From Polynucleobacter sp. TUM22923 (lineage in GTDB: Bacteria > Pseudomonadota > Gammaproteobacteria > Burkholderiales > Burkholderiaceae), in contig NZ_AP027274.1 in the NCBI RefSeq assembly GCF_030295705.1, positions 992,001 through 1,056,000 on the forward strand: a DNA stretch of 64,000 nt, read 5' to 3'. Shown here piece by piece: positions 1 to 64,000 of this stretch. The notes under the pieces were generated by a model, which saw only the letters and a program-made list of their open reading frames with translations, was not told the origin of the DNA and ran no database searches. Position 1 is the first letter of the stretch, and the number at the start of each line of letters is the position of its first letter. The position numbers and the translations under genes are program-made.

Positions 1-242
1 GATGCCGCATAAACAGCGTCACCAGCAACTGCCGGATGGAAGTTAAATGATTCAGATGAGCCTACACTGGTTGACCAAACGGGAGCTAAGTCAAATTGAT
101 TGGTAACGGCAACTAACTCAGCGGGCTTACGCACTCTGGATCCACCAGAACAAGCAAGCAAGACAACCGTTGTGGAGCCCAGCACTAAGGATAAGGTCAA
201 CAGCTTTAGTGCGCGTTTTACAAACCTAGTGTTATTGATCAT
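1..242 (-). CDS. bamB: BamB outer-membrane assembly lipoprotein, N-terminal part (runs off the window)
   Basis: Only the first 80 or so codons are present; the gene continues past base 1. The translation starts MINNTRFVKRAL, has a hydrophobic stretch and then a lipobox (LLAC) with the lipidated Cys at residue 31, followed by a segment typical of BamB before the WD40-like propeller. BamB is the beta-propeller lipoprotein of the BAM complex that inserts beta-barrel proteins into the outer membrane. The ATG at 242 overlaps the TGA of yfgM by one base, so translation is probably coupled. The hisS-yfgM-bamB order is conserved in beta- and gammaproteobacteria and supports the call. Confidence 0.88.
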   Translation of the reverse strand, partial: MINNTRFVKRALKLLTLSLVLGSTTVVLLACSGGSRVRKPAELVAVTNQFDLAPVWSTSVGSSESFNFHPAVAGDAVYAA

Positions 243-901
243 CACTGAGCCGCTCCCCCTACTGCATCTAACTTCACCTTCAAGAGACGGCGCGCCTCTT
301 CAGGAAATTCCTTAGCATCGTTGAGCTGCTTCCAGGCGGCTTCATAGCTTGTTTTTGCTTGGCTTATTTTCTTCTGCGCTAAGTACCAATCGCCACGACG
401 CTCTGACCAGAGGGCCTCAAATCCCGTAATGGGTTTTTCGTTCAAAATAGCATCCGCTTCGGCCAAATCTTTTTCGGAGCCTCCTTCAATTAACTGTGCT
501 GCCAAGCGTAACTTAGCCAAGGCTAAATAAGCTTTATCGGAAGCATTCTTAGCGGCCCATCGCAGATAATCCATCGACTTAGCAGAATCACCAGCATCAG
601 CAGCAATTCTGGCTGCAACAAGACTGGAGATCGCAGCATAAGGAGTACCACCATACTGCTTCTGCAAATCATCAGCCGCGCGTAAGGTGAGGTCTTTATC
701 GCCTTTACCAATAGCAGCTACCATCGTTTCATATAATTGAGAAGCAGCGGAGGCTTGGCTGGTTTTCCACCACTGATAGCCGCTATAGCCAGCATAGGCA
801 AATAAAGCTACCGTAACAACACCAGTAATGACATTGCGGTATTTTTGCCAAAACGCTTTTAATTGATCTACTTGCTCTTGCTCTTCTAGGTCTAATGGCA
901 T
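242..901 (-). CDS. yfgM: YfgM family ancillary SecYEG translocon protein
   Basis: This 219-residue protein has a cytoplasmic N-terminus beginning MPLDLEEQEQVDQLKAFW, one transmembrane segment at about residues 24-44, and a periplasmic alpha-helical part rich in Ala and Leu that fits the TPR-like repeats of the YfgM family. In E. coli YfgM binds SecYEG together with PpiD and helps hand secreted proteins to periplasmic chaperones. It lies between hisS (43 bases upstream) and bamB (one-base overlap), the usual position. Length and N-terminus agree with the family. No catalytic residues are expected. Confidence 0.88.
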   Translation of the reverse strand: MPLDLEEQEQVDQLKAFWQKYRNVITGVVTVALFAYAGYSGYQWWKTSQASAASQLYETMVAAIGKGDKDLTLRAADDLQKQYGGTPYAAISSLVAARIAADAGDSAKSMDYLRWAAKNASDKAYLALAKLRLAAQLIEGGSEKDLAEADAILNEKPITGFEALWSERRGDWYLAQKKISQAKTSYEAAWKQLNDAKEFPEEARRLLKVKLDAVGGAAQ

Positions 902-944
902 ATCTATCCAGGCTAAATACAGTTAATAAGGGGTAATCCTATGC

Positions 945-2303
945 TCAGGCGCCCACAATAGCGTCAATTATTGCATCTACAACGCTATCTAGGGGAACGG
1001 CCTTTTGCTCACCACTAGTGCGCAGATTCTTGATCTGAACTTCATTTGCCGCTAATTCATCAGGTCCGATGATGATGGCATAGGTTGCCCCACTCGCATC
1101 AGCCTTTTTCATTTGTGACTTAAAGCTCGCGGTTTGTCCATCTGGCGGGCAGAACAAAATCACATCAATTCCAGCGCTACGTAGGCGCTCCGCAACAATT
1201 AAGGCAGCCGTTAGGGTTTCTCCGCCCTGGTGCAAGACAAACGCATCGCATTGCGCTAGCGGCTCTGGTAACGAACCGGATACCTTCATTAGCTCCAATA
1301 CCCGCTCCATCCCCATCGCCCAGCCACAAGCAGGAGCAGCCTTCCCGCCCATACGCTCGATCAGGGGGTCGTATCGTCCGCCCCCAGCAATCGTTCCTTG
1401 CGCACCCAACTCTTCAGTAATCCACTCAAATACGGTCAGGTTGTAATAGTCCAAACCTCGCACTAAACGCGGATTAATTTTGCAGGGGATATTGTTTGCT
1501 TTAAGTAGGGCCTGCACTGCTTCAAAATGCTGGAGAGACTCGGCACCTAAAAAATCAAGTAACTTTGGAGCTCCTTCGATTAATTCTTGCATCGCTGGAT
1601 TTTTAGAATCCAGAATTCGCAAAGGATTACTCAGTAAGCGACGTTGGGAATCTTCATCTAGTTGCGCATGATTTTTTTCGAAGTAAGCAAGCAAAGCGGT
1701 GCGATGTTCGGCGCGCTCATTTGCCTGACCCAGAGAATTAATCTCTAAGCGCACACCGATTAATCCTAGCTCATCCCAAAGTCTTTGACCCATGAGGATG
1801 ATTTCAGCATCAATATCAGGGCCAGCAAATCCCAAGGCCTCAATACCAAATTGATGAAACTGGCGATATCGCCCACGTTGTGGACGCTCGTGGCGAAACA
1901 TCGGCCCGGCGTACCAAATGCGCTTAGGGCCCTCGTAAAGCAAATTATTTTCTACGACCGAACGAACAACTGCAGCCGTTCCTTCGGGACGTAAGGTTAG
2001 CTGCTCCCCATTCAATCGATCTTCAAAGGAATACATCTCCTTTTCAACAATATCGGTTACCTCACCAATACCCCGTTGAAATACAGCGGTGGCCTCAACA
2101 ATCGGTGTGCGCAAAAACTCATAACCATATGCGCGCGTTAAGTCACGCAACACATGCTCTAGGTGTGCCCATGCCGCAGCATCTGCCGGTAATAAGTCAT
2201 TCATGCCGCGAACGCCATTGATCTTTTGAATCTTCTGGGCTTTTTCAGATTGGCGTGTATTTTCGGCTGCAGGAGTTACTGATTTTTTTTCTAGGTCCGT
2301 CAT
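945..2303 (-). CDS. hisS: Histidyl-tRNA synthetase
   Basis: Class II aminoacyl-tRNA synthetase that charges tRNA-His. Class II motif 2 is visible ([18 protein letters not shown]), as are the histidine-specific [14 protein letters not shown] loop and motif 3 ([12 protein letters not shown]), followed by an anticodon-binding domain. The frame is open further upstream to 2396, but that part would overlap the end of ispG and encodes a low-complexity Thr/Arg stretch, so I prefer the ATG at 2303 (452 residues). Even then about 25 extra residues precede the conserved VRGMNDLLP start. The spacer to ispG holds a 9-bp tandem duplication (2323-2340). Confidence 0.95.
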
Positions 2304-2361
2304 GATGTGCGCTTCAGGTGTTGTTCTTGTTGTTCTTGTTATTTTTGTTATTGTTTTACTG

Positions 2362-3618
2362 TTATCTTGGCGCGTAATGCAAGTTGACGTATTCATCTAC
2401 GATCGCCTGAAAATCATGCGCAATGTTATCGCCCCTCAAGGTCTTCACTTTAACGCCATCTACGAACACGGGGGCGGCTGGAGTTTCGCCAGTGCCGGGC
2501 AAAGAAATGCCGATATTGGCATGTTTGCTTTCACCAGGGCCGTTAACAATACAGCCCATCACCGCCACATTCATCGCCTCAACTCCTGGATGCGTCTTTT
2601 TCCATAACGGCATTTGTTGACGTAGGTAAGACTGAATATTGGCAGCAAGTTCTTGGAAAGTAGTGCTAGTGGTTCTGCCGCAACCAGGGCAGGCAATCAC
2701 CATTGGCGTGAAATTACGCAAGCCCATCGTTTGCAAAATCTCTTGAGCCACAATGACTTCATTCTCGCGGGGTGCCCCGGGGTCTGGCGTCAATGAAACA
2801 CGAATCGTGTCACCAATGCCCTCTTGAAGCAAAATGCCCATCGCTGCCGTTGAAGAAACAATCCCTTTGCTGCCCATGCCGGCTTCTGTTAAACCCAAAT
2901 GTAATGGGTAATCAGAGCGACGGGAGAGATCTCGATACACTGCAACTAAATCCTGCACATTACTAACTTTGCAGGACAACATAATTTGATTGGGATTCAT
3001 GCCGTATTCAACAGCTTTTTCGGCTGACTGTAGTGCGGACTGAATCAAAGACTCAATCATCACCTCTTGCGCTGTCTTCGGGTTAGCCAAGGCAGCATTG
3101 CTATCCATAATGCTCGCCAACAAATCTTGATCCAAACTACCCCAGTTCACGCCAATCCGAATCGGCTTGTCATATTTGCAGGCCGCCTCGATCATTTGGG
3201 CAAATTGGGGATCACGCTTAGCGCCCTTGCCCACATTTCCTGGGTTAATGCGGTACTTAGATAAGGCCATAGCGCACTCCGGAAAGTCCATGAGTAAGGT
3301 GTGGCCGTTGTAATGAAAATCACCAATCAATGGCACCAAAACATCCATCTTGTCTAACTGCTCGCGGATATACGGCACGGCAGCGGCAGCGGCAGGTGTG
3401 TCTACCGTAATGCGCACCATTTCAGAGCCAGCACGCGCCAACTCCTTTACCTGTATGGCAGTCCCAACGGCATCTGCTGTATCGGTATTTGTCATTGACT
3501 GAACCCGAACGGGTGCATCGCCACCAACCGTAATCACATTTGTTTTCCACGCAATCGTTGATTGGCGAGTTAAGCGCTTAGGGGACGGACCTAGAGGTAG
3601 AGGTGCTAACTTAGTCAT
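2362..3618 (-). CDS. ispG: 4-hydroxy-3-methylbut-2-en-1-yl diphosphate synthase
   Basis: IspG (GcpE) carries out the penultimate step of the MEP isoprenoid pathway with a 4Fe-4S cluster. The cluster ligands are visible: C310 and C313 in ACPGCGRTT, then C356 and E363 in GCIVNGPGE. The TIM-barrel part contains the conserved NWGSLDQ and [12 protein letters not shown] segments. The length of 418 residues is normal for the proteobacterial form. The start ATG at 3618 lies inside a threefold 13-bp tandem repeat (3611-3649) that also contains the rlmN stop codon; see the repeat entry. The gene is co-directional with rlmN upstream and hisS downstream. Confidence 0.96.
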
Positions 3619-3649
3619 CTCACTTAGTCATTTCATTTAGTCATCTAAT
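3611..3649 (-). repeat. Three tandem 13-bp units spanning the rlmN stop and ispG start
   Basis: On the plus strand the units begin at 3611, 3624 and 3637 and share the core TTAGTCATNT; on the coding strand each gives ATGACTAA. The outermost copy supplies the rlmN stop (GAC TAA) and the innermost supplies the ispG start (ATG ACT AAG). Because the period is 13, the three TAA triplets fall in three different frames, and two mini-ORFs (Met-Thr-Lys-stop) precede ispG. Confidence 0.9.
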
Positions 3650-4821
3650 TTATTGAGCCAATGGATAGGCTGCTCTGACTGAATAATTTCAGAGTCATGC
3701 ACAGCGCGCTCACGCACTCTCGTACGATCAACTACATCACCTGCCAATTGACCGCAGGCAGCAGCGATATCATCACCGCGCGTTTTACGAACCGTAGCCA
3801 CCATTCCAGCCTCAAGCAAGATGTTGACAAAAGCATGAATCCGCTGGGCTGTTGAGCGTTTCAAGCCAGACTCTGGGAATGGATTGAAGGGAATGAGATT
3901 GATCTTGCACTTAATATCTTTAAGCAAGCGTACTAATTCTTTTGCCTGAATATCTGAGTCATTGATACCATCGAGCATGCAGTATTCAAAGGTTAAAAAA
4001 TCTCTAGGTGCGAATGGAAGATAGCGCTCACAGGCAGCCAGCAATTCTTTAAGGGGATATTTTTGATTGAGCGGAACAAGCTGATCCCGTAACGCGTCAT
4101 TAGGGGCATGTAAAGAGACCGCTAAGGCAACTGGGCAATCTTGCGCTAAGCGATCAATCATCGGTACAACACCAGAGGTGGATACGGTAACACGACGTCG
4201 TGATAATCCATAGGCACGATCGTCCAGCATTAACTTTAATGCAGTAACGACATTATCGTAATTGAGTAGAGGCTCGCCCATGCCCATCATTACAACGTTA
4301 GAAATCACGCGGCCCGTATGCTCCCAACCCGGTGTTGGAAACTCCTCTATACGGCGAACTGCATTGGGATCGTTACGCAGCAGATGTTCAGCGAACCACA
4401 GCTGGCCAATAATTTCACCGGCTGTAAGGTTGCGCGAGAACCCTTGATGGCCCGTTGAGCAAAAGCGGCAATTAACAGCGCATCCCGCTTGCGAAGATAT
4501 GCACAAAGTGCCTCGACCATCTTCTGGAATAAATACTGACTCAACGGCATTACCAGCCCCAACATCAAGCAACCACTTGCGAGTGCCATCTGTTGCATGC
4601 TCATCTTTTAAAACAGGAAGCGAAGTAATCTCTGCTTTATCAAGCAAGGTTGTTCTAAAGGTTTTTGCCAGATCACTCATGTCATTAATATTGGATACAC
4701 CGCGTTGGTGTATCCACTGCATGAGTTGCTTCGCCCGAAAGGGCTTTTCATTCAACCCCGCGACATATGCCGCCATTTGGTCGGCATCAAAATCTAGGAG
4801 ATTTACGCGCGGGGAGGTCAA
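3637..4821 (-). CDS. rlmN: Dual-specificity 23S rRNA/tRNA adenine-2 methyltransferase RlmN
   Basis: Radical-SAM enzyme that methylates C2 of A2503 in 23S rRNA and A37 in some tRNAs. The radical-SAM cluster motif is CAVNCRFC with C114, C118 and C121. The second catalytic cysteine is C356 in the conserved [13 protein letters not shown] segment, which forms the methylation intermediate. The conserved [13 protein letters not shown] and VSLHAPND segments are present. At 394 residues it is of normal length. The stop codon is the outer copy of a 13-bp tandem repeat leading into ispG. No rodZ-like gene lies between rlmN and ispG, although many relatives have one there. Confidence 0.96.
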
Positions 4822-4858
4822 TACGTCTACTTATCAATCAATCGCTAATCAGTGTCGA

Positions 4859-5284
4859 TTAGCGATTAAACACATTCATGCCAGGGAAAAAGAAGGCGAT
4901 TTCCACAGCAGCCGTTTCTGGAGCATCTGAACCATGCACTGCGTTGGCATCAATACTATCAGCGAAATCAGCACGGATCGTACCCTTTTCGGCCTTTTTT
5001 GGATCGGTAGCGCCCATCAGGTCACGGTTTTTAGCAATTGCGCCTTCTCCCTCTAATGCCTGAATCATGACAGGACCAGAAATCATGAAGCTCACTAAGT
5101 CCTTGAAGAAAGGACGATCTTTATGCACACCATAGAACTGCTCAGCTTCGTTTTGTGACAAGTGCGCCATTCTGGAAGCAACGATCTTCAAACCAGCGGA
5201 TTCAAAACGATCGTAGATCTTACCAATAACGTTCTTTGCGACAGCATCAGGTTTGATGATAGATAGGGTGCGTTCAATAGCCAT
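4859..5284 (-). CDS. ndk: Nucleoside diphosphate kinase
   Basis: Ndk transfers the gamma-phosphate from ATP to NDPs through a phosphohistidine. From the ATG at 5284 the protein is 141 residues, the family's normal size, starting [15 protein letters not shown]. The active-site histidine is H117 in NAVHGSD. The frame is open eight codons further upstream (MKLLLELC), but those residues do not belong to the family, and a GGAG ribosome-binding site sits just before the 5284 ATG. It is the first gene of the minus-strand run ndk-rlmN-ispG-hisS-yfgM-bamB. Confidence 0.96.
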
Positions 5285-5497
5285 GCATAACTCCAGTAGT
5301 AATTTCAAAGATTTAAGCTCAATTCGCGGACAGTAGGCTCCAGCTTTAATTATTTCCAGACATCCTACTACGCGCTAGGAATCCAGCGACCCCCAAATTA
5401 TACATTGCCTGACCGTATTTACCCTTATCCAGGCAGGGCTAAGCTATTGAATTTACAGGGCATAACCCTTCAATTTGTAGTTCTATTTAAATAGGGC

Positions 5498-5524
5498 TTG
5501 AAATTCCCCCATTTTGTCTATACT
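5498..5524 (+). promoter_or_regulatory. Candidate sigma-70 promoter for the YccA-like gene
   Basis: TTGAAA at 5498-5503 and TATACT at 5519-5524 resemble -35 and -10 boxes. The 15-base spacer is shorter than the ideal 17, which lowers confidence. It lies about 55 bases upstream of the 5579 start codon, in the intergenic region divergent from ndk. Confidence 0.4.
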
Positions 5525-5578
5525 TAGTTTCATTAGCCCTTAGTGGGCTTCAGTCTTTACAACAAAGAAGGAGTCAAT

Positions 5579-6280
5579 ATGAGCGATCTAAACTCTTACG
5601 GCTTCGGGCAAACCGGCTCGATTAGCACCCCCCAGATACGTAACCGCGTACTGCGTAATACCTACGCTCTTTTAGCGCTATCAATGGTTCCTACTGTCAT
5701 TGGGGCCTGGCTTGGCGTTGCTTTGGGCCTAAACTTCATGAAAAGTAGCCCTTTTATGGGTTTCATCGTATTTATGGCGATTGCTTTTGGCTTTTTCTGG
5801 GCAATCGAGAAGAATAAAGAAACCGGTCTAGGCGTTCTCTTGCTACTGGGCTTCACCTTCTTTATGGGCATCATGATGTCCGGCTTAGTGGGCTACACCC
5901 TTAATAGCTACAGTAATGGTGCGACATTGATTATGCTGGCCTTTGGTGGTACGGCAGCCATTTTTGCAGTAATGGCAACCATTGCCACGGTCAGTAAAAG
6001 CGATTTTTCTGGCATGGGCAAATGGCTCATGGTTGGTGTTCTACTCTTGATCGTAGCTTCCCTAGCGAATATCTGGCTACAGTTACCAGCCCTGATGTTG
6101 ACAGTAATGGTACTGGCTATCGGTATCTTCTCTGCCTTCATTTTGGTGGACGTCCAGCGCATTATCAATGGCGGTGAAACCAATTACATCATGGCCACCT
6201 TAGCTATCTACCTAGATGTGTACAACATCTTCACTAACTTACTCGCATTATTGGGTATCGTTGGAGGCGACCGAGACTAA
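5579..6280 (+). CDS. Bax inhibitor-1/YccA family inner-membrane protein
   Basis: From the ATG at 5579 the protein is 233 residues (MSDLNSYGFGQTG...), with about seven hydrophobic helices and the acidic C-terminal region typical of the BI-1 (UPF0005) family. E. coli YccA modulates FtsH proteolysis of membrane proteins; whether this homologue does the same is inference. The frame is open to 5543, but a strong ribosome-binding site (GAAGGAG, 5567-5573) sits 5 bases before the chosen ATG. A candidate promoter lies at 5498-5524 and a bidirectional terminator at 6333-6360. It is a single-gene transcript divergent from ndk. Confidence 0.9.
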   Translation: MSDLNSYGFGQTGSISTPQIRNRVLRNTYALLALSMVPTVIGAWLGVALGLNFMKSSPFMGFIVFMAIAFGFFWAIEKNKETGLGVLLLLGFTFFMGIMMSGLVGYTLNSYSNGATLIMLAFGGTAAIFAVMATIATVSKSDFSGMGKWLMVGVLLLIVASLANIWLQLPALMLTVMVLAIGIFSAFILVDVQRIINGGETNYIMATLAIYLDVYNIFTNLLALLGIVGGDRD

Positions 6281-6332
6281 ACAGTCTTTGTTACCAGCTT
6301 TCATTACCAGTTACACGCAACTCTGTTCTAAC

Positions 6333-6360
6333 AAAAAGGCACCTCGGTGCCTTTTTGTTT
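6333..6360. terminator. Bidirectional intrinsic terminator between yccA-like gene and rlmD
   Basis: AAAAAGGCACC and GGTGCCTTTTT form a perfect stem with a very short loop, flanked by A-tracts on the left and T-tracts on the right. It can terminate the plus-strand gene and also the convergent rlmD transcript. Confidence 0.9.
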
Positions 6361-6378
6361 AACTAAATTAACTAGCTA

Positions 6379-6404
6379 GACTAACTTAGTTGACTAACTT
6401 AGGC
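6379..6404 (-). repeat. 13-bp tandem duplication spanning the rlmD stop codon
   Basis: GACTAACTTAG followed by two variable bases occurs at 6379 and again at 6392. On the coding strand both copies contain TAAGTTAGTC; the first TAA is the rlmD stop (6399-6401) and the second falls in another frame. It resembles the stop-spanning repeats at 3611-3649, 42133-42159 and 62386-62417. Confidence 0.75.
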
Positions 6405-7826
6405 CCTACCAAATACTGCCATTGATTCTACGTGCGAAGTATGGGGAAACATGTTGACGATGCCCGCACTTTTGAGAACATAGCCAGCGTGATGGCACAG
6501 AATCTCGGTATCCCTGGCCAGGGTTTTTGGGTTACAAGACACATACACAATGCGCTGAGGAACAAGATCGCTCCTTTGCTGATGCAGGCTAGCCAATGCT
6601 TGGCAAATTTCCATAGCCCCTTCACGCGGGGGATCCATGAGCCAGCGATCCGCCCTACCCCATGAAGCGATTGTCTCTGCGGTCACTTCAAATAAATCAC
6701 TTTGCCTAAAACTAGCTTTATCAGCTAAGTCGTTATGTATGGCATTTTCTTGCGCTCTAGTTGTTAAACTCGCCAATCCCTCGATGCCCAATACACTCTG
6801 TGAGCGTCTTGCTAGGGGGAGTGTAAAGTTACCAATGCCACAAAATAAATCCAGTACACGGTCAGTGGATTTAATTTCTAGCAATCGGATAGCCCTACTG
6901 ACTAAGGCTCGATTCATTAGATGATTGACCTGAGTAAAGTCCGCCGGCTTAAAAGGCATCTCAATCTCAAACTCGGGTAAGCGATAGCAAAGCTTGCCCG
7001 TTGCAGGATAGAACGGGGTAACCGTTTCAATTCCTTTGGTTTGTAACCAGATCCAGACCTGGTACTGATCTGCAAAATCTCTCAGCAATTGCTCATCCGC
7101 CGCAGTCAATGGATTCAGAATACGAAATACCAGCGCTGTCACTGGTTTAGATTTTTGTAAGTCGCTGGAATCAGGTTCCGCAGCCTCACCTACCGCTAAT
7201 TCAATTTGAGGCATACGGTCGACGATCGACAAACCCATTACTAATTTACGTAAGTCGGGCAGTAAGTCGGAGACATGCTTAGGCAAAATCTCGCAAGCTA
7301 ACATATCGGCAACGTAACCACTCTTGCCCTCATGAAAGCCCACCAACACAGTGCCTTTTTTAATCGAGCGATTGACCACACTTAATCGCGCGCGATGACG
7401 ATATTCCCAAGCGGGGCCACCCATAGGGCGCAAAATTTCCTCCGGGGAAACTTTAGCAATATGCTTTAAATCATCCTCAAGCACACGCTGCTTCATTGCA
7501 ATCTGAGCCCGAATATCTAAATGCTGCATAGTGCAGCCACCACAGACTCCAAATGCCTTACATTTTGGTGCCGCTCTAAACACTGCCGGTTTAAGTATGT
7601 TGAGAACCCTGGCCTTACTAAAGCGGGCTTTTTCACGGGTAACTACATAGGTAACTAATTCAGTTGGCAAGGCCCCTTGAATAAAAATGACCTTACCACT
7701 TTGACCTTCTGCAAGCTCTACCTCATTGGGTGCTAGCCTAGCAATGCCTTGCGCATCAAGATCCAGAGATTCAATACAAATGGGTTCAGTGACTTCAATG
7801 TGCACTGGCTTTTCACCTCTACGCAT
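6399..7826 (-). CDS. rlmD: 23S rRNA (uracil-1939-C5)-methyltransferase
   Basis: RlmD (RumA) methylates U1939 of 23S rRNA with SAM. The protein has an N-terminal TRAM-like beta barrel, a 4Fe-4S cysteine cluster (CKAFGVCGGC plus a later Cys in LACEILP), a SAM-binding LDLFCGIGNF motif and the catalytic cysteine in YVSCNPKTLARD. A TTG at 7835 extends the frame, but I prefer the ATG at 7826 (475 residues), preceded by AGGA about 10 bases upstream. The start overlaps the 3' end of the exonuclease gene by 8 bases, which suggests coupling. Confidence 0.95.
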   Translation of the reverse strand: MRRGEKPVHIEVTEPICIESLDLDAQGIARLAPNEVELAEGQSGKVIFIQGALPTELVTYVVTREKARFSKARVLNILKPAVFRAAPKCKAFGVCGGCTMQHLDIRAQIAMKQRVLEDDLKHIAKVSPEEILRPMGGPAWEYRHRARLSVVNRSIKKGTVLVGFHEGKSGYVADMLACEILPKHVSDLLPDLRKLVMGLSIVDRMPQIELAVGEAAEPDSSDLQKSKPVTALVFRILNPLTAADEQLLRDFADQYQVWIWLQTKGIETVTPFYPATGKLCYRLPEFEIEMPFKPADFTQVNHLMNRALVSRAIRLLEIKSTDRVLDLFCGIGNFTLPLARRSQSVLGIEGLASLTTRAQENAIHNDLADKASFRQSDLFEVTAETIASWGRADRWLMDPPREGAMEICQALASLHQQRSDLVPQRIVYVSCNPKTLARDTEILCHHAGYVLKSAGIVNMFPHTSHVESMAVFGRA

Positions 7827-8646
7827 CCAATGCAAATCCTAAGAGATATTCTTGCCACTGAACTCCGTTAGGCTCTTTGGAGAGACCCTCTAAATAGGTC
7901 TTAACGAAAATAATTTCATTCTCATACTCCGCTAATGAAAAACCCCCTCGCAGAAGTTGAAAGCGACAGTACATTAAATAAGTATTGACCACATCTGTTT
8001 CACAGTACTGGCGAATCTCTTTAATCCTGCCATCTTGGTATGCAGGCCAAACTTGACTACCATCCATTCCCATCTTTCCAGGAAATCCACAGAGCTTAGC
8101 CAAACCATCTAATGGAGCATTAGCGCGTCCATTAAATTTTGCCAATAAATCCATTAGGTCTAAGTGGCGCATGTGGTAGCGGCTAATGTAGTTGTTCCAC
8201 TTAAACTCGCGACTATCGTTTTCCTGACTCTCACCCATTTCCCAATAGCGTGGCGCTTGAATGTGATTTGCTAATGCGCGGTAATGGAGTACTGGCAAAT
8301 CAAAGCCACTGCCATTCCAAGAGACTAATTGTGGCGTGTACTTTTCAACAAGCTCAAAGAAAGTTTGAATCAACACCTTCTCATCATCGTCAGGGTTGCC
8401 CAAAGTGCCAACTTTAATTTGGGGGCTACCCTCTTTAGTAGTTCGACGAATAACACAAGAGATAGCGCAGATGCGCTGTAAATATAGAGGCAGAAAATCA
8501 CTGCCTGTTTTCTCAAGGCGTTCTGACATAGCTTTATTAGCCACCTCAGCATCTGATAAGGAATCTGGGTAATCATTGAGTCGACGAAGGCCGGCCACAT
8601 CCGGAATAGTCTCAATATCAAATACGAGAACAGTTGCCATTACCAT
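7819..8646 (-). CDS. DnaQ-fold 3'-5' exonuclease (PolB exonuclease-like, PF10108 type)
   Basis: A predicted 3'-5' exonuclease of 275 residues related to the proofreading domain of family B polymerases. Exo motifs are visible: FDIETIPD near the N-terminus (Asp and Glu ligands), SWNGSGFDLPVL (motif II), and YCETDVVNTYL (motif III with the last Asp). A second ATG at 8640 giving MATVLVFDIET is an equally good start. It occupies the slot between the nlpD-like gene and rlmD; in many beta- and gammaproteobacteria rpoS follows nlpD. The biological substrate is not known to me. Confidence 0.85.
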   Translation of the reverse strand: MVMATVLVFDIETIPDVAGLRRLNDYPDSLSDAEVANKAMSERLEKTGSDFLPLYLQRICAISCVIRRTTKEGSPQIKVGTLGNPDDDEKVLIQTFFELVEKYTPQLVSWNGSGFDLPVLHYRALANHIQAPRYWEMGESQENDSREFKWNNYISRYHMRHLDLMDLLAKFNGRANAPLDGLAKLCGFPGKMGMDGSQVWPAYQDGRIKEIRQYCETDVVNTYLMYCRFQLLRGGFSLAEYENEIIFVKTYLEGLSKEPNGVQWQEYLLGFALDA

Positions 8647-8707
8647 TGCTTCATCAAGTTGATGCGTCGTTACGTATTAGTGAGCTAATGAGCTGAATAA
8701 GTATCAA

Positions 8708-9520
8708 CTACTGCAGGTAAGGCGCGGGATTTACTGGCTTACCATTCACACGCAATTCAAAATGAAGCTTTACTGCATTCGTATCGGTATCACCCATCTC
8801 GGCAATTTTTTGCCCTTTTTTAACAGCATCGCCTTCCTTCACCAGAAGTGCGCGGTTGTGGGCATAAGCAGTTAAATAGGTATTGTCATGTTTGATGATG
8901 ACTAGATTGCCATAACCACGCAAACTATTGCCAGCGTAAACGACCTTGCCCTCAGAGGCAGCACTTACAGGATCACCCAATTTACCGGCAATATCAATGC
9001 CTTTTGTCTTATCGTTAAAGTCGTCTATGACTTTACCTTTTGCGGGCCATGACAAACGAATGCCGGGCTCAGCCACAATATCTTTTGTAGGATCAGACTT
9101 GGCAAGATCAGCCTTAGCAGAATCTGCCTTGGGACTATCGCCAGACGCAGTCGGCTTAACTGCTGGGGTAACTGGAGTCATTGGTGCATTCGATCCACTC
9201 GCCCTCATTGCAGATTTAGAGCCTGCTGGGGGCTTCACCAAAATCAAATCGCCTACTTCAATCTGATTGGGATTGGCCATATTGTTCCATTGAGCTACAT
9301 CGCGTGGTGCCTGCCCATTATCCAAGGCGATACGGGCTAAGGTGTCCCCTTTTTTGACGCGGTAATAGCCTGGTGGGGTAGGCTCACTGGAGGCGCTGGA
9401 GCGCTCAACTACTGATGCAGGTTTAGCACGTGGAGTGGTGCAGCCTGCATTTAGCAGCATAGCTACTATGGCAAATGGAATCAGAAGTAATTTAGTCATG
9501 GACTTCAATGGGTTGTTCAT
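8708..9520 (-). CDS. nlpD: NlpD-like lipoprotein with LysM and degenerate M23 peptidase domain
   Basis: Residues 1-26 form a lipoprotein signal (LLNAGC lipobox, Cys at 26). A LysM domain starts at [10 protein letters not shown] and ends near VGDLILV, then comes a Lys/Asp/Ala-rich linker, then an M23 LytM domain. The first metal ligand His of M23 is missing (TKGIDIAG where active enzymes have HxGxD), while AYAH and KLHFEL remain. This fits NlpD/EnvC-type proteins, which activate amidases in cell division and do not cut peptidoglycan themselves. The start ATG overlaps the pcm stop (ATGA). rpoS is not present downstream. Confidence 0.9.
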
Positions 9521-10185
9521 ACTGTCCCCGATTGTAAGGGGACAAAAAAGACCTCGTCCAAAACAGTTCTTTGATAACGTTGCGAGCTCATGCGCTCAAC
9601 CATGATTAATTGCTGCTCTTTTTCATTTTTAGCCACTGGAGCCACTAAACGACCCCCAATGGCCAATTGATCTAAAAGTGCATCGGGAATACCTAAACCA
9701 GCTGCGGCAAGGATGATTCCGTCAAAAGGAGCCGCTTGCGGCAACCCCAAAATACCATCACCGTAAATTAAGCGCAGGTTATTGATTCGAAAAGGTCTTA
9801 ATTTAGCTCTGGCCATGTCGTGCAATGCACGAATGCGCTCAATCGAATAAACCTCTTCAGACAGAAGACTCAATACAGCCGCTTGATATCCACAACCGGT
9901 ACCAATCTCTAAAACCTTTCCCAATTTTTGTCTTGGCTTGTGGAGCAACTCAATCATGCGAGCCACGACAGAGGGTTTTGAAATCGTTTGAGAGTGCCCA
10001 ATTGGCAGTGCGGTATCTTCATACGCTTGAGGGTGCATTCCTGCATCCATAAAAGCATGACGAGGAACAGTAGCAATGGCCTCTAGTGTTTTAGGGTGCT
10101 TTACTCCGGCCGCCAATACTTTCGCGGCCAAGGCTTGGCGATGTCCGGCTAAACGCTCTGCTGCAGGCTTCAACCGCGATCCCAT
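9517..10185 (-). CDS. pcm: Protein-L-isoaspartate O-methyltransferase
   Basis: Pcm methylates isoaspartyl residues in aged proteins with SAM, allowing repair. The SAM motif I is [16 protein letters not shown] and the pre-motif VPRHAFM...[15 protein letters not shown] is well conserved. The frame is open to 10257, but that start would overlap surE by 88 bases and the added residues are not typical. The ATG at 10185 ([12 protein letters not shown], 222 residues) overlaps surE by only 16 bases and matches the usual length. It is in the operon surE-pcm-nlpD. Confidence 0.94.
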
Positions 10186-10964
10186 CCATTGGCACGCAAT
10201 GCGGCTAAACGGGCATGGTGCGTCAAGTCTAATTGCATCGGTGTTATCGAGATGCATCCCTCGTTGATGGCATGAAAATCAGTACCCTCCGAGCGATCTT
10301 TAGCATCACCTGCAGCCCCGATCCAGTAAATTTCATCACCTCGGGGACTCTTTTGCACCACCACTGGCTGTGAATGATGGCGATTACCTAAACGCGTCAC
10401 GCGCCAACGACCAAGATCGGCGTAGGGCCGATTCGGAATATTGACGTTGAGCAAAGTAGCGGCCCCCTCAGTGTGAGCGAGCTTAGACGCCAGCATTTGC
10501 GCAACAATATCGTGTGCAGCTTTAGCGGCATCATCAACTAAATTCCAGCCCCTGTCGATTTGTGAAAAAGCCACTCCGGGAACACCAAACATAACACCTT
10601 CGACAGCAGCTGCGACAGTGCCTGAATACAGAGTATCTTCGCCCATATTCTCGCCTTGGTTGATGCCTGAAACAACTAAATCGGGCTTCTCATCCAAAAA
10701 ACCAGTCATGGCAATATGAACACAATCCGTTGGCGTGCCATTGATGAACATAAATCCATCGCGCTCTCCACCAGCCACGCGATGTATCGATAAAGGCCTT
10801 GATAAGGTCAATGAATTAGAAGCGCCGCTATGGTTTTGCTCAGGAGCAATAACGGTTACTCGTCCTAGTGGACGAATCGCATTAACTAAAGCAAGTAGAC
10901 CAGGCGCAAGATAGCCGTCATCATTTGAAATTAAAATATGCGGTTGCTTCAAAGATTTATCCAT
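10170..10964 (-). CDS. surE: 5'/3'-nucleotidase SurE
   Basis: SurE is a metal-dependent phosphatase of nucleoside monophosphates and a survival protein in stationary phase. The N-terminal metal-binding signature [12 protein letters not shown], the SGASNSLT loop and [19 protein letters not shown] are all present. The 264 residues match the family. It is the first gene of surE-pcm-nlpD and starts 28 bases after the end of the metal efflux operon on the same strand. Confidence 0.95.
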
Positions 10965-10992
10965 ATCGTATTAATAGTCACATTCATTAAAA

Positions 10993-13900
10993 TTATGCCT
11001 TGACCGGCAGGGGTAAGGAGCGCCCTCTAAACCAGCCATATATAACAGGCAACACTAAGAGAGTCAGAATCGTTGTGGTTACCATACCACCAACAATCAC
11101 TAAGGCCAATGGACGTTGAGCTTCAGAGCCAATGGAGTGAGATAGCGCTGCTGGCAAGAGCCCAAACCCGGAAAGCATGGCAGTCATCAGGACAGGGCGA
11201 ACCCGAAGTGCGGCACCCTCAACCATGGCATCTTTCATTTGGCTATGCTCTGTTGCAAAAGTCTTATTAATAAAGGAAATGAGGATCACACCATCCTGAA
11301 TAGCAATACCAAACAATGACAAAAATCCAAAGAAAGCTGAAATACTTAAAGTCTCACCGGCAAGATGCAGGGCAATTACACCGCCAATAGCGGCAAATGG
11401 CACATTAATCATCACAATCACTGCATCTCTAAAATTACCAAAAGCACTCACTAATAACAAAAAGATGCCAAGCAATGCAAGGGGCACAATCAGCATTAGT
11501 TTTTTCTGAGCCTGCTTCATTTGGTTAAATTGACCATCCCAACTAATGGAGTAGTTTGGTGGCAAGGTAATGTTTTTCTCAACTAAGAACTGAGCGTCCT
11601 CCACTGCACTGCCTAAATCTCGATTGCGAACGCTAAACTTAATAGCGATGTAACGCTTTCCTGCCTCACGATAGATAAAAAATGGCCCATCGGATAACTG
11701 CACTGTAGCTACCATCGATAAAGGAATTGCGGCGCCATTAGGCGCATCTACTAAAAGATGGCCAATGTCTGCCACATCATTTCGGCTTCCTTCATTTAGT
11801 CGAATAGCAACACCAAAAGTCTTTTCATCTTCCAGTAAATTAGTAACTGCAGCGCCACCAATAGCATTGGCAACTACCGTCTGAATATCGTTTACGTTGA
11901 TGCCATAACGCGCAGCACGCTCACGATCAATCTGAATATTTAAAGTTGGCTGACCCAATTCTTTTAGGATGCCCTCATCAGCAACGCCGCGAACTTTTTT
12001 GAGCTGATTGATCACTTCATGGGCTTTTTGATCTAAAACCTCAAGATCAGTGCCGTAAATTTTGACCGAGTTCTCACCCTTGACCCCAGAAAGGGCCTCG
12101 TTCACGTTATCTTGAATGTACTGAGAAAAGCTATACGTGATCCCCGGAATCTTATTCAACTCCGTCTCAAGATTAGCAATCAACTGCTTCTTGCTTGTGC
12201 CGCTTGGCATCTTTTCAGGGCTCTTAAGATACAGGCCGTACTCTTGATTAAATACGCCTGTTGAATCCGTTCCATCGTCTGGACGACCAATTTGACCTGC
12301 AACCTTATCAATTTCTGGCTGCTTCATGAAAGTTTCGCGCAGTTGGTTAGCCACCTTGACTGAATAGTCTAGATCAACCGTATTGGGCAAAGTCACGCGC
12401 AACCAAATATTGTTTTCTTCTAAGGTGGGTAAAAAAGCAGTTCCCAAGCGCATGACGCTGAGCAAAGTAAGACCCAATACAAATACAGCAACAGACACTA
12501 CGGTTAAAGGGCGATCCATCCACTTTCTTAGTAGCGGTTTATAGCCGTTCAACAGTTTAGTAATGAAACCTGGTGGCTTGTGATGCAAATTATCACCAAA
12601 TACTAACGAGATCATTGCAGGCAAGAAGGTCAGACTCAAGACCATTGCCGCAATTAATGCAAAGCCCATAGTAAAAGCCATCGGCTTAAAAATAATCCCC
12701 TCTACTCCACCCATAAAAAACAATGGCGAATAGGCAATAATAATGATGCCGGTGGAATAAATCATGGCGCGCTGCACTTCACTAGTCGCCAAAATGATGC
12801 TTTGTTTGAGGCGCTTTCCACCCTCCTCTAGATGGCGCATGACATTTTCAGTCAAGATTACCGCCGAATCAACAATAACCCCAAAGTCAATAGCTCCTAA
12901 TGAGATTAAATTGGCGGGCACACTCCAAAGATGCATCTGAATAAATGAAACACACAGAGCCAACGGAATAACCGCAGCTACGACTGCTGCTGCACGCAAG
13001 TTACCCAGAAAGAAAAAAAGCACCGCCATCACTAACGTGATGCCAAAAAATAGGGTGTGCTTAACGGTACCTATCGTGATGTCTAGTAAGACTTGACGAT
13101 CATAAAATGGAACCACTTCAATACCAGGAGGCAACACTTGTTTATTAATATTTTCAACCGTACTACGCACACGCGCCAACACTTCAGTTGCGTTTTCACC
13201 GCGACGTAGATAAACAATGCCCTCCACCGAATCTGGATTGTCATTAAATTGAAACATTCCTAGCCGAGGTGCGTTACCGATTTCAACTTGCGCGACATCG
13301 CCAATGCGGATAGGAACTCCATTGACATTGGATATCACCACCTTTTTAATATCTTCAATATTCTTTAGGAGACCTACGCCACGCACAACAAATTGCTGTT
13401 CACCAGCAGGCAACAGGCCGCCGCCAGTATTGCTATTCGCATTGGTGAGCGCAGTGATGAGATCACTAACAGTTACCCCTTTTGCCTGAAGACTCTGAGG
13501 GCTAACAATGACCTGATACTGGCGAACTTTACCGCCAAAAGAGGAAACATCTGCTACGCCTGGCGTTTGTTTCAGTTCTTTGTAAATCTCATAATTCTGT
13601 AAGGTTTTTAATGTAGTAGACGAAGCGTAATCTGACTTCACTTCATACCGCATAATCTCGCCAGTTGCATCGGAGTCAGGACTAACGCTAGAACTCACCC
13701 CCGGTGGAAAGGTCACGTTGGCAAGACTGGATATAAATGTTTGGCGCGCCTTAAATGGATCTGTTGTGTCATTAAATTTTAAGGTAACGACAGACAGCCC
13801 AAATAATGAAACAGAGCGGAAGGCTTGTAATCCAGGAATACCTGCCAATGCATTCTCAACAGGAATCGTTACTTGCTGCTCAACCTCGGTGGTACTTCTG

Positions 13901-14070
13901 CCTGGCCATTGAGAAATTGCCTGAATAGTGAGCGGCGCAACCCCAGGATAAGGCTGAATGGGTAACTTGCTCAAGCTGAACATGCCCAAACCCAGTAGCG
14001 CAATCGAGGCAACAATGACAAGCACGCGCTTCTCGATTACCTCACGAATAAAGGAGGTAAAGATACTCAT
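10993..14070 (-). CDS. Heavy-metal RND efflux pump, inner-membrane transporter (CzcA/CusA family)
   Basis: This 1025-residue protein has the RND layout: N-terminal TM1, a large periplasmic loop, TM2-6, a second periplasmic loop, TM8-12. The HME-RND signature in TM4 is DFGVIVDSAVILTEN (residues 395-409). CzcA-type Zn/Co/Cd pumps usually read DFGxxxDGAxxxxEN, so Ser replaces the usual Gly; Cu/Ag pumps (CusA) lack the DFG. The metal is therefore more likely divalent (Zn, Co, Cd or Ni) than Cu(I), but this is inference. It directly follows the adaptor gene with no gap. No two-component or MerR regulator is adjacent. Confidence 0.92.
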   Translation of the reverse strand: MSIFTSFIREVIEKRVLVIVASIALLGLGMFSLSKLPIQPYPGVAPLTIQAISQWPGRSTTEVEQQVTIPVENALAGIPGLQAFRSVSLFGLSVVTLKFNDTTDPFKARQTFISSLANVTFPPGVSSSVSPDSDATGEIMRYEVKSDYASSTTLKTLQNYEIYKELKQTPGVADVSSFGGKVRQYQVIVSPQSLQAKGVTVSDLITALTNANSNTGGGLLPAGEQQFVVRGVGLLKNIEDIKKVVISNVNGVPIRIGDVAQVEIGNAPRLGMFQFNDNPDSVEGIVYLRRGENATEVLARVRSTVENINKQVLPPGIEVVPFYDRQVLLDITIGTVKHTLFFGITLVMAVLFFFLGNLRAAAVVAAVIPLALCVSFIQMHLWSVPANLISLGAIDFGVIVDSAVILTENVMRHLEEGGKRLKQSIILATSEVQRAMIYSTGIIIIAYSPLFFMGGVEGIIFKPMAFTMGFALIAAMVLSLTFLPAMISLVFGDNLHHKPPGFITKLLNGYKPLLRKWMDRPLTVVSVAVFVLGLTLLSVMRLGTAFLPTLEENNIWLRVTLPNTVDLDYSVKVANQLRETFMKQPEIDKVAGQIGRPDDGTDSTGVFNQEYGLYLKSPEKMPSGTSKKQLIANLETELNKIPGITYSFSQYIQDNVNEALSGVKGENSVKIYGTDLEVLDQKAHEVINQLKKVRGVADEGILKELGQPTLNIQIDRERAARYGINVNDIQTVVANAIGGAAVTNLLEDEKTFGVAIRLNEGSRNDVADIGHLLVDAPNGAAIPLSMVATVQLSDGPFFIYREAGKRYIAIKFSVRNRDLGSAVEDAQFLVEKNITLPPNYSISWDGQFNQMKQAQKKLMLIVPLALLGIFLLLVSAFGNFRDAVIVMINVPFAAIGGVIALHLAGETLSISAFFGFLSLFGIAIQDGVILISFINKTFATEHSQMKDAMVEGAALRVRPVLMTAMLSGFGLLPAALSHSIGSEAQRPLALVIVGGMVTTTILTLLVLPVIYGWFRGRSLPLPVKA

Positions 14071-15345
14071 TTAATCTTCCTGCTTTGCAAAACGATCATT
14101 CAATAACACAGCGCCCTGAGCCAATATTTTTGAGCCAGGTTCAACCCCCTCAGTGATCGCAAAAGTTTTGCTATTTAAATCGTAGCCCTTTACTAGCAAT
14201 CTACGATACGACTCCTCGCCGGACTTGACGATGACATAGCGCATTTCTCGTATGCGAATGACCGCCGTTTGCGGCACTACGATGGCATCAGCCATCCCAG
14301 TAGTAAGTTTTGCTGAGGCATACATATCCGGGCGCAGCAAATCATCGTGATTATCGATATCTGCACGAACTAGCAAAGCACGAGTTTGTGGGTCAACTGC
14401 TGGAGAAATATAATTAGCATAGGCCACAAATTGCTTGTCAGGATAGGCCTCAACTTGCAAAATCATTTTTTGACCAGGCTTTAAAAACCGAAAGTCTTGC
14501 TCAAATACGTTTCCTAAGAACCACAACTGCTTAGGGTCGGCTAAGGTAGCAAGTACATCCCCAGAATTAACGGCGGCGCCAGGCTCAACATTGCGCTTGA
14601 CAACCACTCCTTTGAGTGGTGAACGCATCACCAAATTACCCTGAGTCTTACCGGTAGATTCAATCGCTTTAATATCGCCATCACTAGCGCCTAGATTTCT
14701 AATGCGATTTGCAGCTGCTTGCTGTGTGATGCGGGCATCACCGAGCAGGTCACTCATTGTCTGTGTTGACTCTAGCACCTTGGCTGTTTTTGAAGAAAGC
14801 AAATACTCTTGCTGTGCAGAGATAAATTCAGGACTATAAAGCTCAACTACAGGAGATCCAATATTCACTTCAGCGCCATCAAAAGCAAATATGCGCTCCA
14901 CTCTACCTGGCGCACGCGCAGATAATATTTTTGATTTTTCCGCATTAAAACCCAAACGACCTACAACTTTAATATCAACCGGAACCTGAACTTTCACGGC
15001 ATCCTGAAATACATAAATATCCGTATTGAGAGTCACGCCTTGTAGCTTTAGCTCCAGAATGCCACTCTTCTCCACTTTGAGCGCTTTATCAGAGGCTTCT
15101 ATTTTGACGTTACGATTGACATTGGTGATGCGACCTAAAACGATGCCTACAGACAAAATGGCAAACGCAACAGCAGCTAAGCGCACACGACTTCGATTTT
15201 GTGGAGTCAGATTCCAATACAGGCCAGCCGTGCTGCTAAAGAGTGCTTGTGATCGGCGCCCAATAAAGTGAGAGGCTTTATCTAGCGCAGGCTTTGCTTT
15301 ATCAGCGAGCTGCTGAATGTAAGCCAGAATTTTATCTTTCAACAC
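14071..15345 (-). CDS. RND efflux periplasmic adaptor (CzcB/CusB family)
   Basis: Membrane fusion protein of 424 residues that links the inner-membrane pump to the outer-membrane channel. A cytoplasmic N-terminal stretch of about 55 residues precedes one membrane segment (about residues 54-72). Then come the barrel-sandwich (GRVERIFAFDGAEVNIGSPV), helical hairpin, a second lipoyl half (VVKRNVEPGAAVNSGDVL) and beta-barrel domains. There is no His-rich metal-binding N-terminus as in classical CzcB, and no Met-rich site as in CusB. It starts 5 bases after the OMF stop and abuts the pump gene. Confidence 0.9.
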   Translation of the reverse strand: MLKDKILAYIQQLADKAKPALDKASHFIGRRSQALFSSTAGLYWNLTPQNRSRVRLAAVAFAILSVGIVLGRITNVNRNVKIEASDKALKVEKSGILELKLQGVTLNTDIYVFQDAVKVQVPVDIKVVGRLGFNAEKSKILSARAPGRVERIFAFDGAEVNIGSPVVELYSPEFISAQQEYLLSSKTAKVLESTQTMSDLLGDARITQQAAANRIRNLGASDGDIKAIESTGKTQGNLVMRSPLKGVVVKRNVEPGAAVNSGDVLATLADPKQLWFLGNVFEQDFRFLKPGQKMILQVEAYPDKQFVAYANYISPAVDPQTRALLVRADIDNHDDLLRPDMYASAKLTTGMADAIVVPQTAVIRIREMRYVIVKSGEESYRRLLVKGYDLNSKTFAITEGVEPGSKILAQGAVLLNDRFAKQED

Positions 15346-15350
15346 TGCTC

Positions 15351-16892
15351 CTAAAAAGGTTCTTTACCAGCTGTAGCCAGTAATACTGTTTGGGCCTGCA
15401 ATAAATTACTTTGTGCAAAGGCTAATTGAACTTCAAGAGTACGCAATTGCGTTTGCGCTGTTAATAGATCATTAAAACCTTGCCCATTATTTGAGTATTG
15501 AGTTAAGGCGACTTTGTATGCAGCATCCGCCTGAGGAACTTGGCGATCTTTTAAGAATTGATTTTGATTTTTCGCTTGGTCAAATGCAGCATAAGCACTG
15601 TTGACTGCCAGCACAATCTGCTGACGATTGGATATATTACCCGCCTCAGCTGCCGCTTGATTGCGCTGCGCCTGCTCAACACCATACTTTTCTTTGGTAA
15701 AGAAATAGAGCGGAATAACCAGATCAAGCTCAAGCTGATAAAACATCGTTCCATTGTTAGCCGCAAAAGGACCTCGTGGCGTGAAGGATGAACCAATCAC
15801 CTGAAAGTCTGGCAAATAGGCTTTTTTAGCAAGATCCACACCCTTACGTGCAGCCTCTAGTTGTAGGGCGGAACTCTTGAGTGAAGGATGACTAGATTCG
15901 GCGTAGTCCTCCAATTCGAGTAAGGTAGGTACGCTATTAATTGCACGAGGTACATCGCCCCGCAAAACAAGACGCTCTCTTGAATGACGACCGACTAAGG
16001 TATTAATGTTGCTGAGTGAGACTTGCAGCTGACGCTCAACATTAAACTGATCAGCTTGTGCAGCACTTTGCGATACCTGGGCATTAAGGTACTCTACATA
16101 TGCAGCAGCATTATTAGAGTAACGTGCTCTAGCCACATTCTTAATCATCTCCAAGCGCATCACGGATTCTTTTAAGACTTGCAACTGCTTCTGTGAAGCG
16201 AGGGCGTTGTAATACAACGTAGATAACTGGGCACCCAACTGCAAATAAGCTGATTCACTTTGCGCCAGCAATGCTTCGGCATTGGTATTGGCGATATCGG
16301 ACGCGAGACTTTTCTTACCGGGAAACTGAAACGGCTGGGCAATAGAAATAGAATTATTACTACTAATACCACCAGGATTCTGTGATGAGGGTGTATTTGC
16401 CCCGCCTAATGCAAATGGTGATCCCGGTGGCATACCAGACCAAACCAGTCCAACTTGTGGATTGGCTGGTGCATTAATTTGCGGTACGGTTGCCTTGGCA
16501 GAGAGATAGGATTCACGCAAAGAAGATAGCTGCGGATTGTTCAACTTCAGCTCTAACCAGAGTTGCCGTAAATCCATGTCTGCAGGGCCGGATGGCGTCC
16601 CCTTGGTATAAATCTTCGGCGCATCTTTTGAACTCACCGGGGCAAAGAGCGATACTGCCTTGGTAGGGTTTGAGTCAGGACTTGACTCGTTACTAATCGC
16701 TGGTGGAACTGCTAGCAAATCCTTGGGATCACCCGTCTGTACAGTCACACTAGCAGGCGTATTTTGACTAAAGCTAGGATTCGTCAGCAATATGCCAGCT
16801 GTAGCGGCAACAATGTAAGCCACCCGCACCGGCAAGCGCTTATTAAAGATGGTCAAAATAGCTGTGTTAGTTTTGTAATGGCTAAGAATCAA
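15351..16892 (-). CDS. TolC-family outer-membrane efflux protein (CzcC/CusC family)
   Basis: Outer-membrane factor of the tripartite metal exporter, first gene of the operon. It has a signal peptide (about residues 20-42, ending near SFSQ), a Pro/Ser-rich linker of about 70 residues, then two OEP repeats with Ala/Gln-rich helices (for example VARARYSNNAAAYVEYLNAQ and AQTQLRTLEVQLAFAQSNLL). No ATG is available before the signal peptide; the frame begins with TTG at 16892, with AGAGG about 9 bases upstream. The exact start is therefore uncertain. The unusually long linker after the signal is poorly conserved in such proteins. Confidence 0.87.
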   Translation of the reverse strand: MILSHYKTNTAILTIFNKRLPVRVAYIVAATAGILLTNPSFSQNTPASVTVQTGDPKDLLAVPPAISNESSPDSNPTKAVSLFAPVSSKDAPKIYTKGTPSGPADMDLRQLWLELKLNNPQLSSLRESYLSAKATVPQINAPANPQVGLVWSGMPPGSPFALGGANTPSSQNPGGISSNNSISIAQPFQFPGKKSLASDIANTNAEALLAQSESAYLQLGAQLSTLYYNALASQKQLQVLKESVMRLEMIKNVARARYSNNAAAYVEYLNAQVSQSAAQADQFNVERQLQVSLSNINTLVGRHSRERLVLRGDVPRAINSVPTLLELEDYAESSHPSLKSSALQLEAARKGVDLAKKAYLPDFQVIGSSFTPRGPFAANNGTMFYQLELDLVIPLYFFTKEKYGVEQAQRNQAAAEAGNISNRQQIVLAVNSAYAAFDQAKNQNQFLKDRQVPQADAAYKVALTQYSNNGQGFNDLLTAQTQLRTLEVQLAFAQSNLLQAQTVLLATAGKEPF

Positions 16893-17076
16893 ATCGACTG
16901 CCTCTGAAAATCTGTATGAATGCTATTTTATGATCCCAAACGCAGATTTCTCTACGTTTATTGCGGGTTGCAGTGATTATAGGCGAGATAGGCCAAAAGT
17001 CTATAGATTGAGTATTTGTAACTTATTGATTCTAAACACAATAATTATATTCACTAGCGTCTAAGCAACCAGACGA

Positions 17077-18504
17077 CTAGAACTCAGCGTGTATTCGAAA
17101 AGACAGAATGTTGACTGGGCCGCGGGCAGAGTTATAGGCAGGATTAATCACATGTTGAAAGTTCAACCCCGCTAGAACATTATGAACAACCATCGCGTTG
17201 TAATACATCTCGCTGATTCGCTCTGGCGTGTAGGTAATAGTTTGATTGCGATTGGCGTAATCACCAATGAAATAGGAAACACCTCCGGCTTGAAGATAAC
17301 TACGGCGGTAGCTTGATAAACCGTTTTGCATCATTGAAATACCGACGCTATCTTTTGGGCGCTGCCAGCTTGACCCATTCATTCCCAGGCCAACTGAAAT
17401 GGAGTTATCTGCCTCAGTAAATGACATCGTCTCTGTATGTCCATCTGATGTGAAGGCGCGTGCATAAATACCTAAATCCTTGGTTAATGCTTGCTCCCCA
17501 TGAATACCAACACCTGTTTTAATCTGGGCACTAGAGCGAACGTTATTGATAGCCTGCGTTCCCTGAGCGTTGTTCTGAATGACGTAATTTGTTGCATCCT
17601 GAAAACGCGCTAAGGTCATTTTGTTGCGATAAGCTAATACACTCACCTTACCCGGTAATTTATCAATATGGTGTTGACGCTCTACCTCGACTTGATCCCC
17701 ATAGCTATTAAAGATTTGCCAATTGAGATCACGACCATTGGGTGATTTGGGTGCCAACATTCGGGAGGCGCGCATGACCCAGTTATTCAGATACCACTCC
17801 CCTGCTAAGCCCCAGCTGTAACCGCGAGCATCAGCAGCATAGTCATACGCTAAATAGGTCATGTTGCCCCAGTTCATAAACTGTACGCGGGGATCTTTAG
17901 CGTAACGACTATCATCAAAAATATCTAAAGTGGAAAACTGACCGCCAGTAATTACCACGCGGTTGCTGCTCACTGTTTGCGTGATTTGATTGGCTTCGTT
18001 TTCCAGAACGACTTTATCGCCTTCCTGATTAAGGGTTTGGCGAACAAATGCACGTGCGGAGTAAAACTTCGCAGCCGCCCCATTAGCTTTAGTTGCCTCT
18101 CCGTTAGTAAATCCCCCTAAACCAGTCAAGCCAGAAAATGCCACGCCAGAAACTACCTCAGGATTAAAGTACACATCGGTATTAGGTGCGATACGTGCAC
18201 CTAAGTACAAGGTGCCTGACCAGGTGTAGCTCATGGCCTTATCTGCATTTAGACTATTCATCCCTGAATAAGCGGACGTAAAGTTGTTATATCGTTGATT
18301 TATATAAGTGGTTTGACCGTGTATGTTTACCGGCAATCCAAAAAGAGTGCCTTCGGTGGGCAAATCTTGAATCGGTGCCGCAAAACTGGCTACCTGATCA
18401 GCGCCTGATCCTGCCTTTTGAGCAAATGCAGTTGTACTAAGACACACGCTTGATGTGACACTCAATACACCTAGTAAAAGCAGAAAATCAGGCTTGCGGG
18501 TCAT
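17077..18504 (-). CDS. Carbohydrate-selective porin (OprB-like)
   Basis: Outer-membrane beta-barrel protein of 475 residues with a signal peptide (cleavage near AFAQK). After a short periplasmic segment the sequence alternates aromatic and small residues in the way of a barrel and ends in aromatic-terminated strand IHAEF, the C-terminal Phe signal for BAM. The GLPVNIHGQTTYINQ start, DVYFNPEVVSG and ADARGYSWGLAGEW segments match OprB-type porins. Substrate specificity cannot be read from sequence. It is a single gene, with an 8-bp inverted repeat in its leader (18532-18549). Confidence 0.82.
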   Translation of the reverse strand: MTRKPDFLLLLGVLSVTSSVCLSTTAFAQKAGSGADQVASFAAPIQDLPTEGTLFGLPVNIHGQTTYINQRYNNFTSAYSGMNSLNADKAMSYTWSGTLYLGARIAPNTDVYFNPEVVSGVAFSGLTGLGGFTNGEATKANGAAAKFYSARAFVRQTLNQEGDKVVLENEANQITQTVSSNRVVITGGQFSTLDIFDDSRYAKDPRVQFMNWGNMTYLAYDYAADARGYSWGLAGEWYLNNWVMRASRMLAPKSPNGRDLNWQIFNSYGDQVEVERQHHIDKLPGKVSVLAYRNKMTLARFQDATNYVIQNNAQGTQAINNVRSSAQIKTGVGIHGEQALTKDLGIYARAFTSDGHTETMSFTEADNSISVGLGMNGSSWQRPKDSVGISMMQNGLSSYRRSYLQAGGVSYFIGDYANRNQTITYTPERISEMYYNAMVVHNVLAGLNFQHVINPAYNSARGPVNILSFRIHAEF

Positions 18505-18531
18505 TCACGATTTCACAATAATTAGTAGTAG

Positions 18532-18549
18532 TAGCCCTCAAGAGGGCTA
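18532..18549 (-). other. Inverted repeat in the porin leader
   Basis: TAGCCCTC and GAGGGCTA are perfect inverted copies separated by two bases, 28 bases upstream of the porin start codon. No T-tract follows on the minus strand, so it is not a clear terminator. It could be a leader hairpin or a protein-binding site. Confidence 0.4.
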
Positions 18550-18689
18550 AAACAAAAATACAAAGATAGGCGCTTAGGGTTGAGGCTCAACACATGCACA
18601 AGGCAAATTATCACTAAAAAGTGTTAATTTACCTAGAATTTATGTCGTTTTAGTGACCGATACAGCTGCTAAGAAGCTTTGTTGAATGC

Positions 18690-19313
18690 TTAGCTAACAG
18701 AGCGGCGGTCCATTAGCGCTCTAGCCAAAGTCCCGGCGTCGACATATTCAAGCTCACCTCCTACCGGAATGCCTCTGGCTATTCTGGTAACTTTGATGCC
18801 TTTAGATTTCAAGACTTCGCCAATGTAGTGCGCCGTAGCCTCACCCTCACTAGTGAAATTCGTTGCCAGGACAACCTCTTTCACCGCTATACCAGCAGCG
18901 GGGGCTTCGATGCGATTGAGCAATCGATCAAAATGAATCTCATTAGGTCCCATGCCATCAAGCGGTGAAATGCGACCCATCAGTACAAAGTAATTTCCTT
19001 TGAAACTTAAAGTCTGCTCGACCATGACTTGGTCCGCTGGCGTCTCCACAATACACAGTAAGGACGGATCACGGCGATCGTCACTGCAGGTAATGCAAAC
19101 TGGGGTTTCTGAAAAGGTATTGCAGCAAGCACAGTGACCCACCGTTTCTACCGCTTCTCCTAATGACTGTGCCAGTAAGGCTGCACCATTCCGGTCGTGC
19201 TGAAGCAAATAGAAAGCCATGCGCTGCGCTGACTTGGGCCCAACGCCTGGCAACACTCTAAGCGCTTCAATTAAGCGGCCAAGCGCATCTTGTGGCGCTT
19301 CTTGACGTGCCAT
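18690..19313 (-). CDS. recR: Recombination mediator protein RecR
   Basis: RecR works with RecO (and RecF) to load RecA on SSB-covered gaps. The 207-residue protein has a helix-hairpin-helix start ([17 protein letters not shown]), a four-cysteine zinc finger (CACC and CITC), and a Toprim domain (CIVETPADQ...), with the C-terminal [16 protein letters not shown] segment. It ends the conserved dnaX-ybaB-recR cluster, 14 bases after ybaB. Confidence 0.96.
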
Positions 19314-19327
19314 TTAAAATTTCGCGA

Positions 19328-19651
19328 TCAAAATGGGAGCTTAAAACCAGGAGGCATTGGCATGCCAGCAGTAGCGCCAGACATCACTTGAGTATTGGCA
19401 GCCTCTACTTGTTTGAATGCTTCAGCGTAGGCAGTCAAGATTAAATCTTCCAACATCTCACGGTCATCCATGGCGGCTGGATCAATCTGTACACGCTTCA
19501 TCTCATGCTTACCAGAAATCGTTACTTTGACTAAGCCACTAGCGGCTTGGCCAGTAACTTCTAGCGCAGCCAATTGCTCTTGCGCGACTTTCATCTTTTC
19601 TTGCATCTGCTGGGCCTGTTTCATCAAGCCAGCAAGGCCACCTTTCATCAT
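19328..19651 (-). CDS. YbaB/EbfC family nucleoid-associated protein
   Basis: Small DNA-binding protein of 107 residues, starting [17 protein letters not shown], with the family's central [15 protein letters not shown] strand region and C-terminal [12 protein letters not shown] tail. Members bind DNA as tweezer-like dimers and affect nucleoid structure. The position between dnaX and recR is highly conserved. The second Met (19648) is an alternative start. Confidence 0.93.
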
Positions 19652-19756
19652 CGCTTCTATTCCTTTGTATACAAATGGGTTGTTATTGGTTTGCTGATAA
19701 TAATAAGAGTGAATGCAAATGCAAGGGTCAAGATAAAGGCGAGAGTAAAGCCGGCC

Positions 19757-21430
19757 TTATAGCGGCTTCACAGAACCACCAACGACCGTTGCCCCAAACT
19801 CTCTTTCCAACTGCTGAATGAATGGATCTTGAGCGATCATTTGCTCAGCATTTTGTCTTTTCTCTTGGTGTATCTGGGCATCTACCTTGGCAACCGTCTT
19901 CACTTCGACTGCACCCTTCTCGATGATGACCTTCACCGGCTTACCAAAGTGTGCACTCAAGACATCTGCCAGGCGACCAACTGAAGCATCTGAAGCAAGC
20001 TGTGGCATGGGAGTCACAATCGTTGCACGCACACCCGCAGCAGAATCATGCCACTCTTGAAGCTCAGTTTGAAACGCTAGTTGCTGAACCATTCCTTTGA
20101 ACGGTAACTGACGCATTAAGGCATGCCAGTCTGGGCGATCAGCGCTGGAAGGAGTCGGGGCTGGTGGCGTTGTCATGGCCGGAACTGGGGCAGCCGATGC
20201 TGAGGTGGAGGCAGGCACAGATCTTAAGGAAGCAGATGCGGCTAGCGCTGTCGGAGCTGTTGGTTTGGGGGTATTTCCGACGGAAGGTGAACCGCCCGAT
20301 CTAGGCGCATTGGGCCCATTAGGCACATCATTTCCAGGACGAAAGGCAAGCATACGCAAGAGCGTCATGGCAAATCCAGTTTGCTCATCAGGCGCTAGTG
20401 ATAAATCAGGACGACTGGTGATGCTAATTTGATAGAAGAGTTGAGCCTCTTCCTTGCTTAATACAGTGGCCAAACGACGAATTTCTGCTGCTTCTGGCCA
20501 ATCCTCTAAAACGGATTCAGGAACGATTTGAGCAGCAGCTATTTTCTGAATCAAACTTGATAAATCGGCTAATGCCAAAGAGAAAGACATACTTCGCTCA
20601 CCCATCTCGTTAGCAATTGCTAAAAGCGTTGCACCATCTTTGCTAATTAAAGAGTCAAGAATGCGAATGAGGTAGGCGTCATCAAGAGTACCAAGCATGC
20701 CACGTACAGCCTCTTCAGAAACTTTGCCAGCAGCATAGGCAATGGCTTGGTCCGTCAATGAGAGCGCGTCCCGCATCGAGCCTTGTGCCGCCTTGGCCAA
20801 TACCCTTAATGCATTGGTTTCATAAGCCACATTTTCTGCAGCGAGTACCTTTTCTAAGTGCTCAACAATTAAAGGCACTGGCATTTGTTTTAGATTGAAC
20901 TGCAGACACCGCGACAAAATGGTAACTGGAATCTTTTGAGGGTCAGTGGTTGCTAGAATAAATTTGACGTGCTCTGGTGGCTCTTCTAAAGTCTTGAGCA
21001 TGGCATTAAAGGCATGATTGGTGAGCATATGCACCTCATCAATCATGTAAACCTTGTAACGCGCATTACTGGGTGCGTAAGCGGACTTTTCCAATAGCTG
21101 GGCCATCTCATCGACACCCCGATTACTTGCGGCATCCATTTCAATGTAGTCAACAAACCGACCTGCATCGATTTCCAAGCAAGCCGGGCATTTTCCACAA
21201 GGCTCTGAAGTCATGCGACCTTGGCCATCTTCCCCGGTGCAATTGAGGGCTTTTGCCATAATTCGGGCAATAGTAGTCTTACCTACCCCGCGAGTGCCTG
21301 TAAAGAGCCAGGCATGGTGAAGGCGGCCCTGGTCTAGAGCATGGGTCAAGGCCTTAACTACATGGTCTTGTCCCACCAATTGGGAGAATGTTTTAGGGCG
21401 CCACGAACGGGCTAAAGCTAAAGCTGTCAT
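19757..21430 (-). CDS. dnaX: DNA polymerase III subunit gamma/tau
   Basis: Clamp-loader ATPase, 557 residues. Walker A is GTRGVGKTT, a zinc-binding four-cysteine module lies after it (CTGEDG...CGKCPAC), Walker B is YMIDEVHML and the SRC sensor is LSRCLQFNLKQ. Domain III is followed by a Pro/Ala/Ser/Thr-rich linker and a C-terminal tau-like domain. I did not find a convincing slippery heptamer, so production of a short gamma form is not shown. It is divergent from the SRP RNA gene, with 30 bases between. Confidence 0.95.
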   Translation of the reverse strand: MTALALARSWRPKTFSQLVGQDHVVKALTHALDQGRLHHAWLFTGTRGVGKTTIARIMAKALNCTGEDGQGRMTSEPCGKCPACLEIDAGRFVDYIEMDAASNRGVDEMAQLLEKSAYAPSNARYKVYMIDEVHMLTNHAFNAMLKTLEEPPEHVKFILATTDPQKIPVTILSRCLQFNLKQMPVPLIVEHLEKVLAAENVAYETNALRVLAKAAQGSMRDALSLTDQAIAYAAGKVSEEAVRGMLGTLDDAYLIRILDSLISKDGATLLAIANEMGERSMSFSLALADLSSLIQKIAAAQIVPESVLEDWPEAAEIRRLATVLSKEEAQLFYQISITSRPDLSLAPDEQTGFAMTLLRMLAFRPGNDVPNGPNAPRSGGSPSVGNTPKPTAPTALAASASLRSVPASTSASAAPVPAMTTPPAPTPSSADRPDWHALMRQLPFKGMVQQLAFQTELQEWHDSAAGVRATIVTPMPQLASDASVGRLADVLSAHFGKPVKVIIEKGAVEVKTVAKVDAQIHQEKRQNAEQMIAQDPFIQQLEREFGATVVGGSVKPL

Positions 21431-21460
21431 ATATTACATTCTAACAAGCTAAAATGGAAT

Positions 21461-21560
21461 TGGACGGGCCTCCTCGCATGGTGGGCTGGATAACCTGGTC
21501 AGGTCGGGAACGAAGCAGCCAAACCCATTCTCTGCCAGTGCCGGGGGTCAGGCTCGTCCA
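21461..21560 (+). ncRNA. ffs: Small signal recognition particle RNA (4.5S RNA)
   Basis: The conserved SRP domain is clear: GGTCAGGTCGGGAACGAAGC, then AGCCAAA and the closing strand CTGCCAGTGCCGGGGGTCAGG. The ends pair (TGGACGGGCC with GGCTCGTCCA, one G-U), which defines a 100-base hairpin RNA. A possible -10 box TAAAAT lies at 21450-21455. The RNA binds Ffh and targets membrane proteins to the translocon. The position just upstream of dnaX, divergently oriented, is plausible for this group. Exact ends are set from the terminal stem. Confidence 0.93.
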
Positions 21561-21753
21561 CCCTATTCTGTAAGTCGTTGTTTGTTAATGGATTAAGATT
21601 TTATGAGGTCCTAAGACAGCGATTTGTGTCACTTTTTGACTGACGCAGTCCAATACCAAGCCCTGCTTAGTGCGCTTTCAAGTCACTTAAAGATGATCAC
21701 TTTGCTCACGCAGTATCGATATTTAGCCTAAGTTGTAGGCTCACATAAAACAC

Positions 21754-21778
21754 CCAATAGCCGTTTCATAGCTATTGG
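21754..21778 (-). terminator. Possible terminator of the DUF1993 gene
   Basis: CCAATAGC and GCTATTGG form a perfect 8-bp stem with a 9-base loop. On the minus strand the hairpin is followed by GTGTTTTATG, a weak T-run, 25 bases after the DUF1993 stop. The rest of the 21561-21802 gap shows no gene. Confidence 0.5.
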
Positions 21779-21802
21779 ATGCGAAAAAGCATGGCCGTGA
21801 AA

Positions 21803-22309
21803 TTAAGGGTTGCCTAAGTAGTCTCTTTTACCGATCTCCACTCCATTGGTACGCAGAATAGAAAATGCAATGGACGCATGAAAGTACACGTTAGGAATGG
21901 CATGCCCTAATAAGAATTGCATTCCCTTGTAGTGGGTTTCTTTGTCGCCCCGCTTGGTCAAGATATCTTTATCTTCAGTACCATCAATTTGCTCCGGCTT
22001 AAAACCTTCAATAAAAGTAATTGTTTTTGTAATGCGTGCTTTAAGCTCTTCGATGCTTACTTCAGAATCCTCGTAAGCCGGAATCTCGACCCCTGCCAGA
22101 CGAGCAACTACGCCCTTTGCTGTATCGCTTGTAATCTGTACTTGCCTTGTAAAATTAAGCATGTCTGGAAATAATCGATATTGCAAAAATACATTGGCAT
22201 CTAGCTTTTTCGCATCGATATGAGCCTGAGCTTTATCAAGCACATTAGATAAGTTACGAAGCGCATTCGCAAGACGTGGCACGCTGGCCTGGTACATAGA
22301 AATTGTCAT
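21803..22309 (-). CDS. DUF1993 domain-containing protein
   Basis: A protein of 168 residues from the ATG at 22309 (MTISMYQASVPRLANALRNL). The start MYQASVPR, the QVQITSDTAKG segment and a C-terminal FLLGHAIPNVYFHASIAFSILR helix are typical of DUF1993 (PF09351), which is related to the DinB-like four-helix fold. The function of the family is not established. The frame is open to 22378, but the extra N-terminal residues are not part of the family. It is divergent from the esterase gene. Confidence 0.85.
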   Translation of the reverse strand: MTISMYQASVPRLANALRNLSNVLDKAQAHIDAKKLDANVFLQYRLFPDMLNFTRQVQITSDTAKGVVARLAGVEIPAYEDSEVSIEELKARITKTITFIEGFKPEQIDGTEDKDILTKRGDKETHYKGMQFLLGHAIPNVYFHASIAFSILRTNGVEIGKRDYLGNP

Positions 22310-22457
22310 TAATAAGATTCCGTTTAGGTGGCTGGCTAGTGAAATAATGCTGTCATTAAATAACCTTAATTTAGTCACATCAAGTTCATTTAATTTAATA
22401 CATTAAATAGAATACTCGCCTTAAAATAGATTTTTATCTAATTTGAGCTAAAAGCCC

Positions 22458-23141
22458 ATGGAATCAACTGAACTTCTGCCCTGTATTGAAATTCAAACTT
22501 CGGATCATCCGACCGTTGCCATTATTTGGTTACATGGTCTTGGGGCAGACGGTAGCGACTTTGCTTCACTAGCACCGCAATTAGATCTATCGGGTTGTCC
22601 TGGTATTCGGTTTATTTTTCCCAGCGCTCCCAGCATGCCGGTAACCGTCAACGGCGGTTATGTAATGCCTGCTTGGTACGACATTATCAGCAGAAGCGAT
22701 AACGCTGTAGAAGATCGCATCGGAATTGAACGTTCCGCCAAAGCCATTAACGCGCTGATTGAAAAAGAAGCCTCTCGTGGCATTGCCTATGACCAGATTG
22801 TATTGGCGGGCTTCTCTCAAGGCTGTGCGATGGTGCTCCATGCTGGCCTACGCTTTCCTCATCGCCTAGCTGGAATTATGGCTTTATCAGGCTACTTACC
22901 TCTTGCGACATCCTTGGGGGCCGAACGTAGTTCCGCCAATATCGATACTCCAATTTTTATGGCTCATGGTGATTGGGATGCCGTGATTATTCCGCAGCGT
23001 AGCGAGCAATCGAGAGATCTACTGACTGCTAGTGGCTATAACGTGCATTGGAAAAGCTATGCGATGGAGCATTCCGTTCATCCGATTGAGGTGATGGATA
23101 TGGGTCATTTTTTACGACGCATATTAACTGTCTCTACTTAA
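22458..23141 (+). CDS. Alpha/beta-hydrolase, carboxylesterase/phospholipase family
   Basis: A 227-residue esterase of the PF02230 family. The catalytic triad is visible: the nucleophile Ser in GFSQGCAM, Asp in HGDWDAVI, and His in EHSVHPIEV. The N-terminal WLHGLGADGSDF is the oxyanion-hole region typical of these enzymes, and FIFPSAPSMPVTVNGG is well conserved. It probably hydrolyses short-chain carboxylic or thioesters; the true substrate is unknown. The ExoX-like nuclease gene follows 60 bases later on the same strand. Confidence 0.92.
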   Translation: MESTELLPCIEIQTSDHPTVAIIWLHGLGADGSDFASLAPQLDLSGCPGIRFIFPSAPSMPVTVNGGYVMPAWYDIISRSDNAVEDRIGIERSAKAINALIEKEASRGIAYDQIVLAGFSQGCAMVLHAGLRFPHRLAGIMALSGYLPLATSLGAERSSANIDTPIFMAHGDWDAVIIPQRSEQSRDLLTASGYNVHWKSYAMEHSVHPIEVMDMGHFLRRILTVST

Positions 23142-23201
23142 ATAAAAATAGAGCAATTTATTTACTAATCTTTTACTTTTGCAACTTATAAAGAAATCTT
23201 C

Positions 23202-23858
23202 ATGTCCCAAGCCATTATTTTTGATGTTGAAGCAACCGATAAAAACAATGCGGTCATTATTGAAGCGGCATCCCTAGATGTCGTATCGATTCAGCCGCTG
23301 GAAGTCTCCAATCCTTGGGTGCAGCGCTTTAACCCAGGCAAACCTATTAGCTTAGGTGCTTTAGCGACCCACCACATCCTGGATGAAGAGCTAGTCAACT
23401 GCCCCTCTAGTAGCTCATTTAGATTGCCTACTGATACGAAATATATTATTGGCCACAGCATTGATTTTGACTGGGAGGCTATTGGCAGTCCTGAGGTCAA
23501 ACGGATTTGTACTTTGGCGCTAGCCCGTAGTCTTTGGCCAGAACTCGATAGTCATACGCAAAGTGCCCTACTATATTTCTTTGAAAGAGCTACTGCGCGA
23601 GAGCAACTACGTGATGCACACAGTGCATTAGCAGACGTCGGTATTTGCTCGAAGATTCTAGGGCACATTTTGGATAAGCTTAAGCCATCCTCTTTAGATG
23701 CTTTATGGGAGATGTCTGAGAAGGCTCGCGTACCAACCATCATGCCTTTTGGTAAACACAAAGGTGAGCCCATTAGCCAAGTTCCTAAAGACTATAAACA
23801 ATGGATGCTTCGGCAGGATAATGTGAACGCTTTTTTACGCAAGGCCTTAGAAGCCTAA
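23202..23858 (+). CDS. DnaQ-fold exonuclease, exodeoxyribonuclease X-like
   Basis: A 218-residue protein with an RNase-T/DnaQ 3'-5' exonuclease domain. Motif I is IIFDVEATD (Asp, Glu), motif II is IIGHSIDFDW, and motif III is LRDAHSALADVGI (His and Asp). The C-terminal part IMPFGKHKGEPISQVPKDYKQW is the small ExoX-type tail domain also known from DUF3820 proteins. E. coli ExoX acts in mismatch repair and UV tolerance. Here it is next to (convergent with) the SOS umuDC operon, which makes a DNA repair role plausible. Confidence 0.86.
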   Translation: MSQAIIFDVEATDKNNAVIIEAASLDVVSIQPLEVSNPWVQRFNPGKPISLGALATHHILDEELVNCPSSSSFRLPTDTKYIIGHSIDFDWEAIGSPEVKRICTLALARSLWPELDSHTQSALLYFFERATAREQLRDAHSALADVGICSKILGHILDKLKPSSLDALWEMSEKARVPTIMPFGKHKGEPISQVPKDYKQWMLRQDNVNAFLRKALEA

Positions 23859-23877
23859 TTGACATTGACCCCTACTC

Positions 23878-23916
23878 GGGGAGTAAGGAATCCGTGATTT
23901 CCTCATTCCCCTTTTC
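23878..23916 (+). terminator. Intrinsic terminator after the ExoX-like gene
   Basis: GGGGAGTAAGGAATC and GATTTCCTCATTCCCC form a long, slightly imperfect stem followed by CTTTTC. It lies 20 bases after the stop codon. On the other strand the same hairpin lacks a T-tract, so it is a weak candidate to end the SOS operon transcript. Confidence 0.7.
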
Positions 23917-23924
23917 TGAGCTAC

Positions 23925-23957
23925 TGCTTACTGCCTGCTTGCTGCCTTCTTGCTGCC
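23925..23957. repeat. Three 11-bp tandem repeats downstream of the SOS operon
   Basis: Units TGCTTACTGCC, TGCTTGCTGCC and TTCTTGCTGCC lie head to tail, with degenerate copies (TACTTACC, ACCGCTTACT, CCGCTTAATGC) continuing to about 23995. On the minus strand this reads GGCAGCAAG(A/C)A. No coding function is apparent. The block fills the space between the small ORF at 23996 and the terminator. Confidence 0.75.
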
Positions 23958-23995
23958 TACTTACCCGTCTACCGCTTACTAGTGCCGCTTAATGC

Positions 23996-24127
23996 TTACC
24001 GATATTTGCTGCTAAACACCTGTTGCTTTGTTTGCTCGTAACGCTTCGTACTTTTTAGTACTGCACAGTAAGATAAAACGATGATGATTGCTAAAGAGAT
24101 GCCGTTAAAGTTATTTAATAGTTCCAT
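23996..24127 (-). CDS. Small membrane peptide (43 aa), third gene of the SOS umuDC operon
   Basis: This small ORF encodes 43 residues beginning MELLNNFNGISLAII. A single hydrophobic segment (about residues 10-24) is followed by a strongly basic tail (KSTKRYEQTK... ending SSKYR). An excellent ribosome-binding site, AAGGAG, sits 6 bases before the ATG. It begins 36 bases after the umuC stop on the same strand, so it is probably expressed from the LexA-controlled promoter at 25961-25980. I recognise no family. The architecture resembles SOS-induced membrane peptides such as TisB in general outline only; small inner-membrane regulators of other kinds are equally possible. Confidence 0.6.
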   Translation of the reverse strand: MELLNNFNGISLAIIIVLSYCAVLKSTKRYEQTKQQVFSSKYR

Positions 24128-24162
24128 GTAATTCTCCTTGTTTAATGTTTGTCATTAGTCAG

Positions 24163-25464
24163 TTATTGCACTACTGGTAATTCATTCCACTGAGTGGTGT
24201 AATTTGGGGATCGATTGGCTGAGCGCATCTGCCAATCTTGTTGAGTGCCAGATGCGGCCGTTCTAAGCACTGCGTTACCAAAGCGGCTGTTAATGGAGTC
24301 CAGTGCCTTCATTAGATGAGCAGATCTTCCCTTGACTTCCATATCATCAAATAAGGATTGTTGTACTGTTGGCTTATCTGCTAGACAGCTGAGCATCACT
24401 CCAGCCTTTTTATATTTAAAGCCTGTCTTATAAATTTGCTTTAAGCCTTTGAGAGCTGCCGTCGTTAATGTGAGCGTGTTATCACTGGGGTCAGCCAAGG
24501 CAATCGTGATGCTTTGATGATGCTGTGGCTCGTATTGTTTGTGGGGATTTGTTTGCACAAAGATCGTGAGTGAGCCCGTGACTGATTTTTGACTACGGAG
24601 TTTTTCTGCGCCCCTAGCAACGTGGGTAGCAACAGATTCAGCTAACTGCTCCATTGCCTCAACAGACTTACCAAAACTACGTGAAGAAACAATCTGCTGC
24701 TTGGCTGGCACTACTTCGTCTAGCTGCAAGCAAGAGACACCTCGTAACTCGTAACAAATTCGTTCGATCACTACGCCAAACTGTTGACGCATAGATTGTG
24801 GCGACACCTGAAAGAGATCAAATACAGTATTAATATGCAGCACTCTCAGCTTCTTGGTCAGCTGCTTGCCGATACCCCATACCTCACCTACTGGTGTTTC
24901 TGTCATCCACTGATAGAGCATTTCATTAGGCATCGAGCTGACATCACACACGCCTGCAAACTGCGGGTGTTTTTTTGCTAAATGATTGGCTAACTTTGCT
25001 AGTGTTTTACTAGCACCAATACCAACGCAAACTGGTAAGCCCGTAGTATCTTTAACTTGTTGCTTAATGACTTGGCCCAAATGACTTGGATCGGTATATT
25101 GCTTGAGTACTGCCTCAATTGCCAAAAAACTCTCGTCAATACTGTAAACCTCAAGATTGGGGGTAAAGGTTTTTAAGACCTCTACTACCCTGTCACTCAT
25201 ATCGCCATATAAAGTGTAGTTTGATGAATACGCTTGAATACCATGCTTTTTAGCTAGCTCTTGCATCTGAAACCAAGGGGTGCCCATTTTGACGCCAAGC
25301 GCTTTAACTTCCGCGCTACGGGCTACTGCGCAACCATCATTATTCGATAGCACCACCATGGGCACAGCCTCTAACTTTGGAGCGAATACCCGCTCGCACG
25401 ATACATAGAAATTGTTGACATCGACTAGGGCAAAAAGTTGACCTGCTGGCATCTTGCTATTCAT
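24163..25464 (-). CDS. umuC: DNA polymerase V catalytic subunit UmuC (Y family)
   Basis: Error-prone translesion polymerase of 433 residues. The N-terminal palm has [17 protein letters not shown] with the first catalytic Asp, and [11 protein letters not shown] carries the second acidic pair. The finger/thumb region has [20 protein letters not shown], and the helix-hairpin-helix is [15 protein letters not shown]. The C-terminal LQTQ-like tail region ([21 protein letters not shown]) is the DUF4113 domain found in UmuC. The start overlaps the umuD end by 4 bases, so translation is coupled. Confidence 0.96.
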
Positions 25465-25955
25465 AGCGACTTACCATTTCGACTGCTGGCATGGCTATAT
25501 TTACGAACTACGCCTACCACTACACCCCAAATTTGGAGCTCACTGTTCTCATTGAAGGTAATAGGCTCGTAGTGTGGATTTTCTGGCTGGAGCTCGATAC
25601 GACCTCGTGACTGATAGAGGCGTTTGATGGTGTATTCACTATCAACGACGGCAACCACGATATCTTTGTGTTTTGGCTTGAGGGCTTTATCGACCACCAC
25701 TTTGTCCCCATCACAAATACCCGCGCCCATCATTGAATCCCCTTGTACGGTAAACATGAATGTGGCTGGCTTGTTCTGGACTAAGTAGCTATTTAAATCG
25801 AGGCTTTTTTCAGCATAATCAGCGGCTGGACTCGGAAATCCTGCTGAAATACGGTGACTGAGCAGCGTCAATTCAAAAGTAGAATAGGCTTCTATGCCCT
25901 GTGGGGCCTGAGTTAGTGTCACTTTTGGAGGGATTGCTTGGGTCGTCATAGTCAT
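25461..25955 (-). CDS. umuD: SOS mutagenesis protein UmuD (S24 peptidase)
   Basis: LexA-like serine protease that self-cleaves on RecA filaments to UmuD', which joins UmuC in Pol V. The cleavage site is A38-G39 in [12 protein letters not shown] (Cys-Gly in E. coli UmuD), the nucleophile is S74 in [10 protein letters not shown] and the general base is K111 in YTIKRLY. Two ATGs, 25955 and 25949, are possible. The operator ends only 5 bases upstream of the first, and no Shine-Dalgarno is visible, so the mRNA may be leaderless or nearly so. Confidence 0.95.
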
Positions 25956-25960
25956 TAATA

Positions 25961-25980
25961 TACTGTATGTTTATACAGTA
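25961..25980 (-). promoter_or_regulatory. LexA (SOS) operator of umuDC
   Basis: TACTGTATGTTTATACAGTA contains the full CTGT-N8-ACAG palindrome of the proteobacterial LexA box, with matching outer TA pairs. It lies directly before the umuD start codon, where bound LexA would block transcription. No other copy was noticed in the window. Confidence 0.93.
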
Positions 25981-26134
25981 TATGTAAAAACATTAAAAAT
26001 GACCTAGTTTTTGTTGTTTTGACCTCTGGTAACCCGACGCTCTACCCATAAACCCTAAGATCTTTAGCTAGCAAGCGCCCTCATAATGAAATTACTGCAT
26101 TCCTTCATTCAAAGAAAATAGCTCCAGGAGACCC

Positions 26135-27202
26135 ATGAAGACTTACCAAATCGCCTCAATTCCAGGTGATGGCATCGGCAAAGAAGTCGTTCCAGAGTGC
26201 GAGAAGGTATTAAATGCCTTAAGCAAACAACATCCTGAAGTCGCCTTTGCATTCGAACGTTTTGATTGGGGTGGTGACTACTACCGCAAACATGGCGTCA
26301 TGATGCCAGCTGATGGTCTTGAGCCTTTGCGCACCAAAGATGCCATTTTATTTGGCTCAGCTGGTGATCCCGATATTCCAGATCACATCACACTATGGGG
26401 TCTACGCCTTAAGATCTGCCAAGGATTTGATCAATACGCCAATGTCAGACCTACTCGCATATTGCCTGGTATTGAAAGCCCTCTACGCAATTGCAAACCC
26501 AATCAACTCGACTGGGTCATCGTACGTGAGAACTCAGAAGGTGAATACTCTGGTGTGGGTGGCAGAGCGCACCAAGGGCATCCGATTGAAGTCGCCTCTG
26601 ATATGAGCATCATGACGCGCGTTGGTGTAGAGCGCATACAACGCTTTGCATTTCAGTTAGCGCAGTCTCGCCCTCGCAAACATTTAACAGTAATCACCAA
26701 ATCAAATGCCCAGCGCCATGGCATGGTGATGTGGGATGAAATTGCTCGCCTGGTTGCCAAAGACTTTCCGGATGTCACCTGGGACAAGGAATTGGTTGAT
26801 GCAGCTACTGCACGTATGGTCAACCACCCAGAATCCCTTGATACGATTGTTGCAACCAACTTGCATGCTGATGTGCTCAGTGACTTGGCGGCTGCACTGG
26901 CTGGTAGTCTGGGTATTGCGCCCACTGCTAACCTAGATCCGGAGCGCCGCTATCCATCTATGTTCGAACCGATTCATGGGTCTGCATTTGACATCATGGG
27001 TAAAGGACTTGCCAATCCCATTGGTACCTTTTGGTCGGCTGTCATGATGCTCGATTTCTTAGGTGAAAAAGAGCTCGCTAAAAAACTGATGAAGGCCATC
27101 GAAGCCGTCACCATAAATCCTAAATTACATACTCTTGACTTAGGGGGTACTGCCATGATGAGTGATGTTACTAATGCAGTTATTAAGGAGATTTCTAAAT
27201 GA
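26135..27202 (+). CDS. Tartrate/D-malate dehydrogenase (isopropylmalate dehydrogenase family)
   Basis: NAD-dependent beta-decarboxylating dehydrogenase, 355 residues. The N-terminus IASIPGDGIGKEVVPE, the substrate loop RPTRILPGIESPLRN, VIVRENSEGEYSGVGG, the ITKSNAQRHGMVMWDE segment and metal-binding DVLSDLAAALAGSLGIAP place it in the tartrate dehydrogenase (TTUC) branch; LeuB would have different loop residues. D-malate and L-tartrate are typical substrates. The stop codon overlaps the start of a Bug solute-binding protein gene (ATGA), suggesting that the partner captures the same or a related organic acid. Confidence 0.88.
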   Translation: MKTYQIASIPGDGIGKEVVPECEKVLNALSKQHPEVAFAFERFDWGGDYYRKHGVMMPADGLEPLRTKDAILFGSAGDPDIPDHITLWGLRLKICQGFDQYANVRPTRILPGIESPLRNCKPNQLDWVIVRENSEGEYSGVGGRAHQGHPIEVASDMSIMTRVGVERIQRFAFQLAQSRPRKHLTVITKSNAQRHGMVMWDEIARLVAKDFPDVTWDKELVDAATARMVNHPESLDTIVATNLHADVLSDLAAALAGSLGIAPTANLDPERRYPSMFEPIHGSAFDIMGKGLANPIGTFWSAVMMLDFLGEKELAKKLMKAIEAVTINPKLHTLDLGGTAMMSDVTNAVIKEISK

Positions 27203-28149
27203 AGCTATATACATTAATTAAGGCTGTCGCACTCTCACTTAGCATCATCTCAGCGGTGAGTGCCCAGCCGTTCCCAGACAAAACCATTCAATACATCATT
27301 CCTTTTCCTCCCGCAGGTGAATCTGATTTAGTCGCACGCTATCAAGCAGATATTTCTGCAAAGAAATTTAAACAGCCTATGGTGGTCATGAATCGTGCCG
27401 GCGCTGGTGGTGCACTCGTATGGAGCGCGCTCAACACTTATCCCGCTGATGGCACCACAGTAGTAGGCGTTAATATTCCCCACATCATCTTACAACCACT
27501 GCAAGAAGGCATTCAGTACAAGACTGATGATATTAGTGCGATCTACTATTATCACTTCACACCTGATGCGCTGATGGTCTCAGCGGATAGCCCATACAAA
27601 ACCTATCAAGAATTTATTGCTGCCGCTAAAAAAGAGCCTGGAAAACTCAATCTTGCTGGGTCAGCACAATACTCAGCTAACCATATGGCAGTAGAACGTT
27701 TAAATAAATTAGCTGGCGTCAAAATTAATTACGTCCCTTTTAAAGGAACGGGCGATTTAATTACCGCCTTGATCGGAATGCATGTGGACGGAGCAATGGG
27801 TTACTTACCATTGGCCATTCAACAAAAAAGCAAAGTGCGCACCCTCGCTATTGCTACTGAAAAGCGTAACCCAGCTTTACCAGATGTCCCTACCTTTAAA
27901 GAGTTGGGTTTAAATTGGGTGGATGGCGCCTATCGTGGTGTTGCAGTACCAAAGTCCACTCCGTTGATCTTGCAGCAAAGAATGTCAGACTACTTTGCAC
28001 AGCTCAATGCTGACCCAGAGACGAAGAAAAAACTGGAAGATTCAGGATTTGTGATTGTGGATGTTCCCTTAGCGAAAATGCCCGCTTTTATGAAAGAGAA
28101 AATTCCTCAGGCAATGGACGATGCCAAAAATGCAGGAATGATCAAGTAG
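27199..28149 (+). CDS. Tripartite tricarboxylate transporter substrate-binding protein (Bug/TctC)
   Basis: Periplasmic solute receptor of 316 residues with a signal peptide (cleavage near VSAQ). Family marks are PFPPAGESDLVAR, NRAGAGGALVW and INYVPFKGTGDLITALIG. Bug proteins bind small carboxylates. Its ATG overlaps the stop of the tartrate/malate dehydrogenase gene by 4 bases, so the two are co-translated, and a C4-dicarboxylate or tartrate ligand is a fair inference. The TctA/TctB membrane subunits are not nearby. A strong terminator follows at 28196-28231. Confidence 0.9.
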   Translation: MKLYTLIKAVALSLSIISAVSAQPFPDKTIQYIIPFPPAGESDLVARYQADISAKKFKQPMVVMNRAGAGGALVWSALNTYPADGTTVVGVNIPHIILQPLQEGIQYKTDDISAIYYYHFTPDALMVSADSPYKTYQEFIAAAKKEPGKLNLAGSAQYSANHMAVERLNKLAGVKINYVPFKGTGDLITALIGMHVDGAMGYLPLAIQQKSKVRTLAIATEKRNPALPDVPTFKELGLNWVDGAYRGVAVPKSTPLILQQRMSDYFAQLNADPETKKKLEDSGFVIVDVPLAKMPAFMKEKIPQAMDDAKNAGMIK

Positions 28150-28195
28150 CATCGCCCTTGCATTGCTCATTCTCTTGAGCGCCCAGCTACATCAT

Positions 28196-28231
28196 AAAAA
28201 ATAAGCCCTCTAATTTGAGGGCTTATTTTTT
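28196..28231. terminator. Strong bidirectional terminator
   Basis: AAAAAATAAGCCCTC and its exact complement GAGGGCTTATTTTTT form a perfect 15-bp stem around a 6-base loop. It has A/T-tracts on both sides and can end the plus-strand dehydrogenase/Bug transcript and the opposing minus-strand transcript. Confidence 0.93.
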
Positions 28232-28266
28232 GAAGGGGCCGAGCAGATTTTTTGCTGGCTTGGCTT

Positions 28267-28395
28267 TCAGCAAAAAGCAAAAGCAAGAATAGCCGGATCA
28301 TCTAAAAATACATTAGAGGAGTAAATGCTTGCTCGATACAACCAAGCTTGCCCTACTTCAATCATTTCGGGCCAATGGCGCAGCAATTCAGCCAT
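28267..28395 (-). CDS. Possible small protein (42 aa) downstream of the TPR gene
   Basis: An ORF starting two bases after the TAA of the TPR protein gene encodes MAELLRHWPEMIEVGQAWLY... and ends in LAFAFC. It ends 36 bases before the bidirectional terminator, so the transcript would cover it. The AAGG near the ATG is too close to serve as a normal ribosome-binding site, so expression would rely on termination-reinitiation. I recognise no family. It may be a chance ORF. Confidence 0.35.
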   Translation of the reverse strand: MAELLRHWPEMIEVGQAWLYRASIYSSNVFLDDPAILAFAFC

Positions 28396-28397
28396 CC

Positions 28398-29243
28398 TTA
28401 GACATCGCTCATAAAATCGCCACCACCACTATCGTCCCATGAACTTGCGCCACCATCATCCCAGGAACTGGTATCGCGAACTCCAAAATTAGGGTCTATA
28501 GATGCTGGGCCGCTCACTTGATTCATATTTGAGTTACCAGCATGATCGGCCCCAGAATTAGTATTTCCATGCCCACCAAATAAATTGCTAGCCAAAGCTT
28601 GACCTGCATACATACCAGCACCTAATGCAGCACCAGTTGCTAGACTGCCCATTAAGCCACCACCCATACCCCCTGCTGCTGGGGTGCCAGCCACACCGGG
28701 AGAGCCGGGAGCCCCAGGGTAAGGGGTAGGTCCGCCTGATGTACCAGGATAACCAGCGCTTGGGGCGTTATAAACTTGAACGGCATCCTTGGCGCGACGC
28801 TTCATCACAATGGTGATGCCTATTGCCAAAATAGCAATCAAACCCCAAAAGAGTGGGCTACTAAAGATTGATGCTGGGTTAGAGGTGCTTGCAATGGATG
28901 GGGCACCGCTAAGTAATTGCGTCTGCAGTTTTTGCACAGACTCTGCTTTAGCGAACGGTAAACCAGGAGCCAAATTTTCCGCTTTAACGAAATAGTTTCG
29001 CGCTAATTCCAGCTTACCTTCTTTTAAATAAAGCTCAGCAGCCACGTAGTTTGCTTTTGCGCTATTGGGATGGTTTTGCAAAACCTCTTTCATCATAGCG
29101 TCGGCCTTAGCCATCTGCCCAGACTGAATGGCTTGATAAACTTCAGGCAGTGTTGCTTCAGCAAACGCGGCATTGCTAGTTAGCAATACGGTTGCGGCGA
29201 ATATGCCAACTAGTACATTAATGAGCTTACGCATTTTCATCAT
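28398..29243 (-). CDS. TPR-containing secreted/membrane protein with Gly-rich, WDD-ended tail
   Basis: The protein has 281 residues. A signal peptide (cleavage near AAFAEA) is followed by TPR-like helices (residues about 30-110, for example HPNSAKANYVAAELYLKEGK), a transmembrane segment (about 130-148, SPLFWGLIAILAIGITIVMK), a Gly/Pro/Ala-rich stretch and a glycine-zipper-like segment (GGGLMGSLATGAALGAGMYAG). The end carries two SSWDD copies and an acidic tail. The TPR part would be periplasmic and the Gly-rich tail cytoplasmic if the signal is cleaved. Function unknown. A GATAAT-like -10 lies upstream. Confidence 0.75.
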   Translation of the reverse strand: MMKMRKLINVLVGIFAATVLLTSNAAFAEATLPEVYQAIQSGQMAKADAMMKEVLQNHPNSAKANYVAAELYLKEGKLELARNYFVKAENLAPGLPFAKAESVQKLQTQLLSGAPSIASTSNPASIFSSPLFWGLIAILAIGITIVMKRRAKDAVQVYNAPSAGYPGTSGGPTPYPGAPGSPGVAGTPAAGGMGGGLMGSLATGAALGAGMYAGQALASNLFGGHGNTNSGADHAGNSNMNQVSGPASIDPNFGVRDTSSWDDGGASSWDDSGGGDFMSDV

Positions 29244-29352
29244 GATTCCTTGTGAGATGTTGCCTGCAGGTTTTGATTATCCCCAGTTTGAGAATTTTGG
29301 CTAATCCATACCTATATAAGGGCTTTTGGGACAATTTCAAGAGGCTGAATGC

Positions 29353-32300
29353 CTAATTCACCTCTTTAATACTGCCTGTTGAGGAGATTAAATAGGCCTT
29401 ATTGGGTTTATCTTTTCTAATGCGTGATAACTCCTTTTGATAGCCCTGTAATTGTTTGCGGTATTTTTCATACTGCTCGCTACCCGCTTCTGGAATAGTG
29501 AGTTTGTAATCTAGGATAGCCAAGTGATCTTTAAACTCTACAAGCCGATCTATCCGATAGCTCTTGCCATCTTCAGAGGCGATATCAATCTCGTTCCAAG
29601 CCTGAATCCATTCGCCTGATGTGAGGAAATGTTGTAACTCTGGCGCCTGTAACACCTGTTGAACACGCTCGAGTAGTTTTTGGGCGCCGACATGAGTGAT
29701 ACCCAGCCAATCTATCAGCTCTTGCTCTTTTGGTTGCTGCTGACCCTGCATATGCGCGATGGGCACATCTCCAGACTGGGGGGTGAGGAACTGCAACAGC
29801 TTATGAAAATGAATCCCCTCCTCTAGAATCTCTGGATCAGGCGCTAGTAGGCCCTGCTCCTGCGTTTGCATTTTTTCTAGCGCCAAAGAGCCGCTCTCGA
29901 TTTTGCTCAGATGGGCTAGATGGCTTTGCTGGGCAAGGTCCCACTCAATCTGAAAATGATCCATCTTAAAAGGCATGCTTCCTAACGTTGCTTTAGTTTC
30001 AAAAAATGCATCAGAGGGGACTGCCTGATTAAAGTCCAAAGGATTCATCATCTGCATGCCAGCAGTAAGCGCCCTGCTGTACCAAGAGCGTTCATTCATG
30101 CCCGTTTTAGCTCTGCTCTTCACACCGCTGAACCATAACCCTTGCTTAGCCCTTGTCATGGCGACGTAGAGTAAATTCCAGTTTTCATTTTGGCTGACTT
30201 CATTTTCTTTTTGAAAGATAGCCTTGCGCATACCAGTCAGCGACTTAGAGGTGTAGAGAGAAAGATGGCTTGGGCTACCCTCTTCTGGAGACCAATCGAG
30301 TAGCACGCCTCGATGAGGCGCCTTCCACTCAGTGTTATTAGCGTCAAGCAAAATAACAAAGGGGGCCTCTAGACCCTTAGCACCATGAATGGTCATCACC
30401 CTTACGCGCTTATGCTGATCCTCTTCCGACATTTCGCTTTCCACATCAACCTCACCAATGTCTTCATTGGACTCTGCTTCCGCTTCAAGCTCTACATCCC
30501 CCTCATCGGGAGTTTCGTCAACATCGCCACGACGCATCGTATTGATCTCGTCAATAAAGCGACTTAAGCTTGGATAGCGACCGCCATCTTGATTTAAAGC
30601 AAGCTCTAAAAAGGCATCTAAATTTGCCAGCACCTGAGCACGCGCTAGATTTTGAGCGGCAATGGCATAGTGAACACGCAAATTACTTTCGCTATAAATT
30701 AAGTCCAACAAATCATGAACCGGCAAAGCTTCACCCAAATTACGCCAATGCTCCAAATAACGTGCCGCTTTTTGAGTTGCTGGGTGTTGGCTGGCTTGCA
30801 ACGCATCCCACCATGAAGAGAATGGGGTATCTGGATCACCCATATTCATACTAAGCGCCTGCATCTGGGTTTCCGTAAAACTAAAAATAGGACTTCTCAG
30901 CACTTGGGCTAGAGGCAAATCATGCCTTGGAGAAACCAAGACTGTCAGCAATGCAATCAGATCATCAATCTCTAAGGTGTTTAAAAGGCCCCCCAGGCGT
31001 GAGCTGTCATACGCCAAGCCTGCCTCACGTAGTGCCCTCTCAAACTGCGGTAGATACTGACGGCGCTTTACCAATAAGATGAAATCACTACCTCTAGCTG
31101 GGCGCCAATATTCTTTGCCATCCTTTTTATCCACTACTGAGCGTGTCGCCATAATGCGATGAATAAGGCGGCCTACCTGCTGACCCTCTTCATAACGCTG
31201 TCTTACGCTCAGCGTTTGACCAGAGTCCTCTATTGCATTGTCAAATGCCGAACCGACGCGTTCGGGTTGCTCCTGCTCTACTCGCTCGATTAAGGGCAGC
31301 AGCTGGGCTTCGCCTTGACTTAAATAACTAGTATCGGGAGTTAATAGTGGCGGCGCTACCCACGTGGTAGTTTGTTGCGCATACTCATAGCTAGGTGGTA
31401 GTGCCCCAGCTAAAAAAAGATCATTTACTGCATTGTTAATGGCCGGTGCGTTTCTGCGCGTCTTATTTTGATACAAAGGCTTAGCATTAAGCTTGGTAAT
31501 GAGAAAGGCTCTGGCACTACTAAATAATCGAGGATCAGCACGGCGAAAGCGATAAATAGATTGTTTGGGATCGCCCACAATAAATACGCTTGGCATCGAA
31601 CCATCATCACCATAGCCATCTAACCAGGAGCGCAAGATCTGCCACTGCAAGGGATTAGTATCCTGAAATTCATCAATTAAAATATGACTGTACTTGGCAT
31701 CTAAACGCGCCTGAAGATACGCGGCATGCGCTGGATCCGCCATTAATTGACTAACGCCAATCTCTAGATCGTCAAAGTCACGCACTCGCATGGACTCTTT
31801 TGTTTTTGCCGTATGGGTCAGCATCGCTTGACTCATCGCTAACCAAGCATCATTTAGCCGCCAAATCAGTTGCTCGCCTTGCCAAGCAAAAAGCGCTTCA
31901 AATGCCTGAACCCAATCATTACGAATGGCTGTAATAATTGCCGGATCACCGCCAGACTTAGCGAGGTACTTGAGCATCGGCGCAGAAGTACTGGCAATAT
32001 CGGCTAATGGCGTTTTTTTTTGTGTCAGAAAAAGAGTCTGCCACTCATCGAGTATTTCCATCACTGATTTTCCAGTGCACTGCAACTCTATTGCTCGCTC
32101 AATAATAGGTACACGGCTTATTTGGGTGGCAGTACCATTGCTAAAGCATATTAAAAGAAGCGCTAAATTCTCTTTAGTTTGTGTTTGATGCCAAAAGCGC
32201 TCTAATGGATTAGGCTTATGTAGATCAGGAAGGCATTTCTCCAAATGCGTAATCGCAGTCATTCCCTGGGCATGGCAGCTATCCTGAAAAAATGTCCACG

Positions 32301-32895
32301 CACCCCGTTGTTTAAATAGGCTGTAATTACCCATTAAGAATTTTTGAGTTTCACTAGCCCCGAACTCTGCTAACAAAACGTCATAGTGGCTCTTAAGATG
32401 GGAAGGTAAATCCCCCCACCAATCTTCCATACATTCCTCTTGAAGACGTTTGGCATCTTCCCGTAAGCTAAATCCTGGCTGAACATCAGCAGAAACAGGC
32501 GCCGCTCCTAGCAATCGACCAAACCAACCATGAAAGGTATCGATCACAATCGCTTGCGGACTGGCCAAGACTTTTAAATAAAGCATCCTTGCTTCTGGCA
32601 GTAACTTGAGAGCTTGTTGCTCGCTCAGACCTCGACTAGTCAACTCCTTCATTAGGGTTACATCATCACTTGCTGAGAATTCCTCAAGCAAACCATAAAG
32701 ACGATCGCGCATCTCTTGAGCGGCTTTACGCGTAAAAGTCAATGCCAAGATCTCTTGAGGTTTTGCACCAGCCAATAAGAGTCGAATCATTCTCGCGACT
32801 AATAGCCAAGTTTTACCGCTACCTGCACAAGCAGAAACGATGACAGAGTTTTGTGGGTTACAAGCTATGGCGCAATCAAATTCTTCGTTCACCAC
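29353..32895 (-). CDS. UvrD-like helicase-nuclease, AddA/RecB type
   Basis: A 1180-residue superfamily I helicase with a C-terminal nuclease domain. Walker A is SACAGSGKT (residues 21-29), motif II is ILIDEFQDTNPLQW, then VGDPKQSIYRFRRADP (motif III), VRVMTIHGAKGLEAPFV (motif V) and LLYVAMTRAKQGL (motif VI). Near the C-terminus RIDRLVEF...AILDYKLT carries the PD-(D/E)XK nuclease Asp and DYK residues. It overlaps the AddB-like gene by 7 bases and together they probably form the AddAB double-strand-break resection enzyme. Confidence 0.9.
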   Translation of the reverse strand: MVNEEFDCAIACNPQNSVIVSACAGSGKTWLLVARMIRLLLAGAKPQEILALTFTRKAAQEMRDRLYGLLEEFSASDDVTLMKELTSRGLSEQQALKLLPEARMLYLKVLASPQAIVIDTFHGWFGRLLGAAPVSADVQPGFSLREDAKRLQEECMEDWWGDLPSHLKSHYDVLLAEFGASETQKFLMGNYSLFKQRGAWTFFQDSCHAQGMTAITHLEKCLPDLHKPNPLERFWHQTQTKENLALLLICFSNGTATQISRVPIIERAIELQCTGKSVMEILDEWQTLFLTQKKTPLADIASTSAPMLKYLAKSGGDPAIITAIRNDWVQAFEALFAWQGEQLIWRLNDAWLAMSQAMLTHTAKTKESMRVRDFDDLEIGVSQLMADPAHAAYLQARLDAKYSHILIDEFQDTNPLQWQILRSWLDGYGDDGSMPSVFIVGDPKQSIYRFRRADPRLFSSARAFLITKLNAKPLYQNKTRRNAPAINNAVNDLFLAGALPPSYEYAQQTTTWVAPPLLTPDTSYLSQGEAQLLPLIERVEQEQPERVGSAFDNAIEDSGQTLSVRQRYEEGQQVGRLIHRIMATRSVVDKKDGKEYWRPARGSDFILLVKRRQYLPQFERALREAGLAYDSSRLGGLLNTLEIDDLIALLTVLVSPRHDLPLAQVLRSPIFSFTETQMQALSMNMGDPDTPFSSWWDALQASQHPATQKAARYLEHWRNLGEALPVHDLLDLIYSESNLRVHYAIAAQNLARAQVLANLDAFLELALNQDGGRYPSLSRFIDEINTMRRGDVDETPDEGDVELEAEAESNEDIGEVDVESEMSEEDQHKRVRVMTIHGAKGLEAPFVILLDANNTEWKAPHRGVLLDWSPEEGSPSHLSLYTSKSLTGMRKAIFQKENEVSQNENWNLLYVAMTRAKQGLWFSGVKSRAKTGMNERSWYSRALTAGMQMMNPLDFNQAVPSDAFFETKATLGSMPFKMDHFQIEWDLAQQSHLAHLSKIESGSLALEKMQTQEQGLLAPDPEILEEGIHFHKLLQFLTPQSGDVPIAHMQGQQQPKEQELIDWLGITHVGAQKLLERVQQVLQAPELQHFLTSGEWIQAWNEIDIASEDGKSYRIDRLVEFKDHLAILDYKLTIPEAGSEQYEKYRKQLQGYQKELSRIRKDKPNKAYLISSTGSIKEVN

Positions 32896-35885
32896 ATCCC
32901 CTTCCTGCAGATACCTCTGGCTTCGCAGTGCTTACAAACACTATCCGGTGCAAAAGCTTTCATGGGTTTACGGGCCCAAAGCGTATTTAAATCTCGGGTA
33001 ATTTGATCAGAAAACTGCTGCATCATGTCAGGCATATCCTGAACTGGATGCGCTCGAATAATTTTATCTTCACCTTTATCTAAGGTTGATTTAAGACTAA
33101 CCCACTCAGCCTGTTTTACCTCTCGTCCAGGTAGGTGTGCAACAGTGGCATTCTCATTGACACCACGCGCATAAATTAGTAACTGAGGATCATCCAAAAT
33201 ATGGTCAGCACGGTCAGAAATCTTCTTGATGCCTTGATTTTTATAATCAATTACAGCGGCGGTAGTCACATCCGATTCGTTAATATCAAAACGGTCGGCA
33301 CGGCCTGCAATTCGGATTGCTTGCTCCACTCCATTCTGGTCAATCAAGGTTAATGTAAAGCCAACTGGTAGTTCAGCATCGTGATAAACCCAGCCATCAT
33401 GCTCACGCTTGAGTTGCCAATCAATAAAGCTTGGAATTTGTTTTTGCCAATCCCGTAAGGTACCCAGTACTCTCGCATCTCCAGAAATTAGACGCTCAAA
33501 TTCCTTTTCAGAATATTGCGTGAGCTGCTCTTGCATCCATTGACGACGAGCCTCTTGTCCATTATGTATCGTTGAGTGCGCCTTATTGCCTTCAGTTTTA
33601 AGTGCTTGAAAAAAGTTTTTCAGTAATGCGTGCAAAGTTTGACCAACCAAAGAAGCATCAAAACCTTCTTCAAATTCTTTTGCTTTACGAAGGCCTAAAA
33701 GGCTACTAACGTAATATCGATAAGGACAGCTACGCAAAGCCTTATAAGCGCTTGGAGAAACGCTAAGTGGAATAGCTAAATTTTGCCCTGGAATGCTGAC
33801 GGCCATTTCAATTGGCTGTGATTGCGCTTCATACGGCTTGAACCTGACCTCAACCACCTTCCAATCTTTGAGCTGGGCTTGCAGACGCTGAATCCAAGCT
33901 GATGGGCGTAAGGGTTCCCCACTTTTGCTTTTACTCTGCCAAAGAAGATCCACCTGCTGGCAAGAGATCAATAACTGAGAAAGATCTCTAGCCTGCTGGA
34001 TATATTGCGCGGCAATGGTCGATGACTTGAGATAGCGATTAAGCGTATCCGAGAAAAATAAAGGGGGCTCTGCAAATGCCGGCAATTGCTGTTCGTCACA
34101 GCCTACTAAAATCACTGCATCAAATTGACGAAGGCGCGTAGAGCTTAGCGGCAAAATACTGAGTGTCGCTGCGGCTTGCGTACCCACCTCTTCGTAAGAA
34201 GCTTCTTCAATCACCGTTTTTAATAGGCTCAGCCATTCTGGCAAGCGCATTTTCACCTCTTGATATGCGCTTGCATTTAGATCAAAACTCTCAATAACTT
34301 TTAGTAACTGCTCCCCAGCAGAGTCGCTTTGAAGACGCGCTGCCATGCCGGTTTCTTGTAGATTTTTTTGCAAGTGCTTATATGCACTTAAGCAATCGAC
34401 GCTCGTGTACTGCCAGGCGCGGTGTCGATTCTGGACAAAATCAATCAGCGCTAATAAATGGGCGTTAGGTGCACCCCCGTTACTGGCTGCATAAGCATTT
34501 GCTCGTTCAATAGCGGCCCTAAAGGTCTCCCATCCGGACTTTGCTTGGCTAGCAATCAAGATATCTTCTAGCTGAGCAATAAGTCCTATGCAGACTTGAG
34601 GTGATTTATCGAGACTCAGAGCAAGATCAAAAAAAGGATTCTGTAAAAACTCTAGCAATACGTTTGCACTAGGACCTTCTTTAGGTGCACGAATTAATTG
34701 CAACCAAGAATCAAGGGCTGCAGCTGCACGCGTAGTAGATAACTTCCAGCCGGTCTCATCTCGAATGCGCAATGAACTACCTAGGCGACTGAGTAAGGCT
34801 CGCGCCCTACGTGCAGCTAAGCGATCTTGGGCGACTAAAGCAATATTCTTTTTACCCGACATGAGATGCGCTTCAATCGCTTTGGTTGCAGCCCAGGCTA
34901 GCTCTTCAAAACGTCGTGCTGCTAGTAGATTCCAGCCTTTATGGTTACTAGACTGAATATTGCTTTCTATTTGCTCTATTGCCTGAAGATCGGCAGTGAC
35001 TATCTGCCCCTCTGCATCTTGACCGCACAGCGCCTCACTCCATAGAGCTACGGATTGCCAATCTAGATTTACCCGCAGGACGGGCGCCCATTGCGCATAA
35101 CTCTGCAGGTATTGTTCAATTAATTCATGGTCAACCGGCTTTGCGTCGGCTGTCTGCACCCATATAAATGGCCTGGCTACTAATGTGCTAGCCTTGCTTG
35201 CCTGTAAATGCGCCGCCATGGCTAAGTGTTTTCGAATAACTGGGTCACCAATGCTTGTGAGATGACGCCAGAAAGCCAGCAGTACCGCAGACTCTTCATC
35301 GACCACCTTACGAGAAAGCCCCACATAGGCCTTAGCAACCGCTTGGTCTAAGGCAAATGCCACTTTTTTAAGCCAAGCATCTGCATCCAGCGTATGCGAT
35401 TCCAATAAGGCATATAGCTCAGGCTGCAGTTGCGGCATCACGATTTCCGATAAGGCATCACATGCGTCTATCACCGCTTGCGCGAGCCCCCAAGCGCCGG
35501 CCTCACTCTCAGCTTTAAACCAGCTTTGCAATACTCGGTGTTTTCGTAAATTGACAAAGACTGATAGCCAACGCTCGAGGTCTGTTTGCTTTTTGGGAAA
35601 CTTCCAAGCGCCAGGTGCCACCCCTAACCAATCATTAAAGCTTAATACCTGGGGTAAGAACGCAATGTGGGGATCGAGCCCCTTGGGGCGATATTTCTCT
35701 AAAGCTACTCGTACTCCCATTAAAGGGCCCGCAGTGCTCAACACCACTAATGGACGTTGCCGGGTTTGGATCGCGCAATCCCAGATACCCTGAGCCAGCA
35801 CTTTTAAAGCATCTGCATTAGGCGTGACACTCCAGTTCTGCGGCTGCTGTTCACGAAGGAGGACTGGAAAGGGCTGGGACATCAA
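32889..35885 (-). CDS. PD-(D/E)XK nuclease, AddB type
   Basis: The 998-residue partner of the AddA-like protein. The N-terminal part looks like a degenerate helicase without a good Walker A. The C-terminal nuclease domain has GRADRFDI...AAVIDYKNQGIKK. Four cysteines that would hold a 4Fe-4S cluster are present: one in LRSCPYRYYVSSLLGLRK and C984, C987 and C993 in CKHCEARGIC. This iron-sulphur nuclease layout is typical of AddB. The gene precedes and overlaps addA and is divergent from trxA. Confidence 0.88.
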   Translation of the reverse strand: MMSQPFPVLLREQQPQNWSVTPNADALKVLAQGIWDCAIQTRQRPLVVLSTAGPLMGVRVALEKYRPKGLDPHIAFLPQVLSFNDWLGVAPGAWKFPKKQTDLERWLSVFVNLRKHRVLQSWFKAESEAGAWGLAQAVIDACDALSEIVMPQLQPELYALLESHTLDADAWLKKVAFALDQAVAKAYVGLSRKVVDEESAVLLAFWRHLTSIGDPVIRKHLAMAAHLQASKASTLVARPFIWVQTADAKPVDHELIEQYLQSYAQWAPVLRVNLDWQSVALWSEALCGQDAEGQIVTADLQAIEQIESNIQSSNHKGWNLLAARRFEELAWAATKAIEAHLMSGKKNIALVAQDRLAARRARALLSRLGSSLRIRDETGWKLSTTRAAAALDSWLQLIRAPKEGPSANVLLEFLQNPFFDLALSLDKSPQVCIGLIAQLEDILIASQAKSGWETFRAAIERANAYAASNGGAPNAHLLALIDFVQNRHRAWQYTSVDCLSAYKHLQKNLQETGMAARLQSDSAGEQLLKVIESFDLNASAYQEVKMRLPEWLSLLKTVIEEASYEEVGTQAAATLSILPLSSTRLRQFDAVILVGCDEQQLPAFAEPPLFFSDTLNRYLKSSTIAAQYIQQARDLSQLLISCQQVDLLWQSKSKSGEPLRPSAWIQRLQAQLKDWKVVEVRFKPYEAQSQPIEMAVSIPGQNLAIPLSVSPSAYKALRSCPYRYYVSSLLGLRKAKEFEEGFDASLVGQTLHALLKNFFQALKTEGNKAHSTIHNGQEARRQWMQEQLTQYSEKEFERLISGDARVLGTLRDWQKQIPSFIDWQLKREHDGWVYHDAELPVGFTLTLIDQNGVEQAIRIAGRADRFDINESDVTTAAVIDYKNQGIKKISDRADHILDDPQLLIYARGVNENATVAHLPGREVKQAEWVSLKSTLDKGEDKIIRAHPVQDMPDMMQQFSDQITRDLNTLWARKPMKAFAPDSVCKHCEARGICRKGMW

Positions 35886-36002
35886 AAACGGATAGGAGGT
35901 CTAATTTTTAGTCTATTTTGAAAATTTAGGCGTAAAGTCTGGCTTATTGCTAATATAAGCCTTGTAATGCTTTAACCACATAAGATTAAATAAGGAATTT
36001 TC

Positions 36003-36329
36003 ATGAGTGCCGGTATTAAATATGTAACTGACGCTTCTTTCGAGCAAGATGTCCTCAAATCCGATAAACCTGTCCTGCTAGACTTTTGGGCTGAGTGGTG
36101 CGGTCCTTGCAAGATGATTGGCCCTATTCTAGAAGAGTTATCTGCTGAGTACGGCGACAAAATACAGATCGCCAAGATGAATGTGGATGAGAATACCGGC
36201 GTACCTGCCCAGTTCAATATTCGCGGCATCCCCACGCTAATTTTATTTAAGAACGGCACTGTTGCTGCTCAAAAAGTAGGCGCTTTGGCTAAATCCCAGT
36301 TGACGGCGTTTATTGATAGTCATTTATAG
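36003..36329 (+). CDS. trxA: Thioredoxin 1
   Basis: Thioredoxin of 108 residues, a general cytoplasmic disulfide reductant. The redox motif is WCGPC (residues 32-36) and the cis-proline lies in [15 protein letters not shown] precedes the ATG by about 6 bases. The trxA-rho neighbourhood is conserved in many proteobacteria. Confidence 0.97.
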
Positions 36330-36342
36330 GATGTTCCTTAAT

Positions 36343-36367
36343 CACGGGTTCACTGAGTGAGCCTGTG
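36343..36367 (+). terminator. Hairpin after trxA
   Basis: CACGGGTTCACT and AGTGAGCCTGTG pair with two G-U wobbles to form a stem of about ten pairs, 13 bases after the trxA stop. Only a weak T-run follows (ACTTT), so this could be a terminator, an RNA 3' end after trimming, or a leader element of rho. Confidence 0.4.
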
Positions 36368-36480
36368 ACTTTAAAGGCGAATTTAACCCGACTAAGCCCT
36401 CTTTTCGTATCTTTTGATACTGGTAGCACTCAGTTTTTAGTGTAGTATCTAGTTCATTAGTACTTCAATGCGCTCAATAG

Positions 36481-36620
36481 CGCCCCCAACCTCTAGTTAC
36501 CTACCCCCTCTTCTTTAGTACCCCCCAAACTCTTGTTTTCACCCTTGTCTACTATTTATTTAGACTGAATTAATCCAAGACCCATTTTCATACCCCTCTT
36601 TATCTACATCCTAAAACCAC
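36481..36620 (+). promoter_or_regulatory. C-rich, G-poor leader of rho (candidate rut site)
   Basis: By direct count these 140 bases hold about 51 C and only about 8 G, with several C-runs (CGCCCCC, CTACCCCCTC, TACCCCCC, CATACCCC). Such a C>G bubble without strong pairing is what Rho binds (rut sites). In E. coli rho expression is autoregulated by termination within its leader. Here the tract ends directly at the rho start codon. No separate ORF is seen in 36330-36620. Confidence 0.55.
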
Positions 36621-37883
36621 ATGCAACTATCCGAACTTAAAGTACTACACGTATCCGCCCTACTTGAAATGGCAGCTAGCCTGGAAATTGAAAATACCCA
36701 GCGCATGCGCAAACAAGAGTTAATGTTTGCCATCCTCAAAAAGCGCGCTAAGGAAGGTGAGTCTGTTTTTGGTGACGGGACTTTAGAAGTCCTACCAGAT
36801 GGTTTTGGTTTCTTGCGATCACCTGATGCTTCGTATATGGCCTCCCCGGACGATATTTATATCTCCCCAGCCCAAATTCGTCGCTTTAACCTGCACACGG
36901 GTGACAGCGTAGAGGGTGAAGTTCGAACACCTAAAGATGGTGAGCGCTATTTCGCACTGGTAAAAGTCGATAAGATCAACGGCTTACCGCCAGAGGCCTT
37001 AAAGAACCGCATCATGTTCGAAAACCTCACACCACTTCATCCAAATCGCACGATCCATCTAGAGCGTGATATCAAGGCCGAAGAAAACCTCACCGGTCGC
37101 ATCATCGACATGATTTCCCCGATCGGCTATGGCCAGCGTGGCTTGATCGTGTCCTCCCCAAAATCCGGCAAGACAGTGATGATGCAGCATATTGCTCACG
37201 CGATTGCCGCAAATAATCCCGATGCGATTTTGATCGTATTGTTAGTTGACGAGCGTCCTGAAGAGGTTACTGAAATGCAGCGCTCCGTGCGCGGAGAAGT
37301 AGTTGCCTCGACGTTTGATGAGCCTGCAGTGCGCCACGTACAAGTTGCTGAGATGGTGATTGAAAAGGCGAAGCGCTTAGTTGAGATGAAAAAAGATGTC
37401 ATCATCTTGCTTGACTCGATTACCCGCCTTGCTCGTGCATACAACACCGTCATTCCTTCATCAGGCAAAGTATTGTCTGGTGGTGTCGATGCCAATGCAT
37501 TGCAACGTCCAAAGCGCTTTTTTGGTGCGGCACGCAATGTAGAAGAAGGTGGTTCACTTACCATCATCGCCACTGCACTGATTGAAACAGGTAGCCGCAT
37601 GGACGACCTAATCTATGAGGAATTCAAAGGTACCGGCAACATGGAAGTACACCTTGAGCGTCGCTTGGCTGAGCGCCGCGTTTACCCATCCATTAACCTG
37701 AACAAATCAGGCACCCGCCGTGAAGAACTGCTGGTAAAAGCGGAAAATCTCCAGAAAATCTGGGTTTTACGTAAATTATTGGCAGATATGGATGATATTG
37801 AGGCGATGAACTTCATCGTGGATAAGCTCAAATCAACCAAAAACAATAGTGAATTCTTTGATTTGATGCGTAAAGGCAGCTAA
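36621..37883 (+). CDS. rho: Transcription termination factor Rho
   Basis: Hexameric RNA helicase of 420 residues. The N-terminal helical part ([20 protein letters not shown]) is followed by the cold-shock-like primary RNA-binding domain ([19 protein letters not shown]). Walker A is SSPKSGKT, then [13 protein letters not shown], the Q-loop segment [21 protein letters not shown] and the R-loop follow. Length and sequence are typical for betaproteobacteria, with no extra insertion domain. The preceding leader is unusually C-rich; see the leader entry. Confidence 0.97.
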
Positions 37884-37893
37884 TCTCATTCGA

Positions 37894-37917
37894 GAAAGCC
37901 AGTAAAACTGCGCTTTC
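37894..37917 (+). terminator. Hairpin between rho and rpmE2
   Basis: GAAAGC-CAGT and ACTG-C-GCTTTC pair with a single bulged C around an AAA loop, 10 bases after the rho stop. It is followed by CCATTGATTTC rather than a T-tract, so termination would be partial at best. Confidence 0.35.
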
Positions 37918-38026
37918 CCATTGATTTCATGGCATAATTTCTTTTTTACCGCTGTAACAACGGCATTTAACTGGGTAAGTATTTAGGTCTTTTGATCTAA
38001 ACGGCTACCTGCTAATAGGACTAACA

Positions 38027-38374
38027 ATGAAACCTGGCATTCACCCCGAATATCGCGAAATCGTCTTTGTAGACGTTTCCAACAACTTTAGCTTCAAGAC
38101 TCGCTCTACTATGTCTACGAGAGAGAAAATTAAGTGGGAAGATGGCAATGAGTATCCATTAGCCAAAATCGAGACTTCATCCGAGTCGCACCCTTTCTAC
38201 ACTGGCACCCAGAAAATTATGGATACCGCTGGTCGTGTTGAGAAATTCCGTCAGAAATTCGGTACCAAAGCAGTTGCTAAGGCTGCTGGTGATGGCGCTG
38301 CAAAAACTGCTGAGAAAAAAGCAGCCGCCGCAGAAGCTAAGGCTGCTGAAAAGCCAGCTAAAAAGAAGGCTTAA
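38027..38374 (+). CDS. rpmE2: 50S ribosomal protein L31, type B, with Ala/Lys tail
   Basis: The start [20 protein letters not shown], the SFKTRSTM segment and [21 protein letters not shown] mark type B L31, the form without the zinc-binding cysteines that often serves under zinc shortage. At 115 residues it is about 25-30 residues longer than usual: after KFGTKAVAK comes a low-complexity Ala/Lys/Glu tail ending KPAKKKA. No zinc-bearing L31 paralogue is in the window. A strong terminator follows. Confidence 0.93.
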
Positions 38375-38418
38375 TAACAGTAGGGTTTGGTTGAGTAGAC
38401 CATCCCTGCGAGATAACC

Positions 38419-38442
38419 AAGGCAGCATTTGCTGCCTTTTTT
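38419..38442 (+). terminator. Intrinsic terminator after rpmE2
   Basis: AAGGCAGC and GCTGCCTT form a perfect stem around ATTT, followed by a run of T. Confidence 0.92.
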
Positions 38443-38499
38443 ATTGCCAGCTTCACCCGTTTTAATTGAGTATGTTTGTTGTCTAGTACCACCCGATCT

Positions 38500-40221
38500 A
38501 TGGTTAAACTCACCGCCGCCGCCACCACCTCCATTCCACGCATTATTATTTTTGCGCTGACCTTGGTTTATGGTCTCGCTGGACTTTTTGCGCGGGATCC
38601 TTGGAAGAATGAGGATGCTATTGGTTTTGGCGGAATGTGGATCTTGCAACAGGGTAAGGCCCTAGACTGGGTTGTTCCCCACCTTGCTGGACGTGATGTT
38701 TCCTTAGGGGCACCTTTTCCGTATTGGCTAGGCGCCGTCTTGATGGATCTTTTTGGTCCTCTAATTGGCATGGCCAATGCCGCTCGTCTTTATTCCGCAA
38801 TATGCTTCTTTGCCGCTGCCCTAGCCATTTGGTATACCACCTACTTACTAGGCCGTAGACCTGAAGTACAACCAATGGCATTGGCCGTAGGTGGTCAACC
38901 CGGCCTTAAAAATTATGGAATGACTTTGGCGGATGGCGCCCTACTAATATTTCTTGCATGCGTGGGACTCGCCCAACGGGCACATGAAACAACACCCATG
39001 ATGGCGCAGTTGATGGCAATCAGTATTGTGCTGTATGGAACTGTGCGTGGACTGGATAAGCCCTGGCAAGGAGGCCTGTGGACCGGCCTTGGCATTGCCA
39101 TTATTGCCCTATCAAGTAATCTTACGCTGAGCTTAATCGTTGTTTGCTCCACAATTATTGCGGTGCTTGCGAGTAATGTAAAACTTCGTTTTCGCTGGAC
39201 ATTAACCAGCACCGTTTTGGGTTTAATCGGTTTCGCCATTTGGCCCATCCTGTGGCATCTTGGCAACCTCTCCCCTGAATGGCGGCATATCGCCCAAGAA
39301 GGTTGGCGCAATATGCCTGAGATGCAAGGTCGACCCTCTATTGCGTCACTCAGCTTTATGAGCGTGAACTTTTGGGCCTACGCTTGGCCTGTTTGGCCCT
39401 TGGCAATAATCTCACTTGCCCATTGGAGTCGCGCACAAAAGACGGGGCAATGGCGCGCACCTCACCTCTGCATTCCCCTGAGTTTTTTTGTGGGCTGCTG
39501 CATTTATCTTCTGTTTAGATCCGAAGCAAATGAGCACGATCTCATCATCTTAATCCCCAGTCTTGCCATCATCGCCGCATTTAGTCTGCCCATATTAAAA
39601 CGTGGCCTGATTAGCTTTATTGATTGGTTTGCAATGTTTAGTTTTACGATCATTGCCTTAGCCATTTGGATTATCTGGTTAGCAAAAATCACTGGCTTTC
39701 CCCAATCTACCGCCGCTAATTTACAGAGACTATTGCCTGGATTTCAAGCGCAACTTGACTACCTCACCTTTGTGATCGCTTTGATCATTACCGGCATATG
39801 GTTAGCTATCGTACGATGGAGAACTTCACGTGCCCCAAAAGAAATTTGGCGCTGTTTAATCATCTCCGCCTCTGGCACTACCCTTATGTGGGTGCTGCTG
39901 ATGACATTGTGGCTCCCAACCATTGACTACGCTAAAACATATCGCCATGTATCTGAACGTCTTGAGAAAATTATTGCTAACACTCCAGGATGCATCGACA
40001 CTAGCAACCTAGGTTCAGCGCAGCTAGCCTCCTTTAGCTACTTTTCAAAACTACAACTACGCGATGACCCAAGCTGCAATTTAATGCTTACCCACAGCTC
40101 TCTTGAAGCAAAGGCTTATGCAAGCTTAAATAAAAAGAAAATTGAATTGCTCTGGGAAGATCGCCGCGCCGCTGATCGCGATGAGCGCCTTCGCCTTTAT
40201 CAAGTGACGCCTGCAAATTAA
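38500..40221 (+). CDS. ArnT/GT39-like membrane glycosyltransferase
   Basis: A membrane protein of 573 residues with about 11-13 hydrophobic helices. The first periplasmic loop after TM1 holds RDPWKNEDAIGFG, matching the GT-C signature region (the acidic residues after TM1 in ArnT/PMT enzymes), and a C-terminal soluble part contains Cys residues. Such proteins transfer sugars from lipid carriers. Donor and acceptor cannot be told. An in-frame TTG at 38476 is an alternative start; I prefer the ATG at 38500, though neither has a strong ribosome-binding site. The MATE gene follows after 9 bases. Confidence 0.7.
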   Translation: MVKLTAAATTSIPRIIIFALTLVYGLAGLFARDPWKNEDAIGFGGMWILQQGKALDWVVPHLAGRDVSLGAPFPYWLGAVLMDLFGPLIGMANAARLYSAICFFAAALAIWYTTYLLGRRPEVQPMALAVGGQPGLKNYGMTLADGALLIFLACVGLAQRAHETTPMMAQLMAISIVLYGTVRGLDKPWQGGLWTGLGIAIIALSSNLTLSLIVVCSTIIAVLASNVKLRFRWTLTSTVLGLIGFAIWPILWHLGNLSPEWRHIAQEGWRNMPEMQGRPSIASLSFMSVNFWAYAWPVWPLAIISLAHWSRAQKTGQWRAPHLCIPLSFFVGCCIYLLFRSEANEHDLIILIPSLAIIAAFSLPILKRGLISFIDWFAMFSFTIIALAIWIIWLAKITGFPQSTAANLQRLLPGFQAQLDYLTFVIALIITGIWLAIVRWRTSRAPKEIWRCLIISASGTTLMWVLLMTLWLPTIDYAKTYRHVSERLEKIIANTPGCIDTSNLGSAQLASFSYFSKLQLRDDPSCNLMLTHSSLEAKAYASLNKKKIELLWEDRRAADRDERLRLYQVTPAN

Positions 40222-40230
40222 GGGCCTATA

Positions 40231-41622
40231 GTGCTGCACTTCAAATTATCACGTCTTCGCGAGGACGTACCGGCCCTATTAAAACTAGCGGGCCCTATTC
40301 TGATTGGCCAGCTGGCGGTGATTGCATTTGGGGTTCTCGATACCGCCATGACAGCGCGCTATTCTGCAGACGATCTTGCAGCTCTGGCAATGGCATCCGC
40401 TATTTTTATTAGTGTTTATGTCGGTCTAACAGGCGTCATTTCTGCACTTGCACCAATCGCTGGACAGCTATTCGGTGCGAAACGCTTTGACGAAATCGGC
40501 GAAGAAGTGCGCCAAGCAACTTGGCTAGCACTGGGACTAACCGTCTTAGGTAGTTTTATCTTATTAAATGCTGATCATCTATTAGCAATCTCTCAAGTGA
40601 ATTTTGATATTGAGGGCAAAGCCCGTCTTTATCTCAGCATCTTAGCAATCGGACTTCCGGCAAGTATGGCAATGCGGGTGTTGATGGCCCTACACAATGC
40701 AGTCTCACGCCCTACCGTCATTACTGTAGTGCAAATTATCGGCCTGTGCTTAAAGCTACCACTCAATCTTTTATTTATTTATGGTGGATTTGGTATTGAA
40801 GCGATGGGCGGGCCAGGCTGCGCCGTAGCTACCATCATTATTAATTGGTTTTGGCTAATCATTACTTTAAGCTTTGTTCTGTTTGATGGTTTTTATAAGT
40901 CCTTCAAAATATTTTCTCGTTTTAGCTGGCCGGATTGGCATCGTATCTGGACGCTGTTAAAGCTAGGGGCCCCCATTGGCTTTAGTTATTTAATTGAAGT
41001 AACCTCGTTTACTTTTATGTCCTTGTTTATCGCCCGTCTAGGGACAACCGCTTTGGCGGGACATCAAATTGTCGCTAATTTGGGAACCGTCATGTATATG
41101 GTTCCGCTTTCACTTTCGATAGCCACGATGACTTTAGTCTCTCAAGCCATCGGCGCCAATCGACAGGCTCGTGCGGAAGAAATTGGCTGGTCCTCGGTAT
41201 TTTTCACCACAAGCCTATGCATGACCATGGGGATCATTGTCTGGGTCTATAGAGTGCAATTATTGGAACTTTATGATCCGCCAGATGAAGTAAAGGTGTT
41301 TGCTATTCCACTCTTTTTGTTCATTGCTTTTTATCAAGTTTTTGATGCTCTACAAATTACTGCTGCCTTTATTCTGCGTGCCTATCGCATTGCCTTTTGG
41401 CCGATGTTAATTCATGCCGGCTCCCTTTGGGGTGTTGGGCTTGGTGGTGGCTATTTAATGGGCTTTAACGTTTTTGGCAATACCCCAGAATTTTTACAAG
41501 GTGCCAACGGCTTTTGGGCTGGCAACAGTATCAGTCTGGGACTAGCGGCATTTTTACTACTGTATTTGTTTAGAAGAACGGCGGACCGTTTTGAAAAAAC
41601 GCGACCACCACTCCTGGTTTAG
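40231..41622 (+). CDS. MATE family efflux transporter
   Basis: A 463-residue membrane protein with twelve predicted helices in two similar halves. The N-terminal LAGPILIGQLAVIAFGVLDT and the second-half start LLKLGAPIGFSYLIEV are typical of the NorM-like MATE branch, exporters of cations and drugs driven by Na+ or H+. It starts with GTG at 40231, 9 bases after the preceding gene, and probably shares its transcript. It is convergent with the small lipoprotein gene at 41638. Confidence 0.9.
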   Translation: MLHFKLSRLREDVPALLKLAGPILIGQLAVIAFGVLDTAMTARYSADDLAALAMASAIFISVYVGLTGVISALAPIAGQLFGAKRFDEIGEEVRQATWLALGLTVLGSFILLNADHLLAISQVNFDIEGKARLYLSILAIGLPASMAMRVLMALHNAVSRPTVITVVQIIGLCLKLPLNLLFIYGGFGIEAMGGPGCAVATIIINWFWLIITLSFVLFDGFYKSFKIFSRFSWPDWHRIWTLLKLGAPIGFSYLIEVTSFTFMSLFIARLGTTALAGHQIVANLGTVMYMVPLSLSIATMTLVSQAIGANRQARAEEIGWSSVFFTTSLCMTMGIIVWVYRVQLLELYDPPDEVKVFAIPLFLFIAFYQVFDALQITAAFILRAYRIAFWPMLIHAGSLWGVGLGGGYLMGFNVFGNTPEFLQGANGFWAGNSISLGLAAFLLLYLFRRTADRFEKTRPPLLV

Positions 41623-41637
41623 ATAAGGACCAACCCC

Positions 41638-42114
41638 TTACTGGATTGGCTTAAATCCACTAGGAGGCGCATAGTTTCGGTTACCGCCTTGCGTTGGGTA
41701 ACTAGGCACTTGATTGCCTTTGGAGTACATGCACTGTTGATAGGCAATGTTGTACTGGTTTTGAGATTGATTCTGCTTGCCAGCCGAACCCATAGCGCCC
41801 ATAGCAGCACCGCCGAGCAAACCCACACCTGCGCCAGTACCAATATTCTGACTACTACCACCTTGAATTACTGCGCCTGCTGCTGCACCCAAGGCGGCGC
41901 CAATTAATGCGCTAGTGGCACCCTCCTTCAAAGCGGCATTACTTCCCTCTTTGATAGCATTAGCCGCAAACTCACGACAAACGATGTCTTCCTGTTGAAA
42001 GACTTCAAAGGGCTTACCTTCGCGGGGCATGATTGCAATGGTTGGTCCTGTAGGAGCAGAAACACAAGCAGCCAATGAGCCGAGTAAAACAATAGAAAGT
42101 ACGGTGCGTTTCAT
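41638..42114 (-). CDS. Glycine-zipper lipoprotein
   Basis: A protein of 158 residues. The lipoprotein signal has a LAAC lipobox with Cys at 17. The central part contains a glycine-zipper-like segment (GAALGAAAGAVIQGG, then GVGLLGGAAMGAMGSAG), which inserts into or packs on membranes in outer-membrane proteins of the same general type. The C-terminal part has AYQQCMYSKGNQVP, a common ending in such YMGG/glycine-zipper proteins. Function unknown. The next upstream gene on the same strand is another small envelope protein. Confidence 0.8.
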   Translation of the reverse strand: MKRTVLSIVLLGSLAACVSAPTGPTIAIMPREGKPFEVFQQEDIVCREFAANAIKEGSNAALKEGATSALIGAALGAAAGAVIQGGSSQNIGTGAGVGLLGGAAMGAMGSAGKQNQSQNQYNIAYQQCMYSKGNQVPSYPTQGGNRNYAPPSGFKPIQ

Positions 42115-42132
42115 ATGAAGTCCTAAGTAATT

Positions 42133-42159
42133 AAACTAATCAAACTAATTAAACTAATT
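42133..42159 (-). repeat. Three tandem 9-bp units spanning a stop codon
   Basis: AAACTAATC, AAACTAATT and AAACTAATT lie head to tail. On the coding strand they give TAG TTT AAT TAG TTT GAT TAG, i.e. the stop of the upstream gene is followed by two further in-frame TAG codons at 9-base steps. Confidence 0.88.
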
Positions 42160-42624
42160 CCGAATCCCTTGATTCGGTAAAGAATTACTAGAGGGAGGCA
42201 TTACTGCTTGTGCTTGCCACCCAGAAGAACAGCTTTGGGCATAGGGAAAGTATTGCTGGCTGGCCTCACAGTAGTACCAAACCGGTGCTTGAGGCTGAGC
42301 TGCCAGTACCATGGGTTGCTGTGGAGGCGTGTAGGTTACCACTGGAGGGGCCGCATAAACCACTTGCGGTGCATAGAATGCACCCCCGTATGGATAGCCG
42401 TAGCCGCCGCCATAATAGCCACCTCTCCAGCCAGGACCCCAACCACCATAGCCTGGGCCCGGGCCGTACGCTGCAGGCCGCCAACCCCCACCGTAAGAAC
42501 CCCCTACCGCTACAGCCCAAGCTGCTTGTGCAGAAATCGGAATCACAGTACAAATAAGGGCCACAGTTAAAGTCGAGAGCACTGCAAAGTGGTGGATTTT
42601 AGAATGTCGTTTTTTTGTATTCAT
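42154..42624 (-). CDS. Secreted Gly/Tyr/Pro-rich protein of unknown function
   Basis: A protein of 156 residues with a signal peptide (cleavage near AQAAWA). Residues about 42-85 form a repetitive Gly/Tyr/Trp/Pro stretch (YGGG, PGYGGWGPGW), and a Pro-rich linker follows. The C-terminal module WYYCEASQQYFPYAQSC with the following GWQ is one I know from many short proteobacterial exported proteins, with two Cys that may form a disulfide. Function unknown. Just before the stop a 7-bp inverted repeat (CCGAATC/GATTCGG) is encoded. Confidence 0.7.
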   Translation of the reverse strand: MNTKKRHSKIHHFAVLSTLTVALICTVIPISAQAAWAVAVGGSYGGGWRPAAYGPGPGYGGWGPGWRGGYYGGGYGYPYGGAFYAPQVVYAAPPVVTYTPPQQPMVLAAQPQAPVWYYCEASQQYFPYAQSCSSGWQAQAVMPPSSNSLPNQGIRN

Positions 42625-42710
42625 AGTGGACCCCGTAGGTTGGTCATCATCTACTACTAATAACGCTTTATTTCAAGCTAAGCTGACACAAAATACTTTT
42701 TATTGCTAAT

Positions 42711-43718
42711 TTAATCTAATGTGGCGCCAGACTGATGAACCACTCTACCCCATTTATTACTTTCCGATTGAATCAGTTTAGTCAACTCCTGGGGGCTTCC
42801 AGGGGCGGGATCTAAGCCACCAGCCAATAGCCTGCTCCTCACATCGGGATGATTAAGCGCCTGACGCGTGAGGGAATTTAGCTTCTTTTGCAAAGGGGCT
42901 GGAAGATTAGCTGGAGCCATCAATGAGAACCAAGAGATCGCCTCAAAGCCCGCCAAGCCCTGCTCAGCCATCGTTGGAATCTCTGGTGCAGCAGGTGAAC
43001 GTTTGAGGCTAGTCACCGCAAGGGCCTGGATTTCTCCTGCTTTAATGAGGGGCAATGAAGAAGAAAGGTTATCAAACAACATCGAGATCCGGCCACTAAT
43101 TAAATCTGGTAACGACTGAGCGCGACCTTTATAGGGAATATGGCGCATCTGAATGCCCGTCATCTCTTTTAGTAATTCTCCGGACATATGCAAAGAGGTA
43201 CCCACGCCCGATGAGCCGAAAGTGAGCTCATTCGGCTTGGCTCTAGCAAGTTCAATGAGTTCAGGTAGGCTGCGCACTCCAAGGCGCTTGTTCACTACTA
43301 AAACATTCGGAGTGCTCGCCAAAAAACTAATTGGTGTGAAATCATTTATCGGATGAAAAGACATCTTCTCGTACAGCGCCCCATTAATTGCATGTATGCC
43401 GACGGTACCAATAAGCAAGGTATAGCCATCAGGATTACTTTTAGCAACAATATCTGCGCCGATGTTTCCGCCGTAGCCCGGACGATTTTCAACTAACACT
43501 GGGACACCTAAGTTTTTCTGCCAATTTTCGGCAAGAACGCGCGCCAAAATATCAGGAGCTCCGCCAGGCGTAAAAGTCACAATGATTCGAATAGCCTGCG
43601 AAGGCCATGCTGAAGAATGGATCTTAGATTGAGAGGCTTGGGCTTGAGCGGTCATACTGGCAGCAAAAAGAGCTAGCAAACACACCCATTGTTTTACTAC
43701 TTTTGAAAGCTTGCTCAT
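42711..43718 (-). CDS. Bug/TctC family solute-binding protein
   Basis: A periplasmic binding protein of 335 residues, signal cleavage near AQAQA. Family marks are FTPGGAPDILAR, VENRPGYGGNIGAD and RHIPYKGRAQSLPDLISG. It is an orphan without TctA/TctB nearby. It is followed upstream on the same strand by dsbB (18 bases), which is unrelated in role. The ligand cannot be predicted. Confidence 0.9.
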   Translation of the reverse strand: MSKLSKVVKQWVCLLALFAASMTAQAQASQSKIHSSAWPSQAIRIIVTFTPGGAPDILARVLAENWQKNLGVPVLVENRPGYGGNIGADIVAKSNPDGYTLLIGTVGIHAINGALYEKMSFHPINDFTPISFLASTPNVLVVNKRLGVRSLPELIELARAKPNELTFGSSGVGTSLHMSGELLKEMTGIQMRHIPYKGRAQSLPDLISGRISMLFDNLSSSLPLIKAGEIQALAVTSLKRSPAAPEIPTMAEQGLAGFEAISWFSLMAPANLPAPLQKKLNSLTRQALNHPDVRSRLLAGGLDPAPGSPQELTKLIQSESNKWGRVVHQSGATLD

Positions 43719-43736
43719 GAAAAGATCATTGATAGA

Positions 43737-44300
43737 TCAAAAACCGAAACGAGCCCGCAACCAGAGCCACCCATCATATTTCACGGGATCATCGACACAA
43801 GGACCGATGCCACACTCCATTAGCGTTGAAATGAGATTGCCGACTACCAATAGAATAAAAATAATAATCAGTGCATTAGCCAGCATAGAACGTGAACGCA
43901 CGTCTCGGTTGGGTAGCATTAATAAAATAGCGATGCCAGCAATTAGGCCTAAATAGCCTACAAAAGCCCAAGTATAAAAATGAATTTCTAAAAAAGTTTT
44001 ACCAAATCCCTGATCGCCCGGAGCAATATGTAGCAGTATTTGGCGCAATGAAACCGTCATACCAAGTAAACCACCAATGATGCCCCAACCATAATGAGAT
44101 GAATGCGCACCAAAGCGGATGTTGAGCACCAATGCAACACCAATAATGACAAATGCCATGCGCTGCATTAGGCATAGTGGGCAAGGCAATTCACCAAAAA
44201 CGAATTGATCGACAAAAGCATACGACAGCATGCCAATGATGGCCGCCAAGGCCAGTTGATTGCCTAGGCTAGCTAAGGAGGGAAAGGCCTGCTTACTCAT
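43737..44300 (-). CDS. dsbB: DsbB-like disulfide bond formation protein with a C-terminal CxxxxC
   Basis: DsbB reoxidises DsbA using quinone. The first redox pair is PCPLC (C40, C43) followed by the quinone-binding R47. Unlike E. coli DsbB, the loop before the fourth helix has no cysteines; instead C163 and C168 (CGIGPC) lie after a fifth predicted helix near the C-terminus. At 187 residues it is slightly longer than classical DsbB. The start ATG overlaps the stop of a DUF5993-like small membrane gene (ATGA), suggesting a two-part unit. Confidence 0.88.
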   Translation of the reverse strand: MSKQAFPSLASLGNQLALAAIIGMLSYAFVDQFVFGELPCPLCLMQRMAFVIIGVALVLNIRFGAHSSHYGWGIIGGLLGMTVSLRQILLHIAPGDQGFGKTFLEIHFYTWAFVGYLGLIAGIAILLMLPNRDVRSRSMLANALIIIFILLVVGNLISTLMECGIGPCVDDPVKYDGWLWLRARFGF

Positions 44301-44455
44301 AGACTGATACTAAGATGGTCTGTGGCATGAATACGGAACCAATACATCAGAATAAAGACTGTTATTGCCAAAAATACCAATCCCACCAGACGCTTCTCAA
44401 ACCATACAAAAATGAGGCCGATAAGAGCTGTGAGAAAGGGAAGAAACATATACAT
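44297..44455 (-). CDS. DUF5993-like small membrane protein coupled to dsbB
   Basis: A 52-residue ORF, MYMFLPFLTALIGLIF..., with two hydrophobic segments split by a short basic turn (EKRL) and ending RIHATDHLSISL. The HATD(x)LxISL ending and size match what I recall of the DUF5993 family, which I associate with dsbB genes. Its TGA overlaps the dsbB ATG by 4 bases. It was missed by a length cut-off. The Met at 44449 is an alternative start. The gap 44456-44631 shows nothing else. Confidence 0.72.
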   Translation of the reverse strand: MYMFLPFLTALIGLIFVWFEKRLVGLVFLAITVFILMYWFRIHATDHLSISL

Positions 44456-44631
44456 AGTTAAATTCTATCGCAGTGCAAGTTCTATTCTTCAACAAAGCTT
44501 AAAAAAGGGGCTTTACACAGCATTTAACAAAAAACACCATACCCCTATCAACTATATTATTACTATACCGAGCGACCTCATGGTCTACCCCATCTATATT
44601 CCAGTTTTTTATGCAGGCTGAATCGATTAAC

Positions 44632-45324
44632 TTAAATAATGTTGATTTTCAAGGGAGTGAGTCCCTCAACATTCCCCTCAAGCACATCACCCCTCTTTAC
44701 TGGGCCAACTCCTGCAGGCGTACCTGAAAAAATCAAGTCGCCTGGTTCAAGGGTAAACAAGGTCGATAAATAAGCAATCGTGTCTGGAATATTCCAGATG
44801 AGCTGGTTTAAATTTCCCTCTTGGCGAACTTCACCATTTACTGATAACTGCACAGTTCCGGAACTAAGATGTCCACACTGCACAGCGGGCGTAATTGCGG
44901 CACAAGGGGCTGACTGATCAAATGCTTTGCCCGTATCCCACGGACGACCCATTTTTTTTGCTTCGCCCTGTAGATCACGACGCGTCATATCTAAACCAAC
45001 GCCATAACCATAGACATGCTCAAGGGCTTTATCAGCAGTAATGTTGTTCCCACCTTTGCCGATAGCCACAACCATTTCAATTTCATGATGAACATCATTC
45101 GAAAGCGCTGGGTATTGCATATCCATGCCATCTGTCACGATCGAATTAGCGGGCTTCATAAAAAAGAATGGCGGCTCTCGATCTGGATCGTGACCCATCT
45201 CACGCGCGTGATCAGCGTAGTTGCGCCCCACACAATAAATGCGGTTAACAGCAAAACGGCGGGTATCACCAACCACCGGAAGTGAGGGCATGAGTGGTGG
45301 ATCAATTACGTAAAAAGTGCTCAT
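44632..45324 (-). CDS. Fumarylacetoacetate hydrolase family protein
   Basis: A 230-residue FAH-fold enzyme. It has the CVGRNYADHAREMG start, the metal-binding Glu pair in HHEIEMVV, the Asp in GLDMTRRDLQ, and the TSGxPAGV-like ending SGTPAGVGPVKRGD. Such proteins are fumarylpyruvate hydrolases, acylpyruvases or oxaloacetate tautomerase/decarboxylases; small single-domain members like this one often act on acylpyruvates. It stands alone with no aromatic-degradation genes nearby. The upstream gap (45325-45491) holds no gene. Confidence 0.88.
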   Translation of the reverse strand: MSTFYVIDPPLMPSLPVVGDTRRFAVNRIYCVGRNYADHAREMGHDPDREPPFFFMKPANSIVTDGMDMQYPALSNDVHHEIEMVVAIGKGGNNITADKALEHVYGYGVGLDMTRRDLQGEAKKMGRPWDTGKAFDQSAPCAAITPAVQCGHLSSGTVQLSVNGEVRQEGNLNQLIWNIPDTIAYLSTLFTLEPGDLIFSGTPAGVGPVKRGDVLEGNVEGLTPLKINII

Positions 45325-45491
45325 GTATTGCCTTTCGAATAAGTAGCTTATTGGAGGATCTTATTGCTCATTAAAATGATATGAGTTAATTATGGCATTT
45401 CTACTAATAGTATTGATACAAGAATCAAAGTGTTTGCCAATAATGAATCATGCTTAAATGTCATAACGAGAGATTTAAATTATTACTAGCT

Positions 45492-47405
45492 CTATCCTAA
45501 GCCAAAAAACAAGCTCAGCTGATACGTAATAAAAGCTGCAAGATAGGCCAAACTAAAAAGATAGCTCAGCATCACAATCGGAATTTTCCAACTACCAGTC
45601 TCTCGCCTTACGGCAGCGATCGTAGATAAGCATTGGGGGGCAAAGACGAACCAGGCCAGCAGCGATAATGCGGTTGCCAAACTCCAGCTATTGGAAATCA
45701 GTGGCACCAAAGCATCAGCCGCCTCTGCTCCAGCACTAGAAAGGGCGTATACCGTAGCTAATGAACTAACCACGACTTCGCGAGCAGCCATACCTGGCAC
45801 CAAAGCAATACTAATTTGCCAATTAAAACCAATAGGCTCAAAAACTACCGCTAAAGCATTTCCGATCATGCCGGCAACACTGTATTGAATTGATGCTCCA
45901 GAAGCATTCTCAGGGGGCAACGGAAAGCTAGCCAAAAACCATAGGCCAATAGTCATGATCAAAATGATGCCGCCAACACGTCTGAGAAAAATCTCTGCGC
46001 GCTGCCAAAGACCAATCGCTAAATTACTCAATCTAGGAAGGTGATAGCTAGGCAACTCCATCATCAAGGCATTAAGCCTTAATTTTTCACTAGTAAAACG
46101 CTTTAGCACCCATGCCACTGCCATGGCCCCCAGAATACCTGCGATATATAAAATAAATAAAACAAATCCCTGTAGATCCAATCCATAGCCAAGCGTTTTA
46201 TTGGGAATAAATGCAGAGATTAACAAGGCATAGACCGGAAGGCGTGCGGAACAAGTCATCATCGGGGCAATCAAGATGGTAACCAAGCGATCTCGTGAAT
46301 TAGAAATACTGCGTGTTGCCATAATTCCTGGAATGGCACAAGCGAAGCTCGATAGCAGGGGGATAAAGGAGCGCCCTGATAAGCCAACCCTACCCATCAA
46401 ACGATCTAAAAGATAAGCTGCCCTAGGTAAATAGCCCGACTCTTCCAGGAGAAGAATGAAGAAAAATAAAATCAGAATCTGAGGTAAAAAAATCAGAACT
46501 CCACCTACGCCCGCCAAAATGCCATCGATTAATAAACTACGTAGCCAGTGATTCGGTAGCAGGTCACCAATAATGAGCCCAAGCCACTCCACTCCCGCCT
46601 TGATCATCTCCATAGGCCACGTTGCCCAACTAAATACGGCCTGGAAAATAAAAAATAACAGTACGCACAAAATAATCGGACCCAATACTGGATGCAGCAG
46701 AACAGCATCCAATCGATCACTTACCTCATCGGGAATGATTTGATCCAAGTTCAGTGACTGCAAAATGCGATGTACTTCAATGTTGTCAGATTCGGTATGA
46801 GCAGAGTGATCCATTGTTGACTCCACACCCTCATCTACATTGCTTACTTGCAAAGCTGATAGATTTTTCCAATCCAGATGGGCAAGATAATGCTTAAGCG
46901 CATCCGCCCCATCCGCCTCAATTCCAACACTTTGAATAATTGGCAAGCCCAACAGACCTGAGAGTGCCTCAGTATTTATTTCAAGGCCTTGGCGCTTAGC
47001 TATGTCAACCATGTTTAATACAACCACGCAAGGAAGGCCCAATCGCTTTGCCGATAACACTAGACGCAGATTACGCCTAAGGTTCATCGCGCTCAAGATG
47101 CACAGCACCAGATCTGGGCGCTTCTCACCGACAGCATTGCCATGCAGGACATTGCAAGTCACACGCTCATCCAATGATCGGGGATAAAGACTATAGGCGC
47201 CAGGTAGGTCGAGCACACGAATCGCTTTTCCAGAATCGAAGTTAAGGCGCCCCTCTTTTCTCTCAACAGTAACACCGGAATAATTGGCGACTTTCTGACG
47301 ACTGCCTGTCAATAAATTAAATAGGGCCGTCTTACCGCAATTAGGATTGCCCAATAAAGCAACTAGTGGCTCGCTAGGAAAGAAATGAACCTTCGCTTCA
47401 GACAT
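45492..47405 (-). CDS. feoB: Ferrous iron transport protein B
   Basis: Fe(II) transporter of the inner membrane, 637 residues. The N-terminal G domain has G1 GNPNCGKTALFN (from residue 19), the G3 region LDLPGAYSL and G4 VVLNMVD; the membrane part has GxCxxP-like motifs (FACAIPGIMATR and MTCSARLPVY) with conserved Cys. It is shorter than E. coli FeoB (773), with a trimmed linker and C-terminus, a length seen in many betaproteobacteria. It starts 2 bases after feoA; there is no feoC. Confidence 0.95.
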   Translation of the reverse strand: MSEAKVHFFPSEPLVALLGNPNCGKTALFNLLTGSRQKVANYSGVTVERKEGRLNFDSGKAIRVLDLPGAYSLYPRSLDERVTCNVLHGNAVGEKRPDLVLCILSAMNLRRNLRLVLSAKRLGLPCVVVLNMVDIAKRQGLEINTEALSGLLGLPIIQSVGIEADGADALKHYLAHLDWKNLSALQVSNVDEGVESTMDHSAHTESDNIEVHRILQSLNLDQIIPDEVSDRLDAVLLHPVLGPIILCVLLFFIFQAVFSWATWPMEMIKAGVEWLGLIIGDLLPNHWLRSLLIDGILAGVGGVLIFLPQILILFFFILLLEESGYLPRAAYLLDRLMGRVGLSGRSFIPLLSSFACAIPGIMATRSISNSRDRLVTILIAPMMTCSARLPVYALLISAFIPNKTLGYGLDLQGFVLFILYIAGILGAMAVAWVLKRFTSEKLRLNALMMELPSYHLPRLSNLAIGLWQRAEIFLRRVGGIILIMTIGLWFLASFPLPPENASGASIQYSVAGMIGNALAVVFEPIGFNWQISIALVPGMAAREVVVSSLATVYALSSAGAEAADALVPLISNSWSLATALSLLAWFVFAPQCLSTIAAVRRETGSWKIPIVMLSYLFSLAYLAAFITYQLSLFFGLG

Positions 47406-47407
47406 CG

Positions 47408-47647
47408 TTATAGAGGCTCCACCTCAATCAACTGCGCTTCGGACTCTCGTAGGGCAAAGGTAGAAGATCCCACGCGAACCATAATGGGGCCCTGACCTAA
47501 GAAACCCTTACGAAGTACCTCAAGCTGCTCGCCCGGCAGAAAGCCAATATCTTCAAGCTGACCACGAATATCCCCATCCACCCCAATTGCTAGAGCGATG
47601 CTCTTTACAAAAACCTTCATTCCGGGGCGTACCTCTTTCAGGTTCAT
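47408..47647 (-). CDS. feoA: Ferrous iron transport protein A
   Basis: A 79-residue SH3-like cytoplasmic protein that supports FeoB. It begins MNLKEVRPGMKVFVKSI and contains DIGFLPGEQLEVL and VRVGSSTFALRESEAQ, as usual for FeoA. It is the first gene of feoAB. Upstream lie a TATAAT -10 box (47691-47696 on the minus strand) and a Fur-box-like palindrome (47705-47719), so iron control is expected. The start codon lacks a clear Shine-Dalgarno. Confidence 0.93.
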   Translation of the reverse strand: MNLKEVRPGMKVFVKSIALAIGVDGDIRGQLEDIGFLPGEQLEVLRKGFLGQGPIMVRVGSSTFALRESEAQLIEVEPL

Positions 47648-47690
47648 TGTCAGTAGTGTTTTAAAAAAGAAGTCTGGATGTCATATACGG

Positions 47691-47719
47691 ATTATAGGGC
47701 CAGATGAGAATGAATATCA
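47691..47719 (-). promoter_or_regulatory. feoAB promoter with Fur-box-like operator
   Basis: TGAGAATGAATATCA (47705-47719) matches the 7-1-7 Fur consensus TGATAAT-N-ATTATCA at all but two arm positions. A -10 box TATAAT lies at 47691-47696 on the minus strand, so Fur bound here would cover the -35 region. It lies about 60 bases upstream of the feoA start. Confidence 0.78.
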
Positions 47720-47781
47720 TTTGTACGAATTAAATCATTTTTTAATACCTTTGCCATCGTCATGGCACAGACCCCTAAAGC

Positions 47782-47811
47782 AGAAAGGCCCGCAATGCGG
47801 GCCTTTCTTTT
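47782..47811 (-). terminator. Intrinsic terminator of the 47844 gene
   Basis: AGAAAGGCCCGC and GCGGGCCTTTCT form a perfect 12-bp stem with a 3-base loop. T-rich sequence follows on both strands; by position it serves the minus-strand gene ending at 47844. Confidence 0.88.
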
Positions 47812-47843
47812 ACTGTAAAAGCACGGTAGCCTGCCTTAATAGC

Positions 47844-48425
47844 TTATTTCTTTGGTGTTACAAAGCCAATCGCGGTATCGTCAACAAACTCAACCATCAC
47901 ATCGTCGCCTGCCTTAAATTTCTCAAGCCCAAGAACACTAGGGTCTACCTTAACTTTTTGTTTCTCACCGGATGGTAATGTGAAGGTCACAATACGTGTC
48001 TTTGCATCAATTGTGCTGATTTTGACGGTAGCGTAAACGGTGTCCGTTGTTTCTTCAAATGGCTTTGCAGATCCCTTGCCAGAAATCACAACAGAACGCA
48101 CACCAGAAACGCCTGGTTTGACATCCTTGGCAACAGCAACCAAACCTACTGCAATCGCTTGAGCATGCTCAACAACAAATAGATCGCCCTTTTTAACCTT
48201 ATCCAAATCATTGACTGATTTAGCAACATTCATCTGAGCAAAATTGCCGTTAGCGTCTTTCAGCACCACAATGCGTTTTTTAACATCAACTGAGTCGACG
48301 GTAGCAGTCAAAACAACAGCCTCAGCAGCCAATGGCAACATTTTTGCGGGAGCCTGAGCGTAAACTGAACTAGCAGCAAGTAAGCCCAATGATGCGATTA
48401 GCGTGGTTAGTAATGTGTTCTTCAA
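47844..48425 (-). CDS. Exported protein made of two similar beta-rich repeats
   Basis: A protein of 193 residues with a signal peptide (cleavage near SVYAQ). Two similar halves follow: VVLTATVDSVDVKKRIVVLK...KVKKGDLFVVEH and TVYATVKISTIDAKTRIVTFT...FKAGDDVMVEFVDDTAIGF. Each looks like a small beta barrel with a D(V/A)KKR/TRIV turn and a (K)xGD segment. I recognise no named family. The duplication suggests two ligand- or metal-binding barrels or an OB-like fold pair. It is followed by a strong terminator and preceded by a long inverted repeat (48455-48524). Confidence 0.75.
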   Translation of the reverse strand: MKNTLLTTLIASLGLLAASSVYAQAPAKMLPLAAEAVVLTATVDSVDVKKRIVVLKDANGNFAQMNVAKSVNDLDKVKKGDLFVVEHAQAIAVGLVAVAKDVKPGVSGVRSVVISGKGSAKPFEETTDTVYATVKISTIDAKTRIVTFTLPSGEKQKVKVDPSVLGLEKFKAGDDVMVEFVDDTAIGFVTPKK

Positions 48426-48454
48426 AATAACTCCTCAGTGAAGGTTTATAAAGG

Positions 48455-48524
48455 ATTCAGGTTTTGAGCCTTAAATTCATTGTAACCATTAAATAAGGCA
48501 GCCTTAAGGACAATAAACCTGAAT
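48455..48524. other. Long interrupted inverted repeat in a divergent intergenic region
   Basis: ATTCAGGTTT (48455-48464) and AAACCTGAAT (48515-48524) are perfect inverted copies. Inside them CCTTAA (48469-48474) and TTAAGG (48504-48509) also match. Sixteen bases can pair around a 29-base loop. The element lies between the start codons of two divergent genes. Confidence 0.65.
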
Positions 48525-48583
48525 TTAAATCAAGACAACGCTATTAGTAACATCAGTAGCTCACCATTACCCTGAAGACGCTT

Positions 48584-49045
48584 ATGAATGCATTTTGTAT
48601 ATCAATTCAATCCTGGCAAGAAGCTCAAAATAAGGCATTTTTGATTCGTAAAGCTGTTTTTATTCAAGAGCAAGGTGTACCAGAAGCTATGGAGATAGAC
48701 GAATTTGATCCAATTGCCCAGCATGCCTTGATTCATATTGATCATCAATGCGTTGCCACTGCAAGACTGGTAGTTTTGCCGGGGGAAATAAAAAGAATAG
48801 GAAGAATAGGAAGAATAGGAAGAATTGGTCGAATGGCTGTTTTAGCCAACTACCGACAACAAGGTATTGGCACGCAACTCATGAATTTGCTAATAAATGC
48901 AGGAAAAAGCCAGGGGCTGAAATCATTTGAACTGCATGCTCAGCTCTCGGCAATCCCTTTTTATATGCAATTTGGCTTTATTTCCCAGGGGGATGTCTAT
49001 GATGAGGCGGGCATCCCACATCGCGATATGATTCTGACCATATAA
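48584..49045 (+). CDS. GNAT family N-acetyltransferase with an expanded RIG repeat
   Basis: A 153-residue acetyltransferase of the ElaA/YjcF-like type, starting with IRKAVFIQEQGVPEAMEID. The acetyl-CoA motif A is RMAVLANYRQQGIGTQLM, followed by FELHAQLSAIPFYMQFGF. Just before motif A, a 9-bp unit (AGAATAGGA) is repeated, giving RIGRIGRIGRIGR where relatives have a single (K/R)IGR. The frame stays intact. The acceptor substrate is unknown. The thioesterase gene starts 15 bases later. Confidence 0.88.
   Translation: MNAFCISIQSWQEAQNKAFLIRKAVFIQEQGVPEAMEIDEFDPIAQHALIHIDHQCVATARLVVLPGEIKRIGRIGRIGRIGRMAVLANYRQQGIGTQLMNLLINAGKSQGLKSFELHAQLSAIPFYMQFGFISQGDVYDEAGIPHRDMILTI
48794..48829 (+). repeat. 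In-frame 9-bp tandem repeat inside the GNAT gene
   Basis: AGAATAGGA occurs three times exactly (48794-48820), followed by a degenerate fourth copy AGAATTGGT (48821-48829). Each unit encodes Arg-Ile-Gly, so copy number changes would not shift the frame. Confidence 0.95.
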
Positions 49046-49060
49046 GCCACATAATTAAAT

Positions 49061-49495
49061 ATGCCCAATTCTACGAATACCACTCAAGCCAATAGCCTAC
49101 CCTTCCTATTTCGCGTCTGCTATTCCGATACGGACGCTGCTGGGTTTGTTTACCACGCACGTTATCTGGAGATTTTTGAACGAAGTCGAGCGGAGTGGTT
49201 ATACCAACGAGATTTAAGTCCCACTAAATTGGTTAATGAGTTTGGCATACTTTTGCCAGTTCGAGAAATCACAATGCACTTTCATCGACCAGGGCGTCTA
49301 GACGATCTATTAAGCATTGATCAAACAATAGAACACCGGGGTCGTACCCAAATTGCTGTGAAACAAACAGCCACTCGCGTAAATGCTAATAGCGAACCAG
49401 AGCTGATTGCAAGCGCCCTTCTTCATATTGTGTGTGTTGATACAGTCTCACTCAGACCTAAAGGTATTCCTGACTGGCTCTTTACTGCTGATTAA
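49061..49495 (+). CDS. Hot-dog fold acyl-CoA thioesterase (YbgC/FadM type)
   Basis: A 144-residue thioesterase. The active-site signature is YSDTDAAGFVYHARYLEIFERSRAEW, with the catalytic Asp in DTDAAGFVYH, as in 4-hydroxybenzoyl-CoA thioesterase and YbgC. Residues around RPGRLDDLLSIDQTI follow the fold. The substrate is probably a short- or medium-chain acyl-CoA. Upstream is the GNAT gene, and a cysteine-dioxygenase-like gene follows after 3 bases. YbgC often stands with tol-pal, but not here. Confidence 0.88.
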   Translation: MPNSTNTTQANSLPFLFRVCYSDTDAAGFVYHARYLEIFERSRAEWLYQRDLSPTKLVNEFGILLPVREITMHFHRPGRLDDLLSIDQTIEHRGRTQIAVKQTATRVNANSEPELIASALLHIVCVDTVSLRPKGIPDWLFTAD

Positions 49496-49498
49496 TAC

Positions 49499-50104
49499 AT
49501 GATTACTCCGGAGAATGCCTTGAAACAAGAAAGCCGACTACTGACCTTTGTCCAAAACCTCACCTTGTTGTTAGAGGATGGGCCCAGCGAGAAAATCATT
49601 TTCTCTGAAGGAAAAAAGCTTTTGGAGGAATTAATCTCGGTAGATGATTGGCTGCCTGAGCCATTTACAAAACCACATCCTGAATACTATCAACAGTACC
49701 TACTCTATGCCGATCCTTTAAATCGGTTTTCAGTAGTAAGCTTTGTATGGGGTCCGAATCAAAAAACACCCGTTCACAACCATACTGTTTGGGGAATGAT
49801 TGGTCAGTTGCGTGGCCAAGAGCGTGGCACAAATTACTATTTACAAAAAGATGGTAGCTATCAGGCTGGAGAATCCAGCATTTGTTTACCGGGCCAAGTA
49901 GAGACGGTATCTCCTGACACGCATGATATTCATGTGGTGGAGAATCACTCTAGCGATCAAACCTCAATCAGCATCCATGTATATGGCGGTAATATTGGCC
50001 GAATTGAGCGTTCGGTGTTTGACCCCCGTTCGGGCCTCCAGAAATTATTTATATCGGGGTATGCCAATGCTTTTACCCCCAATCTGTGGCATACCGCAAG
50101 CTAG
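49499..50104 (+). CDS. Cysteine dioxygenase family cupin
   Basis: A 201-residue cupin of the type I cysteine dioxygenase family. Iron ligands are H93 and H95 in PVHNHTVWG and a third His near H142-H145 (DTHDIHVVEN). The family oxidises cysteine, 3-mercaptopropionate or related thiols to sulfinates; bacterial members with PVHNH often prefer 3-mercaptopropionate, so the substrate is open. It starts 3 bases after the thioesterase stop. The rest of the gap to the helicase holds a hairpin at 50198-50217. Confidence 0.85.
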   Translation: MITPENALKQESRLLTFVQNLTLLLEDGPSEKIIFSEGKKLLEELISVDDWLPEPFTKPHPEYYQQYLLYADPLNRFSVVSFVWGPNQKTPVHNHTVWGMIGQLRGQERGTNYYLQKDGSYQAGESSICLPGQVETVSPDTHDIHVVENHSSDQTSISIHVYGGNIGRIERSVFDPRSGLQKLFISGYANAFTPNLWHTAS

Positions 50105-50197
50105 AGCGCTTGATAGCTTAAAATAGATCCTCTTACTGCAAACACTACAAGTGTGGCAGCTCACCCCATTGGCCGGGATAGTCGTTTAATTGAATAC

Positions 50198-50217
50198 GGG
50201 CCAATTTTATTTGGCCC
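50198..50217 (+). other. Hairpin directly before the helicase start codon
   Basis: GGGCCAA and TTGGCCC pair perfectly around TTTTAT. The ATG at 50220 begins 3 bases after the stem, and no Shine-Dalgarno lies between. The stem would block ribosome access if formed. Confidence 0.55.
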
Positions 50218-50219
50218 CT

Positions 50220-51506
50220 ATGTTATTTACAGATCTCGGTTTATCAGAATCCATTCTTCGCGCTATTAACGAAGAGGGTTACACCAGCCCTACCCCTATT
50301 CAAGAGAAGTCTATTCCTGCCGTCTTAAAGGGGGGAGACTTACTAGCAGCAGCCCAAACAGGCACAGGCAAAACTGCCGGCTTTACTTTGCCTATTTTGC
50401 AACGCCTTAGTGATAGCGCTAAACCTAGCAGTGGCAAACGTCAGTTACGCGTCCTGATACTGACGCCTACCCGTGAATTAGCCGCTCAGGTTCAAGAGTC
50501 TGTTGTCACCTATGGAAAATATACTGGCTTAAAGTCAACAGTCATTTTTGGGGGCGTCGGCGCCAATCCGCAAATTAAAGCAATAGCAGCCGGCCTAGAT
50601 ATTTTGGTTGCCACTCCTGGTCGCCTCTTGGATTTAATGTCACAAAACTGCGTGTCTCTTTCTGCAATTGAAATCCTGGTGTTAGATGAAGCTGATCGCA
50701 TGCTCGATATGGGATTCTTACGTGACATCAAAAAGATTCTTGCCGTACTACCCAAGCAACGTCAGAACCTGCTTTTTTCTGCGACCTTCTCATCGGAAAT
50801 TAAGGCATTAGCCGATAGCTTATTAAATTCACCAGCACTCATTGAGGTCGCTCGGAGTAATAGTGCGAATGAAGCCATTGCACAGCTAATTCATCCAGTT
50901 GATAGAAGCCAAAAACACCCATTACTAGCTCACTTAATCAAGAGCAATCAATGGAAACAGGTTTTAGTCTTTACTCGCACTAAACATGGGGCTAACAAAT
51001 TAGTCCTCCAGCTAGAAAAAGACAATATCACCGCAATGGCCATTCATGGTAATAAAAGCCAAGGTGCACGCACTAAAGCCTTAGCTGACTTTAAAGATAG
51101 CAAAATCACTGTATTGGTAGCCACCGATATTGCCGCCCGTGGCATTGATATTGATCAACTGCCCCATGTTGTCAATTATGATTTACCTAATGTCTCTGAA
51201 GACTACGTTCATCGCATTGGTCGTACCGGTAGAGCAGGCTCTAATGGAGTTGCGGTATCGCTAGTTTGTGTTGACGAACATGAAATGCTCAGAGATATTG
51301 AGAAGCTCATCAAGCAAAAATTACCGCAAGAGGTCATCCCCGGATTTGAGCCCGATCCAAATGCCGTTGCACAACCCATTCAACTAAGAAGCCAACAGCA
51401 CCAACAAAACCGAAAGCCTCGCCCTAGCAATGGTGGCGGCGGAAGTGGTGCAAGTAAGCCTGCCGCAAAGCGCAGCAGTCAACCCAAGAGAAACTTTAGT
51501 CGATAG
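50220..51506 (+). CDS. DEAD-box RNA helicase, RhlE-like
   Basis: A 428-residue RNA helicase. Motifs: Q-motif ([14 protein letters not shown]), I (AQTGTGKT), Ia (PTRELAAQ), II ([13 protein letters not shown]), III (SAT), V ([11 protein letters not shown]) and VI ([10 protein letters not shown]). The C-terminal tail is basic and Gln/Gly/Ser-rich (from [11 protein letters not shown] on), as in RhlE and related cold-adapted helicases that act in ribosome assembly or with RNase E. A TTG at 50190 would add 10 residues; the ATG at 50220 is preferred. A hairpin precedes it. Confidence 0.9.
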
Positions 51507-51569
51507 TTATAGTTCTCCATCTAAAACTAGGATGCCGTTGAAAAGCGTTTCATATTTAACGGCATCACT

Positions 51570-52457
51570 TTAATTTTCTTGAAGATTAAAGATACTAGAA
51601 AAATCTAGTTGCCCATTACCGGCCGAGCTATGCATTGCATAAAGCTCTTTAGCCAATGATCCTAGCCGCACACTGACCTCTAATTCTTGAGCATTTTCAA
51701 CGGCTAAGCTTAAATCCTTCAGCATGAGGTCGACACCAAAACCGCCAGCATAATTCTTAGAGGATGGCACATTTTCCATCACGCCAGGACAGGGGTTATA
51801 TAGCTCTAGCACCCAATTACGGCCTGAGCTTTGCATCATAATTTCTGAAAGAGCTTGCGGGTTGACGCCATTGCTAATGCCTAACTTTAGTGCCTCACTA
51901 GTCCCAAGCATCTGAATGCCCAAAAGCATGTTGTTGCAGACTTTGACTGTTTGACCAGACCCACTCGCTCCTGCATGAAAAATATTTTTGCCCATCTTCT
52001 CCAATAGAGGTCGAGCTTTTTCAACATCATTGACTGCGCCGCCCACCATAAAAGTTAAGCTACCCGCCTGTGCACCAGCGGTACCACCGGAAACAGGTGC
52101 ATCAATCATGGACAGCCCCCTTACTCTAGCAAGCGCCTCAATTTTTCTCGAGACCTCGGGAGAAATAGTCGAGCAATCAATCAATAGCGTTTGAGGCTGC
52201 ACAATCATCAATAGCCCTGACTCTCCAAGATAGAGATCCTCAACATGTCGTGAGGCCGGAAGCATGGTGATAACTACTTGCGCTTCGCTGACTGCCTCTA
52301 CAGCACTGTTGACTGGAAAACCACCTGCGGCTTTGAGTGCATCCATCTGACTTTTTACTAAATCAAATCCAGAGACAGCATACCCTGCCTTGATTAAATT
52401 GAGCGCCATTGGTAGCCCCATGTTGCCAAGACCTAAAAAAGCGATTTTCATATGCAC
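51570..52457 (-). CDS. NAD-dependent beta-hydroxyacid dehydrogenase (3-hydroxyisobutyrate type)
   Basis: A 295-residue dehydrogenase with the N-terminal Rossmann motif FLGLGNMGLPMALNL, the substrate motif DAPVSGGTAGAQAG and the catalytic Lys in GSGQTVKVCNNMLLG. These fit 3-hydroxyisobutyrate dehydrogenase (valine degradation), with tartronate semialdehyde reductase as the main alternative. Other valine genes are not nearby. The third residue is an alternative Met start (MKIAFLG, 52451). It ends convergently with the helicase gene. Confidence 0.87.
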   Translation of the reverse strand: MHMKIAFLGLGNMGLPMALNLIKAGYAVSGFDLVKSQMDALKAAGGFPVNSAVEAVSEAQVVITMLPASRHVEDLYLGESGLLMIVQPQTLLIDCSTISPEVSRKIEALARVRGLSMIDAPVSGGTAGAQAGSLTFMVGGAVNDVEKARPLLEKMGKNIFHAGASGSGQTVKVCNNMLLGIQMLGTSEALKLGISNGVNPQALSEIMMQSSGRNWVLELYNPCPGVMENVPSSKNYAGGFGVDLMLKDLSLAVENAQELEVSVRLGSLAKELYAMHSSAGNGQLDFSSIFNLQEN

Positions 52458-52570
52458 CCTATCTGTATTTATTGAATATCGAATGAAGCAATCTAAAGAA
52501 ACGATGTTTTACTCAGTAATGCCTTATTTAGAATTCAATATAGACTATTACCTTTAGTTTTAGCTTTAGC

Positions 52571-52885
52571 TTGATGAATAATAAGGACTTAGCGATGACC
52601 GTCAAAGTAATTGGCCTAATGAATCTAGCCGACCATAGTGCTTTTGATCAATACCGTAGCCAAGTAGGCCGAACAGTGGAGCTTTATCAAGGCAAGATTA
52701 CCTCAAGAGGATCAATCGAATCTATTCTGTGGAATGAGTTAGGATCTCAACCCTTCAACGCAATAGTGGAATTGGAGTTTCCAAATAGCGAATGTGTGCA
52801 GTCATGGGCTAATAGCGAAGACTATCTAAACCTCATCCCAATTCGCAACAAAGCTATGCAACTAACCTTATTTACGGTCACCTAA
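52571..52885 (+). CDS. DUF1330 domain-containing protein
   Basis: A small ferredoxin-like protein of 104 residues (or 96 from the second start at 52595, MTVKVIGLMN). The FDQYRSQVGRTVELYQGK, RGSIESI and VELEFPNSECVQSWANSEDY segments follow the DUF1330 pattern (PF07045). The biological role of this family is not settled. It is divergent from the dehydrogenase gene. A hairpin follows its stop. Confidence 0.8.
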   Translation: MMNNKDLAMTVKVIGLMNLADHSAFDQYRSQVGRTVELYQGKITSRGSIESILWNELGSQPFNAIVELEFPNSECVQSWANSEDYLNLIPIRNKAMQLTLFTVT

Positions 52886-52890
52886 AAATA

Positions 52891-52919
52891 AAGCCCGGCC
52901 CCTTGTGAGGGCCAGGCTT
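52891..52919 (+). terminator. Terminator-like hairpin after the DUF1330 gene
   Basis: AAGCCCGGCCC and GGGCCAGGCTT pair with one mismatch around a 7-base loop. A short A/T stretch follows (GATAAAT). It separates the convergent DUF1330 and small basic protein genes. Confidence 0.6.
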
Positions 52920-52944
52920 GATAAATCAGTGAGAAAGCTAGAAA

Positions 52945-53133
52945 TTACTTCTTAGCTTCCATTGCCTCTTTGGCGGCAGTGATTTCTTTACGACGCTCTT
53001 TGCATGCGCCGGCAATTTCTTGCAGTGCCTTACGTGCGCGAGCAGCTGCTGCTTTTACGCCTTTATCAATAAACTTTTCGTTTTCTGCTTTATAAGCTTC
53101 AAATGCAGCCAACAAAGTATCGTGCTGTGACAT
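52945..53133 (-). CDS. Small Ala/Lys-rich helical protein (histone H1-like candidate)
   Basis: A 62-residue protein starting MSQHDTLLAAFEAYKAENEKF, continuing with KAAAARARKALQEIAGACKERRKEI and ending KEAMEAKK. It is almost entirely alpha-helical, rich in Ala, Lys and Glu, with a KAAAARARKAL core like that of small histone H1-like proteins in Burkholderiales. A nucleoid role is inference. An AGGGAG-type ribosome-binding site precedes the ATG (AAAGGGAGCATAC before ATG). Single gene. Confidence 0.75.
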   Translation of the reverse strand: MSQHDTLLAAFEAYKAENEKFIDKGVKAAAARARKALQEIAGACKERRKEITAAKEAMEAKK

Positions 53134-53292
53134 GTATGCTCCCTTTACTTAAGATCGTTATGTGAGTTCTAGGCTCCAAATGAGTATATCCCTAGACAAA
53201 GACAAGGAAATCAAGCTCTGTATTAGGGATAACCCATAGATCCTTGAAATCATCCAAAATAGTCAAAACACTATAAAAACGTTGGAGACCCT

Positions 53293-54270
53293 ATGAAAAT
53301 CAAAAATATCCTTATTTTATTGGCTGCCAGCCTGATCAGCATTCAGGCCCTGGCCCAATCTACAAGCTGGCCTACGCCCAATAAGCCCATCACCTTTATC
53401 AACCCATTCCCGCCTGGAGGTGCTGTAGATGCATTTGGTCGCCCCTTAGCAAAGCAACTATCGGCTCAGCTGGGAACCTCCATTATTGTGGACAACAAAG
53501 GTGGGGCTGGAGGCACACTTGGGGCTGCTGTGGCAGCAAAAATGGCTCCGGATGGCTACACCTGGTTGTTGGGAGCCGTCCATCATTCGATTGCGCCTAG
53601 CATGTACACCAATTTATCTTATGACATCACTAAAGACTTTGAGCCAGTTGCCATCATCGGCAGCGTACCGCATGTCATTGTTGTAAACCCTAGTAAATTT
53701 CCAAAAAATGATTTGAAGTCCATCATCGAAGAAATCCGCAAGAATCCTGGAAAATATAACTATGCCTCTACCGGGAACGGTACCTCACAGCATCTCACGG
53801 GTGAGTTATTTAAGATGCAAAACAAATTGTTTATTACGCATATTCCCTATCGCGGCACTGGCCCAGCTCTACAGGACTTAGTGGCAGGTCAGGTGGATAT
53901 GATGTTTGATACCTTAGCGGGTGCAGCACAGTTTATTAAGAATGGGCAGCTGATAGCAGTCGCAGTGACCACGCAAAAGCGAGTTGATGCATTTCCGAAT
54001 GTCCCAACCGCACAAGAACTGGGAATCAGTAACTTTGTTGTCTACAGTTGGTATGCAATGTGGGCAATCAAAGGGACGCCTAAAGATATTGTCGATAAGA
54101 TGAGCAATGAAGTCCAAATTGCATTAGCTACGCCTGAAATTAAAGAACGCTGGGCTGGGATGGGTGCTACAGCACCCAAAATGAGCCGACCTGAATTGGC
54201 AAACTATATCAATCAAGAAATTGTGCGATGGGCCGAAGTGGTGGAAAAATCAAACGCTAAATTAGATTAA
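53293..54270 (+). CDS. Bug/TctC family solute-binding protein
   Basis: Periplasmic receptor of 325 residues, signal cleavage near QALAQ. Marks are PFPPGGAVDAFGR, VDNKGGAGGTLGA and THIPYRGTGPALQDLVAG. No TctA or TctB membrane component is adjacent. The downstream rhodanese gene begins 46 bases later, so the two may be co-transcribed; the ligand is unknown. Confidence 0.9.
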   Translation: MKIKNILILLAASLISIQALAQSTSWPTPNKPITFINPFPPGGAVDAFGRPLAKQLSAQLGTSIIVDNKGGAGGTLGAAVAAKMAPDGYTWLLGAVHHSIAPSMYTNLSYDITKDFEPVAIIGSVPHVIVVNPSKFPKNDLKSIIEEIRKNPGKYNYASTGNGTSQHLTGELFKMQNKLFITHIPYRGTGPALQDLVAGQVDMMFDTLAGAAQFIKNGQLIAVAVTTQKRVDAFPNVPTAQELGISNFVVYSWYAMWAIKGTPKDIVDKMSNEVQIALATPEIKERWAGMGATAPKMSRPELANYINQEIVRWAEVVEKSNAKLD

Positions 54271-54316
54271 TCGGTTATCGATTTAATCATAGCAATATTA
54301 AAGAGCCTAGAAACTG

Positions 54317-55900
54317 ATGAGCATTCAATATCAAGATTACGCCTTCGTACGCAATAAGCTGCTGGAAAAAGAAGAGATTGCATTTTTAGATGTGCGTGAG
54401 GAAGATCCACATGCACAGGAACATCCTTTGTTTGCGGCTAACTTTCCACTCTCTCGCTTAGAAGTAGATGCATTGGCTAAGCTACCCAGAAAAAATGTGC
54501 CAATTGTCACTCTAGACGACGGTGAGGGCTCGGCTATGCTGGCAGCTCAAAGGCTATCCTCATTGGGCTACTCTAATGTCTCTACGCTTGCAGGCGGAGT
54601 CGCAGCATGGAAATCTGAAGGTGGAGAAGTATTTAAGGATGTGAATGTTCCCAGCAAATCATTTGGTGAATTTGTTGAATCGAAACGACACACTCCCTCT
54701 CTTTCCGCTCAAGAAGTAAAGCAATTGATTGATGACAAAGCGGATATCGTAGTTGTAGATGTGCGCCGCTTTGATGAGTACCACACAATGAGCATTCCTA
54801 CAGGTGTGAGCGTTCCCGGCGCTGAGTTAGTTTTACGACTTCCAGAGCTAGCCCCAAATCCCAATACCCAAATTATCGTGAACTGTGCTGGTCGCACCCG
54901 AAGCATTATCGGCACTCAGTCCTTAATCAATGCTGGCATTCCGAACAAAGTGAGTGCCTTGCGTAATGGCACGATTGGTTGGACTTTGGCTGGTCAAACG
55001 CTGGATCAAGGGCAAAGCCGACAATTTTCAGCAGTAAACGCCGATACAAAAAAAGAGGCTGCCCTGCGCTCGCGAAATGTTGCCGATCAAGCTGGAGTAA
55101 AACGCGCTAGCATGGCAGATCTTCAGTCTTGGCAATCTCAAGTCGAACGCACTACCTACTTCTTTGATACTCGTACCCCAGAAGAATATGAAGCGGGTCA
55201 TTTACCCGGGTTTCGCTCAGTGCCAGGCGGGCAACTGGTTCAAGAGACAGAGATGGTCTCTCCCGTGCGGGGAGCGCGCATTGTATTGGCGGATCCCGAT
55301 AGTGTCAGAGCCAATATGCCAGCCTCTTGGCTTGCACAGATGGCTTGGGATGTATATGTATTGGACGATATTCAAGCATCCGACCTCACTGAAAAAGGGG
55401 TCTGGAGTTCCCCTATTCCAACAATGCCGACCACTCAAACAGTGGATGCTCTAACCGCCTCTGGCTGGCTTAAGAATGATAGTGGCACCGTTGCTATTGA
55501 TCTCAGTACACATGCAAATTACGTTAAAGGCCATATCCCTGGGAGCTGGTTCGCCCTACGTTCGGAATTTATGGAGGCGCTAAGCAAATTACCCAAAGCA
55601 GATCGCTACCTCATTACCAGCACTACTGGTGAGCTTGCCATGTTCGCTGCCCATGAAATACAAGCCTTAACGTCATCTGAAGTGGTGGTTTTAATTGGCG
55701 GTAATCAGGCCTGGGTAGATGCAGGCCTTGTATTAGAGAAGGGAGCAACACATTTAGCCTCGCCTCCTCGTGATCGCTACAAACGACCATATGAAGGTAC
55801 CAGTGTGAATCCTGCTGCTATGCAAGCCTATCTTGATTGGGAATATGGTCTAGTTGAGCAATTAGGCAAGGATGGCACCCATCACTTCTGGGTTCTTTAG
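54317..55900 (+). CDS. Multidomain rhodanese-like protein (four domains, one with catalytic Cys)
   Basis: A protein of 527 residues made of four rhodanese-like domains: about 1-105, 125-235, 265-365 and 375-480. Only the second has the active-site Cys (C190 in IIVNCAGRTRSIIG). Domains 1 (VTLDDGEGSAM), 3 (VLADPDSVRAN) and 4 (LITSTTGELAMF) lack it. Active rhodaneses move sulfane sulfur; the others probably serve as scaffold or regulator. No signal peptide is seen, so it is likely cytoplasmic. A small lipoprotein gene follows after 8 bases. Confidence 0.86.
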   Translation: MSIQYQDYAFVRNKLLEKEEIAFLDVREEDPHAQEHPLFAANFPLSRLEVDALAKLPRKNVPIVTLDDGEGSAMLAAQRLSSLGYSNVSTLAGGVAAWKSEGGEVFKDVNVPSKSFGEFVESKRHTPSLSAQEVKQLIDDKADIVVVDVRRFDEYHTMSIPTGVSVPGAELVLRLPELAPNPNTQIIVNCAGRTRSIIGTQSLINAGIPNKVSALRNGTIGWTLAGQTLDQGQSRQFSAVNADTKKEAALRSRNVADQAGVKRASMADLQSWQSQVERTTYFFDTRTPEEYEAGHLPGFRSVPGGQLVQETEMVSPVRGARIVLADPDSVRANMPASWLAQMAWDVYVLDDIQASDLTEKGVWSSPIPTMPTTQTVDALTASGWLKNDSGTVAIDLSTHANYVKGHIPGSWFALRSEFMEALSKLPKADRYLITSTTGELAMFAAHEIQALTSSEVVVLIGGNQAWVDAGLVLEKGATHLASPPRDRYKRPYEGTSVNPAAMQAYLDWEYGLVEQLGKDGTHHFWVL

Positions 55901-55908
55901 GGCGCCTG

Positions 55909-56223
55909 ATGATTCATAGAACTAAAAGGCTTGGTACGGCACTAGTAATACTGCTATCAACACTTAGCCTAGGCGCCTGTGATCGCGACACCTATACCAG
56001 CTGGAATTGCACCAATGCCCAAGGGGAGAAAATCTCTATGGTTCTTAAAAAAGCAAAGATGCAATTTCAGAATCAACAGTTTGATTATTGCGGAAGCCTG
56101 GGGCCGTTAAGTTACTTTGACTCACAGTGCCCAGCTCAAATTCAGGACTCGAGCAAGATCTTTAATACAACGAGTGGCCAGCTCTTTAGCAATGGAAGCG
56201 AGCTGACTTGTAATGCCCTTTAA
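55909..56223 (+). CDS. Small lipoprotein of unknown function
   Basis: A 104-residue protein with a lipoprotein signal ending in LSLGAC (Cys at 24). The mature part has four more Cys residues (WNCTNA, FDYCGS, SQCPAQ, LTCNA), enough for two disulfides. I recognise no named family. It lies in a likely operon after the rhodanese gene, and its end overlaps the TIGR02450 gene by 11 bases. Confidence 0.72.
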   Translation: MIHRTKRLGTALVILLSTLSLGACDRDTYTSWNCTNAQGEKISMVLKKAKMQFQNQQFDYCGSLGPLSYFDSQCPAQIQDSSKIFNTTSGQLFSNGSELTCNAL

Positions 56224-56449
56224 AAAGCAAAATCCCTTAAGCCCAAAGAAGCTACTACTCACAAAGTGGACTGCGGCCCACCCTACCCACAAACGCAAAC
56301 ATTTCTTAGTCAGTAAAGTAATGCTTCCAGAACTACCCGAACAAGCGATTGAATATGTAGAGCTTGAGGCTGTATTTGATCAACAGACTCAAATCATTCG
56401 CTGGAGAGAGCTTGGGAATACGGAGATTTGGTTACAGGGGTGGGTATAA
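56213..56449 (+). CDS. TIGR02450 family Trp-rich protein
   Basis: A protein of 78 residues with the family pattern: LSPKKLLLTKWTAAHP, KHFLVSKV, VELEAVFD and IRWRELGNTEIWLQGW. The family (TIGR02450, related to DUF2389) is found in proteobacteria and cyanobacteria; its role is unknown to me. It overlaps the preceding lipoprotein gene by 11 bases in another frame and is probably translated from the same mRNA. Confidence 0.85.
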   Translation: MPFKKQNPLSPKKLLLTKWTAAHPTHKRKHFLVSKVMLPELPEQAIEYVELEAVFDQQTQIIRWRELGNTEIWLQGWV

Positions 56450-56483
56450 AAAAATCGCCAATGAAGATAGTCCATCGGCGATT
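56445..56483 (-). terminator. Intrinsic terminator of the phasin-like gene
   Basis: AATCGCCAATG and CATCGGCGATT form an 11-bp stem with one mismatch around a 9-base loop. On the minus strand the stem is followed by TTTTTTTA, so it ends the gene at 56510. Confidence 0.85.
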
Positions 56484-56509
56484 CAGATCTAACTAGGTTT
56501 AATCAGCAG

Positions 56510-57037
56510 CTATTTACTTTTCTTACCTGAATCCGAAGATTTTCTGAGGTGCTCCTCAATATTTTTTTCGGCAGAATCTGCAACCTGATTCACGATCTTT
56601 CGACCCTCTTTGAACATCTTCTGCCCAGCATTTGACATTTCGTGTACTACCTTGGATAGCTTGTCTGCATGCCCTGGCATTTTGCTCTCAGCATTTTCCA
56701 ACCAAGTTACTAAAGAATGACGAACTTTCTCTAAATGCTTTTCCGTTCCGTCTGCAGCATCCTCGCTAATATCCTTTAGTACAGCCTTCATTTTTTTCTG
56801 ATAAGCAGACGCACGTTTACTGGCCTCTTTACTTGCCTCCTGCTGCAGATCTTTTAACTTTTCTAAATCATGCTTAGCCGCTGATTTTGCCGTATCCATC
56901 GCATTTTTCATGCCCCACTGAACTTCAGCAAGATGATGCTCGCTCAACTCTTTTGCCGCATCTAATAATTTATGAGAATATGAAAATAGTTCTTTTGCTT
57001 TTTCTTGTTGCCAAGCCTGAATGTCTTTTTGATTCAT
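56510..57037 (-). CDS. Phasin-like coiled-coil protein
   Basis: A 175-residue, nearly all-helical, Lys/Glu/Ala-rich protein starting MNQKDIQAWQQEKAKELF, with amphipathic repeats such as AMDTAKSAAKHDLEKLKDL and TEKHLEKVRHSLVTWLENAE, and a charged C-terminus ending DSGKKSK. It resembles phasins or general coiled-coil stress proteins that coat polyhydroxyalkanoate granules. No phaC or phaB is in the window, so the phasin call is tentative. Confidence 0.55.
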   Translation of the reverse strand: MNQKDIQAWQQEKAKELFSYSHKLLDAAKELSEHHLAEVQWGMKNAMDTAKSAAKHDLEKLKDLQQEASKEASKRASAYQKKMKAVLKDISEDAADGTEKHLEKVRHSLVTWLENAESKMPGHADKLSKVVHEMSNAGQKMFKEGRKIVNQVADSAEKNIEEHLRKSSDSGKKSK

Positions 57038-57177
57038 TGCTTCCCCCTTAGTGAAATAAACGATGCCAATTAACTAGAGCTAAGCGCCCAAATATCAATG
57101 CAAGCTCCACCCTTAAACTCTATACCTAAATGTAGCGAATGCCAATCCGCTCCGATTAAAAGCTTTAAAATCCAGCA

Positions 57178-57567
57178 ATGAGTCAAGAAAAAAGCCTTTA
57201 CGAACAGGTTGGTGGATCAGCAAAAGTTGATGCACTAGTGGATCGCTTCTACGACCTGATGGATCTTGAGGAGTCGTTGGCCCATCTACGTGCGATGCAC
57301 TCCCAAAATCTATCTGAATCACGAGAAAAGCTAAAGTGCTTTCTATCTGGGTGGTTAGGCGGCCCTGATATCTACTCCCCCAAACATGGCCATCCAATGT
57401 TGAGAGCAAGGCATCTACCCTTTCAGATTGGATTGCAAGAGCGTAATCAATGGCTAGCCTGCATGTACCAGGCGATGAAAGACTGCGGCATTGAGGGTGC
57501 GCTTGCAGCGCGCCTAGAGGAGTCTTTTTTTAAGACTGCCGATTGGATGAGAAACCAAGCAAATTAG
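57178..57567 (+). CDS. Group II truncated haemoglobin
   Basis: A 129-residue 2-over-2 globin. The proximal His is H79 in LRARHLPFQIG, the B10 Tyr is Y25 (RFYDLM), and the FLSGWLGGPDIYSPKHGHPML segment is typical of group II (YjbI/HbO type). These bind O2 or NO and are linked to NO or oxygen chemistry. It is a single gene divergent from the phasin-like gene and convergent with a Bug gene. Confidence 0.93.
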   Translation: MSQEKSLYEQVGGSAKVDALVDRFYDLMDLEESLAHLRAMHSQNLSESREKLKCFLSGWLGGPDIYSPKHGHPMLRARHLPFQIGLQERNQWLACMYQAMKDCGIEGALAARLEESFFKTADWMRNQAN

Positions 57568-57591
57568 TGTTCACCATCTGCCTGTAGATCA

Positions 57592-58566
57592 TTAATCCAG
57601 CTTCGCACCGGCCTGCTTTACGGCTTTTGCCCAACGCGGCATTTCTCCTGCTAAAAACTGAGTAAATTGGCTGGCATTGAGGTAGGCTGGATCGGCGCCT
57701 TGCTCAATCATTCGCTTTTGAACCTCGGGCGATTCAAGAGTCTCCTTAAATGCTTGGCTTAATTTATTGACAACCTCGGGAGGGGTCCCTTTAGGGGCTA
57801 AAACCCCATAAAAGCCCACAATTTCTAAATTAGCGATTCCAGTCTCTATTACTGTAGGCGTATTTGGCAAGGCAGGATTACGCTTTGCGCTAGTGACAGC
57901 CAGTGCCCTCACCTTACCTTGCTTTGCATGGTTGGCAGCCTGAGGCACGGACTCAGCCATAAACTGAACATGGCCAGCAATCAAGTCCGTGAAGGCTGGC
58001 GCGCTTCCTTTAAAGGGAATATGAACCATAAATATTCCAGTCTCATTTTTTAACATCTCGGGGACTAAATGAGAAATGCCACCATTACCAGCGGAGCCAT
58101 AATTTAACTTACCTGGGCTCGCCTTTGCATAAGCAATAAACTCTTTAAGGGTTTGCGCTGGCACATCGCGATTCACTATCAAAGCCAAGGGCTGTTGCGC
58201 TGTTCGGGCTATTGGCTGAAATTCTTTTAGAGTGTCGTATGCGGTCTTGGTATACACGGCGGGATTAATGACCATAGTGCCAGTATTGGCCAGCAATAAG
58301 GTGTAGCCATCTGCCGGTGATTGCGCCACAAACTGTGCCCCTACAGTTCCGCCTGCACCAGCCTTGTAATCCACGATAACCGTTTGACCTAGGGAGGTTT
58401 GCAGCTTGTCGACTAAAAGTCGCATATGGGCATCTAAAGGCCCACCGGCAGGAAAACCGATAATTACCTTAATAGGCTTATCCGGATAAGCAGCATGGGC
58501 GCTATTGAGACCTAAAAATAAAATGAGGGCTTTTAATAGTTTGCGTAAGTTGATGAGTTTTGACAT
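57592..58566 (-). CDS. Bug/TctC family solute-binding protein
   Basis: Periplasmic receptor of 324 residues from the ATG at 58566 (MSKLINLRKLLKAL), signal cleavage near AHAAY. Family marks are GFPAGGPLDAHMR, VDYKAGAGGTVGA and VHIPFKGSAPAFTDLIAG. An upstream GTG at 58593 would add nine residues and is less likely. It is an orphan, divergent from terC. The ligand is unknown. Confidence 0.88.
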   Translation of the reverse strand: MSKLINLRKLLKALILFLGLNSAHAAYPDKPIKVIIGFPAGGPLDAHMRLLVDKLQTSLGQTVIVDYKAGAGGTVGAQFVAQSPADGYTLLLANTGTMVINPAVYTKTAYDTLKEFQPIARTAQQPLALIVNRDVPAQTLKEFIAYAKASPGKLNYGSAGNGGISHLVPEMLKNETGIFMVHIPFKGSAPAFTDLIAGHVQFMAESVPQAANHAKQGKVRALAVTSAKRNPALPNTPTVIETGIANLEIVGFYGVLAPKGTPPEVVNKLSQAFKETLESPEVQKRMIEQGADPAYLNASQFTQFLAGEMPRWAKAVKQAGAKLD

Positions 58567-58624
58567 TGATAGGCTGTGGCTAATTAAGTACACTTTACTT
58601 TAACCTTATTAATGCGAGACCTCT

Positions 58625-59380
58625 ATGTTTGAAAGTTTTTTACAGCTCCTTAGCGACCCTAATGCCTGGATCGCCTTCCTCACACTATCAGCCCTAGAAA
58701 TCATTCTTGGCATAGATAACATTATCTTTATCAGCGTTATTGCCAATAGATTGCCCTTAGAGATTCGAGAAAAAGTACGTCGTTTTGGCTTATTGTTTGC
58801 GCTGGTAACACGCATACTTTTATTGCTAAGTCTGTCTTGGGTTATGACCCTGACTGAACCTATCATATCCATTGCAAATCATGCTGTTAGTGGGCGAGAC
58901 CTAATTTTATTGTTGGGTGGCTTCTTTTTGCTATGGAAAGCATCAAAAGAAATTTATATTGAAGTAGAGCTTGGTGAGTCCGCCAGTCAAAGTATGAGTG
59001 ATGGAAGCGTAGTTAGTAAAAAATCTATGGCCTCGCTATTTTTAGCATCTGTAATTCAAATCGGCATTTTGGACATCATTTTTTCACTAGATAGTGTAAT
59101 TACTGCGGTCGGTATGGTTGATGACATCGGCGTCATGATTGCAGCCGTATTGGTCTCTGTGATGATTATGCTGTTTGCCGCCAAATCTATTGGCGACTTT
59201 GTGCACCACCACCCTTCAATCAAGGTACTAGCACTTTCTTTCTTAACTGTTGTTGGTGTAGTGCTGATTGCCGAAGGTATGGGAGTTCACATACCCAAAG
59301 GATATGTCTATGTAGCGATGGGCTTCTCGTTAGCTGTTGAACTGCTCAATATTCGATCTAGAGGAAAAAAGAAGGGGTAA
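58625..59380 (+). CDS. TerC family integral membrane protein
   Basis: A 251-residue protein with about seven helices. The TerC signatures are EIILGIDNIIFISVIANRLP near the start, with its acidic residues in the membrane, and the duplicated GILDIIFSLDSVITAVG later. Such proteins export metal ions, notably Mn(II), during or after secretion. There is no Mn riboswitch in the short upstream region. It is a single gene. Confidence 0.9.
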   Translation: MFESFLQLLSDPNAWIAFLTLSALEIILGIDNIIFISVIANRLPLEIREKVRRFGLLFALVTRILLLLSLSWVMTLTEPIISIANHAVSGRDLILLLGGFFLLWKASKEIYIEVELGESASQSMSDGSVVSKKSMASLFLASVIQIGILDIIFSLDSVITAVGMVDDIGVMIAAVLVSVMIMLFAAKSIGDFVHHHPSIKVLALSFLTVVGVVLIAEGMGVHIPKGYVYVAMGFSLAVELLNIRSRGKKKG

Positions 59381-59418
59381 ATCACTAGGGTCAATATGAC
59401 CTAGTGACAAAGAGCGCC

Positions 59419-60639
59419 CTAGAGAGCGTTTGCGCAGGCAAACCCACTAGACCAAGCCCATTGAAAGTTATGGCCACCTAGATGGCCTGTAACATCGACG
59501 CACTCTCCAATAAAATACAAACCGGGGTGCTTACGCGCCATCATGGTTTGACCATCTAGCGCCTTAGTATCGACACCACCAAGCATCACCTCTGCTTTTT
59601 TCCAGCCCAGCGTTCCAGCAGGTTTGACTGACCAGTTACTTATCAGCTCTTTGAGGGCTTGACGATCTTTTTTAGAGACTTCCGCCCACTTTCTTCCCAA
59701 GAGATTTTTTTGCTCGGAAAATGCTTTGGCCAGTCGCATGGGCATCACTGATGCCAAAATATTCTCAGTGAGCTTTAAGCGATTGTCTTCATCGTCAAAT
59801 AAGTCATCACAATCAAATCGACCATTAGCCTCAACAGCCCCCAGCCAGTCGATATGAATTTGCTCGCCCTCGGCCCAATAACTACTGGCCTGCAGTACTG
59901 CGGGCCCAGACAAACCTTTGTGAGTCAGGAGTAAATCCTCGTTGAAGCGACATGTGCCATAACGGCTTCCCTTTGATCCGGAAGCAATGCGTACAGGCAG
60001 ACTTAAACCCGCTAACTCAATCAAGTTTTCGAACTCACCTGAAGTAAAAGAGAGTGGAACTAGTGCGGGACGTGGCTCAATCACCTGCAAACCAAATTGC
60101 TTAGCAACATCCAAGGAATAGGCTGTAGCCCCAATAGCGGGAACAGGTAGTCCTCCAGTGGCCATAACCAATGACTTGGTCCGCTCTATACCAACATTAG
60201 TCTTGACTATCCATTCATCCGCTTCCTTTGCAATGGTCTGAACAGTTTCTGGATAGCGAATGTTTACATTACCCTTAGCGCACTCACTAAAGAGCATTTC
60301 AATAATTTGCTTAGCTGAATCATCGCAGAATAATTGCCCTTGATGTTTCTCATGATAAGCAATGCGGTAAGACTGAACTAGCTTAATGAATTCAGAGGAT
60401 GGGTAGCGAGCCAATGCGCTTTTGACAAAATGGGCATTGAGGGATAAAAAATGACTTGGATTGCTGTGGATGTTAGTGAAGTTGCATCTACCGCCACCAC
60501 TAATACGTATTTTTTCACCTAGTACATCAGCATGATCCAGTACTAGCACTCTCTTTCCAAGTTGACCGGCAACACCGGCACAAAAAAGTCCAGCTGCACC
60601 CCCGCCAATGACGATGGCATCCCATGTTTTATGCCTCAT
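59419..60639 (-). CDS. HI0933-like flavoprotein (aminoacetone oxidase family)
   Basis: A 406-residue FAD-binding protein. The dinucleotide motif AIVIGGGAAGLFCAGVAG starts near residue 9, GGGRCNFTN follows, and the C-terminal FAD site is LYFIGECVDVTGHLGGHNFQWAWSSG. This is the HI0933/YhiN family. The enzyme activity is uncertain. It abuts the ion-channel-like gene with no gap, so the two share a transcript. Confidence 0.9.
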   Translation of the reverse strand: MRHKTWDAIVIGGGAAGLFCAGVAGQLGKRVLVLDHADVLGEKIRISGGGRCNFTNIHSNPSHFLSLNAHFVKSALARYPSSEFIKLVQSYRIAYHEKHQGQLFCDDSAKQIIEMLFSECAKGNVNIRYPETVQTIAKEADEWIVKTNVGIERTKSLVMATGGLPVPAIGATAYSLDVAKQFGLQVIEPRPALVPLSFTSGEFENLIELAGLSLPVRIASGSKGSRYGTCRFNEDLLLTHKGLSGPAVLQASSYWAEGEQIHIDWLGAVEANGRFDCDDLFDDEDNRLKLTENILASVMPMRLAKAFSEQKNLLGRKWAEVSKKDRQALKELISNWSVKPAGTLGWKKAEVMLGGVDTKALDGQTMMARKHPGLYFIGECVDVTGHLGGHNFQWAWSSGFACANAL

Positions 60640-61155
60640 TTATTTAAAGCGCTCCATCACTTCTGCTGGTAACTTTAGCTTAAGCATATGCAAATGGGTA
60701 TAGGCCTGACGAAAATTTCGTGTCATTGAAATCATCACGGATGCAGTCCATGCAAAAGCAAACATGCCTGAAAATGCGATGATGATAGCCAGCATTTTCC
60801 AACCATTCGGCAGTAGATCATCCATAAATCCCATAGCCGTATAAGTACTACCGCTAAATAAAATACTCTGACCTAAATCTGGCAATAGATTAAATAACCA
60901 AAGTGAAATACCCCAGAGAATAATTTCAAAAATATGCACTAGAAATAAGCACATGACGCTGACATAAAAAACCAACGCTACCGAGGAATATCGGTGCTCT
61001 GATAGATGAAGGAAGGACTTTACTTCGTAGCGTTTTGCAATTTGCAGTAAGGCAATACCGTGAATAAGCATTACCAGCATCAACATGGCAAAGCCCAGAA
61101 GATATGCAGGCAAATCCAATTCGGTAGTAAGTGAAATAGTATTAGTAATGGTCAT
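60640..61155 (-). CDS. Ion-channel-like membrane protein with an altered selectivity filter
   Basis: A 171-residue protein with four hydrophobic segments, of which the last two flank a pore-loop-like stretch YTAMGFMDDL (from residue 105). It matches the K+ channel pattern TTVGYGDL in spacing: T106 and G109 are retained, F110 replaces Tyr and M111 replaces the second Gly. This layout occurs in Ion_trans_2-type bacterial proteins of unclear selectivity. It abuts the flavoprotein gene downstream. Confidence 0.68.
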   Translation of the reverse strand: MTITNTISLTTELDLPAYLLGFAMLMLVMLIHGIALLQIAKRYEVKSFLHLSEHRYSSVALVFYVSVMCLFLVHIFEIILWGISLWLFNLLPDLGQSILFSGSTYTAMGFMDDLLPNGWKMLAIIIAFSGMFAFAWTASVMISMTRNFRQAYTHLHMLKLKLPAEVMERFK

Positions 61156-61210
61156 ATTGGGTCATGAGTAGTCTCTCTCATCATTTTACAGACCCCTGGG
61201 AACTCCATGC

Positions 61211-62068
61211 TCAAGCTAATTGATACCAGTCACGAATGACCTCCCAAGCAGCTTGTGCAGTCTCCACAAAGTAAATTAACTCAAGATCCACAGGATCAAT
61301 GACACCTATCTCCATCATTTTCTCAAAATGAATGATGTCATTCCAAAAAGCGCGGCCTACTAAAATAATGGGAAAGCGCTCTACTTTTTTAGTCTGCATT
61401 AAGGTTAGGACCTCAAAAAGCTCATCCAAAGAACCAAATCCTCCTGGATAAGCCACAATCGCCCGCGCTCTAAGCATAAAATGCATCTTGCGAATTGCAA
61501 AATAATGAAAGCGAAAACTTAAGCCTGGCGTGATGTACTCATTGGGATGCTGCTCTCTCGGCAAGCTAATATTGAACCCAATCGTTTCATCTCCTGTCTC
61601 GAAGGCACCTCGGTTAGCGGCCTCCATAATTCCGGGCCCTCCACCAGTAGCTATATGCAATTTATTACTACTGTCAGATTGAGTATGGTTATAGTTCGCG
61701 ACGATTGCTCCAAATTCTTTAGCGGAATCGTAGTATTGAGAATGTAATAGCGCCTTATTTGCGCATGCAATAGCCGCTGGTGTTTTAGCGCTCATCTCCA
61801 TTGCTTTTGCTATTTCGGAGCTAACAAAACGAGTAGAGCCAAAAACAGTGATGGTGTGATCAATCCCCCGCTCGTGTAGCAAGATTTCCGGCTTTAGCAA
61901 TTCCAATTGAAACCGTAAACCAAGTGTTTCTCTACGCAGTAAAAAAGCCTCATCCTCAAAAGCGAACTGATAGGAATCTTCGGACTGTTCTTCCTGAATA
62001 CGACTTTTTTGGATTTTTAAAAACTCTGTAATCGTTTGGGAGTTATGAACGGGCAGTTTTGAGCTCAT
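61211..62068 (-). CDS. LOG family protein (TIGR00730, Rossmann fold)
   Basis: A 285-residue protein of the LOG/lysine-decarboxylase-like family. The signature PGGFGSLDELFEVLTLMQTKK and the upstream TGGGPGIMEAANRGAFE are complete. Family members release cytokinin-type bases from nucleotides or act as nucleotide 5'-monophosphate nucleosidases. The N-terminal extension of about 80 residues marks the longer bacterial form. Single gene, with an upstream gap to 62199 that shows no gene. Confidence 0.9.
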   Translation of the reverse strand: MSSKLPVHNSQTITEFLKIQKSRIQEEQSEDSYQFAFEDEAFLLRRETLGLRFQLELLKPEILLHERGIDHTITVFGSTRFVSSEIAKAMEMSAKTPAAIACANKALLHSQYYDSAKEFGAIVANYNHTQSDSSNKLHIATGGGPGIMEAANRGAFETGDETIGFNISLPREQHPNEYITPGLSFRFHYFAIRKMHFMLRARAIVAYPGGFGSLDELFEVLTLMQTKKVERFPIILVGRAFWNDIIHFEKMMEIGVIDPVDLELIYFVETAQAAWEVIRDWYQLA

Positions 62069-62199
62069 GGATGACCTTTAAAAATCAGTATTACTACCTA
62101 TAATTTTGCATTATTTCGACATCTGATGCTGTTTCAGATTTACTGAATGCCTCCCAAGCGTTACTATTAGGCAATATTAACTAAACCCAAGGAAAAGCA

Positions 62200-62388
62200 A
62201 TGAGTAACCGTTCAATCATCATCATGGTACTAGTATTAATCGGTGCCACAGCCTATTTACTCATTAAAGGTGATGGCGACATTGATATGGGTGGTGAAAA
62301 ACATGGCGCCGAAGCAGCGCATATGGAAGAGGCTAAAAAAGATATGCCAGCCGCTCCTGTAGCACCTGTAGCAGACCCAAAGAAGTAA
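62200..62388 (+). CDS. Small membrane-anchored protein (62 aa)
   Basis: A 62-residue protein with one N-terminal membrane segment (IIIMVLVLIGATAYLLI, about residues 6-22) and a polar Glu/Ala/Pro/Lys-rich tail (HGAEAAHMEEAKKDMPAAPV...). AAGGAAAAGC precedes the ATG, a good ribosome-binding site. No family is recognised. The stop codon begins an 8-bp tandem repeat, and a strong terminator follows at 62432-62457. Confidence 0.68.
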   Translation: MSNRSIIIMVLVLIGATAYLLIKGDGDIDMGGEKHGAEAAHMEEAKKDMPAAPVAPVADPKK

Positions 62389-62417
62389 TCCTGTAATTCT
62401 GTAATCCTGCATTCTTG
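62386..62417 (+). repeat. 8-bp tandem repeat beginning at a stop codon
   Basis: TAATCCTG, TAATTCTG, TAATCCTG and CATTCTTG follow each other. The first TAA is the stop of the 62-residue ORF; the next two lie 8 and 16 bases later, so together they supply TAA in all three frames. Confidence 0.85.
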
Positions 62418-62431
62418 CATATCGATAAATC

Positions 62432-62457
62432 AACCGCGGTGTACCGCGGTTTTTTTA
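62432..62457 (+). terminator. Intrinsic terminator
   Basis: AACCGCGG and CCGCGGTT pair perfectly around TGTA, followed by a run of T. The remaining gap up to 62592 shows no gene. Confidence 0.93.
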
Positions 62458-62592
62458 TTGCCCTCATATTCTTACTGCTGCATCCCTTCCATTCTGTAAG
62501 CAGGTATTTGCACAGGCCGTAGTCCTAACGAACTCCATATTAGCTATAAAAAAATTGCCTTTGTAAATAGCAACTAGAGCGATACTAAGAAC

Positions 62593-63477
62593 ATGATTAC
62601 GCCCATTGCCCCACTAGATTCACTAGGACTAGTAACCCACTTAAGGCGCATGCCCTCAGAGCACAAAGGAATGGCTGGAAAGGTTCTGCTTATTGGTGGC
62701 GCGCCCGGCATGGCTGGAGCACTTCTGCTTGCTGGTAACGCCGCACTCCATCTTGGTTCTGGCTGGACTATTTTGGAGATGTTCGACCCCGCTTCCGCTC
62801 ATGCCTATTCTGAACAAGCGGAGCTAATGGTGCGATTAGCCAGCTTTGAAGCGACTGATCAGCTTGCTGCTACAAAGCCTGATCTGATTGCGATTGGCCC
62901 TGGCTTGGGATTCTCTGATCTCGGAAAAGTATGGCTCAGTGCAGTTCTTCGTTACCCTAAAGTTCCCCTAGTGATTGATGCTGATGCACTCAATTTAATT
63001 GCAGATACACCGGAATTTTTAACGCTACTAAAAGAGCGCAATAAAACATTTCCCAATCTAACTGTATTGACTCCGCATCCTGGTGAGGCAGCCCATCTAC
63101 TGGGAAATAGCGCTCAAGCAATTCAGGCAGATCGTCCTGGGTCCTTGGCTAAACTAATTGAGCTCACTGACTCAATCGTAGTGTTAAAAGGTCAGCACAC
63201 CCTACTCGCCTCACCAACGAACCATGCATTGTTATGCCAACAGGGTAATCCAGGCATGGCAATCGGTGGAATGGGTGACGTCTTAACGGGAAGCATTGCG
63301 GCTATCGCAGCACAAGGGCTTCGTCATCACATCAACTTATGGCAAGCAAGCTGCATTGCTGTTCAGCTCCATGCGACTGCGGCAGATAACCTAGTAAAGC
63401 AAAAGGTAGGGCCAATTGGACTCACTCCTTCCGAGGTCATTCTGGAGATGCGGGATCAGATCAATAAGCTGTTATAA
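62593..63477 (+). CDS. nnrD: ADP/ATP-dependent NAD(P)H-hydrate dehydratase
   Basis: A 294-residue enzyme of the ribokinase-like YjeF C-terminal domain family that repairs hydrated NAD(P)H. The nucleotide region KGMAGKVLLIGGAPGMAGALLL, IAIGPGLGFSDLGK, the LTPHPGEAAHLLG motif and the catalytic GNPGMAIGGMGDVLTGSIAA with its Asp are all present. It lacks the N-terminal epimerase (NnrE) domain found fused in E. coli, so an epimerase should lie elsewhere. The EamA gene starts 6 bases after its stop. Confidence 0.93.
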   Translation: MITPIAPLDSLGLVTHLRRMPSEHKGMAGKVLLIGGAPGMAGALLLAGNAALHLGSGWTILEMFDPASAHAYSEQAELMVRLASFEATDQLAATKPDLIAIGPGLGFSDLGKVWLSAVLRYPKVPLVIDADALNLIADTPEFLTLLKERNKTFPNLTVLTPHPGEAAHLLGNSAQAIQADRPGSLAKLIELTDSIVVLKGQHTLLASPTNHALLCQQGNPGMAIGGMGDVLTGSIAAIAAQGLRHHINLWQASCIAVQLHATAADNLVKQKVGPIGLTPSEVILEMRDQINKLL

Positions 63478-63483
63478 ATTGTC

Positions 63484-64000
63484 ATGCATTCCATAAGTAA
63501 AAAATTTCAACGTCGCAGCTACCTTTACGGCATCAGCATGGCTGGTTTGGGATCCATTCTTTTTTCCGGAAAAGCAATATTAGTCAAGCTAGCATTTACT
63601 CAGGGAGCTAATGCTGAAACGCTTATTGCATTGCGGATGCTCATGGCGCTGCCACTCTTCTGGGCTATTTTTTGGTGGAGCACCCGCAAAAAAATACTAT
63701 CGACCCTAAGCTTGCGTGACCAACTCAAAATTTTCGCCCTAGGCTTTATGGGCTATTTTTTATCAAGCTACTTAGATTTTCTTGGGCTCCAATACATTTC
63801 CGTTGGATTGGAGCGAATTGTGCTGTATCTGACCCCAACACTTGTCTTATTAATTTCTTATTTTGTTTTAAACAAATCCATCAGTCGTCTTCAGTGGTAT
63901 GCCTTAATTGTGGGCTATCTTGGCGTCATTGTGGTGTTCATACAAGATGCCAGCTCGACTGGATCGATGGCCTTACTTGGAATGCTACTTGTATTTGCTA
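63484..64000 (+). CDS. EamA/DMT family transporter, N-terminal part (runs off the window)
   Basis: An ORF open to the window end gives about 172 residues (MHSISKKFQRRSYLYGISMA...). It has an EamA-like start with helices GLGSILFSGKAILVKLAF, ALRMLMALPLFWAIFW, FMGYFLSSYLDFLGLQYI and RIVLYLTPTLVLLISYFV. These fit the first EamA repeat of a ten-helix drug/metabolite transporter. The substrate is unknown. It starts 6 bases after nnrD and is likely co-transcribed. Confidence 0.85.
   Translation, partial: MHSISKKFQRRSYLYGISMAGLGSILFSGKAILVKLAFTQGANAETLIALRMLMALPLFWAIFWWSTRKKILSTLSLRDQLKIFALGFMGYFLSSYLDFLGLQYISVGLERIVLYLTPTLVLLISYFVLNKSISRLQWYALIVGYLGVIVVFIQDASSTGSMALLGMLLVFA

Follow-up and report, generated by a model that had tools for sequence, protein, structure and literature searches.

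A conserved third gene of the umuDC operon in Polynucleobacter encodes a predicted single-helix membrane peptide, a candidate SOS division-checkpoint factor

Background

Small membrane proteins that inhibit division during the SOS response have been described in distant bacterial groups, i.e., SidA in Caulobacter, YneA in Bacillus and SosA in Staphylococcus. According to two papers (PMC4211646, PMC13396833), damage-induced small membrane proteins act on FtsW or FtsN in several bacteria, and didA of Caulobacter, the named target of the WYL-domain activator DriD, encodes one of these. The WYL regulators PafBC and DriD are described as activated by single-stranded DNA (ssDNA) in PMC11804915 and PMC12340889. 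The DriD site (ATACGAC-N7-GTCGTAT) overlaps the -35 region, and driD is divergent from the operon which DriD activates. Another kind of SOS-linked product is TisB of E. coli, a short hydrophobic peptide.

The locus analyzed here belongs to Polynucleobacter sp. TUM22923 and shares features with each of these systems. Like the umuDC operons of E. coli and others, it has umuD and umuC with a LexA box; unlike them, it has a conserved third cistron, coding for a peptide of 43 residues. Similar to SidA, YneA and SosA, this is a small, single-span predicted membrane protein under LexA, from bacteria in which SulA is lacking or plays no leading part as inhibitor, but it differs from these in that its gene is the third umuDC cistron, its target is only proposed, and it lacks a LysM or other domain, being likened to them by description and not by sequence. 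With DidA it shares its nature as a small membrane protein. The dyad found at 39 of 87 related loci resembles the DriD site in its 7-N7-7 spacing and constant distance to the -10 hexamer, and the relatives often have their WYL gene and a small operon in divergent orientation, as with driD; however, the dyad has other letters, the relatives' regulator matches PafBC better than DriD-like PDB chains, the peptide gene is also LexA-controlled, regulator and site do not co-occur, and the stretch of DNA analyzed has neither. TisB is likewise short, hydrophobic and SOS-linked, while the peptide is set apart from it by strongly constrained polar positions, its place in the umuDC operon and an open ribosome site.

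The first-pass annotation knew of no family with the order umuD-umuC-small peptide, and our searches of openly licensed papers showed no description of either the peptide or this order, nor anything on WYL control or the SOS response in Polynucleobacter. We thus present as new, on the evidence of sequence comparison, the conserved third cistron of umuDC and the putative WYL-linked dyad and promoter in the umuC-peptide gap of 39 of 87 relatives.

The umuDC operon and its third gene

The window, i.e., the whole 64-kb stretch of DNA that was analyzed, lies in a genome of 1.86 Mb (G000), the named relatives of which are Polynucleobacter. UmuD and UmuC are encoded side by side on one strand (Table 1), the latter being recognized by Pfam (IMS, IMS_C, DUF4113) and by NCBIfam PRK03609 above its cut-off, the former by Pfam Peptidase_S24 and by NCBIfam PRK10276, also above cut-off.

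Table 1. Features of the umuDC operon and of the peptide gene, in window coordinates
Feature	Position	Strand	Evidence
Third operon gene, coding for a 43-aa predicted membrane peptide with a single helix	23996..24127	-	ORF, conservation, pN/pS, AlphaFold2 model
Hydrophobic stretch ISLAIIIVLSYCAVL, residues ~10-24 of the peptide	24056..24100	-	Sequence, model helix, per-site conservation
umuC-peptide gap, 35 nt, short class, without GCTCA-N5-TGAGC and without terminator-like site on the operon strand	24128..24162	-	
AAGGAG ribosome-binding site, 6 nt before the peptide ATG	24134..24139	-	Sequence; AAGGAG/AGGAG in 84/87 loci
umuC, DNA polymerase V catalytic subunit, 433 aa	24163..25464	-	Pfam, NCBIfam
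umuD, self-cleaving subunit, 164 aa, 4-nt overlap with umuC	25461..25955	-	Pfam, NCBIfam
LexA palindrome TACTGT-N8-ACAGTA before umuD	25961..25980	.	Pattern match; same box in relatives

The core pattern CTGT-N8-ACAG has a single exact match in the window, immediately before umuD, and in 64 kb one such match would be expected nearly as often by chance (mean 0.67). This match, however, exceeds the bare core, as it extends to the perfect palindrome that had been noticed in the first reading and is kept in relatives: it lies about 1.8 kb ahead of the umuC stop in 57 of the 57 loci that reach so far (the remaining 30 of 87 being too short to tell), and in the set of named loci it occurs in 65 of 66 with at least 2150 bases upstream, or 65 of 65 if those linked to umuC are counted, the single exception being a stand-alone copy of the peptide without umuC (L206). 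SOS control of the peptide gene is well supported by this sequence evidence, since the perfect palindrome precedes umuD at all 65 umuC-linked loci. Because the box is conserved, the gap short and the operon strand free of terminator-like sites (window 23700-26150), umuD, umuC and the peptide gene are predicted to share a single transcript. A genome-wide scan for LexA boxes was too loose to be of use (624 matches, with more in the control).

Two side observations concern the palindrome. It ends 5 nt before the first ATG of umuD with no ribosome site in between (window 25955-25980), hence umuD may use a leaderless transcript or a later start. A second perfect TACTGT-N8-ACAGTA is present elsewhere in the window's genome (G000:C1:146735-146754, L208).

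The peptide ORF starts with ATG, and the AAGGAG described earlier at 6-nt spacing was found as reported, while the distance from the umuC stop, given as 36 bases, measured 35 nt. The first description of one hydrophobic helix and a basic tail also agrees with our results: the tail has six K/R and one E (counted by eye), and AlphaFold2 placed a single helix with its best confidence at residues 11-20, although the model as a whole (mean pLDDT 72.9, pTM 0.40) is usable just for the presence of the helix. Sequence and this modest-confidence model together support the prediction of a small single-helix membrane peptide. No family matched it in Pfam, NCBIfam or PADLOC, and its only PHROG match was to a family without assigned function (E 0.099). 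The label "unannotated" is only partly right, as its relatives are already carried in public records as "hypothetical protein". Downstream of the peptide, a convergent gene on the other strand encodes a 218-residue protein for which Pfam gave a short QSregVF_b match only.

Conservation of the peptide gene

Strong matches to the peptide (E <= 3.6e-9) were found in 92 of 151 genomes of the genus, and matches at E <= 1 in 95, with G001, G069 and G078 having weak ones only. UmuC was detected in 137 of the 151 (E <= 1e-30), and the peptide followed its identity closely: where UmuC was >= 74% identical, 90 of 92 genomes carried the peptide, the two others having an N run behind umuC (G148) or a partial umuC match (G083, residues 8-180), while none of the 45 genomes with UmuC <= 71% had a strong match, and no relative of the peptide was seen in the umuC-downstream DNA of 19 of these 45. 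In every one of the 87 loci that hold both genes the peptide lies downstream of umuC on the same strand. The loss of frame, start or ribosome site that the first-pass annotation proposed to look for in close relatives was not the pattern observed, since all 87 loci have an ATG, preceded by AAGGAG in 49, by AGGAG in 35 and by a weaker site in three, with the reservation that the start was chosen among in-frame starts partly by the ribosome site; these counts leave out three genomes with strong matches (G022, G067, G136), as well as one further G021 locus, a second copy. A pattern scan through the genomes of 84,980 species and viral contigs returned 70 loci, overlapping with the 87-locus set, and the umuC-peptide order was present in 69 of them.

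Selection on the protein was estimated from 43 disjoint close pairs. The core of 25 residues has a pN/pS of 0.075 and the tail one of 0.324, whereas each of the two wrong frames gives 1.35; umuC itself reached 0.090 (38 of the 43 pairs). Out of 299 nucleotide differences in the core, 227 fall on third codon positions, and the near-invariant residues include a polar NNFNG motif, a Ser-Tyr within the helix and the pattern Ser-Tyr...Leu-Lys. Judged by these comparisons the 43-codon ORF is a genuine protein-coding gene, and the earlier claim that it forms the third gene of a LexA-controlled umuDC operon is borne out by its position (87/87), the pN/pS of its core and the LexA box (65/65). An order-wide sample of 399 genomes contained seven with a match (E <= 0.01), all of Polynucleobacter, and in a family sample of 398 genomes matches outside the genus were partial, with E of 0.0026 or worse. 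A profile search matched 285 proteins, of which the best 120 were inspected, so more distant members may have escaped notice.

A predicted second promoter in related strains

The gap between umuC and the peptide falls into two classes, a short one of 25-72 nt (48 loci, window included) and a long one of 106-227 nt (39 loci). GCTCA-N5-TGAGC/T was present in 39 of 39 long gaps vs. 0 of 48 short ones, and in its extended form this dyad reads CTAGCTC-N7-GAGCTAG, with its centre about 19 nt before a -10-like hexamer. The hexamer TA[AT][TC]CT stands 10 nt after the 17-mer in 37 of 39 long gaps (shuffle mean 0.4), and all 35 named loci with a dyad, among them the stand-alone L206, have TATTCT, TAATCT or TAACCT at this +10 position, so that in the relatives the dyad covers the -35 region at a constant distance from the -10 element. 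We conclude that dyad and hexamer probably form a second promoter before the peptide in 39 of the 87 loci, as predicted from sequence. The constant distance to the -10 hexamer makes a transcription terminator a less likely reading of the dyad than a promoter; directly after TGAGC there are zero to four T, with four in 13 of 39 loci. GCTCA-N5-TGAGC is absent both from the window and from G000 as a whole, so that by sequence LexA is the only route to the window's peptide.

The pattern AGCTCATTTYRTGAGCT has 40 occurrences, spread over 37 of the 151 genomes, and its reversed control has none. By position, 30 of these sites are in the umuC-peptide gap, and the ten others are placed between the gene of a WYL-domain regulator and that of a 61-residue membrane protein (four), before another WYL regulator (one), before a peptide of 31 or 32 residues (three), before the stand-alone peptide of G095 (one), and inside a longer ORF, where it looks like chance (one, L269). 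Among 35 non-peptide ORFs next to dyad sites, picked by script and including near copies, the strict hexamer was found at +10 in 16 (shuffle mean 0.5, maximum 3), and in the hexamers of such ORFs A at position 2 and T at the last position round to 1.0.

Mapped on a umuC tree of 85 rows (L025 and L065 left out), the long or short state of the gap required 22 changes, at least 12 of them on well supported branches. Two loci, L008 and L010, have a near-identical UmuC. Beyond the umuC stop they no longer agree, one having a long gap with dyad, the other a short gap, together with different peptides, as if the 3' module had been swapped by recombination. On genomic islands, dyads were seen between a WYL regulator or other gene and the 61-residue membrane protein (L358 8238, L360 3702, L363 9719, L364 5788, L365 3102, L366 9097), and these islands contain further dyads, located before small secreted, vWA-like and unknown proteins. 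A dyad is also located before a membrane peptide of 31 or 32 residues beside an HNH-like gene (L274 2232, L276 2262, L271 1616, L275 3440). The genomes concerned lack a strong match to the window's peptide, of which this one may be a counterpart.

WYL-domain regulators as candidate readers of the dyad

Of 29 WYL genes, 25 have GCTCA-N5-TGAGC in the 200 bp upstream, compared with 2 of 9000 shuffled pieces, the 29 being those with a recognised start in 30 loci and including some near copies. Four lack it in the sequence read (L287, L299, L307 and L298, the last with just 82 bp available). The regulators are 323-326 aa long and their best PDB match is PafBC (4.9e-17), followed at about 2e-6 by 8tp8 ("DeoR-family transcriptional regulator") and 9pfq ("WYL domain-containing protein"), both of which we tentatively take to be DriD. 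In seven genomes (G047, G096, G082, G065, G059, G098, G061) the regulator is 2 to 32 kb away from the umuC-linked peptide.

The distribution of regulator and dyad over the genomes does not follow this picture. A match to the WYL regulator was present in 18 of 39 dyad genomes vs. 17 of 48 others (Fisher p = 0.38), leaving 21 of the 39 without a cognate regulator match in the same genome; counting near-intact regulators only, the figures were 16 of 39 vs. 14 of 48 (p = 0.27), and tree-controlled pairs gave no association either (median p 0.625). A search with PF13280 added just G000 and G019 to the list, and the only WYL protein in the window's genome is of another kind. The link between WYL regulators and the dyad is weakened by this lack of co-occurrence, and the idea of one WYL regulator reading every dyad was not borne out. 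Perhaps the regulator is gained and lost more rapidly than its sites, or else the dyads are read by another protein. The predicted second promoter probably allows the peptide to be switched on apart from umuDC by a further signal, which may likewise be DNA damage.

Stand-alone copies and decayed loci

In G103 and G106, where UmuC had no match at E <= 1e-30, the peptide frame is decayed as well, the usual start codon being gone in the former and a stop present in the latter. G117 (L065) has a umuC match in two pieces and an intact peptide frame, and the peptide of G023 (L067) has only 34 residues. Copies away from umuC were found in G095 (L111/L206) and G016 (L090/L112/L366), each with a dyad upstream and TATTCT at +10, and both genomes also hold a umuC-linked copy. 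Within these sets, every intact copy of the peptide with readable upstream DNA is located behind a LexA box, a GCTCA-N5-TGAGC site, or both. The stand-alone copy in G016 has 33 residues (L112 ~5569-5661, minus strand; L090 2001-2087, minus strand) and lies behind a dyad, between integrase-like and cytosine-methyltransferase-like genes of an island (by eye). The single match on viral contigs (L207 1126-1254) comprises umuC, the peptide and the convergent gene beside phage-like genes (by eye), and because of this neighbourhood it is probably host DNA adjoining a prophage.

Discussion

The best explanation for the peptide, offered tentatively and by analogy, is that it serves as an SOS-induced division-checkpoint factor in the manner of SidA, YneA and DidA. 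We chose this role because damage-induced small membrane proteins acting on FtsW or FtsN exist, because didA is a target of DriD, and because a search for SulA gave nothing above the family cut-off in 101 genomes, with two sub-threshold matches (G016 and G079). Upon DNA damage, RecA on ssDNA would bring about the self-cleavage of LexA and thereby the synthesis of the umuD-umuC-peptide transcript. The peptide would then enter the inner membrane as one helix, with the N-terminus predicted outside and the basic C-terminus inside, where the NNFNG and Ser-Tyr...Leu-Lys positions may contact a membrane protein rather than just form a pore. By analogy only, the likeliest partner would be the septal machinery FtsW/FtsI/FtsN, and division would be delayed while Pol V copies damaged DNA. 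The WYL-linked second promoter would add a separate route in 39 of 87 relatives, with the LexA route alone in the window. Several results speak against such a checkpoint: the SulA search drew no line between genomes that have the peptide and those that lack it, all 45 genomes with UmuC <= 71% live without it, none of the sequence matches was to a known division inhibitor (SidA, DidA, YneA and SosA being likened by description only), and the joint decay of peptide and umuC in G103 and G106 would suit a role with Pol V too.

The main rival is such a role, in which the peptide would keep UmuC (or UmuD2C) bound to the inner membrane up to the cleavage of UmuD, thereby limiting mutagenesis. The tight link of the peptide with UmuC >= 74% and its absence at <= 71% are in its favour, and according to PMC4552617 the inner membrane is where E. 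coli UmuC is retained at first, before UmuD cleavage; the decay in G103 and G106 fits as well, though promoter loss alone would do likewise. Against it, two copies of the peptide are away from umuC behind a WYL-linked promoter (both genomes keeping a umuC-linked copy), the frame is intact in G117 where the umuC match is split, and a separate promoter at 39 of 87 loci would uncouple both products. We consider an anchor for Pol V unlikely. A further rival, rather unlikely in our judgement, is some other membrane stress function within a WYL-linked regulon that includes the 61- and 31-residue membrane proteins, the place behind umuC being a second route of expression. Such a function could account for the same dyad and -10 spacing before other small membrane or secreted proteins, but those regulon members have themselves no assigned function, and 48 of the 87 loci, including that of the window, have no such site before the peptide, so that LexA control alone suffices to keep it.

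A small size, one hydrophobic helix, a basic tail and the link to LexA would also be expected of a TisB-like peptide, which would depolarise the membrane during the SOS response and promote persistence; an action on the membrane was among the possibilities raised in the first-pass annotation. This is not favoured because NNFNG and the in-helix Ser-Tyr are nearly invariant, and such polar positions suggest a specific contact; a strong ribosome site next to the start also argues against it, and we regard depolarisation as improbable. Finally, a chance ORF without product would explain the shortness of the frame and its lack of a Pfam or NCBIfam match, but conservation, fixed position, the excess of third-codon-position changes and pN/pS led us to reject it, leaving it practically no credit.

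Taking the checkpoint reading one step further, a damage checkpoint peptide specific to this genus might answer to two independent alarms, LexA acting through umuDC, and a WYL activator, frequently carried on islands, that would sense ssDNA and act via a plug-in promoter. Beside umuC this promoter would have undergone at least 12 gains, losses or exchanges; we propose this with considerable doubt. For a freshwater genus in which SulA was not detected above cut-off, the peptide is a small candidate for delaying division during DNA repair. The natural variation beside umuC yields a likely WYL operator and its promoter geometry, and sister strains differ in having the peptide under LexA alone or under both promoters. 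If the two-alarm reading is true, such sister strains would be natural experiments in which one checkpoint is moved between two damage sensors.
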